This document shows, in pieces, positions 1-64,000 of a stretch of DNA of 64,000 nt (position 1 is the first letter of the stretch; every line of letters starts with the position of its first letter). Source of the DNA: Flavihumibacter soli (lineage in GTDB: Bacteria; Bacteroidota; Bacteroidia; Sphingobacteriales; Sphingobacteriaceae); contig NZ_JAAFZB010000091.1 of NCBI RefSeq assembly GCF_010692725.1, positions 62,001 to 126,000 of the forward strand, read 5' to 3'. The translations under genes were made by a program, and so were the position numbers. The notes under the pieces are model-generated. The model was not told the origin of the DNA. It saw only the letters and a list, made by a program, of their open reading frames with translations, and did no database searches.

Positions 1-455
1 CAAGCCTTTGCTGGTTCGAAGGAACGATCATCAACGAAGGCAGAGGCACAAAGTCGCCATTCGCAATTCTGGGGGCACCAGGGTTAAAGGGCCGTTATGA
101 ATTTTCTTATAAACCGGTATCAATTCCCGGAATGAGCGAGTCCCCGCAGCACAAAGACCAGCAATGCTATGGGATCGATCTGCGTGAATATGATACGGAT
201 AAGTTGCGAAAATCGGGACAGGTTAACCTGGGCTGGCTGATAGAATTATACAATGCTTATCCTGAAAAAGATAAGTTTTTCCCTGTTAACGCTCAAACAG
301 GTAGAGCAACCTTTGACCTTCGCTCGGGCAATGCGAAGTTGCGGGAACAGATCATCGCCGGGGTGCCGGAGTCGGAGATCAGGAAAAGCTGGGAACCGGG
401 ATTAAAAGCGTTTAAGCAAATGCGCGCAAAATACCTGCTCTACCCGGATAAATAA
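1..455 (+). CDS. NamZ-like exo-beta-N-acetylmuramidase (DUF1343), 3' part
   Basis: The reading frame is open from base 3 to the stop at 455, so this is the C-terminal part of a gene that begins before the window. The first visible residues, SLCWFEGT followed by EGRGT and FAILGAP, match the conserved DUF1343/YbbC block, and the end (LRSGNAKLREQI, then KYLLYP) matches the family C-terminus. DUF1343 proteins include NamZ, which removes MurNAc from the non-reducing ends of peptidoglycan fragments in cell-wall recycling. The ATG at 132 is an internal methionine, not the start. The catalytic part lies mostly outside the window, so activity cannot be judged. A sugar kinase possibly relevant to amino-sugar recycling sits far away at 62.7 kb. 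Confidence 0.8.
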   Translation, partial: SLCWFEGTIINEGRGTKSPFAILGAPGLKGRYEFSYKPVSIPGMSESPQHKDQQCYGIDLREYDTDKLRKSGQVNLGWLIELYNAYPEKDKFFPVNAQTGRATFDLRSGNAKLREQIIAGVPESEIRKSWEPGLKAFKQMRAKYLLYPDK

Positions 456-546
456 TTCGGGAGTTCTGATTCGGCTGCCTGAACAGCTGCTTCGATGACC
501 TAAAAAGCTTTAAGACTGACTCTGGTTTTATTAGAGGAGTCATTAT

Positions 547-1140
547 CTATTGGCCAGCCTCCTCATGAACTAATTTTTTCTCGATCCGGCGGTCGGGCAG
601 GAACCAGATAATTGCAACCAGGATGTAAAGTCCGAAGCTGACCCATGAATTAAATAGGGCCAGCAACATCGCTGTCACATAAATAAATACTGACAATTTC
701 CCTTTATTGCCTTTCCCTACTGCCTGAGCCAGTTCCGATTTTGAGCCGTGGTGTTTGATGAGCACATTCGACAGAATTGAATACGCCAGTGCGTTCATCA
801 ACAGTACGAACCCATAGAGGAACACCGGCCATTTTGAAAAATGGTTCTCTCCCATCCAGCCTGTAACGAATGGGATCAGTGAAAGCCAGAAAAGCAAATG
901 AAGGTTTGCCCATAAAGTAATCCCGTTAACGGAGTGCACGGTCTGAAGCATATGATGGTGATTATTCCAGTATATGCCAATATAGGCGAAGCTCAGGCAA
1001 TAACTGATAAAGACCGGCACCAGGGGTTGCAGTGATGCAAGATCGGCACCATGCGGAGCTTTCATTTCCAGCACCATAATTGTGATAATAATGGCGATCA
1101 CTCCATCACTGAAAGCTTCAAGCCGTCCTTTTCCCATCAT
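547..1140 (-). CDS. TMEM175-family (DUF1211) potassium channel-like membrane protein
   Basis: A 197-residue, strongly hydrophobic protein with about five or six membrane segments. Near the N-terminus it carries R-x-x-x-FSDGV (residues 7-13), the signature of TMEM175/DUF1211 proteins, whose first-helix FSD motif lines the pore. Bacterial members have six helices per subunit and assemble as potassium-permeable channels, so the length fits. Two adjacent ATG codons (1140 and 1137) could serve as the start. It is a single gene convergent with the DUF1343 gene. An imperfect ACATGGTG/CACCATGT inverted repeat (1167-1174 and 1191-1198) lies just upstream. The channel role is inferred from the family alone. 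Confidence 0.8.
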   Translation of the reverse strand: MMGKGRLEAFSDGVIAIIITIMVLEMKAPHGADLASLQPLVPVFISYCLSFAYIGIYWNNHHHMLQTVHSVNGITLWANLHLLFWLSLIPFVTGWMGENHFSKWPVFLYGFVLLMNALAYSILSNVLIKHHGSKSELAQAVGKGNKGKLSVFIYVTAMLLALFNSWVSFGLYILVAIIWFLPDRRIEKKLVHEEAGQ

Positions 1141-1237
1141 GCACTAAATTTATAAAATTTATTAAAACATGGTGAAACTATAATTCAGACCACCATGTTC
1201 TCCTGCAAGAGCTACCATCTACGAATAGAATCAGGGC

Positions 1238-1867
1238 ATGGAATTAAAAAAAATTTTTAACGGTATCGTCCGGGAGTTTAAAGTCCTGACTGGCGATAAA
1301 CCCAAAAACAGGGAGTACAGTAATGAAAATTCCTTTCCGGATGAAGGAAGTGCTAAAAAGGCATTCGAGGAGTCAAAGCGGAAGCTGTTTGATGTAAATG
1401 GCTGGTCGGCCATGGAAGGCATCAATTCGAAATTTACACTCTATTCGAAAGAAGGCAAGCTTGCAAATCATGGGCTAAAGCCGGGCTATTTTATCAGGAT
1501 CGAATTACCTGGGCCGCCCGTCGAAAACTGGGTCCGGATCACTGCTGTGAAGAACGAACCGGAGCTTGCTGAGTTTACAGTGCACCCGAGCGAAAAGCCA
1601 GCGGAGAAATCAAATCCGGACGCCGAAGTAAAGCACTTTTTCGCTAAGGAAGCCAGCAGTACTTTCCGGGTAACCAGGACAGGGAGCGTATTGCATGCTT
1701 TTGAGATCGGTCGCAATGAACTGATCAACAACCAGGGAGAGGAATCAGGTGATCGCCAGCTTTTAAATACCCTGATAGCAGAAGGCGGCTGGGCAGGTTT
1801 TCAGAAGATTCAGTGGGATAAGCTAACAAAATACCTGGTACACTCAGATGATGTTGAGACAAAATAG
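1238..1867 (+). CDS. Hypothetical protein, 209 aa, cytoplasmic
   Basis: The gene starts at an ATG preceded by an A/T-rich leader and has typical codon use for the region. The product is hydrophilic, rich in Lys and Glu, and has no signal peptide or membrane segment. I do not recognise the family. The middle (residues about 75-115: GYFIRIELPGPPVENWVRI, then FTVHPSE) reads like a compact beta-rich module. The C-terminus ends with a Trp-rich stretch (GGWAGFQKIQWDKL). It is divergent from the TMEM175-like gene and not obviously part of an operon. Function unknown. Confidence 0.7.
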   Translation: MELKKIFNGIVREFKVLTGDKPKNREYSNENSFPDEGSAKKAFEESKRKLFDVNGWSAMEGINSKFTLYSKEGKLANHGLKPGYFIRIELPGPPVENWVRITAVKNEPELAEFTVHPSEKPAEKSNPDAEVKHFFAKEASSTFRVTRTGSVLHAFEIGRNELINNQGEESGDRQLLNTLIAEGGWAGFQKIQWDKLTKYLVHSDDVETK

Positions 1868-1992
1868 AAGCGTCACCGGTGCATTCTGATGTCATCAGGG
1901 GTAAACCTTCGTGCGAAAAAATAATCTAATCTGTGGAATGGGCATCAGGAATGCATCCTAATGAAAGATTATTCTTAGCTAAAATTTACTCC

Positions 1993-2268
1993 ATGAAAAA
2001 AGTCATCTTCACCCTGATCTTCGCTGTAATTTTTTCGGCGCTTGCCGTTCCCGGCTATGCGGACCAAAATTCTTTAAAAGCAACGACTGCTATATCGACG
2101 AAAGCGGAAAATTTAGATATAAGTTTGGATCGGAAAAAGAAACGTAAAATAAAAAAGAAGGTTCGTCAGGCCGGCAACGTATACAAGCTGGTGAAGACCG
2201 GAAAACAGGATAAAAAACAGGCCCGGAAGGTTCAGAAAAAAATACGCCGGGTGATCAACATTTGGTAG
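1993..2268 (+). CDS. Small secreted, highly basic protein
   Basis: The preferred start is the ATG at 1993, because it places a clean signal peptide (MKKVIFTLIFAVIFSALA, then a cleavage region around VPGYAD) at the N-terminus. An in-frame GTG at 1933 would add 20 residues in front of it and is less likely. The mature part is only about 65 residues and extremely rich in Lys and Arg (RKKKRKIKKK). That suggests binding to an anionic partner such as nucleic acid, lipid A or polysaccharide in the periplasm or outside. I do not recognise a family. A bidirectional terminator follows at 2281. Confidence 0.6.
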   Translation: MKKVIFTLIFAVIFSALAVPGYADQNSLKATTAISTKAENLDISLDRKKKRKIKKKVRQAGNVYKLVKTGKQDKKQARKVQKKIRRVINIW

Positions 2269-2280
2269 TAGACCAAAAAA

Positions 2281-2315
2281 CGAACAAAGGTTAAGAGCAT
2301 TCCATCCTTTGTTCG
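2281..2315. terminator. Bidirectional terminator between convergent genes
   Basis: Inverted repeat CGAACAAAGG / CCTTTGTTCG with a 15-nt loop. On the minus strand it is followed by a run of six T, so it mainly ends the ArsC-like transcript. It also sits 13 nt after the stop of the small basic protein. Confidence 0.7.
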
Positions 2316-2320
2316 CTTAT

Positions 2321-2665
2321 CTATTTTAAATACTCAGCGTATTTATTTTCATCAAACCCTATTAGCAGGCCCTTCGACGTTTCTATCACGGGCCGTTTGA
2401 TCATGCTGGGTTTATCCTGCATCACGGCGAAAGCTGTGTCTTCACTTACAACTGAATTCTGAGTCTCCGGATCAAGTTTTTTCCACGTGGTTCCACGCTT
2501 ATTGATTAATGCTTCCCAGCCCGACTGTTCAGACCATTCCTTTAGTTTGGTCTCACTGACTCCCTGTTTTTTAAAGTCGTGAAATTCAAAGACAATCTCG
2601 TTGGCTTTTAACCAGTCTAACGCTTTTTTAACAGTGTTGCAATTGGGTATTCCATATAATTTCAT
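2321..2665 (-). CDS. ArsC/Spx-family thioredoxin-fold protein (YffB-like)
   Basis: A 114-residue protein with the N-terminal motif GIPNCNTVKKALDWL, typical of the YffB branch of the ArsC/Spx family. A single Cys (residue 9) stands in a C-N-T context where Spx has CxxC, so an intramolecular CxxC switch is not possible. The family fold is a thioredoxin-like domain with a helical insert. The later block (KRPVIETSKGLLIGF) matches the conserved RPV stretch near the arsenate reductase active site. YffB-type proteins are thought to be glutathione-dependent reductases, but their substrates are unsettled. Monocistronic, bounded by hairpins on both sides. Confidence 0.85.
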   Translation of the reverse strand: MKLYGIPNCNTVKKALDWLKANEIVFEFHDFKKQGVSETKLKEWSEQSGWEALINKRGTTWKKLDPETQNSVVSEDTAFAVMQDKPSMIKRPVIETSKGLLIGFDENKYAEYLK

Positions 2666-2678
2666 GGCTCAAAAATAA

Positions 2679-2710
2679 GAAAGGCTCCGTTGCTATTAAC
2701 GGAGCCTTTC
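2679..2710 (-). terminator. Terminator downstream of the TonB-type receptor
   Basis: A perfect 13-bp inverted repeat GAAAGGCTCCGTT / AACGGAGCCTTTC with a 6-nt loop, followed on the minus strand by TTATTTTT. It lies between the receptor stop (2730) and the ArsC-like start (2665), so it separates two minus-strand units. Confidence 0.8.
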
Positions 2711-2729
2711 ACTTATATTTTTAAAAAGC

Positions 2730-5174
2730 TTATTGAGTAGCACCTCCGCCCCCACTTTTCACATCATCATTCTTTATTCCGCGGGCATTCTTTTTGATCT
2801 GGGCTTTCAGTTTTCCAAAGCGATAGTTCATACTGACATTGAACCGGCGATAATAGTTTTGATAATCATTGGTCTGAGAGAAGTTAAACCCTTGGGAAGT
2901 ATTTTTCCAGGAACGGTATTTCTGGAAAGGGTTGCTTACTGATCCCGAAAAAGTCAGCTTGTCTTTAATGATCTCTTTATTCAACGATGCCGACAAGTAG
3001 TTATATGCGTTCGATGTTCCCTGGAGGGTTATCCATGGACTGTTAAATGAGAAATTTATCCCGGTGCGCCAGCCTTTTTCAAACTTATATCCGGCATAAG
3101 CATACATATATCCCTGCAAGCCATCGTTTCTCAGAAGATCGTCGCCTACCTGGCCCTCAATCCATACGTAATACAGGTTTCCGCCTGTGTTTATATTAAA
3201 CTTGGTGGTAACCGGGTAATTGATATTAAAGTTCGAACCCAGCTTCCGGTCCTTGCCGATATTAAAATAACTGCTGCTGGTAATGTTCGTTTCTTGATTG
3301 TAGTTAGTTACATATTGAATGGTATTATTAGCGAACGAATAATTAAGCCCAAGATTTACAGAGCCCTTTTTGAATCTGCTGTATGAAAGCTCGAAGCTGT
3401 TGTTCAGTACGGGACGAAGGTTTGGATTACCAGAGTTCTCAAAGTTTGGCATCCTGTTAACGTAAGGATTAAGCTGCCAGATCCCCGGGCGCTCGATCCG
3501 CTGCGTGTAACCAAAGTTCAGGTTACTCATGTTTTTAAATTTCCGGTTAACCGAAACGGAAGGAATGATGTTGAAGTAGTCCTTATCCAGTGTGGATGAA
3601 GTTGATTCGAAATCGGCATTTATGAAAGTGTTTTCAATCCTGATCCCGCCTTTAAAACCCCAGTCCTTCAGGTTGTATTGATAGGAGTTATAAACCCCTA
3701 CAATATCCTGGTGATTATCAAATTTGTTCGTTCTGTCAGCCATTTCAATGAAGGAGTTACTAGTCTCTTCAAATTCGGAGTACCCGAAATCACTTCTGTT
3801 ATTACGGAGAATTCCTTTTATACCACCTTCAATACTCAACTTTTTAACGGGATGCACATAATCCATCTGTATGGTCTGCTCGATAGATTCACCGATATTC
3901 CGCTGACGATAATTCGGATTTTCATAATTAACGCGCTCACTGATCTCTAATTCATTATCATTATCATTCCCCCAACTTGTGTATTTATAGGAGAAGGTTA
4001 GCAACTGTTCCTTCTTACGTTTAAACCCGAGCTGATAATTTAATCCGAGATCCCAGCCCCCATTCCCTCCTTCACCAATATTTTGGAGACGGTACTGCGT
4101 ATGAACTTCGTCTTGCTGATCGTAAATAGTTGTGAGCTGGGAGGATGTCATTTTGTTTCTTCCGCCGTTGAAACCCACTTCACCAGTGATGAGGTTAAGT
4201 GAGTCGATCTCAAAGCTTAGCTCGGAACTCAGGTAGGCCCACCGGCTGTCATACTCATTGATCCCCGCCTGGATCAGGTTCGACGCAAAAGATCCTGTGG
4301 TTAGCCTGTTTGCGCTGTTCGAAGTACCGGGGTTGGAATTATTTGACATGCCTCCGTAAGAGGAAAAGCCAAACTTACCATCCTTGACAGTCGCGGAGCC
4401 GTTCAGTCCCGGGCCGCCAGCAGGAAACCCCTGCCGCAAACCAAGGCTGGCATTATAGCCGGCATCCACTTTTTTATTAGTGATAATGTTGATGATTCCG
4501 GCTAAACCTTCACTGTCATACTTCGCGGGCGGAGTAGTGATCACTTCGATCTTTTGAATATCTGCCGCAGGCATACTTTTAAATACCTCTTTGGGATCGC
4601 GGGCAACCATAGCAGATGGCCGGCCATTGATGAGCACTTTATAGTTTCCGCTTCCTTTCAGTTTAATATTGTCGTCCGCATCAAGAGAGATCAATGGAAC
4701 CTTTCTCAACATCTCCAAAACATTATTCACTTTACTTTCCGGGTCAGCCTGTACATCGTAAGCGATGCGGTCTACCTCCTGCTTGATAAGCGGGCGATCC
4801 GCAACTATCGAAACCTCCTTAAGGGATACGTTCGATGCAGCGATCGCTATCGATCCCAGGTCAGTAACCTGCCTGGTGCTGTCGCTAAGGTCGACATTTA
4901 CGGACTTTGTTATAAAGCCAACGGACACAAGGGTTACCGTAAATTTCCCTGCAGGAAGATTTTGAAAGATAAAGTGCCCCTTGCTGTCAGTTAAAGCACT
5001 TTTGAATGGTTTTTCATTTTGCTTCAGGCTCACAGTAACATAATCCTGCACCTTTTTACTGGCAGAATCAATCACCACACCCTGCACTGAAAATCCGGAA
5101 TTTTTGACTTGTGCGTTCAGATCGGAGGAAAAGACCAGACACACGATAGCGAATAGCAGTAAGTTTATTCTCAT
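2730..5174 (-). CDS. TonB-dependent receptor-like outer membrane beta-barrel protein (OMP_b-brl_3 family)
   Basis: An 814-residue protein with a signal peptide (MRINLLLFAIVCLVFSS...NAQ). A CarboxypepD_reg-like beta-sandwich follows (about residues 28-110), then a TonB plug domain (about 120-235, with the VLEMLRKVP and LINGRPS stretches), then a long beta-barrel rich in Asn/Tyr/Ser repeats of alternating pattern. This architecture is that of Bacteroidota PF14905-type outer-membrane proteins rather than SusC. No SusD partner gene is adjacent, so a classical polysaccharide-uptake locus is unlikely. The C-terminus continues past the barrel with a short Gly-rich tail (GGGGATQ). The substrate is unknown. 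A near-palindrome upstream (AACTAAATAGTT, 5186-5197) could be an operator. Confidence 0.85.
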   Translation of the reverse strand: MRINLLLFAIVCLVFSSDLNAQVKNSGFSVQGVVIDSASKKVQDYVTVSLKQNEKPFKSALTDSKGHFIFQNLPAGKFTVTLVSVGFITKSVNVDLSDSTRQVTDLGSIAIAASNVSLKEVSIVADRPLIKQEVDRIAYDVQADPESKVNNVLEMLRKVPLISLDADDNIKLKGSGNYKVLINGRPSAMVARDPKEVFKSMPAADIQKIEVITTPPAKYDSEGLAGIINIITNKKVDAGYNASLGLRQGFPAGGPGLNGSATVKDGKFGFSSYGGMSNNSNPGTSNSANRLTTGSFASNLIQAGINEYDSRWAYLSSELSFEIDSLNLITGEVGFNGGRNKMTSSQLTTIYDQQDEVHTQYRLQNIGEGGNGGWDLGLNYQLGFKRKKEQLLTFSYKYTSWGNDNDNELEISERVNYENPNYRQRNIGESIEQTIQMDYVHPVKKLSIEGGIKGILRNNRSDFGYSEFEETSNSFIEMADRTNKFDNHQDIVGVYNSYQYNLKDWGFKGGIRIENTFINADFESTSSTLDKDYFNIIPSVSVNRKFKNMSNLNFGYTQRIERPGIWQLNPYVNRMPNFENSGNPNLRPVLNNSFELSYSRFKKGSVNLGLNYSFANNTIQYVTNYNQETNITSSSYFNIGKDRKLGSNFNINYPVTTKFNINTGGNLYYVWIEGQVGDDLLRNDGLQGYMYAYAGYKFEKGWRTGINFSFNSPWITLQGTSNAYNYLSASLNKEIIKDKLTFSGSVSNPFQKYRSWKNTSQGFNFSQTNDYQNYYRRFNVSMNYRFGKLKAQIKKNARGIKNDDVKSGGGGATQ

Positions 5175-5185
5175 AGGTTAGGTAT

Positions 5186-5197
5186 TAACTAAATAGT
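5186..5197. promoter_or_regulatory. Possible operator upstream of the receptor gene
   Basis: AACTA-AA-TAGTT is an exact inverted repeat 12 nt upstream of the receptor start codon, inside an otherwise A/T-rich 102-nt gap. Position and symmetry suggest a repressor site, but in A/T-rich DNA such a short repeat can occur by chance. Confidence 0.25.
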
Positions 5198-5276
5198 TAG
5201 TTGCAATAATACCTAAAAGAAAATATCTAAATGTTAAAATCTGTTAACTCAATAAAAATATTACAAACAGCAAGCG

Positions 5277-5837
5277 TTACTTATTAAACCGTGTCATTGT
5301 GAGTTCTGCTCCAGCCGAAACAAAGCTATTGATCATCTCAACGGAGCGGTCGATCAAAGCGGGCAATTCAGGCTGCTCGTCATCGTCGAACCCGCTTAAC
5401 ACATAATCCACCTGGCGGCCTTTTGGATAATTGTCGCCAATACCAAAACGGAGGCGTGCGTAATTAACAGTACCCAATACACTTTCAATACTTCTTAACC
5501 CGTTATGACCGGCGGCACTGCCCTTCGGTTTCAAGCGGACTGTACCCAGTGGTAAGGCGAGATCATCAACAATTACAAGAACGTTTTCTATTGGGATCTT
5601 CAATTCCTGCATCCAGTAATTAACTGCTTTTCCGCTGAGATTCATATAGGTAGTCGGCTTGATGACAAATAGCTTCCGGCTTTTGTGAGTCAATTCTGTA
5701 TAGTAAGCAAGCCTGAGGTTGGAGAAAGAAACCTTTGCATTCTTTGCAAGTTCATCCGCAATCATAAAGCCGATATTATGCCTGGTATCTGCATACTCAG
5801 GTCCTATATTTCCAAGGCCAACAATAAGATATTTCAT
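5277..5837 (-). CDS. pth: Peptidyl-tRNA hydrolase
   Basis: The preferred ATG at 5837 gives 186 residues beginning MKYLIVGLGNIGPEYADTRHN, the canonical Pth N-terminus with the catalytic His in TRHNIG and the essential Asn. A longer frame to 5900 adds an unrelated hydrophobic extension. Later conserved blocks are present: KPTTYMNLSG, DDLALPLG and GHNGLRSIES. The enzyme hydrolyses the ester bond of peptidyl-tRNA released from stalled ribosomes, recycling tRNA. It lies downstream of rplY and prs in a common Bacteroidota order, but a strong hairpin separates it from rplY, so it may have its own promoter or depend on read-through. Confidence 0.97.
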   Translation of the reverse strand: MKYLIVGLGNIGPEYADTRHNIGFMIADELAKNAKVSFSNLRLAYYTELTHKSRKLFVIKPTTYMNLSGKAVNYWMQELKIPIENVLVIVDDLALPLGTVRLKPKGSAAGHNGLRSIESVLGTVNYARLRFGIGDNYPKGRQVDYVLSGFDDDEQPELPALIDRSVEMINSFVSAGAELTMTRFNK

Positions 5838-5901
5838 TAAAAAAGCAGGAATTAAATGACTGGTATTAAGAATGAAGTTAACAGGAAAAACTATAAACAA
5901 A

Positions 5902-5929
5902 AAAGCAGCACAGGAACCTGTGCTGCTTT
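5902..5929 (-). terminator. Terminator after rplY
   Basis: A perfect 13-bp inverted repeat AAAGCAGCACAGG / CCTGTGCTGCTTT with a 2-nt centre, followed on the minus strand by TTTG after the stem's own T run. It ends or attenuates the prs-rplY transcript before pth. Confidence 0.8.
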
Positions 5930-5947
5930 GAAAAAATTCAACAAGGA

Positions 5948-6526
5948 TTATTTTCCTTTTGATTCCTGCTCAGCCTGTTTCAGCGCACGGGACATAATTA
6001 CAGAAACGATGGTATCGTCGCCGTTATTCATGATTCTGAAGTTTTCGAACTTTAGCTCATCAACAGCAACTGATTTACCCACCTCAAGGGCCTCAAGACT
6101 TACTTCAACGTTCTGAGGCATATCTTTTGGAAGAGCCTTAACCCGTAATTTACGTAATTTCTGAACCAGTTTACCACCGGTCTTAACGCCGGGAGATGTT
6201 CCGGTTAATTTAACAGGGATCTCCATTACAACAGGTTTGCTGTCGTTTAACTCCAAAAAGTCAACGTGCAATGGAAGGTCAGTTAAAGGATGAAAATCTA
6301 CATCCTGAATGATCGCTTTGGCTTTTACACCTGCAACTTCAAGGTCAATGAATTGAACATCTGGTGTATAAACCAAACCTTTCAAATCACTTGCAGACAC
6401 TGAAAAGTGGATCTGGTTTTTTCCACCATAAAGAACTGCAGGCACTAAGCCCTGGTAACGCAGCTCTTTAGCGTCTCTTTTCCCTACGTTCTCTCTTGGA
6501 GAACCGCTAATAGCAATTGATTTCAT
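5948..6526 (-). CDS. rplY: 50S ribosomal protein L25/Ctc
   Basis: A 192-residue protein of the long L25 (Ctc/TL5) type. An N-terminal 5S rRNA-binding domain (about residues 1-90, with GSPRENVGKRDAKELR and VPAVLYGG) is followed by a C-terminal beta domain (about 95-180), then a Lys/Glu tail. L25 binds loop E of 5S rRNA in the central protuberance. It sits between prs and pth, a conserved neighbourhood. The 74-nt gap to prs is A/T-rich and has no convincing terminator, so cotranscription with prs is likely. Confidence 0.97.
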   Translation of the reverse strand: MKSIAISGSPRENVGKRDAKELRYQGLVPAVLYGGKNQIHFSVSASDLKGLVYTPDVQFIDLEVAGVKAKAIIQDVDFHPLTDLPLHVDFLELNDSKPVVMEIPVKLTGTSPGVKTGGKLVQKLRKLRVKALPKDMPQNVEVSLEALEVGKSVAVDELKFENFRIMNNGDDTIVSVIMSRALKQAEQESKGK

Positions 6527-6600
6527 TATTATTTATTTTATTGTTTACTGTTTGTTAATTGTTGCTTATGCCCCGATCGCCCGGCCTGTTTCATTGTGCA

Positions 6601-7545
6601 CTAATCCACCTTAAACAGATCACTTATCGATCCGTGTTCATTGACGTTGGCAATGGCCCTGGCAAACAGATCAGCAGTTGACAGAACTTTGATCTTAGGG
6701 CTCGACTGTTTCAAAGGTATGGTATCGGTAACAATAAGTTCGGCTAATGCTGAGTTCTCCACCGTTTCGATCGCTTTACCGGATAGTACAGGGTGTGTAC
6801 AGACTGCTCTTACGCTGTTAGCACCATTCTCCATAATTAAACCCGCAGCTTTCGCAAGGGTACCCGCGGTATCGCAGATATCGTCTATCAGCACTATATC
6901 CTGTCCTGTAACATCACCGATGATGGACATTGACTCAATTTCGTTCGCACGTTTACGACGTTTATCGCAAATTACTACTTCAGCATTAAAGAATTTAGCA
7001 AAGGTCCGTGCCCTGTAAGATCCCCCCATATCAGGCGAAGCGATTGTCAGGTTCGGCAAATTCAGGGCCTTAATGTGTGGAACAAAAATTACAGACGCAT
7101 CCAGGTGATCAACCGGAATATCAAAGAAGCCCTGGATTTGTGCCGCGTGCAGATCCATTGTCATAATACGGTGAGCTCCGGCTGCTGTGATCAGGTTAGC
7201 CATCAGCTTTGCGCCTATAGCAACCCTTGGTTTATCTTTTCTATCCTGGCGGGCTAAACCGAAATATGGAACAACCACTGTTATATAATGCGCCGATGCA
7301 CGTTTTGCAGCATCAGTCATCAGTAACAGTTCAACAAGATTATCGCTCGGCTGATTCGTGGACTGGATAAGAAAAACATCACAACCCCGCACTGTTTCAT
7401 TGAAATGGGGCTGAAACTCGCCGTCACTGAATTTAGAGATCGTTAGATCGCCTAATTCTTTACCATAAGCATTCGCAATATTTTCAGCGAGAACAGTGGT
7501 TCCGGAACCAGAAAATAATTTGACGGGATTGAAGGATAAAGGCAT
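6601..7545 (-). CDS. prs: Ribose-phosphate pyrophosphokinase
   Basis: A 314-residue PRPP synthetase, the usual length for the class. It makes 5-phosphoribosyl 1-diphosphate from ribose 5-phosphate and ATP for nucleotide, His, Trp and NAD synthesis. Visible motifs include the ATP-binding flexible loop (FGLARQDRK), the DLHA metal site (MDLHAAQIQGFF), the catalytic Lys/Arg region (CDKRRKR) and the PRPP-binding loop (VLIDDICDTAGTL). First gene of prs-rplY on the minus strand, directly downstream of tRNA-Gln and separated from it by a strong terminator. Confidence 0.98.
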   Translation of the reverse strand: MPLSFNPVKLFSGSGTTVLAENIANAYGKELGDLTISKFSDGEFQPHFNETVRGCDVFLIQSTNQPSDNLVELLLMTDAAKRASAHYITVVVPYFGLARQDRKDKPRVAIGAKLMANLITAAGAHRIMTMDLHAAQIQGFFDIPVDHLDASVIFVPHIKALNLPNLTIASPDMGGSYRARTFAKFFNAEVVICDKRRKRANEIESMSIIGDVTGQDIVLIDDICDTAGTLAKAAGLIMENGANSVRAVCTHPVLSGKAIETVENSALAELIVTDTIPLKQSSPKIKVLSTADLFARAIANVNEHGSISDLFKVD

Positions 7546-7562
7546 GGCGGGTGGTTAACCGT

Positions 7563-7597
7563 ATAAAAAAATTCGGATTGCATGATGCAATCCGATA
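7563..7597 (-). terminator. Terminator after tRNA-Gln
   Basis: Inverted repeat CGGATTGCA / TGCAATCCG with a 3-nt loop, followed on the minus strand by a run of seven T (AATTTTTTT). It lies 13 nt beyond the tRNA 3' end and 27 nt before the prs start, so it ends the tRNA transcript. Confidence 0.85.
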
Positions 7598-7609
7598 TTA
7601 TTTTAAAAG

Positions 7610-7680
7610 TTGCCCGACCAGGATTCGAACCTAGACAAACTGCACCAAAAACAGTCGTACTACCATTATACTATCGGGCA
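7610..7680 (-). tRNA. tRNA-Gln (anticodon TTG)
   Basis: On the minus strand the sequence folds as a cloverleaf: acceptor TGCCCGA with TCGGGCA, D-arm GTA...TAC, anticodon stem ACTGT/GCAGT around loop TTTTGGT (anticodon TTG reading CAA), and T-arm with GGTTCGAATCC. The discriminator base is A. CCA is not encoded. A consensus promoter lies about 40 nt upstream. Confidence 0.96.
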
Positions 7681-7719
7681 ATTCAGTTCCCAAAAGAACT
7701 TCCTTTTTTAAATGGTGTG

Positions 7720-7751
7720 CAAATATAGAACGATATATTATTACCTCCAAA
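7720..7751 (-). promoter_or_regulatory. Bacteroidota-type promoter for tRNA-Gln
   Basis: Read on the minus strand: TTTG, exactly 20 nt, then TATATTTG. This matches the primary sigma consensus of Bacteroidota (-33 TTG, -7 TAnnTTTG) perfectly. Transcription would start near 7713, about 33 nt before the mature tRNA. Confidence 0.8.
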
Positions 7752-7890
7752 TCATTTTTAAATTTTTGCTTTTTCTTTCAAAATCGGGTTGGTGCCGTTA
7801 AATAGTGTTAAATGAAGATGCTTGTTTCTCGCTATTTCATTTCAAATCGCTATTTTCGGCAGCAATTTTCCTCTTTAAGAACAGTAAAAC

Positions 7891-10800
7891 ATGAGTTACC
7901 AGAAGATTAACAATATTTTAGGCTGGGCATCTTTCATCATCGCCGCTACAGTTTATACATTGACGTTAGAACCCACAGTAAGTTTCTGGGACTGCGGTGA
8001 GTTTATTTCCGCAGCCTTTAAGCTGCAGGTTGTCCATCAGCCAGGTGCTCCTTTATTTCTGATGATCGGAAAAATGTTTTCTCTGCTTGCGGGGGACGAT
8101 CTGAGCAGGGTGGCGTTCTGGGTAAATATGAGCTCCGCTCTTGCCAGTGCTGCTACGATCATGTTTCTATTCTGGACGATCACTGCTCTTGCAAAAAAGA
8201 TTCTTGCTCAACCCGGCGAAACTGTTAGTACTGGCAAGCTTATCACCATCATGGGATCCGGGCTTGTGGGCGCGCTGGCATATACTTTCACGGATTCATT
8301 CTGGTTCTCTGCGGTTGAAGCTGAGGTTTATGCTCTCTCGTCGTTATGTACCGCAATTGTTTTTTGGGCGATCCTGAAATGGGATGCACATGCGGATGAG
8401 CCGCATGCAGATAAATGGCTGGTGTTCATTGCTTATATCATGGGCCTCTCCATTGGCGTTCACCTGCTTAACCTACTGGCTATTCCCGCTATCGCGCTGG
8501 TTTACTATTTTCGCAGGGCTAAAAAGCGTACATCCGGCGGCGCCATACTTGCTTTATTTGTAGGGACGGTCATTCTGGCTTTTATCCAATATGGTATTGT
8601 ACAATACCTCATCAAATTTGCCGCATACTCAGATCTTTTCTTTGTGAACTCACTCGGTCTCGGGTTCGGAAGTGGTGTTACTTTTTTTGTAATCCTATTA
8701 ATCCTGGTACTGACTTTTGGTATCCTGTACACCCTTCATGCCGGAAAGACGAGCCTGATCATAGCTGTCACATCATTTGTGGCTTTGATGACTATAGGCG
8801 GCGGCATTACGGGACTTATTGTTGCAGCCATCCTGCTGGCCTTACTTGAATACCTGGTTAAAATCCGCCAAAAACGTCGCGTTCTTAACCTGGCCCTTAT
8901 TTCTATTTCCTTTATAATCCTTGGCTACGGCTCTTTCGCGATGATTGTGATACGCGCAAAAGCCGACCCTACTTTAAATAACAGCGACCCGGATAACGCA
9001 TTCTCCCTGCTGAGCTATGTTAACAGGGAGCAATATGGCGACCGTCCATTGGCTTACGGACAATATTTCGATTCAAAACCGGTAAATAGTAAGGAGGGAG
9101 ATATAATCTATCGCAAAGGCGAAGAGAAATATGAGCAGGCCGGCCGGAAGTTCGAACGGATCTATGATCGCAACACTTTACTACCTCGTATGTATAGCGA
9201 TGACCCGCAGCATGTCAGCTACTACCGCGATTGGATGGGAATGTCGGAGACCCAGTCACCAACTTTTTTAGACAATATCGGCTTCCTGATAAGTTATCAA
9301 ACGAGCTTTATGTATTCGCGCTACTTTGCGTGGAACTTTATTGGCCGGCAGAATGATGAACAAGGTCATGGGGATTTTATTCATGGAAACTGGCTGAGCG
9401 GTATTAAGTTTATCGATAATAAGCTCGTTGGCGGTCAGAATGACCTTCCGCGAAGCGAGATACAGAATAAGGGCTTCAACAGGTTTTACTTCCTCCCATT
9501 CATTCTTGGGGTTATCGGAGCTGTATGGCACTTCAGGAAGAATCAGAAAGACGGTGGAATTGTAGCTTTACTCTTCTTCTTTACCGGACTGGCCATCGTT
9601 CTCTACCTAAACCAAAATCCTCTGCAACCAAGGGAGCGTGACTATGCTTATGCAGGATCGTTCTATGCCTTTGCCATCTGGATAGGTCTGGGGGTTGCCG
9701 GCCTTGCGTCCTTACTAAGCAAGAGGATGAATCCTAAAACGGGTGCTATCATAGCTACGCTAATCGGCTTGCTGGCTGCACCCGTTATCCTGGCTAAGGA
9801 CGGCTGGAATGATCATGACCGTTCCGACAAATACACTGCCCGGGATTTCGCAGCTAACTATCTTGAATCGTGTGCACCAAATGCAATCCTGTTTACTTAC
9901 GGTGACAATGATACATACCCTTTATGGTATGCGCAGGAGGTTGAAAACATCCGTCCGGACGTGAGAGTCGTAAATCTCAGCTTACTGGGTACCGACTGGT
10001 ATATCCGGCAGATGAAAAAGAAAGTGAACCAGGCTCCTGGCCTGCCGATCTCCATGGATAATTCAAAATTCGTACAGGGTTTGCGGGATGTCATCTATTA
10101 TGACCCCAACTTCATTAAGGTAGATGGTGCGGCAGAACTGAAAGATGTATTTGATTTTCTTGTTTCTGACAACCCTAACGATCAGCCACCTTCACGCTAT
10201 GAGGAAGGTGTCAACGAGAATATACTGCCGACTAAGAGTCTGAAAATAACTGTTGACCCGGCACAGGTGGTAAAGACCAACACGGTTCCGGAAACAAAAA
10301 AAGGCCAGATAGCGCCGACTGTTGAGTGGGAATACAACAAAAATTATGTAACCAAGACCGAACTGGCTATTCTCGATATCCTTGCTCATAATGAGTGGAA
10401 ACGGCCGGTGTACTTTGCCATCACTGTTCCTTCAGACAACTACATCGGACTCGACAAGTACCTGTATAATGAGGGCTTTGCATATCGCCTGCTTCCTTTG
10501 CAAAAGGCTGTCGTTGATTCTGCGGATCAACAGCAGCAGGAGCTGGTAAATACAGATGCAATGTATGATCACATGATGAACAAGTTCACCTGGGGTAATC
10601 TCAAGAAGGCTAATTACCTGGATCCTGAATCTGTGAGAATGGTTGCAGTTGTTGTAAATAACTTTAATGTACTTGCTGAAAAGCTTTATAATGAAGGTCG
10701 CCCGGAAGAAGCGAAGAAGGCTTTGAACAAATGTCTGAGTGTCATTCCTAATCAGAACTTTTCCCTGAACTTCACAATCCGTAAATTCTATATGGCTGAC

Positions 10801-11058
10801 CTGCTCTATAAATTGAAAGAAACTAAGAAAGCGAACAGCGTAGTTGAAGATACCGCAAATTACATTTCAGATCAGCTGAACTATTTACACGCGATTTCCC
10901 AAACTAAAGAGAACCTGGGAGCCCAGGAGATTCAACTCGGAATGTCGATTCTGAACGAACTTGTAAAAGTAACAGCAGAGAACGGACAGTCTGACTTGAA
11001 TAAGAAACTTACCGGTAAATACCAGGCACTTGAATCCAAGTTCCTGGGAAGGGGATAG
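7891..11058 (+). CDS. DUF2723/TMEM260-family membrane glycosyltransferase (GT117), putative protein O-mannosyltransferase
   Basis: A 1055-residue protein with about a dozen membrane helices in the N-terminal 700 residues, then a soluble C-terminal half ending in TPR-like helices (about 925-960, PEEAKKALNKCLSVIP). The first extracytoplasmic loop carries VSFWDCGEF (D34, E37), the acidic motif expected at the active site of GT-C enzymes of this family, followed by HQPGAPLF. DUF2723 proteins include TMEM260, a protein O-mannosyltransferase, and Bacteroidota glycosylate many exported proteins, so a role in periplasmic protein or lipid glycosylation is reasonable but unproven here. Monocistronic, with a convergent terminator shared with accA. 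Confidence 0.88.
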   Translation: MSYQKINNILGWASFIIAATVYTLTLEPTVSFWDCGEFISAAFKLQVVHQPGAPLFLMIGKMFSLLAGDDLSRVAFWVNMSSALASAATIMFLFWTITALAKKILAQPGETVSTGKLITIMGSGLVGALAYTFTDSFWFSAVEAEVYALSSLCTAIVFWAILKWDAHADEPHADKWLVFIAYIMGLSIGVHLLNLLAIPAIALVYYFRRAKKRTSGGAILALFVGTVILAFIQYGIVQYLIKFAAYSDLFFVNSLGLGFGSGVTFFVILLILVLTFGILYTLHAGKTSLIIAVTSFVALMTIGGGITGLIVAAILLALLEYLVKIRQKRRVLNLALISISFIILGYGSFAMIVIRAKADPTLNNSDPDNAFSLLSYVNREQYGDRPLAYGQYFDSKPVNSKEGDIIYRKGEEKYEQAGRKFERIYDRNTLLPRMYSDDPQHVSYYRDWMGMSETQSPTFLDNIGFLISYQTSFMYSRYFAWNFIGRQNDEQGHGDFIHGNWLSGIKFIDNKLVGGQNDLPRSEIQNKGFNRFYFLPFILGVIGAVWHFRKNQKDGGIVALLFFFTGLAIVLYLNQNPLQPRERDYAYAGSFYAFAIWIGLGVAGLASLLSKRMNPKTGAIIATLIGLLAAPVILAKDGWNDHDRSDKYTARDFAANYLESCAPNAILFTYGDNDTYPLWYAQEVENIRPDVRVVNLSLLGTDWYIRQMKKKVNQAPGLPISMDNSKFVQGLRDVIYYDPNFIKVDGAAELKDVFDFLVSDNPNDQPPSRYEEGVNENILPTKSLKITVDPAQVVKTNTVPETKKGQIAPTVEWEYNKNYVTKTELAILDILAHNEWKRPVYFAITVPSDNYIGLDKYLYNEGFAYRLLPLQKAVVDSADQQQQELVNTDAMYDHMMNKFTWGNLKKANYLDPESVRMVAVVVNNFNVLAEKLYNEGRPEEAKKALNKCLSVIPNQNFSLNFTIRKFYMADLLYKLKETKKANSVVEDTANYISDQLNYLHAISQTKENLGAQEIQLGMSILNELVKVTAENGQSDLNKKLTGKYQALESKFLGRG

Positions 11059-11116
11059 CCTGAAAAGCTATAAATAACAAAAGCTAATAAAGCCTTGCTA
11101 TTCGAGGGACCGCTCA

Positions 11117-11173
11117 AAAAGAAGGAGCAAAGAATAAGAGATTTATGAATCCTTATCCTTTGCTCCTTCTTTT
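11117..11173. terminator. Bidirectional terminator, DUF2723 gene / accA
   Basis: Arms of 16 bp (AAAAGAAGGAGCAAAG / CTTTGCTCCTTCTTTT) enclose a 25-nt loop in the convergent gap. A/T-rich flanks on both sides fit termination from either direction. Confidence 0.65.
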
Positions 11174-11214
11174 CTTTTACCCTGAAGAAATCCTTTCCTT
11201 ATTCTCCTTATTTC

Positions 11215-12168
11215 TTATTCAACTACCACACCCATCGAACAGAACTTTTCGATACGTTCTTTTACAACCGTATCAATGTCTCTGCTTCGCAGCTTGTGTA
11301 AATCTTTTAGAATTTGATCCTTAATAGTGCTGGCCATAGTTGCCGGGTCATAATGAGCGCCGCCAAGAGGCTCTTTAATAATCCCGTCTATCAGCTTATT
11401 CTTTAGCATGTTTTCAGCAGTTAACTTTAAAGACTCGGCTGCCCGTTCTTTGAAATCCCAGGTACGCCATAGGATTGCGGAACAGTTCTCGGGAGAAATA
11501 ACAGAGTACCAGGAATGTTCGAGCATCAGGACCCGATCACCGATGCCAATTCCCAGGGCACCGCCGGAGGCGCCTTCGCCGATAATGATACAAATTATGG
11601 GCACCTGCAACACAGACATCTCTAACAGGTTACGTGCAATAGCTTCCCCCTGCCCTCTCTCTTCTGCCTCCAAACCAGGATATGCTCCGGGAGTATCAAT
11701 TAAGGTTACTACCGGCTTATTAAACTTTTCCGCCAGCTTCATTAGCCGCAATGCCTTGCGGTAGCCTTCCGGATTAGCCATTCCAAAATTACGGTACTGA
11801 CGCATTTTTGTATTAATACCTTTCTGATGCCCAATGAACATCACAGTCTCACCATTTAATGTTCCGAAGCCCCCGACAATTGCTTTATCATCACCAACCG
11901 TGCGGTCACCGTGCATTTCAATAAAATCGTCACATATCATTTCTATGTAAGCAAGGGTGTATGGCCTTTCAGGATGACGGGAGATCTGTACATTTTGCCA
12001 GCCCGTGAGATTTGAATAAATATCTTTCCGGGTTCTCGCCAGCTGGGTTTCCAGCTCGGTCAAGGTCTCGGACATATCTACTTTAGTCTTTTCAGAGACT
12101 TGCTTTATCTTATCTATTTGCCCCTGCAGATCAGCAATTGGCTTTTCAAAATCGAACGTTGTATTCAT
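11215..12168 (-). CDS. accA: Acetyl-CoA carboxylase carboxyltransferase subunit alpha
   Basis: A 317-residue AccA, the standard length. With AccD it transfers carboxyl from biotin-BCCP to acetyl-CoA, giving malonyl-CoA for fatty-acid synthesis. Conserved stretches are clear: [12 protein letters not shown], the [14 protein letters not shown] block, [13 protein letters not shown], and [12 protein letters not shown] forming the oxyanion and CoA site. The protein begins with the usual coiled, Lys/Glu-rich N-terminal helix pair (residues about 1-55). accD is not in this window. Single gene convergent with the DUF2723 gene. Confidence 0.98.
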
Positions 12169-12220
12169 TTCACTTTAAATGAGCCCGCTAAAATAGGATT
12201 TTTAAAATTGCATTTTAACC

Positions 12221-12748
12221 TTAGTTTGTTTCTCGTTTCACCCGACTGATTTTTTTAAGCTGTTCTGCAGTTAGTATCCTGCGGGCTTTCAAGTGAGCCT
12301 GCAGATGTGCGTTACGCAATTCTCCGTGGTATAGACCTATCTGGTTGCAGTAATAAATAACTGAGCCCTCATTCGCTTTGCCAGTGGAAAAAAGGTCGTT
12401 AAGCTTCTTTTCATGCTGCAGGATAAAACGGCCCATTTCTTTTGCTTTGAAGTCAAGAGCTTGCTCTGCGGCTTGCAACTGTGCTCTTTGCAAATCATTC
12501 AGTTTCAATTCCTTTGCTAAAGCAAGAGCTATAGCCGGAGATGGATAGTTATTTAATTCGGCAGGCCGGGCCATTCCCATTTCATCACCATTCTGATAGG
12601 ATGCATACTCTTCTGGTGATAACGATTTGATAGGAGAATAATCAGGCATAGCCGCTAAGGTGTCAGCCACCGAAACGCCCTTTTTGTTCTGTGCGTTCAA
12701 ACTGTTAATTGAGAGAATTAAGACGGAAACAAGGAGAAGTAATTTCAT
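12221..12748 (-). CDS. Secreted Spy/CpxP-like (LTXXQ-type) helical protein
   Basis: A 175-residue protein with a signal peptide (MKLLLLVSVLILSINSLNAQ). The mature half from about residue 78 is all-helical: LKLNDLQRAQLQ, a charged helix, and near the end ILTAEQLKKISRVKRE. The paired L-x-x-x-Q repeats (NDLQRAQLQ and LTAEQLKKI) fit the Spy/CpxP periplasmic family, which acts as chaperone or stress sensor at the envelope. No metal-resistance genes are adjacent. It lies between accA and the histidine kinase gene, all on the minus strand with gaps too large to claim an operon. The assignment is by motif only. Confidence 0.6.
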   Translation of the reverse strand: MKLLLLVSVLILSINSLNAQNKKGVSVADTLAAMPDYSPIKSLSPEEYASYQNGDEMGMARPAELNNYPSPAIALALAKELKLNDLQRAQLQAAEQALDFKAKEMGRFILQHEKKLNDLFSTGKANEGSVIYYCNQIGLYHGELRNAHLQAHLKARRILTAEQLKKISRVKRETN

Positions 12749-12865
12749 TTGTTGGATATCTGATAATAAATAGTCCCTGCAGCATGTGGGCCTTCAGGGG
12801 CTTACCAAACATGGGATCAAAAAAAGAACGATTTTTTTTGACGGAAGTTTTATCATACTGACATC

Positions 12866-15769
12866 TCAGATCATTTCTGCATCCGATTCTGTAAGAGGCG
12901 TGTCCTGTATACTATCAGAATTTACATTTTCCAACCAAATCACTGCCTCTTCCTTGCTTTCAAAAAAACGGGTTGTAACCTGTCCGTTGGGGAAATTTGC
13001 AATCCTGCTGGCAGCCAGCTTGCTGAAAGCACTCTCTGAGTGAACCCACGCAAAGTGGCGCAAGCCTGATATCTCCATTGCCGGGAGCCAGATCTTACCG
13101 CCCCATTCCGACGCTTCTGACCAGTTACCGAGGATATGTGTATTGTCATTTAATACTTTTTTAGATTTGGTCTTCTCAAGCAGATCAAGCAGTTTAAGAC
13201 AGCCGTGCTTTATTGTTTCGAAATTCTGGAAGCCATGCCAATAAGCCTCCAGCCAATGTTTTTCCGGATCATACCTGATCTCAATTTTACTGTCTTTATA
13301 AAAACTCCGATGGTCCGTTTCAGGTCTTATTGCATGTAATGGATCATTCAACGGAAGTGAGAAGAAAAAAGTAGATCCTTTGCCAAGTTCGCTCTCTATC
13401 CAGAAATTTCCGTTATGCCTTTTCAATATGTCAGCTGAGATAAATAAGCCCAACCCGAGTCCCTGGAAGCGCATAGCCGTATCGTCGACCCGATAGTACC
13501 TGTCAAAAGCTTTGCTCAGATTTTCCGGCGCAATACCAATACCGAAATCCTGAACCGAAACCACCAGGTCATTTTCCTTAATCTGACAGTTCACAATAAC
13601 TTTATCTGCCTGTGGCGAGTATTTAATGGCATTGGAAATAAAATTGTATAGCACCTGCTCCAATCTGAACCTGTCACCAAGCAAAATCACTTTATCCGAT
13701 CGCTCAATGATAATCTTGTGGGTGGTAGTAGTATGTTGAATGCTTTGTACCACTTCCCGTACCATTTCCCGAAAATAAAATACAGTGTTGTTATAAATCA
13801 GCCTTCCAGAATTGATCTTGGAAACGTCGAGCAGGTCAGATATCAGTCGCTCTAAGCGGATAAGCTGTTCGGAAGCTTTCACAGCAAACTGACTAACTTT
13901 GCTGTCCGTGCTAATCGCCCTGGCAATTAGCTGTATAGATGCTTTGATGCTCGTAAGCGGAGTTTTCAATTCATGGCTCGCAATGCTCAAAAACTCATCT
14001 TTCTTCTCGGAAAGTTCTTTTATGGCCTGGCTGCTTAGTTCCTGTTCTGTGATGTCAACAATGCTTCCTACATAGCCCTCGAAACGGGAATTTACATAGT
14101 GTGGGTTGCCCTGTGAGAAAACCCAGCGATATTCCCCGTCAGCAGTTCTTAGCCTGAATTTCTCCTGGTACAATGCATGCGTTTTCAATGTTTCCATCCA
14201 GTTCTGGCGGTAAGCGGCGATATCGTCTATTAAAATCGCTTTTCTAAACCCAAATCCCAGGCTCTCTTCTACCGGGAGACCGGTAAATTCGGTCCATTTA
14301 TGATTCAGATAGACGCATTTGCCACCCCGTTCTGTCTTCCATACAATAAAAGGAGTTTCCTCTGACAGGTTGCGGAAATAGGCTTCATTATCCATCAAAT
14401 GCTGGACTTGCATTTTTGAATCGTGAATATCAGTATTGATCCCTACCCAGTAAACGATCTGCCCGTGATTGTCTTTAAACGGTACGGCATGAGATAGATG
14501 CCATCGATATTCGCCATCATGCCGCGTTAAACGGCTCTCCATATTAAATTCCGTTCCCCGCGACAGCGATTCACTCCATGCATCCATGGCTTGCTCTGAT
14601 TCATCCGGATGAATGATTGATGACCATATGGCCGGGTCTGTATCATTTGAAATATTGGCATATTCCATCCAGGCCTTATTAACATACTGGAGATTCCCTT
14701 CGGCATCGGTGATCCAGACCTTATGCGGCATCGTATCTGCCAGAAAAGCAAACTGGTTTTTGCTTAACTCCAGGTCCTGGTTAGCGGTTACAAGATCTGT
14801 AACCTCATAACCGAAGAATGCTACACCATCCACTTTCCCGGAGTTATCAAACACCGGCGATATCACATAGTCAAGGTAAAGAACCCTCCAATCACCATCG
14901 TCATCTTTATAATTGATCTTGTATCTGGTACCCCTTAATTGTTTTCCTGTCTCAAAAACCTGCTTTGCCATGGACTGATCCTGGAAACTTATAATGTCGC
15001 CATAAACTTCCTCATGGGTTTTACCGAGGTGGTCGCTTCGTTGGGATATACGTTCGAAGAATTTGTTAACAAATACGAACCGCAAATCTGGTCCCCGCCG
15101 AATGGAAATAAATGCCGGGGCATTTAGAAACACCGATTTGAATTCCTCTTCCTGCGCCTTGATAATGCTTTCATACTCTGCAGCCTTTTCGTCTGCCTCC
15201 TTCTTCTGAGTTATATCGATGATATAAGAAACAATATCCCCTTCGTCCTTATCATAAAGAGCGGCGGAGCCACACAGTCCCCATAATTTGCTGCCATCCT
15301 TACGTTCCAGCTGCTTTTCTACAGGCTTGTAATTACCCGCTCCTTCCAGTCGCTTCAATGGATTTTCAGTTCCTTTCGGCTCATCAGTGATCACTTCGTT
15401 CCATAGAATCTTAAAATGAGTCAGATCACTCCTGGAGTATCCCACCATATTAAGAAACGCATCGTTGGCTTCCAGCACAACACCATCACGAGTAGAGATC
15501 AGAATCCCAATGACATCTGACTCGTAAAGTTTGTCAAATTTATATTCAGCACTTTTGAATCGTTGTTTTCCTTGCCGAATAGTTTCCGTCAATGTCCTTC
15601 GTAATAACAGGAACATCGCAAAGGCAAACAGGAGTAAAATAACCAGGGTTATTTTGAATATGGTTAAGGATATACTCTCTAAGAATATTAAAACAATAGC
15701 TACCGCAATTATCAGCAACAGGGCGAATGAGGTCCATTCCAACCGTCTGTAGATTAATCTGTCATTCAT
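12866..15769 (-). CDS. Multi-PAS membrane sensor histidine kinase with C-terminal STAS/SpoIIAA-like domain
   Basis: A 967-residue kinase. Two N-terminal membrane helices (about 12-30 and 35-56) are followed by four PAS/PAC units (about 75-190, 205-325, 335-450, 460-575) with typical ends such as VDITEQ. The HisKA domain has the phospho-acceptor His599 in SHELKTP. The HATPase domain carries the N box (FISNAIKYSP), G1 (DFGIGI) and G2 (GLGLGL), ending near 806. An extra tail (about 825-946) looks like the stand-alone SpoIIAA/STAS-like proteins of Bacteroidota (LEAYWHGF, VLNDNTH, WLPAMEISG, FFESKEEAVIWL). No receiver domain and no adjacent response regulator: an orphan kinase. Its signal is unknown. 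Confidence 0.9.
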   Translation of the reverse strand: MNDRLIYRRLEWTSFALLLIIAVAIVLIFLESISLTIFKITLVILLLFAFAMFLLLRRTLTETIRQGKQRFKSAEYKFDKLYESDVIGILISTRDGVVLEANDAFLNMVGYSRSDLTHFKILWNEVITDEPKGTENPLKRLEGAGNYKPVEKQLERKDGSKLWGLCGSAALYDKDEGDIVSYIIDITQKKEADEKAAEYESIIKAQEEEFKSVFLNAPAFISIRRGPDLRFVFVNKFFERISQRSDHLGKTHEEVYGDIISFQDQSMAKQVFETGKQLRGTRYKINYKDDDGDWRVLYLDYVISPVFDNSGKVDGVAFFGYEVTDLVTANQDLELSKNQFAFLADTMPHKVWITDAEGNLQYVNKAWMEYANISNDTDPAIWSSIIHPDESEQAMDAWSESLSRGTEFNMESRLTRHDGEYRWHLSHAVPFKDNHGQIVYWVGINTDIHDSKMQVQHLMDNEAYFRNLSEETPFIVWKTERGGKCVYLNHKWTEFTGLPVEESLGFGFRKAILIDDIAAYRQNWMETLKTHALYQEKFRLRTADGEYRWVFSQGNPHYVNSRFEGYVGSIVDITEQELSSQAIKELSEKKDEFLSIASHELKTPLTSIKASIQLIARAISTDSKVSQFAVKASEQLIRLERLISDLLDVSKINSGRLIYNNTVFYFREMVREVVQSIQHTTTTHKIIIERSDKVILLGDRFRLEQVLYNFISNAIKYSPQADKVIVNCQIKENDLVVSVQDFGIGIAPENLSKAFDRYYRVDDTAMRFQGLGLGLFISADILKRHNGNFWIESELGKGSTFFFSLPLNDPLHAIRPETDHRSFYKDSKIEIRYDPEKHWLEAYWHGFQNFETIKHGCLKLLDLLEKTKSKKVLNDNTHILGNWSEASEWGGKIWLPAMEISGLRHFAWVHSESAFSKLAASRIANFPNGQVTTRFFESKEEAVIWLENVNSDSIQDTPLTESDAEMI

Positions 15770-16164
15770 GTGCTATTGCCCCCTACTACAAAATACACAA
15801 TTTAAACAGCATAGCAATATCAGAAGTGCACTATTTAACGAGCCGAGGCATCTAAATGACCGCCGGCAGGCTGTACCTGAACTTGTTGCCTACCCTCCGA
15901 CACCCAATTGACCGCCATGTCTCTTGACGATTTCCGAAAATATGTACAAGCCAGGCCCTTATACTGAGTATTGATTCCAGAAACATCGACTCTCAATGCA
16001 ATGCATCACAACATTTGGCAAAAAGTTCCGCCGGGTTTATCCCATTTCAAACGAGAAAGGCGCTGAAGTACCTAGCCCCGGAAAGAAAAAAAAGTTAAAT
16101 TTTCTTCAACATTTAAGCATAAGACGTGTTAAAAACATAATACAAAATCTAAAATATCAGAACT
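15770..16164. other. 395-nt divergent intergenic region
   Basis: It separates the histidine kinase (minus) and the small protein at 16165 (plus). I see no convincing promoter, hairpin or RNA. On the minus strand one frame stays open for about 56 codons and ends at 15835 (with KGLACTYFRKSSRDMAVNW inside), lacks a good start and could be a gene remnant. A plus-strand frame at 15996-16229 runs into the real small gene in another frame and looks spurious. Confidence 0.4.
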
Positions 16165-16386
16165 ATGAGCTTATTAAGAAATCTAATTATTGGTGCGGCA
16201 GTAGTTGCCGGCGTCAATTATATCACTAAAAAGAGACCGGACGGAAAATCAATGATGGACGATCTAAAAGAAAGGGCACCCGATCTGATGAACAAAGCCC
16301 GTGAGTTTGGTAATACACAAAAAGAGAAGTTTACCCAGCGAGCTGACCGGTTTGCCAGCAGTTCAAACACAACCGATACTTACTAA
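16165..16386 (+). CDS. Small YtxH-like protein with N-terminal membrane helix
   Basis: A 73-residue protein. A short hydrophobic segment (LIIGAAVVAGVNYI, residues 7-20) is followed by a charged, helical, Lys/Asp-rich tail ending in Ser/Thr. This layout resembles small YtxH-type or CsbD-like stress proteins anchored in the inner membrane, but similarity is too short to fix a family. A 12-bp type hairpin with a T run follows the stop immediately, so the gene is a separate transcription unit. Confidence 0.6.
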   Translation: MSLLRNLIIGAAVVAGVNYITKKRPDGKSMMDDLKERAPDLMNKAREFGNTQKEKFTQRADRFASSSNTTDTY

Positions 16387-16400
16387 CGATTTTGCAAAGA

Positions 16401-16423
16401 GGCTCCCGAACGGGGGCCTTTTC
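16401..16423 (+). terminator. Terminator after the small YtxH-like gene
   Basis: Stem GGCTCCCG / CGGGGGCC with a 2-nt loop (one mismatch), followed by TTTTC. It is 15 nt past the stop at 16386. Confidence 0.6.
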
Positions 16424-16430
16424 ATTTATC

Positions 16431-17048
16431 TTAAAGATCAAAACTTCCTGACGCGGGTGGTTGAACCTTCCTTTTAAGTTCATTACCATTTATCTGGAGA
16501 CTCCTAATGTTGTTATCGCTTACCGCTGAGGCGAGCTGCTTTCTAACGGATATGATATAACGCTGTGCTTCGGGTTCTGTCAGTTTTTCAATATTTAGGT
16601 TAAGCTTTTTACCTTCCTTTATTGTCTCTGGCTGGATAGTACGTTCCACTTTCGTTTTTTCCAGCTCAATCTTCAAACTATTGAGGTAAATCTCCTGTCC
16701 ACCGATAATGACCGCAAACAGGCTTGCTATGAAAGCGAATGCTCTCACTGCTTTCATTAGCCTGGAGTTTCGCTTTATTTTCTCCGGAAAATGAAAATTG
16801 AATTCTAGCTTGACAAGGGATGAGTTGCCGGTCTCCAGTTCTTTAATTTCAAACCGATACCATTCATAGATCTCTTCTTTGTCCAGGTCAAACAGCCGGA
16901 TCAGAAAATCGTGCGCGTCTGATATGATATGATGCACCTCAAGAAACGTGCGCAGCGGCAGGTACGAATAGTCCAGATACACCAGAATCTCCGGGAATCC
17001 TTCATTCCAGGTTCCTTCATCCAGTCCTTTCGTTTCGGTGTTAATCAT
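16431..17048 (-). CDS. Hypothetical protein with one central membrane helix
   Basis: A 205-residue protein. The N-terminal 105 residues are acidic and predicted soluble (EVHHIISDAHDFLIRLFDLD). One hydrophobic segment follows (about 110-126, FAFIASLFAVIIGG), then a basic helical C-terminal region. I do not recognise a family. It is divergent from the MpaB-like gene. An exact inverted repeat TTGTATATT / AATATACAA (17048-17073) starts on the first base of the start codon, which suggests repression at this start. Confidence 0.55.
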   Translation of the reverse strand: MINTETKGLDEGTWNEGFPEILVYLDYSYLPLRTFLEVHHIISDAHDFLIRLFDLDKEEIYEWYRFEIKELETGNSSLVKLEFNFHFPEKIKRNSRLMKAVRAFAFIASLFAVIIGGQEIYLNSLKIELEKTKVERTIQPETIKEGKKLNLNIEKLTEPEAQRYIISVRKQLASAVSDNNIRSLQINGNELKRKVQPPASGSFDL

Positions 17049-17073
17049 TGTATATTGTATCCTAAATATACAA
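17048..17073. promoter_or_regulatory. Inverted repeat in the divergent promoter region
   Basis: TTGTATATT and AATATACAA are exact 9-bp inverted arms separated by 8 nt, between the minus-strand hypothetical gene (start 17048) and the plus-strand MpaB-like gene (start 17117). TTGTATA half-sites are common operators of small HTH repressors. No regulator gene is adjacent, so the assignment is tentative. Confidence 0.35.
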
Positions 17074-17116
17074 ATCGGCCTTGTAAAACCCGATACTTTA
17101 AAACCGTTAATATCAG

Positions 17117-17875
17117 ATGGACTATTTTGTAAAACCCGGCTCCATAGTCCGGCAGATCTGGGGGAAGGGTGATACGATCCTGTTTATTTTCGCCGGCGCC
17201 TCGGCTGAGTTTGCCCTCAATAAGGCCGTAGACTGGCTTTACTTCACGGGCAAGCTCCCTGCTGACCCACTGGGCAGGCTATTTTCCACCGTGTCCTATG
17301 CGCGACAAATCGTCTTCTCCGAATACGATGACGCGATAGCAGCGATCGACCGGATCACCGCAATACATAGCGCCGTAGAGAAAGGACGGGAACAGCAGAT
17401 ACCTGATTGGGCCTATCGCGATGTCTTATTCATGCTTATTGATTACTCTATCCGTGCATATGAACTGTTAGAGCGAAAACTCACGCCCGCGGAAGAGGCC
17501 GAAACTTTCGATGTATTTTACAGGGTGGGGTCACAAATGAAACTCGCCGGTCTGCCCCGCACATATGAGGAATGGCAAATAATGAGACATGAACATTTGG
17601 ATACTAATCTTGCTTATAGTCACTTTACCCAGGATCTTTACCGGCAATACAAGAAACACCTGGGCATACCCCGGTACCACATCCTGCTCCAGTCGCAGGT
17701 ACTGGTGGTTCCGCCCAGGGTGAACCAACTGTTGTCACTCAGCAATACAAAGTGGCTTAAGCCAATGATTGAAGTTTATAAGTTCTGCAGGTTACTGAAG
17801 CTGGACCGAACGATTAAAAATATGATCCTGCCGAAGGAATACATTAAAGATGTGGAAAACCTGGATGCGATATAA
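17117..17875 (+). CDS. MpaB/DUF2236-family putative oxygenase
   Basis: A 252-residue protein. Features fit the ER-bound oxygenase MpaB / DUF2236 family, which also includes the latex-clearing protein Lcp: a N-terminal block with ADPLGRLFSTVSYA, then ITAIHSAVEKGRE with a conserved His, and DWAYRDVLFMLIDYSIRAYE. Family members are heme-binding and helical. Here the canonical DP-x-x-L-x-W-V-H block is altered to RDVLFMLIDYS, so heme coordination by the usual His is uncertain. Single gene, followed by a palindromic dispersed element. The substrate is unknown. Confidence 0.65.
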   Translation: MDYFVKPGSIVRQIWGKGDTILFIFAGASAEFALNKAVDWLYFTGKLPADPLGRLFSTVSYARQIVFSEYDDAIAAIDRITAIHSAVEKGREQQIPDWAYRDVLFMLIDYSIRAYELLERKLTPAEEAETFDVFYRVGSQMKLAGLPRTYEEWQIMRHEHLDTNLAYSHFTQDLYRQYKKHLGIPRYHILLQSQVLVVPPRVNQLLSLSNTKWLKPMIEVYKFCRLLKLDRTIKNMILPKEYIKDVENLDAI

Positions 17876-17939
17876 TTGATAACCATTCTGTTCGAACTCT
17901 AATTTAAACCAGGACTATCCTTTATTCAGTGCTGGTTCA

Positions 17940-18002
17940 GGTCAGGTAAAGGTCAATCCACCAATTTAGTGGACTAACCTTAACATGACCTAAACAAGTC
18001 CC
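17940..18002. repeat. Dispersed palindromic element, copy 1
   Basis: A 63-bp stretch that starts GGTCAGGTAAAGGT and ends AACAAGTCC, with an imperfect 29-bp palindrome at 17951-17979. It closely matches 53946-54007: about 34 of the first 40 bases are identical, and the ends agree. Both copies lie between convergent genes. Confidence 0.65.
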
Positions 18003-18093
18003 CTACAAGGAGACTCATAGTCTCGGGCTAAAAGCGATAAATTTTACAATTAATTATAACCGGAATGATGTCTGCTTCTCTATGCTTGGGGGT

Positions 18094-19317
18094 TCATTCC
18101 GACAATCCGGCATCCTGTTTTGATATCCCTACTGAAGCCGGTTTCAGGTTCCGGTATAATTGTGAGGAGATGAGATAGAGGGACAGTAAAAGAATTGCCT
18201 GGATTAAATATGTAAGCGGGATAATTTCCCAGCCAAAAGAATTTGTCAGTACTCCTGCTAATCCGGGAAGTACAGCCCCGCCGATCATCGCAGCTGAAAT
18301 TTGAAATCCAATGATGTTGGCTGAATGTTTTTCTCCCACCCGCTTCGGTGTGATTGAGATTAAGCATGGAAAAATAGGAGCATTGGAAAAGCCGATCAGC
18401 AATAGGCCTGTCAGGCTAAGAAGGTGATTCTGGTTGACAGCGAGTAATAGTGCTCCGATGATCACCCCGGCAAATGCCCCGAGAAGAACGGTATGTACCC
18501 GCAGCCGTGTCAATATAAATCCGAAAAGAATTCGTCCAACAGTGAGACTTCCCCAATAAGCACTGGTCCAAAGGCCAGCTTTCTCAGCCGGAACATTTCT
18601 CGATTCTGTCAGTATGGTAAATATCCATTGTCCTACACCTATTTCCAGGCCCGTATAAAGAAAAAAGATCAGTATCGTGATCCACACGAAGGGCAGGCGC
18701 GAAGCCTCGGTCCATGATCCTGAATGCTGTTCGGGTTCCTGCTCTGATGACAGCTTCCAGTACTTAAAGGTCAGCAGAAAGACCAGTGCAAGTACAATCT
18801 GCACAGCAGCAACGCTGATGTAGCCATTATACCAGCCCTGATCGTTCGTAAGCATCCAGGTGATGATAACAGGTCCGGAAGTAGCGCCGACACCGTAAAA
18901 CGCGTGAAGCCAGTTAACCACGCTCGCGCTGAATTTGGATGCCGCAAAAACATTAATTGCAGTATCAATAGCGCCCCCTCCGCAACCAAGGAAATAGGAT
19001 GCAATAATTATGAGGAACCAATGGCTGGAATAAGCGAATGCTAACAAGCTGAGACCTGTTAAACCGCAGCTAATAGCCAGCAACATCCCTAAAGGAATCC
19101 ACGAAAGGATCTTACCGGTAGTAGAGCTCGTTGAAAGATATCCCGCCACAAAACCGATCAGTAAGATTCCGAGCGAACCTAAAGGCATGCTATGCCTCTC
19201 ACTTATAAAGGGCCAGCAAACCCCGAGCAGCCCATCCGGCAGACCCAGGCTTATAAATGCCAGGTAAGAAATGATGATCAGGAGGAGATTATGTCTGCTG
19301 GCTTTTAAGTTTTTCAT
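18094..19317 (-). CDS. Major facilitator superfamily transporter
   Basis: A 407-residue protein with about twelve membrane helices. The N-terminal segment (ISLGLPDGLLGVCWPFI) and the SGPVIITW and GLEIGVGQWIF stretches resemble the FucP-like sugar/unknown-substrate MFS branch found in Bacteroidota and Firmicutes. No substrate can be inferred from neighbours: an MpaB-like gene is convergent and an HhH protein gene lies upstream. The 3' end runs into a 218-nt convergent gap that carries the palindromic repeat. Confidence 0.85.
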   Translation of the reverse strand: MKNLKASRHNLLLIIISYLAFISLGLPDGLLGVCWPFISERHSMPLGSLGILLIGFVAGYLSTSSTTGKILSWIPLGMLLAISCGLTGLSLLAFAYSSHWFLIIIASYFLGCGGGAIDTAINVFAASKFSASVVNWLHAFYGVGATSGPVIITWMLTNDQGWYNGYISVAAVQIVLALVFLLTFKYWKLSSEQEPEQHSGSWTEASRLPFVWITILIFFLYTGLEIGVGQWIFTILTESRNVPAEKAGLWTSAYWGSLTVGRILFGFILTRLRVHTVLLGAFAGVIIGALLLAVNQNHLLSLTGLLLIGFSNAPIFPCLISITPKRVGEKHSANIIGFQISAAMIGGAVLPGLAGVLTNSFGWEIIPLTYLIQAILLLSLYLISSQLYRNLKPASVGISKQDAGLSE

Positions 19318-19416
19318 GCAGGGATCGAATACAGCAAGCTAACAAATATTAAGTTATCGTTATTTGGAGGGATAGGTGCTGCAGTACGTATTACCTGATA
19401 ACAGTAAGCCTGTGTA

Positions 19417-19626
19417 TTACCTCTTAAATGATAAACCTTTTGCTTTCAAGGCATTTGCAAGTTTTGGAATTGCACTTTTCCCAATGCCATGAAATTGCAG
19501 GATTTCTTTTTCTGTAAATTTTGCCAATTTCTCCAGGGTATCAATACCGTTTTTTTCAAGTGCGCGTTTTGCTGGTGCATAAACCAGTGATAAGAAACTT
19601 TGGTCTTGCAATTTTTTATTACTCAT
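19417..19626 (-). CDS. Small helix-hairpin-helix protein (RpoA C-terminal-domain-like)
   Basis: A 69-residue protein. PAKRALEKNGIDTLEKLAKF, then FHGIGKSAIPKL and KGLSF, make a clear helix-hairpin-helix motif similar to the RNA polymerase alpha C-terminal domain and to stand-alone bacterial HhH proteins of unknown role. It probably binds DNA non-specifically. Directly upstream on the same strand is a decayed GIY-YIG gene (19630-19794), whose remnant ends at the start codon of this gene. That suggests the HhH gene stood next to an incoming cassette. Confidence 0.8.
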   Translation of the reverse strand: MSNKKLQDQSFLSLVYAPAKRALEKNGIDTLEKLAKFTEKEILQFHGIGKSAIPKLANALKAKGLSFKR

Positions 19627-19629
19627 TCA

Positions 19630-19794
19630 TTTGTGTATTTAGAAAATCGATTTCGTCAGGATTCATGGTCAATATTTGGATGTGTAGATCGTATGGTCAA
19701 TGAAATTGTATTCAGTAAGGCACCTGCTTACCTCATCAGGTAGCCAAAATAATATCTATCAGAAGAGTGAATATAAAATATAAACGCTAAACAT
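19630..19794 (-). pseudogene. Decayed GIY-YIG nuclease gene
   Basis: Translating the minus strand from an ATG at 19794 gives MFSVYILYS, then after a shift SDRYYFGY, then after another shift CLTEYNFIDHTIYTSKY and ILTKSIF. These align in order with the intact gene next door (FYLYILHSAS, EKYYIGY, RLFEHNHSERNTYTSKH, VLKKCI). At least two frameshifts and several stops break it. It has no terminal tRNA-derived segment. Confidence 0.7.
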
Positions 19795-19814
19795 CTACAT
19801 CGGAAATTTTCACA

Positions 19815-19848
19815 ACAAAAAAGCCCTACAGTTCTGTAAAACTTATTG
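19815..19848 (-). terminator. Degenerate terminator copy in the tRNA-Asn array
   Basis: On the plus strand AAAAAAGCCCTACAGTTCTG and TAAAACTTATTGC correspond to the terminator hairpin after the true tRNA-Asn (20487-20522), but the arms are mutated. On the minus strand a run of T follows. Confidence 0.45.
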
Positions 19849-19849
19849 C

Positions 19850-19934
19850 TTCCCGACATGTCATGACTCAACCAGCAACCCTATGATTAATCCCGACAGG
19901 TCGTCCCGATGTATCGGGATAACCAGCTGAGCTA
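19850..19934 (-). pseudogene. tRNA-Asn remnant, copy 3 (most decayed)
   Basis: On the minus strand the D-arm TAGCTCAGCTGGTT is kept, followed by a palindrome-bearing insert (TCCCGATACATCGGGA). TTAATCATAGGGTTGCTGGT, the altered 3' anticodon stem and T-arm start, comes next. The anticodon and acceptor are missing, so it cannot be a tRNA. A reading frame across it (VEALAQLV) matches the end of the GIY-YIG protein. Confidence 0.65.
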
Positions 19935-19954
19935 ATGCCTCAACAGAATTTAAA

Positions 19955-19986
19955 TAAAAAAAGCCTCACATCTCTGTAAGGCTTTT
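19955..19986 (-). terminator. Terminator copy in the tRNA-Asn array
   Basis: On the minus strand AGCCTTACAGAGATGTGAGGCT followed by a run of seven T; nearly identical to the hairpin after the intact tRNA-Asn. Confidence 0.7.
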
Positions 19987-20073
19987 GCTTCCCGACAAGT
20001 CGTCCCGATATATCGGGAAACCAGCGACCCTCTGATTAATCCCGACGCGTCGGGACTCTAACCAGCTGAGCTA
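19987..20073 (-). pseudogene. tRNA-Asn remnant, copy 2, overlapping the GIY-YIG 3' end
   Basis: On the minus strand TAGCTCAGCTGGTTAGAG (D-arm) is followed by TCCCGACGCGTCGGGA in place of the 5' anticodon stem. Then come TTAATCAGAGGGTCGCTGG and a second palindrome block in place of the T-loop and acceptor. The anticodon GTT is therefore lost. The last codons of the GIY-YIG gene are made of this D-arm and first palindrome. Confidence 0.75.
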
Positions 20074-20338
20074 GTTCCTCCACCGTAGAGACCTCGGTTA
20101 TAATTCTTTCGATTACCAGCCGGCTTTTAGTTTTCTTAACCACTTTTTCAATCTTCATGGCAACCCCTCGGCTTTCTCCCAAGGCGATGCATTTTTTCAG
20201 CACCCATGGACGATGCTTTGAAGTATAAGTATTTCTTTCGCTATGGTTGTGCTCAAATAGGCGTTTTTCGGCGTCCTCTGTATATCCGATATAATATTTC
20301 TCTGAAGAAGCGGAATGTAGAATATAGAGATAGAACAT
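20036..20338 (-). CDS. GIY-YIG nuclease with tRNA-derived C-terminus
   Basis: The ATG at 20338 gives 100 residues starting MFYLYILHSASSEKYYIGYT, which carries the YIL and YIG signatures, followed by the conserved Arg (EKRLFEH) and the late Lys/Arg helix (MKIEKVVKKTK). This is a single-domain GIY-YIG (UvrC-type endonuclease) protein. The C-terminal 14 residues, EELAQLVRVPTRRD, are encoded by the D-arm of a degenerate tRNA-Asn plus the first arm pair of a palindrome, with the stop just beyond it. The fold ends before this tail, so the tail is probably not needed for catalysis. Its neighbours are tRNA-Asn fragments on both sides, which suggests a homing or parasitic cassette tied to tRNA-Asn. 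Confidence 0.85.
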   Translation of the reverse strand: MFYLYILHSASSEKYYIGYTEDAEKRLFEHNHSERNTYTSKHRPWVLKKCIALGESRGVAMKIEKVVKKTKSRLVIERIITEVSTVEELAQLVRVPTRRD

Positions 20339-20350
20339 AAAACACTGAAC

Positions 20351-20382
20351 GCAAAAAAGCCTCACATCTCTGTAAGGCTTTT
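20351..20382 (-). terminator. Terminator copy in the tRNA-Asn array
   Basis: AGCCTTACAGAGATGTGAGGCT then TTTTTTG on the minus strand; it duplicates the hairpin after the true tRNA-Asn and precedes the GIY-YIG start codon by about 15 nt. Confidence 0.7.
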
Positions 20383-20383
20383 G

Positions 20384-20470
20384 CTTCCCGACAAGTCGTC
20401 CCGATATATCGGGAAACCAGCGACCCTCTGATTAATCCCGATTCATCGGGACTCTAACCAGCTGAGCTAG
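20384..20470 (-). pseudogene. tRNA-Asn remnant, copy 1
   Basis: The minus strand keeps TAGCTCAGCTGGTTAGAG and TTAATCAGAGGGTCGCTGG exactly as in the intact gene. CATCTGACTG is replaced by TCCCGATGAATCGGGA, and the T-loop/acceptor half is replaced by a block containing TCCCGATATATCGGGA. The 5' acceptor strand is replaced by TTGAGGC. It is therefore not a functional tRNA. Confidence 0.75.
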
Positions 20471-20486
20471 GCCTCAACAGAACTTA

Positions 20487-20522
20487 AAATAAAAAAAGCC
20501 TCACATTTCTGTAAGGCTTTTG
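20487..20522 (-). terminator. Terminator after tRNA-Asn
   Basis: On the minus strand AGCCTTACA-GAAA-TGTGAGGCT, a 9-bp stem with a GAAA loop, followed by seven T. It is the parent version of the three hairpin copies further downstream. Confidence 0.85.
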
Positions 20523-20596
20523 CTCCCGAAGCTGGGCTCGAACCAGCGACCCTCTGATTAACAGTCAGATGCTCTAACCAGCTGAGCTATTCGGGA
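20523..20596 (-). tRNA. tRNA-Asn (anticodon GTT)
   Basis: Full cloverleaf on the minus strand: acceptor TCCCGAA with TTCGGGA, D-arm GCTCAGCTGGTTAGAGC, anticodon stem CTGA/TCAG around loop CTGTTAA, T-arm GCTGGTTCGAGCCCAGC, discriminator G as expected for Asn. This is the only intact copy in the array. Confidence 0.97.
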
Positions 20597-20750
20597 ATCT
20601 TTATTTATCCTGGTTATCAAACCCTAAACGTTTTGTCAAACTTGCTTCGACTTTGAGATGCTTTATCGGCTTCTCCCGTTTGGGAATGCAATATTCGGGA
20701 TTTAAAATTATTAATGCAATATTTGCGGAAAGATTTTTTAAAATAATTTT

Positions 20751-21671
20751 ATGAGCCTAGTTGTTATCGGTTCGGTGGCTTTTGATGCCATTGAAACCCC
20801 TTTCGGTAAAACGGATAAAATTGTCGGCGGAGCAGCCACATATGCCAGTCTATCAGCTTCTTACTTCTACGAAAATGTTAAGATCGTTGCAGTGGTCGGT
20901 GATGATTTCCACCAGGAAGACATTCGGGAGTTTAAAAACCATGGCATTGATGTGGAAGGCATCCAGGTAAAAGAAGGGCAGAAATCCTTTTTCTGGGCCG
21001 GAAAGTATCATAATGATATGAACAGCCGCGACACTTTAGCAACGGAACTAAATGTTCTGGCTGACTTTGATCCTATTATCCCGGAATCATACCAGGATTG
21101 TGAGTTCCTGCTATTAGGAAATCTAACACCAAAGATCCAGACCACAACTATAAACAGACTGAAGAATCGCCCGAAACTGATCGTCCTCGATACGATGAAC
21201 TTCTGGATGGATGTCGCACTGGAGGATCTTAAAGAAACGATCCGGCTGGTGGACGTATTAACGATTAATGATGCCGAGGCCAGGCAGTTGTCAGGCGAGT
21301 ATTCCCTTGTAAAAGCGGCCAACAAGATCCTTCAGATGGGCCCCAAATACCTGATCATTAAAAAAGGTGAACACGGTGCATTGCTCTTCCATGAAGATCA
21401 GATATTCTCCGCCCCTGCCCTGCCTTTGGCTGAAGTATTCGACCCAACAGGTGCGGGCGATACGTTTGCCGGTGGCTTTATTGGTTATATGGCTAAAGTA
21501 GGCACGGTTAACTTCAACAACATGAAGAATGCTGTCATCTTTGGTTCTGCGCTGGCTTCATTTTGCGTAGAACAGTTCGGCACTGAGAAAATTAAAAACC
21601 TGACGCAGGAAGAAGTAGCCGAAAGAGTTCAACAGTTCGTGAGCCTGAGCAGCTTTGTGATTGAAAAATAA
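20751..21671 (+). CDS. PfkB-family carbohydrate/nucleoside kinase
   Basis: A 306-residue ribokinase-fold protein with the N-terminal VIGSVAFDAIETPFG, the GGAATYAS substrate loop and the C-terminal signature DPTGAGDTFAGG (231-242), where D237 is the catalytic base. ATP transfer to a sugar or nucleoside is expected. The substrate is not fixed by the sequence; adenosine kinase-like and ribokinase-like members both look like this. A plus-strand monocistronic gene, with an A/T-rich leader containing AATATTTG, one base off the -7 consensus, about 28 nt upstream. Confidence 0.9.
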   Translation: MSLVVIGSVAFDAIETPFGKTDKIVGGAATYASLSASYFYENVKIVAVVGDDFHQEDIREFKNHGIDVEGIQVKEGQKSFFWAGKYHNDMNSRDTLATELNVLADFDPIIPESYQDCEFLLLGNLTPKIQTTTINRLKNRPKLIVLDTMNFWMDVALEDLKETIRLVDVLTINDAEARQLSGEYSLVKAANKILQMGPKYLIIKKGEHGALLFHEDQIFSAPALPLAEVFDPTGAGDTFAGGFIGYMAKVGTVNFNNMKNAVIFGSALASFCVEQFGTEKIKNLTQEEVAERVQQFVSLSSFVIEK

Positions 21672-21699
21672 TTGTCAGGTAGCAGGCAGCCCCTGCCTG

Positions 21700-21942
21700 C
21701 TACTTTGATACTAAGACGCCGATAACCTTAAAGCGTTCAAACACAGCCTGTGTATGGGGTGCATCCTTCAATTCTGCCGTCAGATCCTGCCCTGCCCAGT
21801 GCTCGTAATGCTGCCCCCGCTGCCACAAGCGACTTTCTGTAACATCATAGATCAAGCCATTATATGCTATCCAAATTTCGGGCTTATCCTGTCCGTTTCG
21901 AAGCGCCAGCTGAAATGTTGAATACTCCTGGAGTTCCTTCAT
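21700..21942 (-). CDS. Cytochrome b5-like heme/steroid-binding domain protein
   Basis: An 80-residue single-domain protein. IAYNGLIYDVT followed by W...G.HYEHWAGQDLT and DAPHT is the cytochrome b5 fold. His45 or His48 and His63 are the candidate axial ligands. The usual HPGG of microsomal b5 is replaced by GQHYEHW, typical of the short bacterial b5-like and MAPR-type proteins, so heme binding is likely but not certain. No signal peptide. It lies just downstream of the remnant of a beta-barrel gene on the same strand. Confidence 0.85.
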   Translation of the reverse strand: MKELQEYSTFQLALRNGQDKPEIWIAYNGLIYDVTESRLWQRGQHYEHWAGQDLTAELKDAPHTQAVFERFKVIGVLVSK

Positions 21943-21951
21943 CTTGATTGG

Positions 21952-22098
21952 TTATAAAACTCGCAGGCCGATAGTAAAGCTGATATTCTTTTCATGTTCT
22001 GGATCTTGTGCGTCGTAAAGGTAATACCGGCAGCGCAATGGCAGAAATATGCCTGAACCTAAATCGGTCCTCACTATTTTTAATTTTCCTATAAATTT
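21952..22098 (-). pseudogene. Remnant: C-terminal end of an outer-membrane beta-barrel gene
   Basis: The minus strand is open for 48 codons and ends with TDLGSGIFLPLRCRYYLYDA, then KNISFTIGLRVL and a stop. Alternating hydrophobic and polar residues and the final -GLRVL resemble last beta-strands of Bacteroidota outer-membrane proteins. There is no start codon context and the 5' part is absent, so it looks like a decayed 3' end. Confidence 0.45.
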
Positions 22099-22129
22099 TT
22101 AATTTAGGATAAACTTTATTTTTAAACCC

Positions 22130-22660
22130 ATGAAATTCGTAAAGATCTTATTAGTGATTTTAGTTTTGCTAGTCGCTATATTTTTTATTGGCGGTCAGTT
22201 CCTGCCCGACAGTTACAATGTAACTCGGATGACGACCATTAAAGCGAGCGACTCCGTGGTTTATAAAAACGTCGTGGATTTTAATGATTTTCTTAAATGG
22301 AATCCCTGGACCCGTATGGAACCTGGCGCTTCTGTCAAAGTAACAGGCGAGGCAGGTAAGCCCGGACACTTTTATCAGTGGAGTGGCGAGGATCTTGGCA
22401 AGGGCAATATGAAATTGCTGGAGGTGAAACCTTACAGTGCTGCTGACTTTGAGCTCATGTTTGAAGAACCTCTGGAAAGTAAGGCACAATGTCATTTCAG
22501 CTTTGAGAAAGTCTCAGACGGAACGCAGGTTACATGGAATATGCAGGGGCAAAGTAATGACGCTCTCGATAAATGGATGTACCTAACGATGGATAATATG
22601 CTCGGGAAAGATTTTGACAGCGGCTTAAAGAACCTCAAAGAATTATTAGAGAAGAATTAA
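22130..22660 (+). CDS. Membrane-anchored SRPBCC (START-like) protein
   Basis: A 176-residue protein. An N-terminal hydrophobic helix (residues about 4-22, ILLVILVLLVAIFFIGG) acts as an anchor. It is followed by a SRPBCC/polyketide-cyclase-like domain: the DSVVYKNVVDFNDFLKWNPW start with the family WNPW, then GHFYQWSG and a late helix. Domains of this type bind hydrophobic ligands. The ligand is unknown. Single gene followed by a strong GC hairpin. Confidence 0.8.
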   Translation: MKFVKILLVILVLLVAIFFIGGQFLPDSYNVTRMTTIKASDSVVYKNVVDFNDFLKWNPWTRMEPGASVKVTGEAGKPGHFYQWSGEDLGKGNMKLLEVKPYSAADFELMFEEPLESKAQCHFSFEKVSDGTQVTWNMQGQSNDALDKWMYLTMDNMLGKDFDSGLKNLKELLEKN

Positions 22661-22689
22661 GGAACGAATCAGGAATGTCCTTAAAAATT

Positions 22690-22718
22690 GAGAGCGCCGG
22701 GGGGGACCCGGCGCTCTC
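22690..22718. terminator. Strong bidirectional terminator hairpin
   Basis: A perfect 12-bp GC-rich stem GAGAGCGCCGGG / CCCGGCGCTCTC with a 5-nt loop, between convergent genes. On the minus strand AATTTTTAA follows, so it mainly ends the sigma factor transcript. Confidence 0.8.
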
Positions 22719-22752
22719 GTTGTTATGATGAGTTAGAAAGGGGGCTTATTAA

Positions 22753-23292
22753 TTATTCTGCTTCTGCAAATGCCAAACGCTTCGACGCATTATCATATGG
22801 TTTCAAACCTTTTTTAAGCAATTTTCTTGCCACATGTATTCGGGTTTTTACGGTTCCGATGGGAATTGTTAAATGCTCGGCTATCTCGTGATATTTATGC
22901 CCCTCAAAATACATTGTAAAAGGAATATAGTATTCCGCAGGGAGTTTGCTCATTGCATTTTTAATGTCGTCCATAATAAACTTCGACTCACCCTGATTTT
23001 TCGTAGAGCTGAAAACAAGATTTGCGGAAGATATATCGTCAGACTTAGTTACAAATGAACTGATTTTTACAAAACGGCGGTAGTTATTTATAAATGTATT
23101 CTTCATGATGGTATACAACCACCCCTTCAGATTAGTTCCTTCTTTAAATTTGTTGTAGTAAGTAATGGCTTTTAGCATGGTATCCTGAACCAGGTCGTTA
23201 GCGTCATCTGCGTCATGGGTGAAATGAAGAGCATACATTTTCAATGAGCTTGCTTGCCGCATTACCAGGGTGTTGAATTCGATCTTAGTCAT
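22753..23292 (-). CDS. ECF-type RNA polymerase sigma factor
   Basis: A 179-residue sigma-70-family factor. Region 2 (ALHFTHDADDANDLVQDTML, then FKEGTNLKGWLYTIMKNTFINNYR) and region 4 (YHEIAEHLTIPIGTVKTRIH) are both clear. They bind the -10-type element and the -35-type element. No anti-sigma gene is adjacent, which is unlike typical Bacteroidota SusC/SusD-linked pairs, so this may be one of the constitutive or light/stress-linked ECF factors. A plausible promoter lies at 23319-23349. Confidence 0.93.
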   Translation of the reverse strand: MTKIEFNTLVMRQASSLKMYALHFTHDADDANDLVQDTMLKAITYYNKFKEGTNLKGWLYTIMKNTFINNYRRFVKISSFVTKSDDISSANLVFSSTKNQGESKFIMDDIKNAMSKLPAEYYIPFTMYFEGHKYHEIAEHLTIPIGTVKTRIHVARKLLKKGLKPYDNASKRLAFAEAE

Positions 23293-23318
23293 TTTGTTTA
23301 GGTTTTAGGTTAGATAAA

Positions 23319-23349
23319 CAAATTATTTCTTCGCAATTCAAAAAAACAA
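23319..23349 (-). promoter_or_regulatory. Possible promoter of the ECF sigma gene
   Basis: On the minus strand TTTTTG, 20 nt, then ATAATTTG. Spacing and the TTTG match the Bacteroidota consensus, but the first two bases of the -7 element (AT for TA) do not. Confidence 0.35.
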
Positions 23350-23488
23350 AAAGCTGTTTAAGTAGATTGTTACTTGATTTACACAAACCATGTGCCCAAT
23401 TTTGCTAAAAACCGAGATATCTATTAGATAGAACGAAGTTTTATTTAAAATAAAACCCGTTTAAGAAGCAGTTAAGGCAGAGAGCCTT

Positions 23489-24505
23489 TCAGATAATATT
23501 TACTTCCCTTTCGAGGCTTACCCCGAATGTTTTTTGTACACTGTTGATTATATCAGCAGACAATTCGAAAATTTCTTTGCCAGTGGCATTTCCATGGTTT
23601 ACGAGCACCAAAGCCTGATTTTTCCATGTTCCTGTGTTTCCCACAATCTTGCCCTTCCACCCACATTGCTCAATCAACCATCCCGCAGCCAACTTAACAG
23701 CGTCATTACCAATCACATAGTGAACAATGTCCGGAAAAATAGACTGTATGTCCCTGAATTGGTCAGAACCAACAACGGGATTTTTAAAAAAGCTACCGGC
23801 ATTTCCAATAGTTGCCGGATCCGGAAGTTTACTTACTCTAATCGCTGATACAACATCAGACACATCTTTGATCGAAGGGTTTAATATCCCCCGGCTTTTT
23901 AACTCCTCGGATATGGCTCCATAACTCAATTGCGGCTTGAAGGTCCTGGAAAGCTTATATGTAACCTCGGTTATAATGTACCTTCCTTTGAGTTCATGCT
24001 TGAATATGCTGTCGCGATAACTGAAACTGCAGGCGGCATTATCAAATTCCTTAATTGAGCCCGTCTCAATATCGAAAGCTCGGCATGAATGAAAGACTTC
24101 CATAAGTTCAACTCCATAGGCTCCAATATTCTGAATGGGTGACGCTCCAACAGAACCGGGTATTAAGCTCAGGTTTTCAATTCCGGCAAATTCATTATTA
24201 ACACAGTACATTACCAGGTCATGCCAGACTACCCCACCACCAGCGGTTACAAATACATCGTCACCATCTTCCTTGCAGGTAATCCCCTGAATATTCATTC
24301 GAACAGCCAGCCCTTGAAAGTTACGTGTAAACAGCATGTTACTGCCACCGCCCAGTATAAGCAAAGGATCCTTTTGAAAATGCTCATCCCGATATAGTTC
24401 ATGCAACTCGTTTTCAGTGTTAATGGTTGTAAACCAGCGGGCATAAGCCGGAACTCTAAATGTATTCAGGGCTTGTAAAGAGATGTTTTCGGCTAGGTAG
24501 GGCAT
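23489..24505 (-). CDS. murB: UDP-N-acetylenolpyruvoylglucosamine reductase
   Basis: A 338-residue MurB of the E. coli type (type I). Visible are LGGGSNMLF (FAD pyrophosphate loop), PGSVGASPIQNIGAYGVE, the catalytic region YRDS, the Ser in GNAGSFFKNP and a C-terminal Glu region. It reduces UDP-GlcNAc enolpyruvate with NADPH to UDP-MurNAc for peptidoglycan synthesis in the cytoplasm. It lies alone, downstream of lpd with a terminator hairpin between. Confidence 0.97.
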   Translation of the reverse strand: MPYLAENISLQALNTFRVPAYARWFTTINTENELHELYRDEHFQKDPLLILGGGSNMLFTRNFQGLAVRMNIQGITCKEDGDDVFVTAGGGVVWHDLVMYCVNNEFAGIENLSLIPGSVGASPIQNIGAYGVELMEVFHSCRAFDIETGSIKEFDNAACSFSYRDSIFKHELKGRYIITEVTYKLSRTFKPQLSYGAISEELKSRGILNPSIKDVSDVVSAIRVSKLPDPATIGNAGSFFKNPVVGSDQFRDIQSIFPDIVHYVIGNDAVKLAAGWLIEQCGWKGKIVGNTGTWKNQALVLVNHGNATGKEIFELSADIINSVQKTFGVSLEREVNII

Positions 24506-24535
24506 ATTTCTTTAATGGGACACTTTTTTAATAAA

Positions 24536-24563
24536 GATTGCCATTAGGTAATTAATGGCAATC
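24536..24563 (-). terminator. Terminator between lpd and murB
   Basis: A perfect 11-bp inverted repeat GATTGCCATTA / TAATGGCAATC with a 6-nt loop. On the minus strand TTTATTAAAAAAG follows. Confidence 0.6.
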
Positions 24564-24588
24564 CTGTTGCAAGCTAAAAAAGCAATAA

Positions 24589-25992
24589 TTAAATGTGGAT
24601 GGCCCTATTGTCAGTGGCTGCCATACTAGCCTCGCGGAAGGCTTCGGTATACGTCGGGTGGGCATGGGATATCCGGGCGATGTCTTCGGCAGAAGCGCGA
24701 AACTCCATTGCCACAACAGCTTCTGCAATAACATCAGCTACGCGCGGACCGATCATGTGGACTCCGAGGATCTCGTCTGTACCAGCATCTGCCAGAACTT
24801 TAATTAATCCTTCCGTGTCCATACTGGCGCGCGCGCGTCCGCTTGCCTTGAAAGGAAATGATCCGGACTTATATTTTGTTCCTTGTTCCTTCAACTGTTC
24901 TTCAGTGAACCCAACACTGGCGACTTCAGGCCAGGTATAAACCACACCCGGGATCAAATTGTAATTGATATGCGGCTTTTGTCCGGCGATAATCTCGGCA
25001 ACGAATGTTCCCTCATCTTCAGCCTTGTGTGCGAGCATGGCACCCTTAACAACATCGCCGATAGCGTAGATCCCCGGAACAGAAGTTTCAAGATGATCAT
25101 TAACAGGTATCTTGTTTCCTCGTTCTTCCGTTTTAATTCCAATATTCTCGAGACCCAGGGCCTCAGTATAAGCTGTCCTTCCAACCGCCACCAGGCAATA
25201 GTCACCTTCGACAGAGACTTTCTCACCTTTAGAATTGTCGGCGGTTACTGTCACCTTACTTCCTTTTACCGTTGCGCCGGTCACTTTATGACTAAGCATG
25301 AATTGCATTCCCAGTTTAGACAGGGACTTCTGCAGTTCTTTGCCCATTGTTTTGTCCATGGTACTGATGATAGAGTCCATAAACTCAACTACTGTAACCT
25401 TCGAACCCAGACGTGCATACACAGAACCCAGTTCTAAGCCGATCACGCCCCCACCTATCAATATAAGATGCTTTGGAATTTCCTTCAGATTAAGAGCTTC
25501 GGTAGAGGTGATGATCCTCTTTCCGTCGGATTTGAGGAAAGGCAATTCTGTGGGTTTAGAACCAGTTGCAATGATCACATTTTTTGTTGTGATACTTTCA
25601 GACGATCCGTCCTCTTTCCTGATACTGATCGTATTCTTATCGGTGAAGGAGCCATGACCCTGGTATGAGGTAATTTTATTTTTCTTGAATAGAAAAGTAA
25701 TTCCACCGGTTGTCTGAGCAACCACCTCATTTTTACGCTTAACCATCTGGCTGAAATCAGGCTTTAGGTCTTTCAGATTGATACCATGCTCCTTGAAGTT
25801 GTGAAGTGCATTATGATAATGTTCAGTTGAGTCGAGCAGCGCTTTCGAAGGGATACAACCAACGTTGAGACAAGTTCCGCCAAAAGTCGGATACTTCTCT
25901 ATAACAGCTGTTTTTAAACCTAACTGAGCACAGCGAATTGCTGCTACATACCCGCCGGGGCCACTGCCAATTACTACTACATCGTATTGCAT
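24589..25992 (-). CDS. lpdA: Dihydrolipoyl dehydrogenase (E3)
   Basis: A 467-residue flavoprotein. The FAD motif GSGPGGYVAA (9-18), the redox pair C41 and C46 in GGTCLNVGCIPSK, the NAD motif GGGVIGLELGS and the C-terminal HxHP...E pair (SHAHPTYTEAF) are all present. It reoxidises dihydrolipoamide of 2-oxo acid dehydrogenase complexes and of the glycine cleavage system. The sucA-sucB genes lie 9 kb away on the same strand, and no other 2-oxo acid E1 or E2 gene is in the window, so it probably serves that complex among others. Confidence 0.97.
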   Translation of the reverse strand: MQYDVVVIGSGPGGYVAAIRCAQLGLKTAVIEKYPTFGGTCLNVGCIPSKALLDSTEHYHNALHNFKEHGINLKDLKPDFSQMVKRKNEVVAQTTGGITFLFKKNKITSYQGHGSFTDKNTISIRKEDGSSESITTKNVIIATGSKPTELPFLKSDGKRIITSTEALNLKEIPKHLILIGGGVIGLELGSVYARLGSKVTVVEFMDSIISTMDKTMGKELQKSLSKLGMQFMLSHKVTGATVKGSKVTVTADNSKGEKVSVEGDYCLVAVGRTAYTEALGLENIGIKTEERGNKIPVNDHLETSVPGIYAIGDVVKGAMLAHKAEDEGTFVAEIIAGQKPHINYNLIPGVVYTWPEVASVGFTEEQLKEQGTKYKSGSFPFKASGRARASMDTEGLIKVLADAGTDEILGVHMIGPRVADVIAEAVVAMEFRASAEDIARISHAHPTYTEAFREASMAATDNRAIHI

Positions 25993-26172
25993 GAAAGGAT
26001 CGTTTAAAATTTGCCAAAGGTAAATAACCTGATAGAAAAATCAGTAATTACTCAGCTTTAATTAAGCCCCGGATGAAAACCGCTGCTTCAGCAACAACAT
26101 TTTTACACCCGATCAGATCCATAAAATGAAAAAAAAATGTTTTAAACTATCTTTAGCGAGTTTAACTTAAGT

Positions 26173-28038
26173 ATGATGAAGATCTCTTTTCTGGCTTTGC
26201 TTTTATGCCTTAGCTTCCCGGTATTCGCACAGAATACTGATTCTGCCTATGTCCGCGACAACTATACTAAAACAGAAAAATATATACAGATGCGTGATGG
26301 CATAAAGCTGTTTACTGCAATTTATACTCCCAAAGACAAGTCGAAAAAATATCCGATCATGCTGAACCGTACTCCGTACACGGTATCCCCTTACGGGGAA
26401 AATCAATATAAAACGTCACTGGGTCCGACAATGCTATTTGCCAGGGAAGGCTATATCTTTGTTTACCAGGATGTCCGTGGCCGATGGATGAGTGAGGGTG
26501 AGTTTGAAGATGTCAGGCCTCATAACCCAAATAAGAAAAGTAAAAAGGACATTGATGAGAGCAGCGATACTTATGACACAATTGACTGGCTTGTAAAAAA
26601 TATTCCGTTGAATAATGGCCGCGTCGGAATCTACGGAACATCTTATCCCGGTTTCTATTCAACGACCTCTTTACCGGGAGCCCATCCTGCGCTTAAGGCT
26701 GTGTCACCACAGGCCCCGGTGACAGACTGGTTCATCGGCGATGACTTTCATCATAACGGGGCGCTCTTCCTGATGGATGCTTTTGGCTTTTACTCGGGCT
26801 TCGGTGTTCCGAGACCTAAACCCATTACGCCGGACAAAGGTCCGAAGCCATTTCATTACCCGGTTCATGATAACTATAAATTCTTCCTGGACCTGGGACC
26901 GTTAAAAAACGTGAAGAAAAAATACTTTGCTGATAGTATTAAATTCTGGAACGACCTGATGGCTCATGGAACCTATGATGAATTTTGGAAAGCACGGAAT
27001 ATCAGGCCACATTTAACAAATATAAAACCGGCTACCATGGTCGTCGGCGGTTTCTTTGATGCCGAAGATACTTTCGGAGCCCTTGCAACTTACAAAGCCA
27101 TAGAAGCACAGAATCCTGGAAATAACAACATGCTGGTGATGGGTCCCTGGTTTCACGGCGGCTGGCATCGCTCGACGGGGAATATGTTCGGTAATATTCA
27201 ATTCGGCAAGCCGACCAGCACCTGGTATCAGCAGAGCGTTGAATTCCCCTTTTTCCAGTATCATTTGAAGGATAAGCCTAAACCAGATCTGCCGGAAGCC
27301 GTGATCTTCGAAACAGGTTCAAACGAATGGCGTCGCTATGACGCTTGGCCACCGAAAAATGCGTCTGCTAAAACGCTTTTTTTCCACCCTGACGGTAAAC
27401 TTTCCTTTTCTGCTCCGATGCAGTCATCTGGCTTTGATGAATATATAAGCGATCCGAATAAACCGGTTCCTTATGCTGATGGCGTACACCTTGGCAGGAC
27501 CCGCGAATACATGATCGATGATCAGCGTTTCGCCTCCCGGCGTCCTGATGTCATGGTCTATCAAACGGAGATCTTAACCGAAGACCTTACTTTGGCGGGA
27601 CCGATTATTGCGGACCTTAAAATCTCGACCTCCGGAACCGATGCTGATTATGTTGTTAAATTAATCGACGTCTTCCCGGATAATTATCCAAACCCTCAGC
27701 CAAATCCCGGGAATATAGAAATGGGAGGTTACCAGATGCTGCTTCGCGGTGAAGTAATGCGTGGTAAATTCAGAAATAGTTTTGAAAAGCCAGAACCATT
27801 CATCCCGAACACGGTCACCCAGGTCAAATATACCCTCCCAGATGTAGCACACACGTTCAAGAAAGGGCACCGGATCATGATTCAGGTACAAAATTCATGG
27901 TTCCCCCTGGTGGACAGAAATCCGCAAAAATTCATGGACATTTACAATGCCGATGAAAAGGATTTTCAGAAAGCTATGCATCGCATTTATTACGACCGGA
28001 GTAATGCTTCCTCAGTTCAAATAACCGTTATCCAATAA
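26173..28038 (+). CDS. Secreted CocE/NonD-family alpha/beta hydrolase (X-Pro dipeptidyl-peptidase S15-like)
   Basis: A 621-residue protein with a signal peptide (FLALLLCLSFPVFAQ). Serine nucleophile S157 lies in GIYGTSYPGF, the GxSYxG form of the S15/CocE hydrolases. TYDTIDWLV, upstream of it, and the C-terminal jelly-roll (from about residue 420) complete the architecture of alpha-amino acid ester hydrolases and cocaine esterases. Two adjacent ATG codons (26173, 26176) are possible starts. The M1-like peptidase gene follows after 21 nt on the same strand, so both are probably expressed together as exported peptide-degrading enzymes. Confidence 0.9.
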   Translation: MMKISFLALLLCLSFPVFAQNTDSAYVRDNYTKTEKYIQMRDGIKLFTAIYTPKDKSKKYPIMLNRTPYTVSPYGENQYKTSLGPTMLFAREGYIFVYQDVRGRWMSEGEFEDVRPHNPNKKSKKDIDESSDTYDTIDWLVKNIPLNNGRVGIYGTSYPGFYSTTSLPGAHPALKAVSPQAPVTDWFIGDDFHHNGALFLMDAFGFYSGFGVPRPKPITPDKGPKPFHYPVHDNYKFFLDLGPLKNVKKKYFADSIKFWNDLMAHGTYDEFWKARNIRPHLTNIKPATMVVGGFFDAEDTFGALATYKAIEAQNPGNNNMLVMGPWFHGGWHRSTGNMFGNIQFGKPTSTWYQQSVEFPFFQYHLKDKPKPDLPEAVIFETGSNEWRRYDAWPPKNASAKTLFFHPDGKLSFSAPMQSSGFDEYISDPNKPVPYADGVHLGRTREYMIDDQRFASRRPDVMVYQTEILTEDLTLAGPIIADLKISTSGTDADYVVKLIDVFPDNYPNPQPNPGNIEMGGYQMLLRGEVMRGKFRNSFEKPEPFIPNTVTQVKYTLPDVAHTFKKGHRIMIQVQNSWFPLVDRNPQKFMDIYNADEKDFQKAMHRIYYDRSNASSVQITVIQ

Positions 28039-28059
28039 TAATCATAGAATAAATTCATT

Positions 28060-29703
28060 TTGAAAACGAAATTTTTATATTTTTTTCTGAGCATCTGCAT
28101 CGCTCAGTCAAGCCTTGCCCAGAATAAGCAAAGCTTTACAAGAGCAGATTCGCTGCGCGGAAATTTAACGCCGCTGAGGACCTGTTATGACATCAATTTC
28201 TATCACCTCGATGTCAAGATTGACATAGATAATCAGGCGATAAACGGATCTAATCTGTTTAAGTTTACAGCAACCAGAGACTTTGATAGGTTGCAATTTG
28301 ACCTGTTTGAGAATTTAAGTATCAGTAAAGTCGTGTACAGAGGTGCTGAGCTCAAATTTACACGTGAGTTTAACGCGGTATTTGTTGACTTCCCTTCAAC
28401 GATTAAAAAGGGAACCGTTGATGAATTTACGGTTTACTATAGCGGAAATCCCACAATTGCCAAAAGAGCGCCATGGGATGGTGGATTTGTATTCTCGAAG
28501 GACAAGGCAGGCAAGCCCTGGATTGCCACTGCCGTACAGGGCTTTGGTGCAAGTTCGTGGTGGCCGACAAAAGATCACCAGGCTGATGAGGTAGACAGTA
28601 TGCTGATCAGCATTTCCGTTCCGCCCGGATTAATGGATGTAAGCAACGGTCGTTTACGGTCCGTAGATAAATTAGAAGACGGGTTTTCCAGGTACAATTG
28701 GTATGTCTCCTACCCGATCAACAACTACAGTGTTAGCTTGAATATCGCAGATTACAAACATTTCAGCGAAAATTTTCAAGGCGAAAACGGCAACCTGACA
28801 CTGGATTATTACGTCTTGCCTGAAAATCTGGAGCAGGCAAAAACACATTTTGCTGCCGACGTTAAGCCTATGCTGAGTTGTTTCGAAAATTGGTTTGGGC
28901 CGTATCCATTCTATCGGGATGGATTCAAGTTAATCGAAACACCCTACTTAGGCATGGAACATCAGAGTGCCGTAACATATGGCAATAAATATAAAAAGGG
29001 ATATTTAGGTAGAGACCTTTCAGGAACTGGTCTTGGCCTTGCCTGGGATTTCATCATTATTCATGAAAGCGGCCATGAATGGTTTGGCAACAACATTACT
29101 TCAAAAGACATTGCAGACATGTGGATCCATGAGGGATTTACCTCTTACTCAGAAGGTTTGTTTGTGGAGTGTACACAAGGGAAGGAAGCGGGTATTAAAT
29201 ACATAGCTGGGGTTCGCAAGGGCATTAAAAACGATTCTCCGATCATAGGATCGTATAATGTGAATTCGGAAGGCTCCGGAGATATGTATCCTAAAGGGGC
29301 AAATTTGTTGCAAACAATCCGGGCACTGCTTAATAATGATACAAAATGGCGGGAGATATTACGCGGTTTAAACAAGCAGTTCGGTCTTAAGACAACCACT
29401 AGTAAGGAAGTGGAAGATTATTTGAGTAAACATACGGGAATGGATCTAAAGCCGGTGTTCGACCAGTATCTGAGAACCGTAAACATTCCGGAACTTAGCT
29501 ATGAAATTAAAAACCACAAACTAGTATATAAGTGGACCAATGTGATCGATGGATTTAACATGCCCGTCCTTGTAAGCGATGGCAATAAGAGCATCTGGCT
29601 GAAGCCGGGTAAGTCGGAAAAATCAATTTCTTTTAAGTCAGACAGTCTATCAGTCGACCCCGCATTCTATGTGAATGTTAAACTAAAATCTTCAGGACTG
29701 TAA
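28060..29703 (+). CDS. Secreted M1-family metallopeptidase
   Basis: A 547-residue protein with a signal peptide, begun at a TTG codon: there is no ATG in a suitable place, and the TTG gives MKTKFLYFFLSICIAQSSLAQ. The exopeptidase motif appears as GMEHQ (298-302) and the zinc site as HESGHEW (His335, His339) with Glu358 in WIHEGFTSY, all in M1 order. The usual second domain is short, so it is a small M1 protein, probably a periplasmic or surface aminopeptidase. It is 21 nt downstream of the CocE-like gene. Substrate unknown. Confidence 0.92.
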   Translation: MKTKFLYFFLSICIAQSSLAQNKQSFTRADSLRGNLTPLRTCYDINFYHLDVKIDIDNQAINGSNLFKFTATRDFDRLQFDLFENLSISKVVYRGAELKFTREFNAVFVDFPSTIKKGTVDEFTVYYSGNPTIAKRAPWDGGFVFSKDKAGKPWIATAVQGFGASSWWPTKDHQADEVDSMLISISVPPGLMDVSNGRLRSVDKLEDGFSRYNWYVSYPINNYSVSLNIADYKHFSENFQGENGNLTLDYYVLPENLEQAKTHFAADVKPMLSCFENWFGPYPFYRDGFKLIETPYLGMEHQSAVTYGNKYKKGYLGRDLSGTGLGLAWDFIIIHESGHEWFGNNITSKDIADMWIHEGFTSYSEGLFVECTQGKEAGIKYIAGVRKGIKNDSPIIGSYNVNSEGSGDMYPKGANLLQTIRALLNNDTKWREILRGLNKQFGLKTTTSKEVEDYLSKHTGMDLKPVFDQYLRTVNIPELSYEIKNHKLVYKWTNVIDGFNMPVLVSDGNKSIWLKPGKSEKSISFKSDSLSVDPAFYVNVKLKSSGL

Positions 29704-29839
29704 TTGGGAGCTATTTTTTAAAAAAAATGTGATGAAGGATGCAACTTTTCCAGGGAACAAGGCGTCATATATAACAATTGCATTAACAAGTTAACAAGGG
29801 ATTTTTACGGCATCCTCTGAAACCAATCCAAGTAAAACT

Positions 29840-30577
29840 ATGAAAACATCATTGTACACATTAATGCTATCCGCATTCATTATCTCAGCAGCCCAGACTA
29901 GCAGCACCGCTCATACCCTGGTTAAAATCGTAAAGGCCAACAAGCTAAACGACGAAGAGCGTAATGTTTCAGGATTTAAAGGCGTTTCCTCCTCGGGAAG
30001 TTATAACGTGAAGATCACTATGGGTAATAAGGAAAGCCTGAGGCTGGAAGGTGATGAAGAAATGATCAAAGAAATAGAAACTGTTGTGGAAGACGGCATC
30101 TTAAAAATCAAGAATAAGAAAAACTCTGATCGTATATGGCGATCTTTAAAAGGTAAAGTAAACATCTACATTACTGCGAAAACTTTAAATAGTGTGACCC
30201 TGAGCGGTTCAGGCGACATCAGTGTAAATGGTGTGGTGAAAGCAAGCCGCCTGACGAATACTTTAAGCGGATCAGGCAGTATCTCGATGTCAGCAGATGC
30301 GGAGGAATACATCGGGACTATTAGCGGATCCGGAGAGATGGAGATTAGTGGCACTGCTGATAAGGCAAATGTTACAATTGCTGGATCCGGTGATTTTGAA
30401 GGACGAAATTTCAAAACTTCAGAGGCCCAGATCAAAGTAAGCGGATCAGGCAATGTATCGATAGGAGCCGACCAAAGCCTGAATGCTGTGGTGAGTGGAT
30501 CGGGCAATATTTTATATTCTGGAAACCCTAAAGTCTCTAAGACAAAGAGCGGCTCAGGTAATATCTCACAGTTATAG
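29840..30577 (+). CDS. Secreted GIN-domain (DUF2807) protein
   Basis: A 245-residue protein with a signal peptide. From about residue 45 it is a right-handed beta-solenoid of the GIN (DUF2807) type, with the motif SGSG repeating at regular spacing (LSGSGDIS, LSGSGSIS, ISGSGEME, IAGSGDFE, VSGSGNVS, VSGSGNIL, KSGSGNIS). GIN proteins are common exported Bacteroidota proteins of unknown function and often accompany putative auto-transport or adhesion genes. Single gene followed by a strong terminator. Confidence 0.9.
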   Translation: MKTSLYTLMLSAFIISAAQTSSTAHTLVKIVKANKLNDEERNVSGFKGVSSSGSYNVKITMGNKESLRLEGDEEMIKEIETVVEDGILKIKNKKNSDRIWRSLKGKVNIYITAKTLNSVTLSGSGDISVNGVVKASRLTNTLSGSGSISMSADAEEYIGTISGSGEMEISGTADKANVTIAGSGDFEGRNFKTSEAQIKVSGSGNVSIGADQSLNAVVSGSGNILYSGNPKVSKTKSGSGNISQL

Positions 30578-30592
30578 ATACCGGAAAAGGTA

Positions 30593-30637
30593 AAAGAAAG
30601 CGGCGGAAACCATGAAGGTATCCGCCGCTTTCTTTTT
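30593..30637. terminator. Bidirectional terminator, GIN gene / outer-membrane protein
   Basis: A perfect 15-bp inverted repeat AAAGAAAGCGGCGGA / TCCGCCGCTTTCTTT with a 13-nt loop, followed by TT and A/T on the plus strand. It sits between convergent genes. Confidence 0.85.
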
Positions 30638-30650
30638 ATATATCATTTCA

Positions 30651-31547
30651 TCAGAACCGAACGCCCAGCATATATAAGTTTTGAAGAAAATTCAGTTTTT
30701 GGCTGGCTTTATCAAAATTGTTTCTGCCGGTGGTATGAATCTCATACATATTGGAATGGCCACCCTCCAGACTAGCAACAAAAAATACAGACTTATTGAA
30801 ATTAAACATTAAGCCGGCCTTTATTGAAGCAGCCCAGCCTGAAAAATTTAATTTGTTATTCTCGCCAATGGTAAACAACCTGACATCGGCACGCGGAATG
30901 ATTGCACCTACACCTAAGCCTGTTTCAAGGGCGAGAGAAGTTCTGCCATTATCCGACACCCAGATATCATCGTACCGGTGCACATGGGTACTTACATAAT
31001 TGAAGCCGTCTGTGTATTCCATGGTCAAAAGTTGCGGTGTTACCGTCACAGTCTCATTATCATATTCACCGGCATATGGTCCTGTAGGAATTACCGGGTT
31101 CGAAACCTCCGTTCCGATAACCCCATTGATAATAACCTGCTGAGGCACATCCATGACATACTTCATGTGATCATAGCCAAAAGTTATGCTGTAGCGGTCA
31201 GAGAAATAGTATCCGGCGTGTATGTTGTATTGATAACTGGGTTTATAAGGCTGATCCTCACCGGATACATCCTTAAGCGTAAAGTTATAACCTGGCCCCT
31301 CAAGGTTAATATCGCTTTTCCCGTATCCGGACCAATTGGTTCCAAAATTGAAAAAGAATTTCCCTTTTTTTGAATACGATCTGAGGTTAGTATTAAACCA
31401 GTTGGTGGTATCTCGAAATACCTTTACGGAATCAATATGTTTTATGTGAGGTAATTCACTTGCCCTAAGTGTAGCAACGCCTAAGTATAAACAAATGGCG
31501 CCGACTAAAGAAAACACTTTCCCGCAAGTATGGTAATTAATTCTCAT
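30651..31547 (-). CDS. Hypothetical outer-membrane beta-barrel protein
   Basis: A 298-residue protein. A hydrophobic N-terminal stretch (residues about 11-28, VFSLVGAICLYLGVATLRAS) is a signal peptide. The rest alternates in beta-strand fashion with aromatic girdles (GKFFFNFGTNWSGYG, YFSDRYSITFGYDHM) and ends in LYMLGVRF, a C-terminal Phe strand typical of outer-membrane barrels. No family recognised. The next gene upstream on the strand is another predicted barrel-like protein. Confidence 0.7.
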   Translation of the reverse strand: MRINYHTCGKVFSLVGAICLYLGVATLRASELPHIKHIDSVKVFRDTTNWFNTNLRSYSKKGKFFFNFGTNWSGYGKSDINLEGPGYNFTLKDVSGEDQPYKPSYQYNIHAGYYFSDRYSITFGYDHMKYVMDVPQQVIINGVIGTEVSNPVIPTGPYAGEYDNETVTVTPQLLTMEYTDGFNYVSTHVHRYDDIWVSDNGRTSLALETGLGVGAIIPRADVRLFTIGENNKLNFSGWAASIKAGLMFNFNKSVFFVASLEGGHSNMYEIHTTGRNNFDKASQKLNFLQNLYMLGVRF

Positions 31548-31634
31548 AGAGCGAACAAGAACTCAAAAATACGTATTGAGCCCTGCTTAGAAAACTAATT
31601 TTGTAGCTGAAAAGTCAAGAATGACTCCCGCTAG

Positions 31635-32639
31635 CTATCTAGGAAGTGATTTTGCCCCGCCGATATTGTAACGTAAGCTAAATGCCTGCTGACTGTCGAC
31701 CTCACCTTCGAGAAAGTGAAAGGAGAAAGTAAACTTACCTTCAATATTTTTATATCGTATTGGTGAGTAACTCAGGTCAGTCCGATTATACTCTTTGGCC
31801 GTGTAAAACTGATCGCCATAAATTATATGATGTCCCTCTCCAAGATAAAGGGAATTCGTTACACCGAATTGTTTATAACCAGCATGCATTTCCAACAATA
31901 GCCCTGCAGGGGTTTCCCAGTCACTGACGCTTCTGGTACGCTCAAAAGACATTAAGCCACCTGTATTGATCGTCAAAGAGTCTAACATGGTCAGCTTACT
32001 TAGATCTAGTCCTACCTTTAATGCGGCAGCACCATTATCCTGAATATGATCGTCAGGTATGCTTACACCAGGACCGGCATTATGAAACATCATTGCATAG
32101 TGTGATACAAAAAATAACCCGTTTTTGTAAAGTCCTGAAAGTCCGAAAAGAAAAGTTTCCCTGTCAACGTCAGTTTGTCGGCTCGTCCAGTCTATCCAAA
32201 CTGTTTCATGTCCTTTGCCGGTATTTAATTTTACCAGCATACCTTCTACATTTGGCCTGTAATAGGTCAGAGTATCATTTAAGATGGCGCGCGGATAGTC
32301 ATCTAGCAGCTTTACCCGGGGAAAAGCGCCCATGTAAAAGTCCCAGCTTTTTTTCTGATACTGATAATAGATAACAGGATCAATCTTGGCGGTAAATTTT
32401 GAGGAACCAAATTCATGCAAGGCATTGAAACCGACCCTCAGGCGATGGACACTGTCCACAAGCAGTCCTATCTCCGGTGATAGCCTTGCTCCGAATATCG
32501 TCTGCGAGTACCTGTTTGACTTCATGTACTCCCGGTTATCTGCAAACGTATGGAGGTTAAGATTGCCTTCAACTTGTTGAGCAAGCGATGTAAAAGCTGA
32601 AAGGAATGTAATTAGAAATGTTAGGTAATAAATTCTCAT
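31635..32639 (-). CDS. Hypothetical secreted/outer-membrane protein
   Basis: A 334-residue protein with a signal peptide (FLITFLSAFTSLAQQ). Beta-rich, aromatic segments (FFVSHYAMMFHNAG, NTGGLMSFERT) suggest an outer-membrane barrel without TonB or CarboxypepD parts. I do not recognise a family. It starts 8 nt after the stop of the GT39 gene on the same strand, so it is probably cotranscribed with the two membrane-protein genes upstream and could work with them on a surface polymer. Confidence 0.6.
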   Translation of the reverse strand: MRIYYLTFLITFLSAFTSLAQQVEGNLNLHTFADNREYMKSNRYSQTIFGARLSPEIGLLVDSVHRLRVGFNALHEFGSSKFTAKIDPVIYYQYQKKSWDFYMGAFPRVKLLDDYPRAILNDTLTYYRPNVEGMLVKLNTGKGHETVWIDWTSRQTDVDRETFLFGLSGLYKNGLFFVSHYAMMFHNAGPGVSIPDDHIQDNGAAALKVGLDLSKLTMLDSLTINTGGLMSFERTRSVSDWETPAGLLLEMHAGYKQFGVTNSLYLGEGHHIIYGDQFYTAKEYNRTDLSYSPIRYKNIEGKFTFSFHFLEGEVDSQQAFSLRYNIGGAKSLPR

Positions 32640-32646
32640 TCGTTTT

Positions 32647-34356
32647 TTAATTTATATTAACTGGAATCATGCTACTATTACGCGATCCAGGAAAAGGCTC
32701 GGTACGTATAGAAAAAACCAGATTGTATTTACCGGGCTTTGCAGGCCCGCGGATTATAACAGGAATTGTGACAGATCCAAGAGGTTCGACAACCACCTTG
32801 TTAAACTTACTGATCACGGGATTGAATTGTAATACCTTTCCCTTTTCGATAAAGCCGCATTCCAAATACACTTTCCATTTCTCATCATAATTGGAAAAGC
32901 TGATCGACTCCTGATATGGATTTGAAATTCTGATATTTATTGATCGCAATCCCCCAGCTTTCCAGTTATCAGTTAGCGGCTCCGTTCTGATGTTGACCTT
33001 TTGGTAAGTCCGGATCGCCTTTATATTTCTTCCGTAAAAAATTCCTTTTTTAGTCTTCAGGGTGTCTTCGATTATATCTGCACCCTGACTGTCATAAGTG
33101 ACATAATAGGCCGGTTTATTCCGCAAGCTGTCTTCCAATGGCCAGATATCGAACTGTGTTTTGCGGTAATAGCGCGTATCATAAGCGAAGCCCCTGGTCG
33201 TGTTATTATAAAAATCATATAGCGATGCTTCCTGGAATCCACCTTGGATGATCACATTATTATCGCCCGCCTTTTCTTTTACTTCCTTAGCCCAGGCTTT
33301 TGAACTTGAAAAACCGCGAATCATTTTAAGGTTTTTCAATCCCGGTATCGGAAACATAAATGCAAATCGGATTAGCAGGATTAAACAAATATTGATAAGG
33401 GCTGTGGTCTTAAGCCAACCGGGAATCAACTTTAAATTTTGCAGGTAGATATAGCTAATGATCAGTAATGGAGGAAATGCCAGCAAGGTCCAATGAGGTT
33501 CTACCCTGCCTTTAAATGTGGTTAAGAGAAAAAAGACTATTATCCCTACAAAATTGAATTTAACCGCCCTCAGAAAGAGGTCGTTCCCCTTAAATTTAAA
33601 AGCTACACGGTAAAGAAACCAACCGACTAATGGGCCTGCCACCAGCAGCTGACCTGCAAGATAGTCGAAAGTATATTCGGAACGGTATGGTTTTGCCGAG
33701 CGATCAAACAGATGATAATATAACGATGGGAAGCCGTTTTCAAATTGCCAGTATATATGAGGTACGAACAGCAACCCGGATAGTGCCACAATGCCCCAGA
33801 ATGAGGGCCTTCTGATTAACTTGAAATTGGAGAGGATAGTAAAAAACAGTATGAGAACTCCATGGTATTTACTGTAAAGCAAGCCGGCAATAATCAGGGA
33901 AAGGAGAATCGCCCACTTAGCCCTATCCTCATAAACATACCGCTGGTAAACATAGAGAAATAGAATACCGAACAAGAGTAATGGAGAATCCGGAGCGGTA
34001 ACGAATCCATAAACGTGAAAGATCAGAATAGAACTGACAAGGCCAATAAAGAGTTTAATATTTTCCCCTTGTTGCTTTACGATCAGCCATAGAACATATA
34101 CACCCAGGGTACTAGCGATAACTGTAAGCAGCCGCAAATTTAAGGCAGAGTGTCCCAGCCATTCACCTATATGGATGAACAGGCCAACCATAGGCGGATG
34201 ATCAAAGTATCCCCAGTCTAGAAACTTTGAATACAGCCAGTAATAAGCCTCGTCAGCATGCAGTCCGGTTAGGGAGGCCTGTAACAGATTTAACGCTGTC
34301 CATATTATTAAGAACCAATAAAGTATTCTGGCCTCAGAGCCGGATTTTTGAAACAT
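32647..34356 (-). CDS. GT39/ArnT-like membrane glycosyltransferase
   Basis: A 569-residue GT-C protein. LHADEAYYWLYSKFLDWGYF contains the D35/E36 pair in the first extracytoplasmic loop, the catalytic signature of ArnT/PMT-type transferases, followed by DHPPMVG and about nine or ten membrane helices. A periplasmic tail follows from about residue 375. These enzymes take a polyprenyl-phosphate sugar and place it on lipid A, protein or other lipid. Its acceptor is unknown. A GtrA-type gene is directly upstream (12-nt gap), fitting a lipid-linked sugar system. Confidence 0.88.
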   Translation of the reverse strand: MFQKSGSEARILYWFLIIWTALNLLQASLTGLHADEAYYWLYSKFLDWGYFDHPPMVGLFIHIGEWLGHSALNLRLLTVIASTLGVYVLWLIVKQQGENIKLFIGLVSSILIFHVYGFVTAPDSPLLLFGILFLYVYQRYVYEDRAKWAILLSLIIAGLLYSKYHGVLILFFTILSNFKLIRRPSFWGIVALSGLLFVPHIYWQFENGFPSLYYHLFDRSAKPYRSEYTFDYLAGQLLVAGPLVGWFLYRVAFKFKGNDLFLRAVKFNFVGIIVFFLLTTFKGRVEPHWTLLAFPPLLIISYIYLQNLKLIPGWLKTTALINICLILLIRFAFMFPIPGLKNLKMIRGFSSSKAWAKEVKEKAGDNNVIIQGGFQEASLYDFYNNTTRGFAYDTRYYRKTQFDIWPLEDSLRNKPAYYVTYDSQGADIIEDTLKTKKGIFYGRNIKAIRTYQKVNIRTEPLTDNWKAGGLRSINIRISNPYQESISFSNYDEKWKVYLECGFIEKGKVLQFNPVISKFNKVVVEPLGSVTIPVIIRGPAKPGKYNLVFSIRTEPFPGSRNSSMIPVNIN

Positions 34357-34368
34357 GAATATCTTTGA

Positions 34369-34770
34369 TTACCCGGCAAAAGTATATAGATAGTTTCCTA
34401 AAAAGTTCCAAATGGAAACAATAACTATTGCAAAAGCCTTGGATACATAGAAATTGATCTTCAACCTGTCATTAAACAGGTAGATGAGCAGGTTATTGAT
34501 CGCTAATCCCACAATAGCGATTCCTAAAAATTTCCCAAACTGAACGAACTGAGCGCTTTGTCCGGTATTAAAAGTCCAGTATCTGTTAAGTAAGTAATTG
34601 CTGATAGTAGCGACGATAAATCCAAGAGAATTAGCTAAGTATTTGTGGACATTTAACTTCTCTTTACACAAATAAGTGACCCCAAAATCAACGAAGATCC
34701 CTGAGAATCCTACAACTCCAAACTTTATGAATTTTTCTATAAAATCAGAATGAAGGTTATCAGGAAGCAT
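34369..34770 (-). CDS. GtrA-family membrane protein
   Basis: A 133-residue protein with four predicted helices. IKFGVVGFSGIFVDFGVTYL, then SNYLLNRYWTF (the N-x-x-W-TF block) and IWNFLGNYLYTF are the standard GtrA pattern. GtrA proteins are thought to flip or present polyprenyl-phosphate-linked sugars for GT-C transferases. It is the first gene of a three-gene minus-strand unit with the ArnT-like enzyme and a secreted protein. Confidence 0.92.
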   Translation of the reverse strand: MLPDNLHSDFIEKFIKFGVVGFSGIFVDFGVTYLCKEKLNVHKYLANSLGFIVATISNYLLNRYWTFNTGQSAQFVQFGKFLGIAIVGLAINNLLIYLFNDRLKINFYVSKAFAIVIVSIWNFLGNYLYTFAG

Positions 34771-34808
34771 TTTTAATCGCGTGACAATTTGAAGCCCATA
34801 ACAGCAAT

Positions 34809-34828
34809 AATCCCGCCGAAGCGGGATT
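34809..34828 (-). terminator. Hairpin after sucB
   Basis: A perfect 8-bp inverted repeat AATCCCGC / GCGGGATT with a CGAA-type loop, 13 nt past the sucB stop. The downstream sequence is not T-rich, so it may be a weak terminator or an mRNA end-stabilising hairpin. Confidence 0.5.
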
Positions 34829-34840
34829 ACTGAGTTCTAT

Positions 34841-36052
34841 TTAAACGCCTAACAGTAAGCGAGCCGGATCTTCCAGCAATTGTTTAACGCGCACAAGGAA
34901 CCCAACAGACTCACGGCCATCTATTATCCTGTGATCATAAGACAATGCTATATACATAATTGGACGAATCACCACCTCCCCGTTCTGGGCTACTGGTCTT
35001 TCGACGATGTTATGCATACCCAGTATTGCGGACTGAGGGGCATTGATGATGGGGGTCGACATCATTGAACCAAACACTCCACCATTTGTGATAGTGAACG
35101 TTCCGCCGGTCATCTCTTCAATCGTTAATTTGTTCTCCCTCGCTTTACCCGCCAGTTCCATAACAGCACTTTCAATTTGAGCAAGGCTTAATGAATCAGC
35201 GTTACGGATCACCGGAACTACAAGTCCCTTCGGAGCAGACACAGCTATTGAAATATCGGCGAAATCATTATATACAATTTCTTCACCTTCAATACGAGCA
35301 TTTACCGCAGGAAAATCTTTAAGAGCTTCGCAAACAGCCTTCGTGAAGAAGGACATAAAACCTAGTCCGACACCGAATTTTTCCTTAAACTTATCTTTAT
35401 ATCTGGACCTGAGATCCATGACAGGCTTCATGTCCACTTCGTTGAAAGTGGTCAGCATGGCTGTTTCATTTTTAACAGCAACAAGTCTTTTGGCAACTGT
35501 CTTACGGAGCGGCGACATTTTTTCGCGACGCTCATTCCTGCTACCTGCAACCTTTTGCGAAACCACCGGTTGTGCACTTGTTGGCTTGGGTTTCGAAGCC
35601 TCCACTTTCGGAGCTATCGCATTTAGTGCATCTTCTTTTGTTAAGCGACCGTCCCGCCCGCTTCCGGCCACCGTGGCTGGATCAACTCCCTTTTCTGCTA
35701 ATATTTTTGCAGCCGCCGGAGAAGGAACACCTGAAGCGTAAGCTTTCCCGGTTTCACTTGTCTTGACAGAAACTTCTTCTTCCTTAGCAACCTTTTCTTC
35801 TGGTTTGCCAGCCGCAGCACCTTCTTCAATCTTGCAAACTACAGCACCTATTGGAAGAGTATCTCCCTCTTTAGCAATAACCTTTAAAATACCTGCTTTT
35901 TCAGCGGTTAACTCGAAAGTAGCTTTGTCTGATTCCAACTCGGCAATAACTTCATCCATCTCGACAAAATCACCATCATTTTTCTTCCATTGTGATAGGA
36001 CTACTTCTGAAATGGACTCGCCCACCGGCGGAACTTTGATCTCTAAACTCAT
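34841..36052 (-). CDS. sucB: 2-oxoglutarate dehydrogenase E2, dihydrolipoyl succinyltransferase
   Basis: A 403-residue E2 with one lipoyl domain (residues 1-75; Lys43 in [12 protein letters not shown]), a peripheral E1/E3-binding domain (about 110-145, [14 protein letters not shown]) and the catalytic core with [12 protein letters not shown] near the end, whose His and Asp drive acyl transfer. It carries succinyl from E1 to CoA in the TCA cycle. It follows sucA on the same strand with a 20-nt gap, so they form one operon. The E3 gene is at 24.6 kb. Confidence 0.97.
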
Positions 36053-36072
36053 ATGGTTTTATTTATATCGCA

Positions 36073-38868
36073 TTAATCAACTTTAACAGCCTTGTTGGTG
36101 GTCTTTTCAACCTTCTGCTTTACTTCAGGTCCCGCAGCATCCTCAAAAGCACGCCCAATAATGGACAATTGCTGCGCAATATGCTGTTTAGCATAGCCGG
36201 TCGCCGTACTGCTGCTTTCCTTCCGGGAGATTACTTTGAAATTGAAGTCTGAATCCAGGTAGAACCTGCGGCAGACATACGGCCATGCTCCCATATTCTC
36301 CGGCTCCTCCTGAACCCATAGGAACTGGGTTGCCTTTTTATACTTGACTTTCAGATTTTTCATTGCCTCAACAGGCATTGGATACAGTTGTTCAATTCTC
36401 ACAATAGCAACATCACTGCGCTTATCAGCTTGTTGTTTCTCCAACAGGTCGTAATATATCTTACCTGAACAAAACAGCAATCGTTTAACCTTATCTGGTT
36501 TAGCATATGCATCATCCATCACCTCCTGGAAACTGCCTTTTGTAAACTCCTCTAAAGTACTTACGCACTGAGGACTTCGCAGGAGACTTTTAGGTGTGAA
36601 TACAACTAAAGGCTTTCTGAAATCACGTTTTAGCTGGCGACGCAATAAGTGAAAGAAATTCCCGGGTGTAGTACAGTTAGCAACCTGTATGTTGTTATCC
36701 GCACATAATTCCATAAAACGTTCTATCCGCGCAGAAGAGTGTTCAGGTCCTTGTCCCTCGTAACCATGCGGTAATAGCATGACCAGAGCATTAGAACGCT
36801 GCCACTTGGTTTCAGCAGACGCGACAAACTGATCGACAATAATCTGAGCCCCATTGAAGAAATCTCCAAACTGTGCCTCCCAAACAACTAAAGACATGGG
36901 GTTAGCAAGAGCATAGCCATATTCAAATCCCAACACGCCATACTCGGAAAGGTGAGAATTATAAATGTCGAACTTGGCTTTAACCCCGTTCAGGTGAGCC
37001 AGGGGAACATACTCCTGCTCAGAGTCTTCCAGGGTTAGTACTGCATGACGATGAGAGAAGGTACCACGCTCCACATCCTGGCCGCTTATACGAACTCTTA
37101 AGTCCTCTTTCAACAAAGTCCCATAGGCTAACTGCTCACCCATGGCCCAGTCAAAAGTTTTATTCTCTACCATTTTCCTGCGATCTTCAAATAACTTTTC
37201 AATCTTTTTGAAAAACTTTTTATCAGCAGGCAGGGTAGTGATCTCTTTAGCTATAGACAGTAAAACGTCCTCACCAACGGCCGTCTGGGAAGGCTCATGC
37301 ATATCTTTCGGCTCTGCCAGACGCAAGCCTTTCCATGCTCCGGAGAATACCGGGTTCACAGCCGAAAAAGTCTGGTCTTCCTTCGATTCATTCAAGCGCT
37401 CCTGCAATAGTGCCCGGAAGTCCTTTTCCATTTCTTTTGCAAGATTGGCGTCAACACTTCCCTGCTCAAGTAACTTTTTATTGTAAATCTCCCGGGGGTT
37501 AGGGTGCTTCTCTATCGCCTTGTATAAGAGTGGCTGGGTGAACTTAGGCTCATCGGATTCATTATGTCCATAACGACGGTAACATAAAATATCGATGAAA
37601 ACATCATTATGATATTTTTGACGATACTCAACTGCCATATTAATTGCATAAACCAGGGCTTCTACATCATCGCCATTGACGTGAAATACGGGCGACAGTG
37701 TAACCTTAGCCAGGTCCGTACAGTAGGTAGAGGAACGGGCATCTTTAAAGTTAGTTGTAAAGCCAACCTGGTTGTTTATGACAAGATGAATTGTACCACC
37801 AGTTTTATAACCGTCCAACTTTGCCATCTGAATTACTTCATAGGTTATTCCCTGGCCGGCGAGCGAAGCGTCACCATGAATAAGAATCGGAGCAATTCTG
37901 GAATAGTCACCTTCGTATTTAAAATCAATCTTGGAACGAACAATACCCTCAACTACAGGATCAACCGCCTCGAGATGTGAAGGATTCGGACAAAGGCTTA
38001 AATGCACCTTCCTTCCACTTGCGATCTCTACATCAGTAGAGAAACCAAGGTGATATTTTACGTCTCCTCCAAATGGGGAACTTGCATCATAGCCCTTTCC
38101 CTCAAATTCCGAAAAAATATCTTTATAGGTCTTGTGCATAATGTTTGCAAGCACGTTCAAACGACCGCGATGCGCCATACCTAAAACAAACTCTTCAATA
38201 CCAAGTTCTGCACCTTTCTCAATTACGGAATCCAGGGCCGGAATAACAGATTCGGCACCTTCCAGGGAGAAGCGTTTTTGACCCAGGAATTTTGTCCCAA
38301 GGAAATTTTCAAAAACTACCGCCTCATTAAGCTTCTTCAGGATTCTTTTCTTGGTTTCAATTGAAAAACGGGGAGTATTTCGCTCAGACTCCATTCGGGT
38401 CTCAAACCATTTTATCTTTTCCGGACTGCGGATGTATTTATACTCAGCGCCGATAGACTGACAATATGTTTGTTCAAGCAACTCTCGTATATCCCGTAAT
38501 TTAGCGGGGCCTAAGCCAACTTCCACGCCTGCCGAGAACACTGTATCGAGATCATCTTCTGTGAACCCGAAGGTTGCAAGTTCTTTGCCGGGAAAATACG
38601 GCCGGCGCTCTCTGACAGGATTAGTCTTTGTGAACAGATGACCCCGATCCCGGTAACCATTGATCATGTTCAAAACATTGATCTCCTTTAAAAAGTGTTC
38701 GGGAGTCTCAGCGATTTCGGAGCCACCCTCCGAAGTCCGGCCAAAATCAAAGCCTTCAAAAAATTTCTGCCAGCCAAAATCGACAGCAGTATTATCCTCT
38801 TTATATAACTGATATAGTGAATCTACGTAAGCCGGGTCAGCATTACTGAGGTATGATAATTTATCCAT
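36073..38868 (-). CDS. sucA: 2-oxoglutarate dehydrogenase E1
   Basis: A 931-residue thiamin-diphosphate enzyme. Visible are the N-terminal E2-binding helix (SYLSNADPAYVDSLYQLY), HRGRLNVLANI, the substrate stretch GDASLAGQGITYE, the ThDP-binding motif region GDDVEALVYAI and the pyrimidine-domain block HGYEGQGPEHSSAR. It decarboxylates 2-oxoglutarate and succinylates the E2 lipoyl arm. First gene of sucA-sucB. Upstream on the minus strand is a perfect TATTTTTG -7 element (38890-38897), but its nearest TTG is 24 nt away, so the promoter is not secure. Confidence 0.98.
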   Translation of the reverse strand: MDKLSYLSNADPAYVDSLYQLYKEDNTAVDFGWQKFFEGFDFGRTSEGGSEIAETPEHFLKEINVLNMINGYRDRGHLFTKTNPVRERRPYFPGKELATFGFTEDDLDTVFSAGVEVGLGPAKLRDIRELLEQTYCQSIGAEYKYIRSPEKIKWFETRMESERNTPRFSIETKKRILKKLNEAVVFENFLGTKFLGQKRFSLEGAESVIPALDSVIEKGAELGIEEFVLGMAHRGRLNVLANIMHKTYKDIFSEFEGKGYDASSPFGGDVKYHLGFSTDVEIASGRKVHLSLCPNPSHLEAVDPVVEGIVRSKIDFKYEGDYSRIAPILIHGDASLAGQGITYEVIQMAKLDGYKTGGTIHLVINNQVGFTTNFKDARSSTYCTDLAKVTLSPVFHVNGDDVEALVYAINMAVEYRQKYHNDVFIDILCYRRYGHNESDEPKFTQPLLYKAIEKHPNPREIYNKKLLEQGSVDANLAKEMEKDFRALLQERLNESKEDQTFSAVNPVFSGAWKGLRLAEPKDMHEPSQTAVGEDVLLSIAKEITTLPADKKFFKKIEKLFEDRRKMVENKTFDWAMGEQLAYGTLLKEDLRVRISGQDVERGTFSHRHAVLTLEDSEQEYVPLAHLNGVKAKFDIYNSHLSEYGVLGFEYGYALANPMSLVVWEAQFGDFFNGAQIIVDQFVASAETKWQRSNALVMLLPHGYEGQGPEHSSARIERFMELCADNNIQVANCTTPGNFFHLLRRQLKRDFRKPLVVFTPKSLLRSPQCVSTLEEFTKGSFQEVMDDAYAKPDKVKRLLFCSGKIYYDLLEKQQADKRSDVAIVRIEQLYPMPVEAMKNLKVKYKKATQFLWVQEEPENMGAWPYVCRRFYLDSDFNFKVISRKESSSTATGYAKQHIAQQLSIIGRAFEDAAGPEVKQKVEKTTNKAVKVD

Positions 38869-39026
38869 TTAGCATATTCTATAGCGGCACAAAAATAAGA
38901 CTTTCGGCCTGAAATCCTGCACAACAATCCTAAAATTAACAGCATTACAGAATCATCAATAGACAAGTACCATTTTATATTTTTGAGAGTGCAGCGACTC
39001 TGTGAAAGGGTCACTGATATTGCAGA

Positions 39027-39797
39027 TCAGGAAACAGCATACAGGCCGAATCGCTTTTTAACACCGGGAGTTAAGAACCAAATACGATATCGTGCAATGC
39101 GTTTTACGAGGTTGGCAAAGCCGTTGGTAACAGTGTCCTTTCTGAAATGTTTTACGGCGTTTTCAGTCATAAAATAGTTCTCGCCATTTATGGTATAAAC
39201 TGCCGCAGGAAAAGGTAAAGGCTTGAGCTTTATCCCGTTGTCGAGAGTGCGGAGCGGATGTCTGAAATACATATCCGCTGAAATAATTCCCTTAATGTAT
39301 TGTGGCTTGACGATAACGGAAGTTCCGCAAAGGCTGCTAAACTTATCCATTTTTTTAAAGATTAGCCTGCTGCCTTCCCGATAGACATAACCCATCTTAC
39401 TATACCATCCTTCAACATCGGAATGCCTTTTCACATATTCTACGATCTTATTATTAATGCAGTCGTCTGCGTCCACGACCATCACGTGGGTGGTGTCGAA
39501 TTGCGATGCATAATCAAGGCCAGCAAGGATCTTCTTAGACTTATCGGCCTCCTTAGGTGAGTGAAGCCCTTTAAATGCCTGGGTCACTTCAGGGGTAGGC
39601 GGAAGAAAGTCTACATAAACATAATGAATGTTGTCGTGTTCAAAATTTGTTATGGGTCTTTCGTTGCAAACAACAATAACCTTAAAATCTTGATCTGTTT
39701 GCTGACAAACTGAACGAATGCAACGCTCGAACAATCTGGAGAATTTTTCCCAGGAGGGGGAAATAACAGCGCTTTTAACAGGGATAATAAAAATCAT
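39027..39797 (-). CDS. Glycosyltransferase-like protein (GT-A fold)
   Basis: A 256-residue protein. VIVVCNERP, then VMVVDADDCINNKIVEY (DADD at 109-112) give the GT-A nucleotide-sugar core with the Asp-x-Asp metal site. The rest has KMDKFSSLCGTSVIVKP and a basic C-terminal helix. No membrane segment. The product may add a sugar to a surface glycan, but no polysaccharide cluster is adjacent. The gene lies between sucA and an epimerase-like gene, divergent from the latter. Confidence 0.75.
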   Translation of the reverse strand: MIFIIPVKSAVISPSWEKFSRLFERCIRSVCQQTDQDFKVIVVCNERPITNFEHDNIHYVYVDFLPPTPEVTQAFKGLHSPKEADKSKKILAGLDYASQFDTTHVMVVDADDCINNKIVEYVKRHSDVEGWYSKMGYVYREGSRLIFKKMDKFSSLCGTSVIVKPQYIKGIISADMYFRHPLRTLDNGIKLKPLPFPAAVYTINGENYFMTENAVKHFRKDTVTNGFANLVKRIARYRIWFLTPGVKKRFGLYAVS

Positions 39798-39978
39798 ATG
39801 TTAGTTTGAAGATAAGTCCATATTAAAATAGGGAATTGTCGCAACTTATTTATACTATTTTTAAATTTTTTAAATGACAGATTAAATTGCTTAGTAGCCG
39901 ACAGATTAATTATAGATATCATACTCACATAGCATGAAATTTGTTTTTGAATAGTAACGAACAAGCTTCTAAAATTAT

Positions 39979-40905
39979 ATGAGCACAATAAGCAGGACTA
40001 TTCTTATTAGCGGAGGAACAGGTTTGCTTGGAAAACCTTTAACCCGGATGCTGTTGCAGAAGGGTTACGCAGTGCATCACCTCAGCCGTAATCCGGAATT
40101 GCATGGGAATCCTCGCATAAAGGTATTCAAATGGGATGTTAAAAACAATCAGATTGACCCGAACTGTATATCCGGCGTGGAAGCAATAATTCACTTAGCA
40201 GGTGAAGGAATTGCGGAGAAGCGGTGGACAGAGAAACGTAAGCAGGAGATCGTCAGCAGCAGAACTGATTCAATCGAAATGATCTACCGACTACTTCAGC
40301 AAAGCCCTGGCCATGCGGTAAAAACTATTATATCCGCGTCCGCTATTGGCTACTACGGTGACCGCGAGAATAAACTGCTGACAGAAGAAGACCCGCCTGG
40401 GAAAGGATTTTTACCAATGGCATGTATAGCATGGGAAAAAGCAGTAGATGAAGGCGAGAAAATGAATTTGCGAATTGTCAAGCTTCGTACAGGAATCGTT
40501 TTAACTGACGAAGGCGGCGCCTTGGCTGAAATGGCAGCACCCGTTAAACGTGGGCTGGGTTCACCGCTGGGGACCGGGCATCAATGGATGTCATGGATCC
40601 ATATACAGGACGTGATGAGAATGTACATTTTTGCCCTGGAAAACCCGCAAATCCGGGGAACTTATAACATGACAGCTCCAAACCCTGTAACCAATACGGA
40701 ACTATTTCGAAACCTGGGACAGATTTTTGATAAAAAACTTTGGCTTCCCAGGGTACCCGCATTGGCCCTGAAAATTATGTTAGGTGAGTTGAGTGCTTTA
40801 GTCTTGGATAGTGCAAAGGTTTCATCATCAAAAATTCAGGCTTCCGGATTCACCTTTAATTATCCAGAATTAAATAAGGCCTTGCGGGAGATATACATTG
40901 AATAA
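39979..40905 (+). CDS. TIGR01777-family NAD(P)-dependent epimerase-like protein (YfcH/SulA-like)
   Basis: A 308-residue short-chain/extended SDR. The Rossmann motif GGTGLLG lies at 12-18, ISASAIGYYGDR holds the YYG of the TIGR01777 family, and MSWIHIQD and MTAPNPVTNTELFRNLG complete the conserved blocks. Family members (E. coli YfcH, plant SulA) have no established reaction; a role in cell division or sugar-nucleotide chemistry is only suggested. A bidirectional hairpin separates it from the FKBP genes. Confidence 0.9.
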   Translation: MSTISRTILISGGTGLLGKPLTRMLLQKGYAVHHLSRNPELHGNPRIKVFKWDVKNNQIDPNCISGVEAIIHLAGEGIAEKRWTEKRKQEIVSSRTDSIEMIYRLLQQSPGHAVKTIISASAIGYYGDRENKLLTEEDPPGKGFLPMACIAWEKAVDEGEKMNLRIVKLRTGIVLTDEGGALAEMAAPVKRGLGSPLGTGHQWMSWIHIQDVMRMYIFALENPQIRGTYNMTAPNPVTNTELFRNLGQIFDKKLWLPRVPALALKIMLGELSALVLDSAKVSSSKIQASGFTFNYPELNKALREIYIE

Positions 40906-40911
40906 TATAAC

Positions 40912-40936
40912 AAAAAAGGCGCCTGAGGCGCCCGTT
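40912..40936. terminator. Bidirectional terminator, epimerase / FKBP
   Basis: Stem GGCGCC / GGCGCC with a TGA loop, T run on the minus strand (AAAAAA on plus) and GTTTTAG on the plus strand. It directly touches the FKBP stop codon at 40937. Confidence 0.75.
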
Positions 40937-41797
40937 TTAGTTTGTTACGTCGGTGACTTCTATATCGAAGTCAAGCACCGAGTTTGCCGGTATAGTCTGC
41001 GAACCTTGCGGACCATATGCAAGTGCCGAAGGAATCAGAATTCTCAATTTGCCGCCCTTTTTTATCAAGGGAACCGCCTGTTTCCATCCTTCAATCAAAT
41101 TTTCCAGCTTACTGGTAAAAGGCTTTTCCTTAGTAGCCGAATCGAACACTGTTCCCTTCAATAAGCGTCCGGCGTATGCGATGGTGATAGAAGATGTCAG
41201 TTTAATCTCTTCAGTACCTGTTCCGGGTGCAATTATTTTATAATACACACCGCTCGGCAATTTGGAGAACCCGGTTAAAGATCTGGCAGTCATAAATCTG
41301 TTGATGATTACGTCATCCATCTCTGGCTGAGTTCGAACATCAAATAATTCCAGTTCACTATCTAACACTTCATTACCTACTATAGGGCCAGAACCATTTC
41401 GTCCAAATCCCAATGTAGAAGGAAACACCACACGAACTTTTCCGCCCTTGTTTACTTTATACAAAGCCAATCGCCAGGCTTCGGGTCTTACATATCCTAA
41501 AAAACCCGAATTAAGTGAGTACGAGTCCGCTGTGAAATATTGCTTGCCGTCTACGGACTTTGCAGTATAACTGAAAAATACCTGCTCTGAGTTTTTAGCA
41601 ATTTCTCCTGTTCCTGGTGTTAAAACCTGGTAGTAAATGCCTGACTCATCTTTTGTTAGATTCAGCTTTTGGGCCCTTACATAGTCCTGTATTTTCCGTT
41701 CATCCACTTCTTCTATGGATTCATATTCCTTTTCACATCCAGCCAGAATGACAACAAGGAAGAGAGAGGTGAAGGTGTATTTTAAAAAAGATCTCAT
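40937..41797 (-). CDS. Lipoprotein with two FKBP-type peptidyl-prolyl isomerase domains
   Basis: A 286-residue lipoprotein (lipobox ending at C21 in VVILAGC). Two FKBP domains in series: the first, about 55-160, is degenerate (SGIYYQVLTPGTG, then STLGFGRNGSG), and the second, about 180-286, is canonical (KLPSGVYYKIIAPGTG, VFDSATKEKPF, IPSALAYGPQG, NSVLDFDIEVTDV). It would catalyse proline isomerisation in the periplasm, tethered to the outer or inner membrane. It is 12 nt downstream of a one-domain paralogue, so the pair probably arose by duplication. Confidence 0.92.
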   Translation of the reverse strand: MRSFLKYTFTSLFLVVILAGCEKEYESIEEVDERKIQDYVRAQKLNLTKDESGIYYQVLTPGTGEIAKNSEQVFFSYTAKSVDGKQYFTADSYSLNSGFLGYVRPEAWRLALYKVNKGGKVRVVFPSTLGFGRNGSGPIVGNEVLDSELELFDVRTQPEMDDVIINRFMTARSLTGFSKLPSGVYYKIIAPGTGTEEIKLTSSITIAYAGRLLKGTVFDSATKEKPFTSKLENLIEGWKQAVPLIKKGGKLRILIPSALAYGPQGSQTIPANSVLDFDIEVTDVTN

Positions 41798-41809
41798 TTT
41801 TGGAATTTA

Positions 41810-42283
41810 TTAATTTTGAGCATCAACCAGTTCGACATCAAAATCCAGTATTGAATTAGATGGGATCCCATTTTGAGCCTGGGCACCGTATGCATAGCCT
41901 GAAGGAACAAATAGGCGGATTTTGCCTCCTTTTTGAATAAGGGGAATACCGATCTGCCATCCGAGAATAACGCCGCCCAAATTAAAGTCAATAGGCGCAG
42001 TCGGTTGCGGAATCGTGTTTCCATTGAGCAATCTCAGGGTATACTTTGCCGTAATGGATGTATTGGCGCCATAAACCAATGTACCGGTTCCCGGTTCAAT
42101 GATCTGATAATAGAGGCCCGATTGATGACGGATAGCCGGAATATTGTTTGCAGTAATAAATTCTTTAATACGCAGCTCATCAGCTGCAAGCTGTTCTTCA
42201 GCACTAATTCCGGGGTCCTTTTTACAAGCGCCAAGAGCCGTAACTAACATCAAAAAAGCCAGCAGGAATTGTTTCATTTTCAT
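41810..42283 (-). CDS. FKBP-type peptidyl-prolyl isomerase lipoprotein
   Basis: A 157-residue lipoprotein (lipobox C20 in TALGAC). One FKBP domain from about residue 60: GLYYQIIEPGTG, then LNGNTI, IPLIQKGGKIRLFVPSG and NSILDFDVELVD. Starts at 42283 or at the next ATG (42277). It is upstream of the two-domain paralogue and probably heads the pair's operon. Two tandem FKBP lipoproteins are common in Bacteroidota and may fold exported barrels. Confidence 0.92.
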   Translation of the reverse strand: MKMKQFLLAFLMLVTALGACKKDPGISAEEQLAADELRIKEFITANNIPAIRHQSGLYYQIIEPGTGTLVYGANTSITAKYTLRLLNGNTIPQPTAPIDFNLGGVILGWQIGIPLIQKGGKIRLFVPSGYAYGAQAQNGIPSNSILDFDVELVDAQN

Positions 42284-42352
42284 ATGGCTGCAAATTTATC
42301 CTTTTAAATCTCAAAACCGAAGGATTAACATTTTTTAACTAAAGAATGATAA

Positions 42353-42380
42353 TGAGACACTAGATGTGAGATTTGAGAGT
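42353..42380. repeat. TCTAGTGTCTC-type repeat, inverted copy
   Basis: GAGACACTAGATGTGAGATTTGAGAG; its complement shares TCTAGTGTCTC and AAATCT with the stretch at 42457-42505, giving an inverted pair 75 nt apart downstream of the fad block. Confidence 0.5.
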
Positions 42381-42456
42381 GGATCGGAAACCAGACCATT
42401 TATACTTAAAGACCCAACTATTGCTACCGTCCAAATCAGACATCATATATAATCGC

Positions 42457-42505
42457 AAATCTAATGTCTAGTGTCTCAAATCTAATATCTCTTGTCTCAA
42501 GTCTA
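42457..42505. repeat. TCTAATRTCT repeat cluster after the acyl-CoA dehydrogenase gene
   Basis: Several degenerate direct copies of a 10-nt unit (ATCTAATGTCTAG, then GTCTCAAATCTAATATCT, then TCTTGTCTCAAGTCTAG) run into the gene's stop codon. The same unit recurs in the other intergenic gaps of the fad cluster. Confidence 0.6.
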
Positions 42506-44296
42506 GAAGCAGTACTTGTTGGCCTCAATTAGCTGCCTGGCCACACGCTGACGTGATTCCTTTATATTGAAAGGTTCTGCTTTGGTGAATCTTCTCAGAC
42601 CTACCAGCATCATTTTCAACTCGTCACCTTCAGCAAATGAGTAAAGCGCTTCCTTACCAGCAAGGGCGATCTTATCCAGAGCCGTCTGCAGATATATCCG
42701 CATCATATCCAACTGTCCCCTGCAAACATCCTCTCCACGGAGCTTAACGAGTTTCTCGGTTCGCAGAATGGTGGATTCAGCTACATAGACATAACCGATA
42801 ATATCCGCAATATTCATCAGGATCTCCTGTTCCTTCGCCAAAGTCATCATCAGCTTTTGAACTGCAGACCCGGCAATCATCAAACCTGCTTTCTTCAGAT
42901 TTTTAAGGATCTTCTTCTCAGCTGCGAATAAAGTTTCGTCTTCGTCACCGAATTCAGGGATCGACATCAGTTCCCCTGCAACGGCCTGCGCCGGTGTCAT
43001 CAGGTCAAGTTCACCTTTCATCGCCCGCTTTAACAGCATATCGACGATCAGCATCCGGTTGATCTCATTTGTTCCTTCAAAGATCCGATTAATACGGCTG
43101 TCGCGATAGGCGCGGTCCATAGGAGCTTCCGCCGAATATCCCATGCCCCCGTAGATCTGAACACCTTCGTCGACAATATAGTCGAGCATTTCAGAGCCCC
43201 ATACTTTCAGAATAGCACATTCAACGGCGAACTGCTCTGTCGACTTTAACTTAGCCTTTGCCGGATCCATCCCTTCAGAAACCAACGCATCATAAGCATC
43301 ATCGATATTCTGCCCCGCGCGGTAAGCGGCACTCTCAATCGCATAGTTACGGGTTGCCATCTCAGCCAGTTTATACCGGATCGCACCGAACTTAGAGATC
43401 GGAAGCCCAAACTGCATGCGCTCATTCGCATAGATTACAGCCTGTGTTAAGACCCTGCGGGAAGATCCGATTGCCGCCACACCCAGCTTGATACGACCTA
43501 TGTTTAGAATATTAACTGCTATCTTGAATCCATTCTCCCGTTCGGATAATAGATTTATAACCGGAACCGGGCAGTCATTAAAGAATACCTGCCGTGTGGA
43601 CGAGCCCTTTATGCCCATCTTATGCTCCTCAGGATTCATCGTGATACCACCAAAACCCTTTTCAACGATAAATGCTGACAGGTTTTTATCATCGTCTATC
43701 TTGGCAAAAACAATGAACACATCCGCAAAACCGCCATTTGTGATCCACATCTTTTGACCATTGATCAGGTAATGCGTTCCTTCAGCGTTAAGCTTAGCCT
43801 TTGTCCTGCCTGAATTAGCATCAGAACCTGAATTGGGTTCGGTCAGACAGTATGCAGCTTTCCATTCGCCGGTCGCCAGCTTCGCTATATATTTATCTTT
43901 CTGCTCTTTATTACCGTAATATAAAATGGGAAGAGTTCCGATTCCTGTATGCGCGGAGAGTGCCACTGCGAAGGAATGACCAGGCCCCACGCAGTCAGCG
44001 ACCAGCATGGACGTATTAAAATTCTTTCCAAAGCCTCCATATTCTTCTGGTATTGATACGGCCAGCAGACCGAGCTGCCCTGCCTTGTCCATCAACTCTG
44101 GCATCAAACCCTCTTCCTGGTTATCTATCCTGTCCAGGTTCGGGAAAACTTCTGCTTCCAAAAAGTCTTCGCAGGTCTTCTTGATCATCAGCTGCTCTTC
44201 ATCAAATTCTTCAGGAATAAAAATATCCTCAAAAGAAGTCTCGCGAATGATAAACTCACCGCCTTTGATTGATTTGTTTTTTTCAGTCAACTCCAT
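42503..44296 (-). CDS. fadE: Acyl-CoA dehydrogenase, long form (FadE-like)
   Basis: A 597-residue acyl-CoA dehydrogenase with a C-terminal extension of about 200 residues, like Bacillus FadE and mitochondrial VLCAD/ACAD9. The catalytic Glu is in IFEGTNEINR, FAD-binding WITNGGFAD and the flavin/acyl site YCLTEPNSGSDA are present, and QIYGGMGYS is the usual block before the active site. It makes trans-2-enoyl-CoA in the first oxidation step. The gene is last of fadN-(four-helix)-fadA-fadE on the minus strand, the same order as the B. subtilis fadNAE operon. Confidence 0.9.
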   Translation of the reverse strand: MELTEKNKSIKGGEFIIRETSFEDIFIPEEFDEEQLMIKKTCEDFLEAEVFPNLDRIDNQEEGLMPELMDKAGQLGLLAVSIPEEYGGFGKNFNTSMLVADCVGPGHSFAVALSAHTGIGTLPILYYGNKEQKDKYIAKLATGEWKAAYCLTEPNSGSDANSGRTKAKLNAEGTHYLINGQKMWITNGGFADVFIVFAKIDDDKNLSAFIVEKGFGGITMNPEEHKMGIKGSSTRQVFFNDCPVPVINLLSERENGFKIAVNILNIGRIKLGVAAIGSSRRVLTQAVIYANERMQFGLPISKFGAIRYKLAEMATRNYAIESAAYRAGQNIDDAYDALVSEGMDPAKAKLKSTEQFAVECAILKVWGSEMLDYIVDEGVQIYGGMGYSAEAPMDRAYRDSRINRIFEGTNEINRMLIVDMLLKRAMKGELDLMTPAQAVAGELMSIPEFGDEDETLFAAEKKILKNLKKAGLMIAGSAVQKLMMTLAKEQEILMNIADIIGYVYVAESTILRTEKLVKLRGEDVCRGQLDMMRIYLQTALDKIALAGKEALYSFAEGDELKMMLVGLRRFTKAEPFNIKESRQRVARQLIEANKYCF

Positions 44297-44371
44297 GGTT
44301 TAGGTTTTTCAGAAAATTGCTTCTAGCGCTCTTTTCCACGTTTATATCTTAAATTTTTTTAATTGCCCAAT

Positions 44372-44410
44372 CCTGTCTAATGTCTGATATCTCATATCTA
44401 ACATCTAACC
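44372..44410. repeat. TCTAATRTCT repeat between fadE and fadA
   Basis: TGTCTAATGTCTGATATCTC then ATATCTAACATCTAACC, four degenerate copies of a roughly 10-nt unit. They lie directly downstream of the thiolase gene and match the repeats at 42457, 45591 and 46019. Confidence 0.65.
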
Positions 44411-45589
44411 TTACATCATTTCAAATATTCCCGCCGCACCCTGACCGGTTCCGACACACATGGTCACCATTCCGTACTTTTTCTCGCGGCGCTTTAGCTC
44501 GTTAAAGATCTGAACGGACAGTTTTGCTCCAGTACAGCCCAGGGGGTGACCTAAAGCAATGGCCCCGCCGTTTACATTGGTGATCTCAGGATTTAAGCCT
44601 AACGTTCGAATGATGGCTAATGATTGCGATGCAAACGCTTCATTCAACTCAATCAGATCAATATCCTCCTGCTTCATTCCAGCCTTTTTTAAAGCCAGTG
44701 GTATAGCTTCGATTGGTCCGATTCCCATAATCCTTGGCGGAACTCCGGCTACTCCATAGCTAACCAGGCGGGCAATAGGCTGTACATTCAGTTTCTTAAG
44801 CATCGCCTCCGAAACTATCAGCACGAATGCCGCACCATCTGATGTTTGGGAAGAATTTCCAGCAGTTACAGCTCCTCCCGCAGCAAATACAGGCTTAAGC
44901 CTTGCCAGCTTTTCCGGCGTAGTATCTGCTCTCGGACCTTCATCTCGATCCACTACAAATTCCTTCGTCTTCTTTTTAAGACTCTCGTCGAGGTATGTCT
45001 CCTTTACGGTTATCGGCACAATGCCACTGCTTAAATGACCATTCGCAATCCCTTCAACCGCTTTCCGGTGTGAATTAAAAGCAAATTCATCCTGATCTTC
45101 CCGGCTGACATTATATTCTTTAGCCACAGCCTCCGCAGTCAGTCCCATTCCCCAGTACCAGTCAGGGTTATTCTTGGCGACCTCTGCGTTAGGAACCAGT
45201 TTCCAGCCTCCAAAGGGCATGCCCGACATTACCTCCACCCCGCCGGCAATAATACACTCAGCCATTCCCGAGCGAATCTTGGCAACCGCCGTGGCAATAG
45301 TCTCCAGGCCGGACGCACAATACCGGTTAACTGTCATTCCCGGAACTTTTTCCGTATTCAGCCCCATCAACGAGATCATTCGACCGACATTAAGCCCTTG
45401 TTCGCCTTCCGGCGTAGCATTCCCAACGATCACGTCGTCAATTTCTTCCTTATCCAGGTTCGGCACGGAAGCTACCAGGTGCTTTACTACCTCGGCAGCG
45501 AGGTCATCTGCCCTGGTAAAACGAAATACTCCGCGAGGCGCCTTGCCAACGGCGGTACGATATGCTGCGATTATATATGCTTCTTTCAT
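44411..45589 (-). CDS. fadA: Acetyl-CoA C-acyltransferase (thiolase)
   Basis: A 392-residue thiolase. Nucleophilic Cys91 lies in NRYCASGLETIA, the His in GGAIALGHPLGCTGA and the second Cys in CVGTGQGAAG. It cleaves 3-ketoacyl-CoA with CoA into acetyl-CoA and a shortened acyl-CoA. It sits between fadE and the fadN fusion. The gap to fadN is occupied by the four-helix-bundle gene and its repeats, so transcription through that insert is needed unless fadA has its own promoter. Confidence 0.96.
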   Translation of the reverse strand: MKEAYIIAAYRTAVGKAPRGVFRFTRADDLAAEVVKHLVASVPNLDKEEIDDVIVGNATPEGEQGLNVGRMISLMGLNTEKVPGMTVNRYCASGLETIATAVAKIRSGMAECIIAGGVEVMSGMPFGGWKLVPNAEVAKNNPDWYWGMGLTAEAVAKEYNVSREDQDEFAFNSHRKAVEGIANGHLSSGIVPITVKETYLDESLKKKTKEFVVDRDEGPRADTTPEKLARLKPVFAAGGAVTAGNSSQTSDGAAFVLIVSEAMLKKLNVQPIARLVSYGVAGVPPRIMGIGPIEAIPLALKKAGMKQEDIDLIELNEAFASQSLAIIRTLGLNPEITNVNGGAIALGHPLGCTGAKLSVQIFNELKRREKKYGMVTMCVGTGQGAAGIFEMM

Positions 45590-45590
45590 T

Positions 45591-45626
45591 AGTCTTGAGA
45601 TATGAGATCTGAGATTTTAGACATAG
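45591..45626. repeat. Right inverted flank of the four-helix-bundle cassette
   Basis: AGTCTTGAGATATGAGATCT then GAGATTTTAGACATA. The part TGAGATTTTAGAC (45610-45622) is the exact inverse of GTCTAAAATCTCA at 46028-46040, on the other side of the small gene. Confidence 0.65.
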
Positions 45627-45642
45627 CTTATGAATTGAGCTT

Positions 45643-46008
45643 TCAGGATTCAACTCTTGTTTTTAGCATCTTTTGAAATGCATAAGTCATCTTTTGCATC
45701 TCCTCAATTTGTAAAAGCAATGGATCTAAAACCTCATTTGTTATTAAATTCAATTTATTCGCAATTAGTAATTGTGTTTGCAATTCATAGGCTGAACCGT
45801 TAGCAATTCCAATAAAGCTATTGAACTCCCTAACTGAATTCCTGCCGGCACCTTCTGCAATATTGGAAGAAATAGAAACAGCTGCCCTCCGGGTTTGACT
45901 GGTTAATCCGTATCGCTCGTCTGTCGGAAAGTTGGCGGTAACTTCATAAACCTTTACTGCCAGATCAATAGCCTTCCTCCATATTTTTAATTCCTTAAGA
46001 TTATTCAT
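45643..46008 (-). CDS. Four-helix-bundle protein (23S rRNA intervening-sequence/S23 family)
   Basis: A 121-residue protein with the family order: LKELKIWRKAIDLAVKVYEV, then FPTDERYGLTSQTRRAAVSI, then SNIAEGAGRN and a C-terminal helix (LLLQIEEMQKMTYAFQKMLK). These proteins (IVP/S23, also Avd-like) were first found in intervening sequences of 23S rRNA genes; their role is unknown. Here the gene stands inside a fatty-acid degradation operon and is bracketed by inverted copies of a TCTAAAATCTCA repeat. That argues for insertion as a mobile or passively spread cassette. Confidence 0.93.
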   Translation of the reverse strand: MNNLKELKIWRKAIDLAVKVYEVTANFPTDERYGLTSQTRRAAVSISSNIAEGAGRNSVREFNSFIGIANGSAYELQTQLLIANKLNLITNEVLDPLLLQIEEMQKMTYAFQKMLKTRVES

Positions 46009-46018
46009 TTCGACCTTT

Positions 46019-46053
46019 TTGTCTAACGTCTAAAATCTCATATCTAAAATCTA
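46019..46053. repeat. Left inverted flank of the four-helix-bundle cassette
   Basis: TTGTCTAACGTCTAAAATCTC then ATATCTAAAATCTAG, directly before the fadN stop codon. It contains GTCTAAAATCTCA (46028-46040), inverse of 45610-45622, and further degenerate TCTAAAATCT units. Confidence 0.65.
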
Positions 46054-48456
46054 GTTCCTCAGCGGCTTTCCCTTAGTCAAAATACTCTGTATCCGCTCAA
46101 GAGTTTTCTTTTCGCCGCAAAGAGAAAGAAATGCTTCCCGTTCCAGATCCAGGAGGTATTGCTCGGAGACTAATGTTGGTGCAGACAAGTCTCCGCCGCA
46201 CATGACATAGCCGAGCTTTTCCGATATCTTTTTATCATGCTCTGAAATATATCGACCCGCATACATTGAATTTGCTCCTGCATATACTATTCCTAAGCCA
46301 CTTTTACCAAGAACCTTGATATCTCTTCGCTGAACAGGACGGGTATATCCCATTTCCGCCAGTTCAAGAGCTTTCTCTTTTGCATCGCCAATCAGGCGGC
46401 TTCGGTTCATCGTGATGGAGTACCGACCCTTTTGCAGGTATCCGAGTTCATAGGCCTCTTCTCCGGAAGTTGAAACTTTCGCCATTCCAATGGTCAAAAA
46501 CCGGTCTTTTAAAACATTTTGTTCTATCTGACCATCACGAAGCTCATCCGACACGCGCAAAGTGAATTCCTTGGTACCGCCGCCACCGGGAATAAGCCCT
46601 ACGCCGAATTCAACGAGACCCATATAAGTTTCCGCATTTACCTGAACGTGATCGGCATGCAGGCATAATTCGCAGCCGCCTCCCAGAGTAAGATTATGTG
46701 CCGCAGCAACTACCGGAATTGAAGAGTACCTCAAACGCATCATCGTGTTTTGAAACATTCTGATCGCGATATTTATCTCATCCCAGTCCTGCTCGATTGC
46801 GGCCATAAAGATCATCCCGATATTAGCCCCTGCGGAAAAATTCGCACCATCATTACCGATAACTAAGCCGCGATAATCTTTTTCTGCCAGGTCGATCGCC
46901 TTATTTATTCCCTGAATAACCTCACCCCCGATGGTATTCATCTTGGTATGAAACTCGAGGTTTAGTATTCCGTCACCAAGATCAGTTATTGTTGTGCCGG
47001 AATTTTTCCAGAGGGTTTTAGTCTCCCTGATATTGTCCAGGATTATAAAAGCATCCCGGCCCGGAAGCGACTTGTAATTCTTTGATGGAATATCATAGTA
47101 CTTTTTAATCCCGTTTTCCACTTTATAGAAAGAATCGAAACCGGCAGCAAGCATTTCATGTACCCAGGGAGCAGCCTCATTCCCGTATTCTTTCATCTTA
47201 CCTAGCGATTCCCGAACGCCGATTGCATCCCATACCTCGAAAGGTCCTAGCTCCCACCCAAAACCTGCGCGCATGGCATCATCAATCCGGTAGAGCTCGT
47301 CAGAAATTTCCGGTATGCGGTCAGATACATATTCGAACAAGCCAAAAAAGGAAGTCCGGAAAAAATCACCTGCTTTGTCGGTTCCGGCAGCAAACACTTT
47401 CATCCGCTCACGGAGATTTTCAACCGGCTTCGTCGCTTCCAATGTTGCCGATTTAACCTTTTGCTGAGGTTTATATTCAAACGTTTTCAGGTCCAGCGCC
47501 AATATCTCGCTTTTGCCCTCAGCGTCTTTCACTTTCTTATAGAATCCCTGGTGGGTCTTATCCCCAAACCACTTGTTTTCCTGCATTTTCTGAACATATG
47601 CCGGAAGCCTGAAGAGGTCGTTTGCCTTATCATTTTTCAGATTCTGGTATAAGCCATTTGCCACATTGATCATGGTATCTAAACCCACCACATCGGTTGT
47701 GCGGAAGGTTGCTGACTTCGGCCTGCCCAATGCCGGTCCCGTAAACTTATCCACTTCCTCCACAGTCAGTTCCATTTTTTCCACCAGGTGAAGAAGCGCC
47801 ATAATGGAATACACACCCACACGGTTGGCGATAAATGCAGGAGTATCCTTACACAATACAGTTGTTTTACCCAAAAATTTATCCCCATAATGCATCAGAA
47901 AATCTACGACATCCGGTTTCGTATCAGGGGTAGGTATTATTTCAAGTAATCTTAAATATCGCGGGGGATTAAAAAAGTGAGTTCCGCAGAAATGAGCTTT
48001 AAAATCTTCTCTTCTGCCTTCCGCCATGAGATGGATCGGAATACCGGAGGTATTTGAAGTTATCAGGGTACCGGGCTTGCGATGTTTCTCAACCTCGTCA
48101 TATATCTGCTTTTTAATATCCAGCCGCTCTACTACGACTTCGATTGTCCAGTCGCATGAAGCAATATCCTTCATATTGTCATCAAAGTTCCCGGTGGTTA
48201 TCCGCCCGACCACTTTTTTCGAAAATACAGGTGAGGGATTTGAGTTTATGGCAGTTTCAAGGGCTGAGTTGACTATGCGATTTCTGACCACTTTATCATT
48301 AAGCGAAAGACCCTTAGCCTGCTCTTCTGCAGTCAACTCCCGCGGTACGATATCCAGAAGCAAAACTTCGACTCCGATATTGGCAAAGTGGCACGCGATC
48401 CGTGAACCCATTATGCCAGAGCCCAAAACTGCTACTTTTTTGATATCCCGTTTCAT
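46051..48456 (-). CDS. fadN: 3-hydroxyacyl-CoA dehydrogenase / enoyl-CoA hydratase fusion (FadN type)
   Basis: An 801-residue two-domain enzyme. The NAD-binding dehydrogenase is N-terminal (GSGIMGSR at 12-19), with 3HCDH C-terminal parts in the middle. The enoyl-CoA hydratase/isomerase is C-terminal (about 500-700; SAGANIGMIFMAA and AHNLTLGGGCELCLHADHV). This order is that of Bacillus FadN and the reverse of E. coli FadB. It performs hydration and the second oxidation of beta-oxidation. It starts 38 nt after the marR stop and heads the structural genes. Confidence 0.94.
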   Translation of the reverse strand: MKRDIKKVAVLGSGIMGSRIACHFANIGVEVLLLDIVPRELTAEEQAKGLSLNDKVVRNRIVNSALETAINSNPSPVFSKKVVGRITTGNFDDNMKDIASCDWTIEVVVERLDIKKQIYDEVEKHRKPGTLITSNTSGIPIHLMAEGRREDFKAHFCGTHFFNPPRYLRLLEIIPTPDTKPDVVDFLMHYGDKFLGKTTVLCKDTPAFIANRVGVYSIMALLHLVEKMELTVEEVDKFTGPALGRPKSATFRTTDVVGLDTMINVANGLYQNLKNDKANDLFRLPAYVQKMQENKWFGDKTHQGFYKKVKDAEGKSEILALDLKTFEYKPQQKVKSATLEATKPVENLRERMKVFAAGTDKAGDFFRTSFFGLFEYVSDRIPEISDELYRIDDAMRAGFGWELGPFEVWDAIGVRESLGKMKEYGNEAAPWVHEMLAAGFDSFYKVENGIKKYYDIPSKNYKSLPGRDAFIILDNIRETKTLWKNSGTTITDLGDGILNLEFHTKMNTIGGEVIQGINKAIDLAEKDYRGLVIGNDGANFSAGANIGMIFMAAIEQDWDEINIAIRMFQNTMMRLRYSSIPVVAAAHNLTLGGGCELCLHADHVQVNAETYMGLVEFGVGLIPGGGGTKEFTLRVSDELRDGQIEQNVLKDRFLTIGMAKVSTSGEEAYELGYLQKGRYSITMNRSRLIGDAKEKALELAEMGYTRPVQRRDIKVLGKSGLGIVYAGANSMYAGRYISEHDKKISEKLGYVMCGGDLSAPTLVSEQYLLDLEREAFLSLCGEKKTLERIQSILTKGKPLRN

Positions 48457-48494
48457 ATTTGTGCTTTTAAGTTTTTGTGCGCCTTTATAATTGT

Positions 48495-48935
48495 CTATCG
48501 TTTATTTTCCGGATCATATTCAAGAGTGAGTTTGTTGATCTTATTTAAGACCATCGCAAGCTGACTTCGCTCCTCTTCCGCTATGTGCTGATTCAGATAT
48601 TCATTGAATTTTCTTACCACATCTTTGGCAACCTGTTTCTTTTCCTTTCCGAAAGGAGTCAGGAAAATCTTAACAGATCGCTTGTCTGCCTCGTCAACCT
48701 GCCGGTAGATAAGACCCAGCTCTTCCATATTCCTCAGAGTTCTGGATAAACTGGTAGACTTAACACCCAGCAAACAAGCAATCTGCGATACAGCCGTACC
48801 CTCTTCATGTATATTAATCAGCATATATCCGAGAGCCTGCGTGATCCCATAGCCGGAAGCTATCTGGTTATATTTATTGGCGACACTCTGCCAAACAATT
48901 TTTAAAAAGTAATCAATCGTTTCTTCGGGCTTCAT
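48495..48935 (-). CDS. MarR-family regulator of the fad operon
   Basis: A 146-residue winged-helix protein. EEGTAVSQIACLLGVKSTSL is the recognition region, followed by the wing (LIYRQVDEADKRSVKIFLT). It is the first gene of marR-fadN-...-fadE. Its promoter carries two copies of TATGCTTGCATAA, one covering the -33 element and one at the start site, so it very probably represses its own operon; acyl-CoA is the likely inducer by analogy. Confidence 0.93.
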   Translation of the reverse strand: MKPEETIDYFLKIVWQSVANKYNQIASGYGITQALGYMLINIHEEGTAVSQIACLLGVKSTSLSRTLRNMEELGLIYRQVDEADKRSVKIFLTPFGKEKKQVAKDVVRKFNEYLNQHIAEEERSQLAMVLNKINKLTLEYDPENKR

Positions 48936-48944
48936 TTTACATGC

Positions 48945-48957
48945 TATGCTTGCATAA
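48945..48957. promoter_or_regulatory. Proximal operator, marR-fad promoter
   Basis: TATGCTTGCATAA with internal dyad ATGC-TT-GCAT; the exact inverse of the site at 48981-48993. It sits at the predicted transcription start, 10 nt before the marR start codon. Confidence 0.65.
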
Positions 48958-48988
48958 CAAATCTATATAATCAAATAGTATTATGCAA
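48958..48988 (-). promoter_or_regulatory. Promoter of the marR-fad operon
   Basis: On the minus strand TTG, exactly 20 nt, then TAGATTTG: a full match to the Bacteroidota -33/-7 consensus. The TTG lies inside the distal operator. Confidence 0.75.
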
Positions 48989-48993
48989 GCATA
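48981..48993. promoter_or_regulatory. Distal operator, marR-fad promoter
   Basis: TTATGCAAGCATA, inverse of the proximal site, covering the -33 element. Two sites 36 nt apart centre to centre fit two MarR dimers flanking the promoter. Confidence 0.65.
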
Positions 48994-49014
48994 TTAACAC
49001 CAAAAAAGTAAAAA

Positions 49015-49230
49015 ATGAATCCAAGCGCGGTCAGGCGAACCAGAGATAAAGCCCCTCAGGTAACCCGCAAATATCCGGGGAATATTTTCCCCAAACCCAA
49101 TGATCAAAAGAAACAATTTCCCCCATCGGTGGCTCTTAATTCAAAGGCGAATATTACAATGAAAATTAAAAAAACGGCTGCAAAAGGTCAGTTAGCGTAT
49201 AATCAGGATTTTTACAGAAAGGCCCGCTGA
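49015..49230 (+). CDS. Doubtful small basic ORF
   Basis: A 71-residue frame from an ATG at 49015, rich in Lys and Pro with no recognised motif and no promoter consensus. Coding-like composition is weak, and it starts about 20 nt from the operator region of the divergent marR. It may be a chance ORF; reported because nothing else fills the gap. Confidence 0.2.
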   Translation: MNPSAVRRTRDKAPQVTRKYPGNIFPKPNDQKKQFPPSVALNSKANITMKIKKTAAKGQLAYNQDFYRKAR

Positions 49231-49282
49231 TTAGCATAGTTGTTGCCTATGTCTGAAAAGAATAACGAAAAATCAAACCGTC

Positions 49283-49411
49283 ATGAAAAGTTTTACTTCC
49301 CGTTTACTGAACAACGAATTAACCGCCAAAGATGTGATCATTTCCTTTTTAGGAATTATCTCCACCACAATTTTAGTAATTCAGTTAGTAGATATTAGTT
49401 TATTAAACTAA
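49283..49411 (+). CDS. Possible 42-residue membrane microprotein
   Basis: An ATG at 49283 opens MKSFTSRLLNNELTAKDVII, followed by a single hydrophobic segment (residues about 19-37) and a stop at 49411. A clean Rho-independent terminator follows 74 nt downstream on the same strand, supporting a real transcript. No family recognised, and translation initiation is uncertain. Confidence 0.4.
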   Translation: MKSFTSRLLNNELTAKDVIISFLGIISTTILVIQLVDISLLN

Positions 49412-49484
49412 TTCAGGTCAGTTTATACTGACAACCATATTTTCCGGATCTTATTAAAATGATTTTCGGAACGTCTCTCAGCAC

Positions 49485-49509
49485 ATCCGGGCAAACACCC
49501 GGATTTTTT
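49485..49509 (+). terminator. Rho-independent terminator on the plus strand
   Basis: A perfect 7-bp stem ATCCGGG / CCCGGAT with a CAAACA loop, followed by TTTTT. The only plus-strand candidates it can end are the small ORFs at 49015 and 49283. Confidence 0.8.
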
Positions 49510-49581
49510 GCGTCGATATTTCTTTCAAATCAAACCTACGTCAACGGCCACATAATAGAAGCTCCCCGGAACATTCATTAA

Positions 49582-51318
49582 TTACCATCCGAGCGCTGTG
49601 TCATCACCCCGGGAATCTGCTCCGCCCTGGTAGTAGCCCCACTTCGTTTTGAGGATTGCGTCTACACGCCCAATGGGACCACGCTCCGTAATTTTATAAC
49701 CCTTCTCCTGAAGTCTTAGAGCAACCAGGCTATCCAAAGCTCCTTTCTCAACAAAAACCTCATCAGGCAACCACTGGTGATGGAACTTTTTAGCATTCAC
49801 AGCTGCCTGCATACTTTTATCAAAATCGACCACGTTCAAAATTGTCTGGAACACCGATGTTATTATTGTGGATCCCCCCGGAGTTCCGACTATCATGAAA
49901 AGATCGCCGTCTTTTTCAAGGATAGTAGGAGTCATCGAACTTAACATTCGTTTACCAGGCTGAACTGAATTTGCCTCGCCGCCCACCAGCCCATACATAT
50001 TCGGCGTGCCCGGCTTCACAGAAAAATCATCCATCTCGTTATTAAGTAAGAATCCGGCCCCTTTAACAAACACTTTCGACCCGTAAGAGCCGTTTAGCGT
50101 AGTGGTTACCGAGGCAGCGTTACCATCCCGATCAACAATAGAAAAGTGGGTCGTTTCCTCACTCTCTTTGCCATTGATCTTGCCGGCTTGTATATCACTG
50201 CTAAGAGTGGCTCGAGACCAGTTAAAATTCTCTAACCGTAAACGTGAATAAGAGCTTTCCAGCAAGGCTTGCTGGGGTACAGAATAGAAATCGGGATCAC
50301 CAAGGTGAGTCGCCCGGTCGGCATAGACACGTCGCTCAGATTCTACGATCAGCTGCACCGTCGAATCGGCGTTGAATCCCCAGCGGCTTAGCGGATAAGG
50401 TTCAACCGACTTAAGCAACTGCATCAGCGCAATACCACCGCTTGAAGGCGGCGGCATCGTAATAACTTTATAACCTCTGTAAGTCCCGGTTACCGGTTTT
50501 CGCCAGACAGCCTGATAGCTTCTTAAGTCGTTGGCGCTGATCATGCCTCCGCCAGCCTTCATTTCAGCTTCAATTAAGGCAGCGACTGGACCATCGTAAA
50601 AGCCATCACGCCCTTTGTCTCTGATTAGGCTAAGCGTGTTCGCCAGGTCAGGCTGTTTCACGAGGTCGCCGGCCTTCCATTGTTCAGCCTGTATATAATA
50701 TTCTTTACCAGGGTTATATTTTAGGAAGTCAGCCCTGTTTCCGTTTAACTCCCGCGCCTGGTTTTCGGTCAGCTTATAACCATTCAATGCAAGGTCAAGG
50801 GCAGGTTGAACAACTCTGGCCCAGCTTAGTCGGCCATACTTTTGATGTGCCTTCACCATTCCATCCACACTGCCGGGTACACCAGCTGCTAAGGGGCCGT
50901 ACAAGCTTTTATCGGTGATTGCGTTGCCAGCAGAATCTAAATACATATTACGGCTTGCCGCTGCCGGCGCTTTCTCGCGGAAATCGAGGCTTGAAATTTC
51001 ACCTGTTGAAGACCGGTAAACCAGAAATCCGCCTCCTCCAAGGTTACCTGCATTGGGATAAACCACAGCCAGCGCAAACTGAACTGCTACGGCAGCATCG
51101 ACAGCATTTCCCCCGCTTTTTAGAATATTTAGCCCGACCCTGGAAGCTTCCGGGTGCGCCGAAACGACCATGCCGTTTTTGAACTCTACGCTATTATTTT
51201 TTCCTAACTGTCCGCCAACACATGAGGTGACAAGCGTTGCGATTGCGATGACGGCCGTGATCGACCGCGTGATGAAGTTAAATTTCAATGTGTTCAGAAT
51301 TTCTGTAAATCTTTTCAA
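49582..51318 (-). CDS. ggt: Gamma-glutamyltransferase (lipoprotein form)
   Basis: A 578-residue GGT precursor. The catalytic Thr389 starts the small subunit at E/TTHFSIVD, giving the autocleavage site, and GNLGGGGFLV and PGSTIITS-like blocks complete the family. An apparent lipobox (LVTSC, Cys33) suggests anchoring after export. It cleaves gamma-glutamyl bonds of glutathione in the periplasm. The ATG at 51318 overlaps the 3' end of the acyl-CoA ligase gene by 41 nt; a TTG at 51288 would reduce that to 11 nt. Probably expressed from the ligase promoter. Confidence 0.93.
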   Translation of the reverse strand: MKRFTEILNTLKFNFITRSITAVIAIATLVTSCVGGQLGKNNSVEFKNGMVVSAHPEASRVGLNILKSGGNAVDAAVAVQFALAVVYPNAGNLGGGGFLVYRSSTGEISSLDFREKAPAAASRNMYLDSAGNAITDKSLYGPLAAGVPGSVDGMVKAHQKYGRLSWARVVQPALDLALNGYKLTENQARELNGNRADFLKYNPGKEYYIQAEQWKAGDLVKQPDLANTLSLIRDKGRDGFYDGPVAALIEAEMKAGGGMISANDLRSYQAVWRKPVTGTYRGYKVITMPPPSSGGIALMQLLKSVEPYPLSRWGFNADSTVQLIVESERRVYADRATHLGDPDFYSVPQQALLESSYSRLRLENFNWSRATLSSDIQAGKINGKESEETTHFSIVDRDGNAASVTTTLNGSYGSKVFVKGAGFLLNNEMDDFSVKPGTPNMYGLVGGEANSVQPGKRMLSSMTPTILEKDGDLFMIVGTPGGSTIITSVFQTILNVVDFDKSMQAAVNAKKFHHQWLPDEVFVEKGALDSLVALRLQEKGYKITERGPIGRVDAILKTKWGYYQGGADSRGDDTALGW

Positions 51319-53056
51319 CCAGCGCTTTATTCTTTTCGAGGATAAACTTACGCTTTAAACTTAGTTTTGGAGTAAGTTCACCTCCTTCAATACTCCATTC
51401 GGCCGGTAGCAGCTCTATTTTCTTAACACGTTCCCACTGTCCGAAGTCCTTATTATAATGTTCGACCTCCTCACAGATCTTGTCAATTACTGCCTTATTC
51501 TGTATGATCCCGTTGTTTGATTCATAGGAGATATTCATACGGGAACACCAATCCTTTAAATTTGCAAACGAAGGGACAATCAGTGCGGATGGGAATCGCT
51601 CATTTTCACCAAGCACCATGACCTGCTCGATATAAATTGATTCCTTAAACTTATTCTCCAGCACCTGCGGCGCTACATATTTCCCACCAGCCGTTTTAAA
51701 TATTTCTTTCTTCCGGTCTGTGATGCGAAGATACTGGCCGTCGATCAATTCCCCAATATCGCCCGTATGAAAATACCCCTCTTCATCAATGCATTCATCA
51801 GTGAGATCCGGACGCTTGTAGTACCCTTTCATCACATTTGGTCCCTTACACAATATCTCCCCGTCCGAAGCTATCTTTACACTTACATCCTTTATCGGCC
51901 TTCCGACCGTCCCGAATCGGGTCTCACCGACTCCCAATCCATTGACGGTAATTACCGGAGAAGTTTCTGTAAGCCCGTACCCTTCCAAAACGGGTATCCG
52001 GGCTGCCCAGAAAACCCTGGCGAGTCGCGGCTGAAGCGCAGCTCCCCCAGAAACCAATGCCAGGATATTGCCACCGAGAGCATCACGCCATTTATTGAAA
52101 ATGATCTTGTTGGCTATCTTAAGTTTTAATTCGTACAACAGCCCGTTCCTTCCATTCAATTCATAACGCAAGCCCAGTTCAAGTGCCCAGAAAAACAATT
52201 TTCTTTTGATTCCTGACAGCTCCGAGCCTTTCGCAACAATGCGATCATAAACCTTTTCCAAAAGGCGCGGCACGCTTGTAAAACCGTGAGGCTTCACATC
52301 GTTTATATCGGCCACGATAGTATCCATACTCTCTGCGTAATAAACCGATGCGCCAATATAGAAATACATGTAAAGAACCATGCGTTCGAAGATGTGCGAA
52401 ATAGGCAAAAAGCTCACGGCCTTTTTAAAACCCGCCGGATATAACATAGAGGAGGAAATAACATTTGACACCAGGTTATTATGAGTGAGCATCACTCCTT
52501 TCGGCGTACCTGTAGTTCCGGAAGTATAAATTAGGGTCAAAAGGTCATCAGGAGTAACCTTCTCCCGGAATTCATGCAGGTCGATCTCCTGGTTTCTCTT
52601 TCCTGTTTCAACCACTTCCTGCCAGTGTGCGGCTTCTGGCAAATTGTCGAAAGTATAGATTTTCAAGTCGCTCTGTAACGCATCGGCGGCGGCCTTCAAT
52701 TTTCCATATAAAGCCTGATCGGAAACAAATGCCACCCTTACCTCGGCATCCTCAAGAATATACCGCACATCCTGCTCAGCAAGTGTCGGATACATGGGAA
52801 CTTGAATGGCACCGGTCTGCATGATCCCGAAATCACAGATATTCCATTCCGGGCGGTTGGCCGACATAATTGCGACTTTATCGCCCTTACGAATACCTGA
52901 AGCAATCAGGCCCCGGCTAACCGAATCAGCGAGATCTGTAAATTCAGTTGTTGAATAGCGTCTCCAGGAACCGTTCTGTTTTCCCGCAACAATGTCGTCC
53001 TTCTGAAAGTTCTTACGGCAATGTTCTAAAAGATCAAATATGCGGGTTACGGCCAT
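51278..53056 (-). CDS. fadD: Long-chain fatty acid-CoA ligase
   Basis: A 592-residue AMP-forming acyl-CoA synthetase. The P-loop-like IYTSGTTGTPKG (176-187), the GYGLTETSP block and the hinge DRKKEIFKTAGGKYVAP are clear, and the length suits the long-chain branch. It activates imported fatty acids as acyl-CoA, feeding the fad genes next door. A reasonable promoter (53079-53108) lies upstream, and ggt follows with overlap. Confidence 0.94.
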   Translation of the reverse strand: MAVTRIFDLLEHCRKNFQKDDIVAGKQNGSWRRYSTTEFTDLADSVSRGLIASGIRKGDKVAIMSANRPEWNICDFGIMQTGAIQVPMYPTLAEQDVRYILEDAEVRVAFVSDQALYGKLKAAADALQSDLKIYTFDNLPEAAHWQEVVETGKRNQEIDLHEFREKVTPDDLLTLIYTSGTTGTPKGVMLTHNNLVSNVISSSMLYPAGFKKAVSFLPISHIFERMVLYMYFYIGASVYYAESMDTIVADINDVKPHGFTSVPRLLEKVYDRIVAKGSELSGIKRKLFFWALELGLRYELNGRNGLLYELKLKIANKIIFNKWRDALGGNILALVSGGAALQPRLARVFWAARIPVLEGYGLTETSPVITVNGLGVGETRFGTVGRPIKDVSVKIASDGEILCKGPNVMKGYYKRPDLTDECIDEEGYFHTGDIGELIDGQYLRITDRKKEIFKTAGGKYVAPQVLENKFKESIYIEQVMVLGENERFPSALIVPSFANLKDWCSRMNISYESNNGIIQNKAVIDKICEEVEHYNKDFGQWERVKKIELLPAEWSIEGGELTPKLSLKRKFILEKNKALVEKIYRNSEHIEI

Positions 53057-53078
53057 AACTTCGGGTTTAGCAGGATAG

Positions 53079-53108
53079 CAAATTAATTAAAAATATGAAC
53101 GAAGACAA
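53079..53108 (-). promoter_or_regulatory. Probable promoter of the acyl-CoA ligase/ggt unit
   Basis: On the minus strand GATTTG, 19 nt, then TTAATTTG; one mismatch to TAnnTTTG. The start codon is about 23 nt downstream of the -7 element. Confidence 0.45.
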
Positions 53109-53209
53109 ATCACTGAACCGCGTATTCCCGGTATTACCGGAAGCGAATCTTTCCGACACAAAATAATACGGCTGTTTATATGTTATAATGGCGTATTATG
53201 CGCTTGTTT

Positions 53210-53240
53210 TTGAAAGTCCGGCCTGTTGGCATTGTATTTG
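53210..53240 (+). promoter_or_regulatory. Promoter of the 53345 outer-membrane protein gene
   Basis: TTTTTG, 20 nt, then TGTATTTG, one mismatch to the consensus. It implies a leader of roughly 97 nt, inside which GGCAT and ATGCC can pair (53266-53304), followed by TTTTTT. Confidence 0.5.
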
Positions 53241-53344
53241 AAAACCGGAACGCGTGAAAACAAATGGCATGCACGGCTAACGCGAAGCATATCCGACGAT
53301 GCCTTTTTTCCAGATAACAAATCAAAATAAACAACAATTAAAAC

Positions 53345-53824
53345 ATGAGAAAATTACTTTTACTTTGTCTTACCGCGGGAATCGTATTATTCACCCAAAC
53401 TGACCTGAAAGCTCAGCAAACCTACAAAAACGCCCTCGGCGGTCGCCTGGGAACCGCGAATGGGATCACTTTCAAAACTTTTATGACCGGCGACAGGGCT
53501 CTGGACTTTATCCTGAACTTTAGCGATAACAATAACGTTTCTACCTTCCGCTTCACAGGACTGTATGAAATCCACAACGACATTAATAATGCCCCCGGCT
53601 TAAGATGGTACTATGGACCGGGTGCTACCGTCGGATCAAGAAAAGACAAGTCACACGACGATAGCGACCTACTGGTCAGCATTGATGGTGTACTGGGTCT
53701 AGATTATAAATTCAACGGCGCACCGATCAACCTGGCTTTAGACTGGAAACCTGCGATCGAAATCACCCCAAATACGGAGTTTGATGCTGAGGGGTTCGGC
53801 CTATCAATCCGTTTTACCTTCTAA
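53345..53824 (+). CDS. Small outer-membrane beta-barrel protein
   Basis: A 159-residue protein with a signal peptide (MRKLLLLCLTAGIVLF, then TDLKAQ). The rest alternates as amphipathic strands (GGRLGTANGITFKTF, YYGPGATVGS) and ends with SIRFTF, a C-terminal aromatic beta signal. The size fits an 8-stranded barrel. I do not recognise the family. A single gene with its own promoter and terminator; the long leader hints at control of translation or attenuation. Confidence 0.75.
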   Translation: MRKLLLLCLTAGIVLFTQTDLKAQQTYKNALGGRLGTANGITFKTFMTGDRALDFILNFSDNNNVSTFRFTGLYEIHNDINNAPGLRWYYGPGATVGSRKDKSHDDSDLLVSIDGVLGLDYKFNGAPINLALDWKPAIEITPNTEFDAEGFGLSIRFTF

Positions 53825-53847
53825 ACAGCTTATTTATTAAAACCGGA

Positions 53848-53873
53848 AAACCGCCCTTAGAGGCGGTTTTTTT
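53848..53873 (+). terminator. Terminator after the small barrel gene
   Basis: An 8-bp stem AAACCGCC / GGCGGTTT with a CTTAGA loop and a run of seven T, 25 nt past the stop. Confidence 0.85.
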
Positions 53874-53945
53874 GTGTGTTACTCTTCCTGTCTAATAGTT
53901 CACCATCCCTGGCCGCTTCCGGGAAGATCGTAGCATACAAGTAAA

Positions 53946-54007
53946 GGTCAGGTAAAGGTTAGGCCACCAAATTGGTGGCCTAACCACTAGATGGTCTGAA
54001 CAAGTCC
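53946..54007. repeat. Dispersed palindromic element, copy 2
   Basis: A 62-bp stretch matching 17940-18002. Its core, 53957-53985, is a perfect palindrome with arms GGTTAGGCCACCAA / TTGGTGGCCTAACC. Both ends (GGTCAGGTAAAGGT, AACAAGTCC) are shared with copy 1. Confidence 0.7.
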
Positions 54008-54123
54008 TTAATCATCTCACCAGCGGATAGCACCTTGCATGCTTTGCTAATAATTGTAGCTGCAAGCTACCAGTGCAACTCAGAGTTTTCCAAAGCTCGG
54101 GTTTGATAAAATATTAGCAATAA

Positions 54124-54150
54124 AAAAGGCCCCCTCAACTGAGGCGGCCC
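54124..54150 (-). terminator. Terminator after the M61 peptidase gene
   Basis: On the minus strand a GC-rich stem around AGTT (GGCCGCCTC / GAGGGGGCC, one mismatch), followed by TTTTTT. It lies 21 nt past the peptidase stop. Confidence 0.7.
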
Positions 54151-54170
54151 TTGCTGATTAAGCAATTTGT

Positions 54171-55982
54171 TTAAGAATCCTTGTCCGTATCACTTAGCTT
54201 AAGCCATTTGCTGCGAACTTTCAGTTGGAGGCTTGTTGGGTCTTCAACAGCAATGATCCGGTATTTCAGCGCCTGGTTTTTCTCCAGATTCAACTCAATA
54301 TTTTTCAATACCCCATCACGGCTAATCAGAACTGTGATCTTATCTCCCGCTTTTTTCAACGAGATCATCTTCTCCAGGTCAGTTACGCGGAACCCGTCAA
54401 TAGCGATTATCTCGTCATTCACATTCAATCCACTTATCCATGCAGGGCTGTTCCGGGATACATTGTTTATCGTGATCTTTCCGTCCCGGCCCGATGTGGT
54501 AGCTCCTATATACGGTTCGCTTTTTTGGCCGGCAGTATTTTCCAGTGCCAGGCCTGCGTAGCCAAGAATCTGGGTGTAATCGATCACTTTTGTTCCATTG
54601 ACGTAGTCATTATAGATCTTATCGAATGATTTCCCGGCAATTTTCTCGGCCATGGACTTGAATTCAGCATCAGTGTAACCACGATCCTGCCTCGTATAAT
54701 ATTCATCATACATGGCTTTCATTACGTCATCAAGGCCTTTTGCCCCCCTGGTGGCATTAATGATCTCCAAATCCATAACCATGGCAACAAGGGCTCCTTT
54801 ATTATAATAGGAAATTCCGGAATTCTTAGAATTTTCATTTGGCCTGTATTGTTTGATCCATGCATCAAAGCTCGCATCACTAACTGCCTGCACGCGGTTA
54901 CCCGGCTGATTTTCAACCAGGTTGATCTCACCGGCCAAAACATTCAGGTATCTTTCAGGACTATGAAAGTCAGCCCTGCGCAACATGAGGTTGTCATAGT
55001 AGGCTGTGAAACCTTCGGCTATCCATAGGTTACTCGTGTAGTTCTCGTTGTCATAATCAAACGGGCCTAAAGCAACAGGGCGAAGACGTTTAACATTCCA
55101 TAAATGGAAATATTCATGAGCTACAAGCCCGAGAAAACCCTGGTAGCTGTTTTCATTGGCATAACCGAACCTGGAAGCGCCTAGTACCGTTGAATTAAAA
55201 TGCTCTAATCCGCCGCCACCCGCGCTGTAGTTATGTACAATAAAAACGTAGCGCTTATTAGGATTGACTCCAAAAATACTGGTTTCTTCTTCCACTATCC
55301 TGGCCATGTCTTTCTTCAGGCGATCCTTATCATAGTTGCCGCCACCAACCATAGCCACTTCATGTTTTACGCCCGATGCTGTAAATTCAAATACATCCTG
55401 ACTGCCCACCTCGATCGGTGAATCGTACAGGACATCAAAATCAGGAGAATAATAGGTATGGCTTTTCCCTTTTACATTTTCGAGGCCTGTGGAAATCTTA
55501 CTCCAGCCTTTCGCCAGGTTGATCTTAACCGTTGACGATTCTTTAATTTGTCCCGCAGGGTACATAAATATACCTGTCGGTGATAAAAAAGCATGGGAAT
55601 CATCAACAAAGCTGGTGCGTACCGATATCTCGAAAGCATAGACACGATACTTTATCTTTACCTCACTACTCTTACCCGTGCTAATTCGCCAGGTGTTTTT
55701 ATTCGTTTTTTCTACAGGCAGCGCGCCTTTACTTCCGGCAGCACTGAATTCCTCAACATTCTTCGCAAACTCCCTGATAAGGTATGAGCCCGGAGCCCAG
55801 GCCGGCATTTTTATGTCGAGTTGGTCTTTCTTGTTTCCGGTGATAACCATTTCCACATCAACATAATGTGCCTGAGGTTCAGTAAAAGAAACTTCAAAAG
55901 CAATTTTACTTTGGGCCTTGGCCACTGTGCTGACTGCGGACATAATGAGAGCTAAGATTAAAGATTTAAATACAGATTTCAT
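54171..55982 (-). CDS. M61-family metallopeptidase with PDZ domain
   Basis: The ATG at 55982 is preferred, since the longer frame would start at a TTG. The 603-residue product begins with a signal peptide (MKSVFKSLILALIMSAV...AKAQ). The zinc site HEYFH is at 289-293 and the third ligand Glu near 323 in AEGFTAYY, as in M61 glycyl aminopeptidases; a PDZ domain (about 490-575) follows. Exported peptidases of this family trim small peptides. Divergent from marR, with a perfect inverted repeat in the shared gap, so it may be regulated with the efflux genes. Confidence 0.93.
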   Translation of the reverse strand: MKSVFKSLILALIMSAVSTVAKAQSKIAFEVSFTEPQAHYVDVEMVITGNKKDQLDIKMPAWAPGSYLIREFAKNVEEFSAAGSKGALPVEKTNKNTWRISTGKSSEVKIKYRVYAFEISVRTSFVDDSHAFLSPTGIFMYPAGQIKESSTVKINLAKGWSKISTGLENVKGKSHTYYSPDFDVLYDSPIEVGSQDVFEFTASGVKHEVAMVGGGNYDKDRLKKDMARIVEEETSIFGVNPNKRYVFIVHNYSAGGGGLEHFNSTVLGASRFGYANENSYQGFLGLVAHEYFHLWNVKRLRPVALGPFDYDNENYTSNLWIAEGFTAYYDNLMLRRADFHSPERYLNVLAGEINLVENQPGNRVQAVSDASFDAWIKQYRPNENSKNSGISYYNKGALVAMVMDLEIINATRGAKGLDDVMKAMYDEYYTRQDRGYTDAEFKSMAEKIAGKSFDKIYNDYVNGTKVIDYTQILGYAGLALENTAGQKSEPYIGATTSGRDGKITINNVSRNSPAWISGLNVNDEIIAIDGFRVTDLEKMISLKKAGDKITVLISRDGVLKNIELNLEKNQALKYRIIAVEDPTSLQLKVRSKWLKLSDTDKDS

Positions 55983-56046
55983 GTATGTGATTTTTGACAA
56001 ATGTAATTTTTAAAACTTCTCTCTAAAATAGTGCCCGTAATTAAGC

Positions 56047-56079
56047 TGTAAAATAGTTGCTACATTCAACTATTTTACA
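56047..56079. promoter_or_regulatory. MarR-type operator in the M61/marR divergent region
   Basis: A perfect inverted repeat with 13-bp arms TGTAAAATAGTTG / CAACTATTTTACA and a 7-nt centre, 29 nt upstream of the marR start and 65 nt upstream of the M61 start. Symmetry, size and place fit a MarR dimer site. Confidence 0.7.
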
Positions 56080-56108
56080 ATATTACTAAATAGATTTACC
56101 TAATAATT

Positions 56109-56561
56109 ATGAACGAGCCTCTTGCCCAGTCATTGATTTCAGTGACTAAGAAGTACCTCAGCAGTTTTTCCAAAGAAGTGCCTGATCTGGCTATTGACCG
56201 ATACCATCATGTTTTAGTGCTGATAGATGACCAAAAGGAAAAGCTGAGTCAACAGGCCCTTGCTGAGTTGCTGCAGATAGATAAATCGTATATGGTAACC
56301 ATACTCGACTACCTGACTGAAAAAGGTTATGTACGCCGGGAAAAAAATCCGAATGACCGTCGCGAACAGTTAATAAAACTTACTCCTTTGGCTCAGCGAG
56401 ATGTCCCTTTAATACGCGATGCTATCTGTACTTTGAACAGCCGGTCTTTAAAGAATTTAACAACCAGGGAAGTCCAGACCTTTAACGCCGTGCTGAGGAC
56501 CATACAGAAAAATCTTAATTGCCCGAATCCCGAATCAATGTTTAACCTGAAGAATTTGTAG
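56109..56561 (+). CDS. MarR-family regulator of the RND efflux operon
   Basis: A 150-residue winged-helix protein. QQALAELLQIDKSYMVTILD is the recognition helix and VRREKNPNDRREQLIKLT the wing. It is the first gene of marR-adaptor-pump-TolC on the plus strand, with an 11-nt gap to the adaptor. The perfect inverted repeat upstream is the likely self-binding site; the inducing ligand is unknown. Confidence 0.93.
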   Translation: MNEPLAQSLISVTKKYLSSFSKEVPDLAIDRYHHVLVLIDDQKEKLSQQALAELLQIDKSYMVTILDYLTEKGYVRREKNPNDRREQLIKLTPLAQRDVPLIRDAICTLNSRSLKNLTTREVQTFNAVLRTIQKNLNCPNPESMFNLKNL

Positions 56562-56572
56562 ATCCAAAAAGA

Positions 56573-57655
56573 ATGAAAACCAAACACATTTTTTATACCA
56601 CGCTGGTTGTATTATTAGGAGCATTAGTTGTTTACCGCTTAACCCAGAATAAGGGCAGCAAGGCTTCCGGTCCACCGGCTGGAGGTGCGCCGGGCAAAGG
56701 CGGAGCGATGCCTCCGGCTAAAGTGGATGGAATAGTAGTAACGGCCGAGAATTTTGCCAACTCGCTTTCCGTATCAGGATCTATTGAAGCAAACGAGCAG
56801 GTACAGATTCGAAGCGAGGTTTCGGGTTTGGTGACTGGAATTTATTTTAAGGAAGGTACGAATGTCAGTGAAGGTCAATTGCTATTAAAAATAAACGACC
56901 GGGAATTGCAGGCGCAGTTATCACAAGCATTGACCAAGCAAAAGCTGGCAGCGGAAACCGAATACCGGGCCGGCGAACTGCTTAAAAAAGAAGCCATTAG
57001 CAAGGAAGAATACGACGTGGCACTTGCTGACCTTCGTTCACTGCAATCACAAACACAACTTACGAGAGCGCAACTGGCAAAAACACAGATCAGAGCCCCA
57101 TTTAGCGGGAAGATAGGATTACGTACGGTGTCTTCGGGTGAATACCTGACACCAACCACGCCAATCGCCAACCTTGTCAGTATCAATCCTGTTAAGATAA
57201 CCTTTTCGGTACCTGAAAAATATTCCGGACAGATCAAATTAAATACAAGCATCAATTTTACTGTTGCCGGATCAGATAAGAAATACACAGCTAAAGTTTA
57301 CGCAATCGAGCCGAGTATCGATATGACGACCCGAACGTTGCAACTGAAAGCAACCGCAAGCAATCCTTCAGGCGACTTACTGCCCGGATCCTTCGCTAAG
57401 ATCGATCTGCCGTTGTCAAACGTCAATAATGCAATCCTGATTCCAACAGAAGCGGTAATCCCCGTTTTAAAAGGAAAAAAGGTATTTGTAAGTGAGAGGG
57501 GAAAAGCTAAAGAAGTAATGGTTGAAACCGGCACCAGGACCGATAAATCGGTACTGATCACTTCAGGCTTAAAGGTCGGCGATACCGTTCTGACCACAGG
57601 CATGATGTCATTAAAACCGGAAACACCAGTTATGATAAAAATTGTTAATAATTAA
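56573..57655 (+). CDS. RND efflux periplasmic adaptor (membrane fusion protein)
   Basis: A 360-residue adaptor. An N-terminal hydrophobic anchor (FYTTLVVLLGALVVY), a Gly/Pro-rich linker, the lipoyl-like halves (VQIRSEVSGLVTGIYFKEGT and TQIRAPFSGKIGLRTVSSG) around a helical hairpin (SQALTKQKLAAETEYR), and a beta-barrel domain. It joins the inner-membrane pump to the TolC-type channel. No lipobox Cys, so the N-terminal helix anchors it. Second gene of the marR operon. Confidence 0.94.
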   Translation: MKTKHIFYTTLVVLLGALVVYRLTQNKGSKASGPPAGGAPGKGGAMPPAKVDGIVVTAENFANSLSVSGSIEANEQVQIRSEVSGLVTGIYFKEGTNVSEGQLLLKINDRELQAQLSQALTKQKLAAETEYRAGELLKKEAISKEEYDVALADLRSLQSQTQLTRAQLAKTQIRAPFSGKIGLRTVSSGEYLTPTTPIANLVSINPVKITFSVPEKYSGQIKLNTSINFTVAGSDKKYTAKVYAIEPSIDMTTRTLQLKATASNPSGDLLPGSFAKIDLPLSNVNNAILIPTEAVIPVLKGKKVFVSERGKAKEVMVETGTRTDKSVLITSGLKVGDTVLTTGMMSLKPETPVMIKIVNN

Positions 57656-57687
57656 GCCGCCCTACACGCAGGCATAAAATATTTGTT

Positions 57688-60600
57688 ATGAGTATCTCAA
57701 CAACCAGTATAAAAAGACCAGTATTGGCGATCGTCATGAACCTTGTCCTGGTTCTTTTCGGCGTCATTGGTTTTAATTTCCTGGGAATCAGGGAATATCC
57801 CTCTATTGACCCGCCAATTGTTTCCGTTCGTACCAATTACCCGGGAGCCAATTCAGACATTATTGAGTCTCAGATTACGGAGCCGCTTGAAAAGGCAATT
57901 AATAGTATTGATGGGATCAAAAACATTTCTTCAGCGAGCAACCAGGGTTCAAGTTCGATTACCGTGGAATTCAACCTTGACAAGAATCTTGAAGAAGCGG
58001 CCAATGATGTCCGTGATAAAGTTTCGCAGGCTGTAAGAAATCTTCCAAAAGATATCGATGGCTTACCCGTAGTTTCTAAAGCGGATGCCAACTCGGATGC
58101 TATCATCTCAATGACTGTCCAGAGTGATAAGAGAAATCAGCTTGACCTGAGCGACTATGCTGAAAATGTTATTGCACAAAGACTCCAAACTATTCCGGGT
58201 GTCAGCGGTGTGCAGATCTGGGGACAAAAGAGATACGCTATGCGTATCTGGATTGATCCTGCCAAGCTGGCTTCTTACAGGCTAACCTCACTGGATGTCA
58301 AAAATGCGCTTGACCGCGAAAACGTGGAGTTACCTTCAGGCAAGATCACAGGGGACGCAACAGAACTATCTGTTAAGACAACTGGCAACCTGCAGAATGA
58401 AGAGCAGTTTAACAACCTGATCATTCAAAGTGATGGCGATAATATCGTTCGTCTACGCGATGTAGGAACCGCAGTATTGGGTCCTGAAAATGAAGAAACG
58501 ATGCTGCGCCAATCCGGTACTCCGATGATCGGACTGGCAATTGTTCCGCAGCCAGGCGCGAACTATCTTGATATCGCAAGCGAATTTTACAAACGATACG
58601 ACCAGCTGAAGGAAGAACTTCCCAAGGACTTCAAACTTGACATCGCTCTTGATAATACTATTTTTATAAAACGTTCGGTAACTGAAGTTGCTGAAACTAT
58701 CCTGATATCCCTCATCCTTGTTATCCTGATCATTTACTTGTTCTTCAGGGACTGGAGTCTTGCCTTCAGGCCGTTAATAGATATCCCGGTATCCCTGATA
58801 TCGACCTTCTTTATCATGTACTTGTTTGGATTTTCCATCAATGTGTTGACCCTGCTTGCCATTGTGCTGGCCACCGGTCTCGTAGTGGATGACGGAATCG
58901 TAGTAACAGAGAACATTTTCAAGAAACTTGAAGAAGGCTACAGTCCTATCCAGGCTGCAATTAAGGGTGCGAATGAAATATTTGTTGCAGTTATCTCGAT
59001 CTCTGTTACACTTGCAGCTGTGTTCCTGCCGGTCATATTCCTGGAGGGTTTTGTCGGAAGGCTGTTTAGGGAATTCGGGGTTGTTATCGGCGCCGCGGTA
59101 CTCATCTCTGCTTTCGTTTCTCTTACCCTGACTCCTATGCTGAACGCTTACATGATGAAAGCGAATCAGAAAAAGTCGAAATTCTATGATTTAACGGAGC
59201 CTTATTTTGAGAAGATGACTACCGGTTATGCTGAGTCTTTAAATGATTTCCTCAAGAAACGCTGGCTGGCTTATCCGATTATCGTTGTCTGTGTGGGCTT
59301 GATAGCCTTATTTTGGGTAACGATTCAAAAAGAAACGGCCCCCTATGATGACCGCGCAGCGGTAAATGTCAGCGTTAGTGCACCTGAAGGAGCTTCTTAT
59401 GAGTATACAGATCGTTTTATACTCAAATTATCGGATATGGTTGAAGATTCAATTCCGGAAAAGAGAATAAATCTGACTGTTACATCCCCGGGTTTTAGCG
59501 GTTCGGGTGCTGCCAATACAGGTTTTATGCGGATAAGACTTTCGGAACCTGGCGAACGAGAGAGGTCACAGGCACAACTCGCTGAAAAATTGACGCAAAT
59601 TACCAAGGGATATACGGAGGCTAAAACTTTCGTTATTCAGCAGCCCACAATATCTGTTAACCGACGTGGTGGTTTACCAATTTCCTATATTATCCAGGCC
59701 CCTAACTTTGAGAAACTGCGCGAAAAGCTGCCCGTCTTTATGGAGACCATTTCACAGGATCCGACATTTACCGTTACAGACGTAAACCTGAAATTTAACA
59801 AACCGGAGATCAATGTCTCGATCGATCGCGAAAAAGCAAAGAATTTGGGTGTATCCGTTCTGGATGTAGCACAAACGCTGCAGTTTGCATTAAGCGGACA
59901 GCGTTTTGCTTACTTTACCATGAACGGAAAGCAATACCAGGTAATCGGTCAGTATGACCGGGCGGACCGTAATGACCCCCTGGATCTGACTTCTATATTC
60001 GTTCGGAATAACGGGGGCGAGCTTATCCAGCTGGATAACCTTGTTAACGTCGAAGAAACGAGCACGCCGCCGCAGCTTTATCACAACAACCGTTTTATGT
60101 CAGCGACTGTTTCCGCGGGACTTGCTCCCGGGATGAGTATTGGCGATGGAATCGAAGCTATGGACAATGCCGCCGCAAAGGTTTTAGATGACAGTTTTTC
60201 AACAGACCTCGGAGGTGAATCACGCGACTTTAAAGAAAGCTCTTCAAACACTTTATTTGCTTTTGGACTTGCCTTATTATTGGTCTACCTGATCCTTGCC
60301 GCACAGTTTGAAAGCTTTATTGATCCTTTTATCATTATCCTGACCGTACCAATGGCTGTTGCGGGTGCATTTCTTTCACTGTGGATATTTGACCAGACAT
60401 GGAATATCTTCAGCCAGATAGGCACGATCATGCTCATCGGTCTCGTCACGAAGAATGGTATACTTATCGTGGAATTTGCCAATCAATTGAAAGAGCAGGG
60501 TAAGTCAGTCGGCGAAGCGATCCGTGAGGGAGCAACAGCACGATTACGACCAATCCTGATGACCAGTCTTGCCATCGCCCTCGGAGCCCTGCCTATTGCC

Positions 60601-60795
60601 ATGGCCCTCGGAGCTGCGGCACGAAGCAGGATGAGCATGGGTATCGTAATCATCGGAGGTACGCTTTTTTCATTAATCCTTACCTTGTTTGTTATCCCCG
60701 CCATTTATTCAATGTGGTCACGCGCGCACAAACATCAGCCTGATTTTGAGGAAGTAGAAAAACCAGAAAACAAGCCGGTTCCTGAGCTTGTGTAA
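57688..60795 (+). CDS. RND efflux pump, inner-membrane transporter (AcrB/HAE1 type)
   Basis: A 1035-residue RND permease with twelve predicted helices and two large periplasmic loops. Proton-relay residues D401 and D402 lie in LATGLVVDDGIVV, as in AcrB D407/D408, and the later block LIGLVTKNGILIVEFANQ has the Lys of helix 10. The N-terminal SIKRPVLAIVMN and SIDPPIVSVRTNYPGA are standard. Substrates cannot be predicted from the sequence. Followed by the TolC-type gene after 58 nt. Confidence 0.96.
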   Translation: MSISTTSIKRPVLAIVMNLVLVLFGVIGFNFLGIREYPSIDPPIVSVRTNYPGANSDIIESQITEPLEKAINSIDGIKNISSASNQGSSSITVEFNLDKNLEEAANDVRDKVSQAVRNLPKDIDGLPVVSKADANSDAIISMTVQSDKRNQLDLSDYAENVIAQRLQTIPGVSGVQIWGQKRYAMRIWIDPAKLASYRLTSLDVKNALDRENVELPSGKITGDATELSVKTTGNLQNEEQFNNLIIQSDGDNIVRLRDVGTAVLGPENEETMLRQSGTPMIGLAIVPQPGANYLDIASEFYKRYDQLKEELPKDFKLDIALDNTIFIKRSVTEVAETILISLILVILIIYLFFRDWSLAFRPLIDIPVSLISTFFIMYLFGFSINVLTLLAIVLATGLVVDDGIVVTENIFKKLEEGYSPIQAAIKGANEIFVAVISISVTLAAVFLPVIFLEGFVGRLFREFGVVIGAAVLISAFVSLTLTPMLNAYMMKANQKKSKFYDLTEPYFEKMTTGYAESLNDFLKKRWLAYPIIVVCVGLIALFWVTIQKETAPYDDRAAVNVSVSAPEGASYEYTDRFILKLSDMVEDSIPEKRINLTVTSPGFSGSGAANTGFMRIRLSEPGERERSQAQLAEKLTQITKGYTEAKTFVIQQPTISVNRRGGLPISYIIQAPNFEKLREKLPVFMETISQDPTFTVTDVNLKFNKPEINVSIDREKAKNLGVSVLDVAQTLQFALSGQRFAYFTMNGKQYQVIGQYDRADRNDPLDLTSIFVRNNGGELIQLDNLVNVEETSTPPQLYHNNRFMSATVSAGLAPGMSIGDGIEAMDNAAAKVLDDSFSTDLGGESRDFKESSSNTLFAFGLALLLVYLILAAQFESFIDPFIIILTVPMAVAGAFLSLWIFDQTWNIFSQIGTIMLIGLVTKNGILIVEFANQLKEQGKSVGEAIREGATARLRPILMTSLAIALGALPIAMALGAAARSRMSMGIVIIGGTLFSLILTLFVIPAIYSMWSRAHKHQPDFEEVEKPENKPVPELV

Positions 60796-60853
60796 TTCCG
60801 CATTCCCGATCAAATTACTATGAGCTTTAATTGTCAATAACTTTTAAGAACGA

Positions 60854-62170
60854 ATGAAATTTAAACTGATCCTCTTATCACTTACCACATGCCTACTGAT
60901 AACAACTAATCGCAGTTTAGCGCAACAAAAGCTAAGTCTCGAAGAAGCAGTGCAAATTGCTCTTGAAAATAATTATGATATTAAATTATCAAGCAATGCT
61001 GTTGAGATAGCGAAGAACGATATCAGCCGGGGCCTATCCACATTATACCCTGTCATCACCGGGAATTTCAGTACAAACAATACCGTATCAAACACATCAC
61101 AGACACTGTCAAGCGGCCAGCTACAGGAGCGCGACGGAGCAAAGAATTCTAATACAACTTACGGCCCGGTTCTTAACTGGAAAGTATTTGATGGATTTGA
61201 GATGTTTGCCCGTTATGACCAGCTTAAAGAATTTCACAAACTTGATGAATCAAATCTCAAGCTAACGATTCAAACTACCGTGGCTGATGTTTTGACAAAC
61301 TACTATGCACTGGTGCTACAGCAGCAGCAGATCGATGCCTCCCGGACGGCGCTTGAAATTTCACGTATTCGTTTTAAGAATTCCCAAAGCCGATACCAGA
61401 TAGGAAAAGCAGCGAAACTGGAAGTACTTGCTGCTTCTGTGGACTTAAATGCAGATACAACGAATCTACTGAGGCAAGTCGATGTTTATCGCAATACCAA
61501 GATCCGGTTGAATGAACTCCTTGCCCGCGAATTAAATACTGACTTCACTGTCGCTGACACGATCATCATACAAACAGACCTGAAGCTGGCAGATGTGCAG
61601 ACAGCGGCAAACGAACAGAATCCCCAACTTCAGGGAGCGCTGATCAGCCAGCGGATTGCGGAATTAAATCTGAAGCAGGTGAAAGGTAACCGTTACCCGG
61701 AGATAAACCTGATTTCAGGATACAATTTCAGTAAATCTACTTCAGAACTCGGCTTTGCTCAGCAGTCCAGAGGACGGGGTTTAAACTATGGTCTTAGTGC
61801 ATCAATTAATATCTTCAGCGGTTTTATTCAGAAGAAAAATGAACGAAATGCTGATTTAGAGATAGACAATACAAGACTAAACTATGAGAAATTGAGTCAG
61901 GATATCAGTTCCCAGATCGCTACTCTGTACCGGACATACCAGACGAATATAGAATTAGTCAGGCTTGAACAACAGAATCTGGGCGTTGCACAGCAAAACC
62001 TGGAAATCACGCTTGAAAAATTTAAATTGGGAAGTGTTGCACCGCTTGAATTCCGTGAAGCGCAACGGAACTATATTGATGCAAATACGCGCTTTACCAA
62101 TGCCCAATTTGTAGCTAAGCTTGCTGAAATTAACCTGAAGCAAATCGCCGGGGCTCTTCCATTGAAATAA
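60854..62170 (+). CDS. TolC-family outer-membrane efflux protein
   Basis: A 438-residue protein with a signal peptide (LILLSLTTCLLITTNRSLAQ). The repeated helix pair LSLEEAVQIALENNYDIKLS and the later SAVAPLEFREAQRNYIDA-like block, plus long coiled-coil helices, fit OEP/TolC architecture of 12 strands and an alpha-barrel. It completes the tripartite pump. A weak hairpin around 62183-62206 might end the operon. Confidence 0.93.
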   Translation: MKFKLILLSLTTCLLITTNRSLAQQKLSLEEAVQIALENNYDIKLSSNAVEIAKNDISRGLSTLYPVITGNFSTNNTVSNTSQTLSSGQLQERDGAKNSNTTYGPVLNWKVFDGFEMFARYDQLKEFHKLDESNLKLTIQTTVADVLTNYYALVLQQQQIDASRTALEISRIRFKNSQSRYQIGKAAKLEVLAASVDLNADTTNLLRQVDVYRNTKIRLNELLARELNTDFTVADTIIIQTDLKLADVQTAANEQNPQLQGALISQRIAELNLKQVKGNRYPEINLISGYNFSKSTSELGFAQQSRGRGLNYGLSASINIFSGFIQKKNERNADLEIDNTRLNYEKLSQDISSQIATLYRTYQTNIELVRLEQQNLGVAQQNLEITLEKFKLGSVAPLEFREAQRNYIDANTRFTNAQFVAKLAEINLKQIAGALPLK

Positions 62171-62325
62171 ATTTCATACTTTAAGGTCTTATTATCAACA
62201 CCTTAGAAATTAGCAAGCCAGCGCTCAAAATAAATTGTCATTTTACTTAAAATTCAGAACAAAAAAACGTTTACTCCGTATAAATTCAGATAAAGGATTA
62301 AACCCTGGAAACTTTGAACTCACAG

Positions 62326-62718
62326 ATGCAAGTATATAAGCATAAGACAGCACTTTTAATTGATGACAGCTACATTGACAATCTGATAAATCAAAAGATC
62401 TTACAGAGCGATAATTATGCTGAGAACATCAAAGTGATTGACTATCCCAAAATTGCTATACAATTTGTGAAAGAAAGTATTATTAGCGGAAAGAATACTC
62501 CCGATGTTATCTTCCTTGACCTTCGGATGCCGGAGATGAATGGTTTTGAGTTTTTAAAGGCTCTGGAGAGTATTCCTGAATTAAAACCTGATCAAATCAA
62601 AATTTATGTTCTATCTTCATCTCTCGATCCGAGTGATCTGAGAAAAATCAAGGCAAATAAGCTGGTGGCCAAATTTATTGGCAAGCCACTTACACGCCAG
62701 ATGTTGTGTGATATTTAA
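62326..62718 (+). CDS. Single-domain response regulator
   Basis: The ATG at 62326 is preferred over the TTG at 62314. The 130-residue product is a receiver domain only: LLIDDSY (acidic pair), phosphorylated Asp65 in IFLDLRMPEM, Thr/Ser in VLSSS, and Lys in FIGKPL. No output domain, so it works through protein partners or phosphotransfer. The gene stands alone; the orphan multi-PAS kinase is 48 kb away and no pairing can be inferred. Confidence 0.93.
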   Translation: MQVYKHKTALLIDDSYIDNLINQKILQSDNYAENIKVIDYPKIAIQFVKESIISGKNTPDVIFLDLRMPEMNGFEFLKALESIPELKPDQIKIYVLSSSLDPSDLRKIKANKLVAKFIGKPLTRQMLCDI

Positions 62719-62726
62719 AGATCTGA

Positions 62727-63590
62727 ATGTTTTTAATTGCTGATAGTGGCTCATCAAAAGCTGATTGGGTATTAACAGGTTCAAACTCAGGAACTCTTCT
62801 GGAATTCCGAACCAACGGAATCAACCCGTTTTTCCTCTCCGAAAAAGAGATCACAAAGATCCTGCTGAACATCCCGGAATTACAACCCTACCTTAAAGAA
62901 GTTAAGGAAATCTATTTCTTCGGAGCGGGATGCTCAAGCCCGGACCGCAGGGAAGTGGTATCGAATGCCTTATCACAGATCTTCAAAAACGCTTTCGTCA
63001 ATGTAGAGAATGACCTGGCCGCAGCGGTTTATGCCACATGTGGCAACAAGGAAGGCTTGAGCTGTATCCTGGGAACCGGGTCTAATATCACCTATTTTGA
63101 TGGTAAGGAAATACATCCAGGCAATCATGGCCTCGGTTATGTCCTCGGCGATGAGGGTTCCGGAACTTATTTCGGGAAAAAGCTGATAACCTCTTACCTT
63201 TACGGAACTTTGCCTCTGCACTTGCATAAAGCCTTCCAGGAAGCATATAATTTAACAAAGACTTCCGTAATTAAGCAGGTTTACGAAAATCCGTCACCTA
63301 ACTTCTATTTAGCATCGTTTGCTCATTTCATGAGCAGCTTTAAAACCGATCCGTTTATCGTTGACCTGCTGACAGCTGGTTTCGACGAATTCATACAAAC
63401 GAACATTAAGGCTTATCCGAATTATAACAGGTTAACCTGCCATTTTATCGGTTCAATCGCTTATCACTTTCAGGACACTCTAAAAGAGGTTTGCAGGGTA
63501 AACAATATCCGTACGGGTAAAATTCTGAAGCACCCGATCGAAGAACTGAATAAGTTTATCCTCGAAAGAGAGATGAAAGATTTAGCGTAA
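62727..63590 (+). CDS. BadF/BadG-family ATPase, N-acetylglucosamine kinase-like
   Basis: A 287-residue ASKHA-fold protein. FLIADSGSSKADW (phosphate 1), GTGSNITYFDG (phosphate 2) and GDEGSGTYFGKKL place it in the BadF/BadG/BcrA/BcrD family, in the short N-acetylglucosamine/amino-sugar kinase branch common in Bacteroidota. It would phosphorylate GlcNAc or a related sugar for recycling. It follows the response regulator after 8 nt, so the two may be cotranscribed by chance or function. Confidence 0.88.
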   Translation: MFLIADSGSSKADWVLTGSNSGTLLEFRTNGINPFFLSEKEITKILLNIPELQPYLKEVKEIYFFGAGCSSPDRREVVSNALSQIFKNAFVNVENDLAAAVYATCGNKEGLSCILGTGSNITYFDGKEIHPGNHGLGYVLGDEGSGTYFGKKLITSYLYGTLPLHLHKAFQEAYNLTKTSVIKQVYENPSPNFYLASFAHFMSSFKTDPFIVDLLTAGFDEFIQTNIKAYPNYNRLTCHFIGSIAYHFQDTLKEVCRVNNIRTGKILKHPIEELNKFILEREMKDLA

Positions 63591-63621
63591 AGCAGATTAC
63601 ACACCAATTCCTGTCACAATC

Positions 63622-64000
63622 TTAGTGTTTAATAAACCGGGTTTCACCCAACGATTTTCCATCTTTTACTGACCTGAATCTTGCAATGTAAATGCCCGGA
63701 GATAGCCAGCTTACATCAACAGTGTTTTTGTTGCCTTTGCTAACAGTGCCCCCTTTTTCCTTCCGTCCATGTATATCGAAGATCAATACCTGAACCGGAG
63801 ATTCTGCTAGTGCTTCTAAATTAAAGAACAACTCATTCATAACCGGGTTAGGATAGATTGGTACTGAAGAGATTGCACTTTCCGGAGTGCTGATCTTTTC
63901 CTTTAACCTAAAAATTAAAGACAAGCGTTTTTCACCAAATGATGCAGGGTTATTCTTATCAATTTGAAAGCAGTAAGATGATTTCCCTCTTACTTCAGTT
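63622..64000 (-). CDS. C-terminal end of a T9SS-secreted protein (sorting domain), partial
   Basis: The frame is open from the window end to the stop, so the gene begins beyond 64000; the TTG at 63924 is internal. The visible 125 residues end in a type IX sorting domain: VPIYPNPVMNELFFNLE, VLIFDIHGRK, LSPGIYIARF and ETRFIKH. Such domains direct export through the PorV/T9SS pore and attachment or release at the surface. The functional part lies outside the window. Confidence 0.85.
   Translation of the reverse strand, partial: TEVRGKSSYCFQIDKNNPASFGEKRLSLIFRLKEKISTPESAISSVPIYPNPVMNELFFNLEALAESPVQVLIFDIHGRKEKGGTVSKGNKNTVDVSWLSPGIYIARFRSVKDGKSLGETRFIKH

Follow-up and report, generated by a model that had tools for sequence, protein, structure and literature searches.

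The array of tRNA-Asn sequences and GIY-YIG nuclease genes in the window, which here means the whole 64-kb stretch of DNA that was analysed, is, on a cautious judgement, probably a degraded and partly amplified copy of a free-standing GIY-YIG element of the homing type that is specialized on the tRNA-Asn gene. The best reading of the family to which it belongs, judged from sequence comparison, is that of SegB-like GIY-YIG homing-type elements with one lineage per tRNA type, in which the displaced copy of the target would be protected by palindromes. No description of such a layout was found among the matches listed from the open-access literature.

The tRNA-Asn array and its nuclease

Read on the minus strand, the array comprises an intact tRNA-Asn followed by three palindrome-substituted tRNA-Asn remnants, together with one intact and one decayed GIY-YIG gene (Table 1). 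The initial annotation of this DNA had proposed one intact and three eroded tRNA-Asn copies with GIY-YIG genes, and this was confirmed by ARAGORN, Rfam and exact sequence blocks, as were its intact nuclease gene by the Pfam match and its decayed one by the frame-split pieces. The blocks TAGCTCAGCTGGTTAGAG and TTAATCAGAGGGTCGCTGGTT are retained exactly in U1 and U2, and in the window they are found only in tRNA-Asn, U1 and U2, always on the minus strand; the two remnants are identical to each other at 114 of 117 positions. On sequence grounds a chance resemblance of the remnants to tRNA-Asn can be excluded, because of the exact matches of 18 and 21 nt and of the recurrence in other genera. Between positions 19600 and 20700 the intact tRNA-Asn (20523-20596) scores as a tRNA in Rfam and the remnants do not. 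A match to the BTnc231 sRNA (E 0.005, 22.9 bits against a cut-off of 80.4) was judged a chance hairpin resemblance and rejected.

Table 1. Features of the tRNA-Asn array, by position in the window.
Feature	Position	Strand	Evidence
Intact tRNA-Asn(GTT), presumed functional copy	20522..20596	-	ARAGORN; Rfam tRNA 70 bits
Intrinsic terminator of intact tRNA-Asn	20491..20519	-	sequence
Remnant U1 of tRNA-Asn: D-arm and 3' blocks retained, 5' acceptor strand gone, two palindromes	20383..20469	-	
Palindrome TCCCGATGAATCGGGA, in place of 10 nt of the anticodon arm of U1	20436..20451	-	
Palindrome TCCCGATATATCGGGA, T-arm of U1	20399..20414	-	
Copied terminator 3' of U1	20353..20382	-	
Small GIY-YIG nuclease ORF, 100 aa	20036..20338	-	PF01541 E=2.9e-13 (Pfam)
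Remnant U2 of tRNA-Asn, overlapping the end of the GIY-YIG ORF	19987..20073	-	
Palindrome TCCCGACGCGTCGGGA, anticodon arm of U2 (tRNA bases 26-35 replaced)	20040..20055	-	
Palindrome TCCCGATATATCGGGA, T-arm of U2	20003..20018	-	
Copied terminator 3' of U2	19955..19986	-	
Remnant U3 of tRNA-Asn, eroded further than U1 and U2	19848..19934	-	
Palindrome TCCCGATACATCGGGA, U3	19904..19919	-	
Decayed GIY-YIG copy	about 19640..19815	-	three-frame translation: pieces in different frames, stops

Other details of the annotation stood only in part. A terminator copied in each unit is present in U1 and U2, where the two copies have one change in common, but the terminator of U3 is diverged. Palindromes do occupy the remnants, but the anticodon and acceptor halves are not replaced as wholes: in U1 and U2 the palindromes stand in place of the anticodon arm's 5' half and of a portion of the T-arm, and the 3' acceptor strand TCGGGA is retained while the 5' strand is lost. 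U3 has a single TCCCGA..TCGGGA palindrome, two mismatches in the 3' block and a different second substitution.

The nuclease is a single-domain protein, its GIY-YIG domain spanning residues 1-73, and the structure model of residues 1-91 is confident (mean pLDDT 92.5). The nuclease's C-terminal tail ELAQLVRVPTRRD has its coding sequence in the D-arm and palindrome of U2, and the stop codon of the ORF comes from the former anticodon loop of that remnant. The LAQLVR tail is thus tRNA D-arm read in frame, as had been proposed, and alignment excludes the counter-possibility that such tails are unrelated to tRNA-Asn. Enzymes of the I-TevI/SegB type have a separate C-terminal DNA-binding region, and judging from the Pfam span and the model the present protein has none. 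In the decayed copy, YILYS and SSDRYYFGYLMR pieces lie in different frames. The catalytic residues Y16, G18, R26, H30 and E64 are kept in 89-90 of 90 rows and Y5 in 86, and dN/dS is at most 0.40 in 11 of 12 nuclease pairs, the twelfth being a close pair at 1.28 (dS 0.021); the nucleases are mostly under purifying selection.

In Pfam the ORF matched GIY-YIG and T5orf172 alone, and no HUH tyrosine transposase. UPF0213 and SLX1 nucleases are nearest by sequence and fold (1ywl, E 1.7e-4), with HIGLE/SLX1 and UPF0213 as the top Foldseek rows (best E 1.3e-3). Two relatives match NCBIfam grpIintron_endo weakly and far below cut-off, and PHROGs homing-endonuclease matches are likewise weak (E 0.002-0.006). 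A phage origin was considered and not adopted, tblastn at E≤0.01 having found no relative in 50,697 phage records.

Nuclease lineages and tRNA types

The layout is peculiar neither to the locus in the window, from which it had been described, nor to tRNA-Asn, and characterizes a broad family whose lineages are specific to tRNA types and which also has tandem arrays and a mirror form. The proposal of a small GIY-YIG cassette repeatedly tied to tRNA genes, with a tRNA-derived end and a copied terminator, is supported. Of 94 loci that encode the nuclease or its relatives, the window locus included, 85 adjoin a same-strand tRNA or tRNA fragment (82 by blastn at E≤1e-3 within 300 bp, three by eye), and no tRNA trace is found in the other nine. 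The adjoining sequences represent 15 anticodon types. Within 300 bp, an intact tRNA lies upstream in 65 loci and downstream only in nine. The usual order is intact tRNA, terminator, nuclease ORF, tRNA remnant and terminator; in the mirror form the remnant lies upstream of the ORF and the palindromes are in the D-loop.

On the protein tree tRNA type changes 20 times, where the minimum possible is 14 and shuffling gave a mean of 62.5, with none of 200 shufflings as low. The tree has 90 rows from 89 loci (L023, L075, L099, L104 and L116 were omitted for a domain under 60 aa or N; L047 carries no label, L111 was relabelled Pro, and L076 and L095 were labelled by eye), and its 15 Val rows form one starred branch. 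The best protein match also predicts the tRNA type in 37 of 38 further loci. Each nuclease lineage goes almost perfectly with one tRNA type, and because of this agreement the adjoining tRNA gene is taken as the putative target of the nuclease, although vertical descent could partly be the source of the agreement.

Some loci carry recent tandem arrays of 6.3-8.4 units with 98-99% matches and units of about 360-400 bp, and the genomes concerned have only one or two intact tRNAs of the array's type. The array starts within the intact tRNA at base 47 in L222 and at base 8 in L221, and in L220 the repeat stops short of the intact tRNA; one of these three, L222, begins where a homing model would place the start. 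Remnants lacking a GIY-YIG gene, which had been named as a result that would speak against a nuclease cassette, do occur: the 2.8-5.0 kb surrounding remnants in G018 (tRNA-Asp and tRNA-Asn), G030, G041 and G011 yielded no GIY-YIG domain. We read them as probable cases of ORF loss and not as a refutation, because these four genomes carry family members elsewhere. At a tRNA-Asp locus the terminator after the intact tRNA is common to an occupied genome (G010) and an ORF-less one (G007), which fits poorly with an element that brings that terminator. When the source locus is compared with congeners, the upstream flank and the tRNA align and the downstream flank does not, so that the exact ends of the insertion are not fixed.

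Palindromes in the remnants

Perfect inverted repeats with arms of at least 6 are present in 51 of 53 anchored remnants (37 of 39 loci), compared with 9 of 53 intact tRNAs and 18 of 52 control windows, and because of the latter figure arm length alone is a weak measure. The count covers remnants with a 3' anchor, 33 of 86 being left out for lack of one, and a few of the 51 repeats are not the tRNA-site palindrome (L060, L077). Some remnants have no palindrome or a decayed one (L045, L116, L027; L204, L212, L218, L226).

That the palindromes are replacements of tRNA sequence, as had been suggested, is supported, and they are non-random in that both their place and the type of their sequence follow the lineage of the nuclease. 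Their position is lineage-specific and mainly in the anticodon arm and the T-loop. Bases 1-25 and 36 onwards are retained in 9 of 16 Asn loci and in 6 of 10 further Asn loci in which an intact tRNA was called. The Met junction, at which one base after the anticodon is retained and the next 10 are removed, is found in 7 of 17 Met loci, and in a further set of Met loci it recurs in 6 of 9. T-loop bases 58-62 are replaced in one Ala, one Asn and one Met locus. TCCG-type palindromes occur in all 14 tabulated Met loci as against 2 of 42 others, the exceptions being L038 (Asn) and L104 (Leu, in G119), and within each of five genomes (G071, G044, G103, G119, G135) the type differs between Met and other elements. 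The table holds 56 of the 94 loci, the remainder being without a clear palindrome or not entered; outside it, L048 and L095 are of the TCCC type and L071, a Met locus, of the TCCG type. Palindrome type tracks nuclease lineage more than host genome.

A proposed homing-type element and its alternatives

The proposed mechanism is that the nuclease would cut its cognate tRNA gene at or close to the anticodon loop, with the T-loop as a possible second site, and that repair of the break from an element-carrying chromosome would copy in an intact tRNA together with the ORF. The essential tRNA would thereby be kept, while the host's old 3' part would persist downstream as a remnant. The palindrome in the remnant would abolish the cut or recognition site, and this uncuttable target copy may then serve the element as a homology arm that it carries itself. 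Tandem arrays could arise when the intact copy is now and then cut and the repair is misaligned, and after death of the ORF palindrome-bearing remnants would persist as fossils, as in U3 and in G018. Cleavage, mobility and the role of the palindromes are what we infer from the sequences. Because the tRNA beside the element is unchanged and yet presumed uncut, the model has to suppose that the nuclease recognises flanking sequence or cuts weakly. An altered intact tRNA was rejected as the source of immunity, since the intact tRNA-Asn is 100% identical over 75 nt to the tRNA-Asn of 15 other genomes. Insertion exactly at the anticodon, with the palindrome as the end of the element, was not adopted because a second, T-loop palindrome is frequent in remnants and the mirror class has D-loop palindromes.

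It seems unlikely that the palindromes are a separate mobile patch, dispersed REP-like sequences inserting at hairpin loops in remnants that are dead and tolerant, with the nuclease unrelated. Of the 13 copies of TCCCGATNNATCGGGA in the source genome, 9 do lie within other dispersed repeats, and the sequence is present in 30 of 150 related genomes with no evident nuclease link; its abundance was rejected as a nuclease marker or mobilisation signal after a by-eye comparison of the 150 genomes. The exact palindrome is, however, absent from the other 120, yet nearly all anchored remnant loci have an inverted repeat, whose position recurs per nuclease lineage and whose sequence type goes with that lineage inside one genome in five cases. 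A still less probable alternative is that the remnant functions at the RNA level within the nuclease mRNA, as a tRNA-like or hairpin 3' end in class I and as the 5' leader in class II, and that it stabilises, processes or represses that mRNA, the palindromes holding a stem and blocking tRNA processing. The half of the anticodon arm that alone is replaced in the Asn and Met lineages leaves no cloverleaf, remnants at five loci (L051, L024, L063, L098, L222) are not tRNA at the Rfam gathering score, and position varies among lineages, with an upstream remnant in the mirror class. All this counts against an RNA function, which would agree with the paired changes that preserve pairing in the inner stem of the palindromes, with the location of the remnant at the ORF 3' end ahead of a terminator, and with the few remnants at other loci that ARAGORN still calls as odd tRNAs; in PMC2988022, RNA hairpins are described as controlling segB of T4 as well as other homing genes.

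An ancient, vertically inherited tRNA-linked nuclease with a housekeeping role, in maintenance of tRNA gene copies or resolution of tRNA-gene cruciforms and with no homing, is also improbable in our judgement. The patchy occurrence of the window protein, matched in 70 of 150 related genomes, argues against it, as do the decayed copies and ORF-less remnants and the recent arrays of 6-8 units with so few intact tRNAs of their type. The 19 congeners of the source genome have no match better than 1.6e-11 while Pedobacter and another member of the Sphingobacteriaceae have proteins 71-81% identical to the window nuclease, which suggests lateral movement or many losses. Such a role would be consistent with purifying selection, with a profile match in 201 of 300 genomes of the order and with SLX1 and UPF0213 as nearest structures, SLX1 being a structure-specific nuclease.

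Among known systems, the preferred homing-type reading finds its closest counterpart in SegB of T4/T6, a free-standing GIY-YIG homing endonuclease of a tRNA region. According to PMC13096335 and PMC2988022 its cuts reportedly fall within tRNA genes and it drives the amplification of tRNA and nuclease in tandem, with a segB 3' end that shares microhomology with the 5' end of a tRNA at the junction. A GIY-YIG nuclease adjoins tRNA genes in both systems; the present genes differ in being chromosomal in Bacteroidota, in encoding single-domain proteins of 100 aa with one lineage per tRNA type, and in their palindrome-altered remnants, which their arrays multiply in place of functional tRNAs. The UPF0213 (YhbQ-like)/SLX1 nucleases are nearest to the window nuclease in sequence and fold, and are not known to be tied to tRNA genes. 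GIY-YIG endonucleases of group I introns also have an ORF in a tRNA gene whose function is retained, but here the tRNA is preserved by duplication and not by splicing, and Rfam found no group I intron up to E 1 in positions 19600-20700 or at gathering score in the five loci named above. REP/RAYT systems likewise pair a small nuclease gene with palindromic DNA, but RAYTs are tyrosine transposases and the nuclease here is GIY-YIG. Integrative elements with tRNA attachment sites insert at a tRNA gene, restore it and leave a remnant, a likeness limited by tandem units of only about 360-400 bp and by the lack of an integrase-length ORF between the units in the window.

If the homing-type reading is true, and we advance this tentatively as a possibility, the family would constitute an undescribed class of chromosomal selfish elements of Bacteroidota, with GIY-YIG nucleases of about 100 aa, each lineage locked to one tRNA type and spreading via cuts in the anticodon loop, and with a palindrome-protected tRNA decoy acting both as a homology arm and as a site of immunity; those small GIY-YIG nucleases on the same tree that lie amid dispersed palindromic repeats would then represent a second branch of the partnership between nuclease and palindrome. 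The palindrome-marked remnants make the supposed cut positions readable from sequence, and account for some of the "odd" tRNA calls and ORFs with tRNA-derived peptide ends in Bacteroidota genomes. Every cell has tRNA genes, which are essential and conserved, and a set of nucleases each tuned to one tRNA type would therefore provide a natural toolbox of very small enzymes with site specificity; the elements would also show clearly how a selfish element can spare its host through duplication of the target.

The tRNA-Asn array of the window

In the window an intact tRNA-Asn is followed by three tRNA-Asn remnants (U1, U2 and U3), the gene of a 100-aa GIY-YIG nuclease (the window protein) and a decayed nuclease copy.

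Features of the window array, listed in their order on the minus strand from 20596 downward
Feature	Position	Strand	Remarks
intact tRNA-Asn(GTT)	20522-20596	minus	terminator follows
remnant U1	20383-20469	minus	copied terminator follows
GIY-YIG ORF, 100 aa	20338-20036	minus	PF01541 2.9e-13
remnant U2	19987-20073	minus	overlaps ORF end; copied terminator follows
remnant U3	19848-19934	minus	diverged terminator follows
decayed GIY-YIG copy	down to ~19640	minus	after U3

U1 and U2, identical at 114 of 117 positions, have lost the 5′ acceptor strand and carry a 16-nt palindrome, TCCCG..CGGGA, in place of tRNA bases 26-35 and a second palindrome in place of part of the T-arm. In the tail of the ORF the D-arm is read as ELAQLVR and the palindrome as VPTRRD, and the stop is a TAA derived from the former anticodon loop. 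At another locus, L027, the Asn-lineage tail LAKLVRVPNLQD is conserved as peptide despite decay of the palindrome and of the tRNA 3′ part in the DNA, a hint that a tail of tRNA origin may matter to the protein. A short ORF directly after the array (window 19417-19626) resembles a helix-hairpin-helix and an RNA polymerase alpha C-terminal domain, without reaching the curated cut-off for either.

A nuclease family beside tRNA genes

The window protein was matched in 70 of 150 related genomes. The listed matches with E<=2.9e-6 were combined with nine loci from a scan of named genomes (Pedobacter, another Sphingobacteriaceae, Prolixibacter, Polaribacter, a Chitinophagaceae MAG and one uncultured Bacteroidetes MAG); G144:C5, cut at a contig end, was left out, and duplicate removal left 94 loci, that of the window among them, with a total of 121 domain hits. 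An intact same-strand tRNA lies within 300 bp upstream at 65 of the 94 loci (the median gap between the tRNA end and the domain is 51 bp), and ten have an intact tRNA downstream only, one of these (L039) being a remnant miscalled by ARAGORN. With fragments included, tRNA sequence is present within 300 bp at 82 loci by blastn and at three more by eye (L076, L095, L110), and neither blastn within 300 bp nor inspection found any at the other nine (L066, L087, L102, L106, L109, L115, L117, L118, L119). Genomes of such size hold about 45 tRNA genes, so that less than 1% of random positions would be this near to one. An opposite-strand tRNA is seen at a single locus (L069), and the 15 anticodon types after relabelling represent 11 amino acids, several at one locus only. 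Within the order, 201 of 300 genomes match a profile of the family (A2), a count that may include a subfamily without tRNA.

That subfamily (L106, L109, L115, L117, L118) adjoins or sits between inverted palindromic repeat copies. At L118 32-nt copies, 97% complementary, flank the gene on either side; at L106 both arms of the longest inverted pair are on one side of it. The layout is similar to that of REP/RAYT pairs, but the nuclease is different. Another small GIY-YIG gene in the window's genome (L001, G000:C83:26200-26421) lies within a cluster containing nine of the ten genome copies (<=3 mismatches) of the repeat GTCATTGCGAGGCACGAAGCAATCTC.

Active-site columns are conserved in 86-90 of 90 rows, and dN/dS was 0.07-0.40 in 11 of 12 unsaturated pairs and 1.28 in the remaining, very close pair. 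Residues 1-91 give a confident model (pLDDT 92.5). The protein's nearest solved structures, by sequence and by fold (best fold E 1.3e-3), are UPF0213 and SLX1/HIGLE, with I-TevI and UvrC ranking behind these. The window protein has no separate DNA-binding domain.

On a 90-domain tree, built from only 78 columns and with 42 of 87 inner branches open, the tRNA label changes 20 times, compared to a least possible 14 and a shuffled mean of 62.5 (0 of 200 shuffles as low); the count is 14 among labelled rows alone. Compact groups are Val (15 rows on a single starred branch), Met (17 rows, 2 changes), Leu(TAA), Arg(CCT) and Ser(GGA). Of the 15 Asn rows, 12 fall on one starred branch together with the window protein and an unlabelled row, Asn accounting for 5 changes overall. 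A second set comprised 40 loci from the top of the A2 list, less two repeats of L053 and L054. The best protein match predicted the tRNA type correctly in 37 of these 38, the remaining L213 being tRNA-Asn by eye; since the order is the same, and often the genera, this tests consistency more than independence.

Palindromes in place of tRNA sequence

Among 86 hits that have a labelled tRNA upstream, 53 allowed the 3′ end of the tRNA to be anchored downstream. Of these 53 remnants, 51 (37 of 39 loci) contain a perfect inverted repeat whose arms measure at least 6, a few of the 51 being other than the tRNA-site palindrome (L060, L077). The same criterion picked out 18 of 52 windows of equal size placed 450 bp downstream and 9 of 53 intact tRNAs, and an arm as long as the observed one arose in 236 of 3180 shuffles. 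The junctions are stronger evidence than such counts. As fractions of all loci of a given label, bases 1-25 and 36 onward are kept in 9 of 16 Asn loci, and one base after the anticodon is kept and the next ten lost in 7 of 17 Met loci. About bases 29-45 are lost in Val and bases 39-50 in two Asp loci; single Ala, Asn and Met loci have T-loop bases 58-62 replaced, and one Asp locus bases 58-63. Among second-set loci with an intact tRNA called, the same junctions recur for Asn in 6 of 10 and for Met in 6 of 9, the right junction being common to two further Met loci; no such palindrome was seen in Asn loci L204, L212, L218 and L226 or in Met locus L227, at a contig end.

Eight distinct 16-nt Asn inserts have five constant outer pairs and two inner pairs that vary on both sides, with a single T-G, and six 16-nt Met inserts show the same paired change at pairs 5 and 6. 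Such changes could stem either from selection for pairing or from repeated capture of perfect palindromes. The TCCG type is found at 14 of 14 Met loci and 2 of 42 others (L038, L104) in a hand-made table of 56 of the 94 loci (Fisher p 2e-11, too small since related loci are non-independent). Five genomes (G071, G044, G103, G119, G135) combine a TCCG-type Met element with a TCCCG- or CCCCG-type Asn or Ala element, indicating that palindrome type tracks lineage more than genome; G119 also holds the non-Met exception, L104. Genome-wide the palindrome is scarce, being present in 30 of 150 genomes, and the window's genome has 13 copies, four in the array and nine in other dispersed repeats. There TCCCGATNNATCGGGA also occurs close to the apex of further stem-loop repeats (L009, L013, L014, L015, L016), as if palindromes were swapped at hairpin tips.

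Two ARRANGEMENTS are present among the loci. Class I, window-like, has the order intact tRNA, ORF, remnant. Class II (L038, L067, L100, L103, L104, L108, L112, L113, L114) has a remnant with native 5′ end, then ORF, then intact tRNA, with palindromes in the D-loop or anticodon arm, often CCTGCC..GGCAGG or TCCGCC..GGCGGA.

Copy number, related loci and a proposed homing-type mechanism

The tRNA-linked GIY-YIG loci are here taken as homing-type elements at tRNA genes. The nuclease would cut the tRNA gene, the element would spread by gene conversion, and the palindrome would confer immunity to cutting. The chief weakness of this model lies in the intact tRNA, which shows no alteration. A study of the T4/T6 phage GIY-YIG enzyme SegB reports cutting inside tRNA genes, the motif RAWTSGAAC at 23 of 83 sites, and tandem amplification driven by SegB (PMC13096335). 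The reverse complement of the motif appears to resemble the T-loop GTTCGAATC, and the T-loop is one of two recurrent palindrome places in remnants. The Bacteroidota elements may work alike, but their nucleases lack the two-domain feature and have at most a weak sequence tie to the phage enzymes.

More than one domain hit occurs at 17 of the 94 loci, some being pieces of a single broken copy. Three arrays, each from a genome that is one contig, have 7.0, 8.4 and 6.3 units of 358, 399 and 363 bp with 98-99% matches, and one or two intact tRNAs of the array's type near one end. The repeat starts at base 47 of an intact tRNA-Met, just past the palindrome position, in L222 and at base 8 of the intact tRNA in L221, and stops short of the intact tRNA in L220. 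The L222 start, one case of three, is the one expected from multiplication of units through recombination between the 3′ parts of tRNAs. Two points slightly lower the confidence in the homing model: only one of three arrays has the expected start, and the junctions are counted against all loci.

No match to the window protein better than 1.6e-11 was found in 19 other genomes of its genus, from which the fetched loci adjoin Met, Asp, Leu, Ser or Val tRNA. In ten congeners no GIY-YIG domain was found in 3.5-4.5 kb at the corresponding tRNA-Asn locus, and in nine of them no remnant follows within 300 bp; the tenth, G018, has ORF-less remnants with palindromes. Further ORF-less remnants are found at tRNA-Asp in G018 and G011 and at tRNA-Asn in G030 and G041. 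In Pedobacter zeae two tRNA-Asn loci ~15 kb apart (L051, L052) both hold the element, and inspection by eye suggests that the similarity extends into roughly 130 bp of flanking sequence; a single ORF is present at one locus and two at the other, both with an internal stop.

Among the open-access papers listed in literature searches, none described GIY-YIG elements linked to tRNA genes of bacterial chromosomes or tRNA remnants altered by palindromes. The elements are here classed as a variant of the free-standing GIY-YIG homing elements. ARAGORN calls some palindrome-bearing remnants tRNA-Phe, Gln, Ile or Phe(AAA) (L028, L039, L211, L239), and genome tRNA tables may include false genes that are such remnants.
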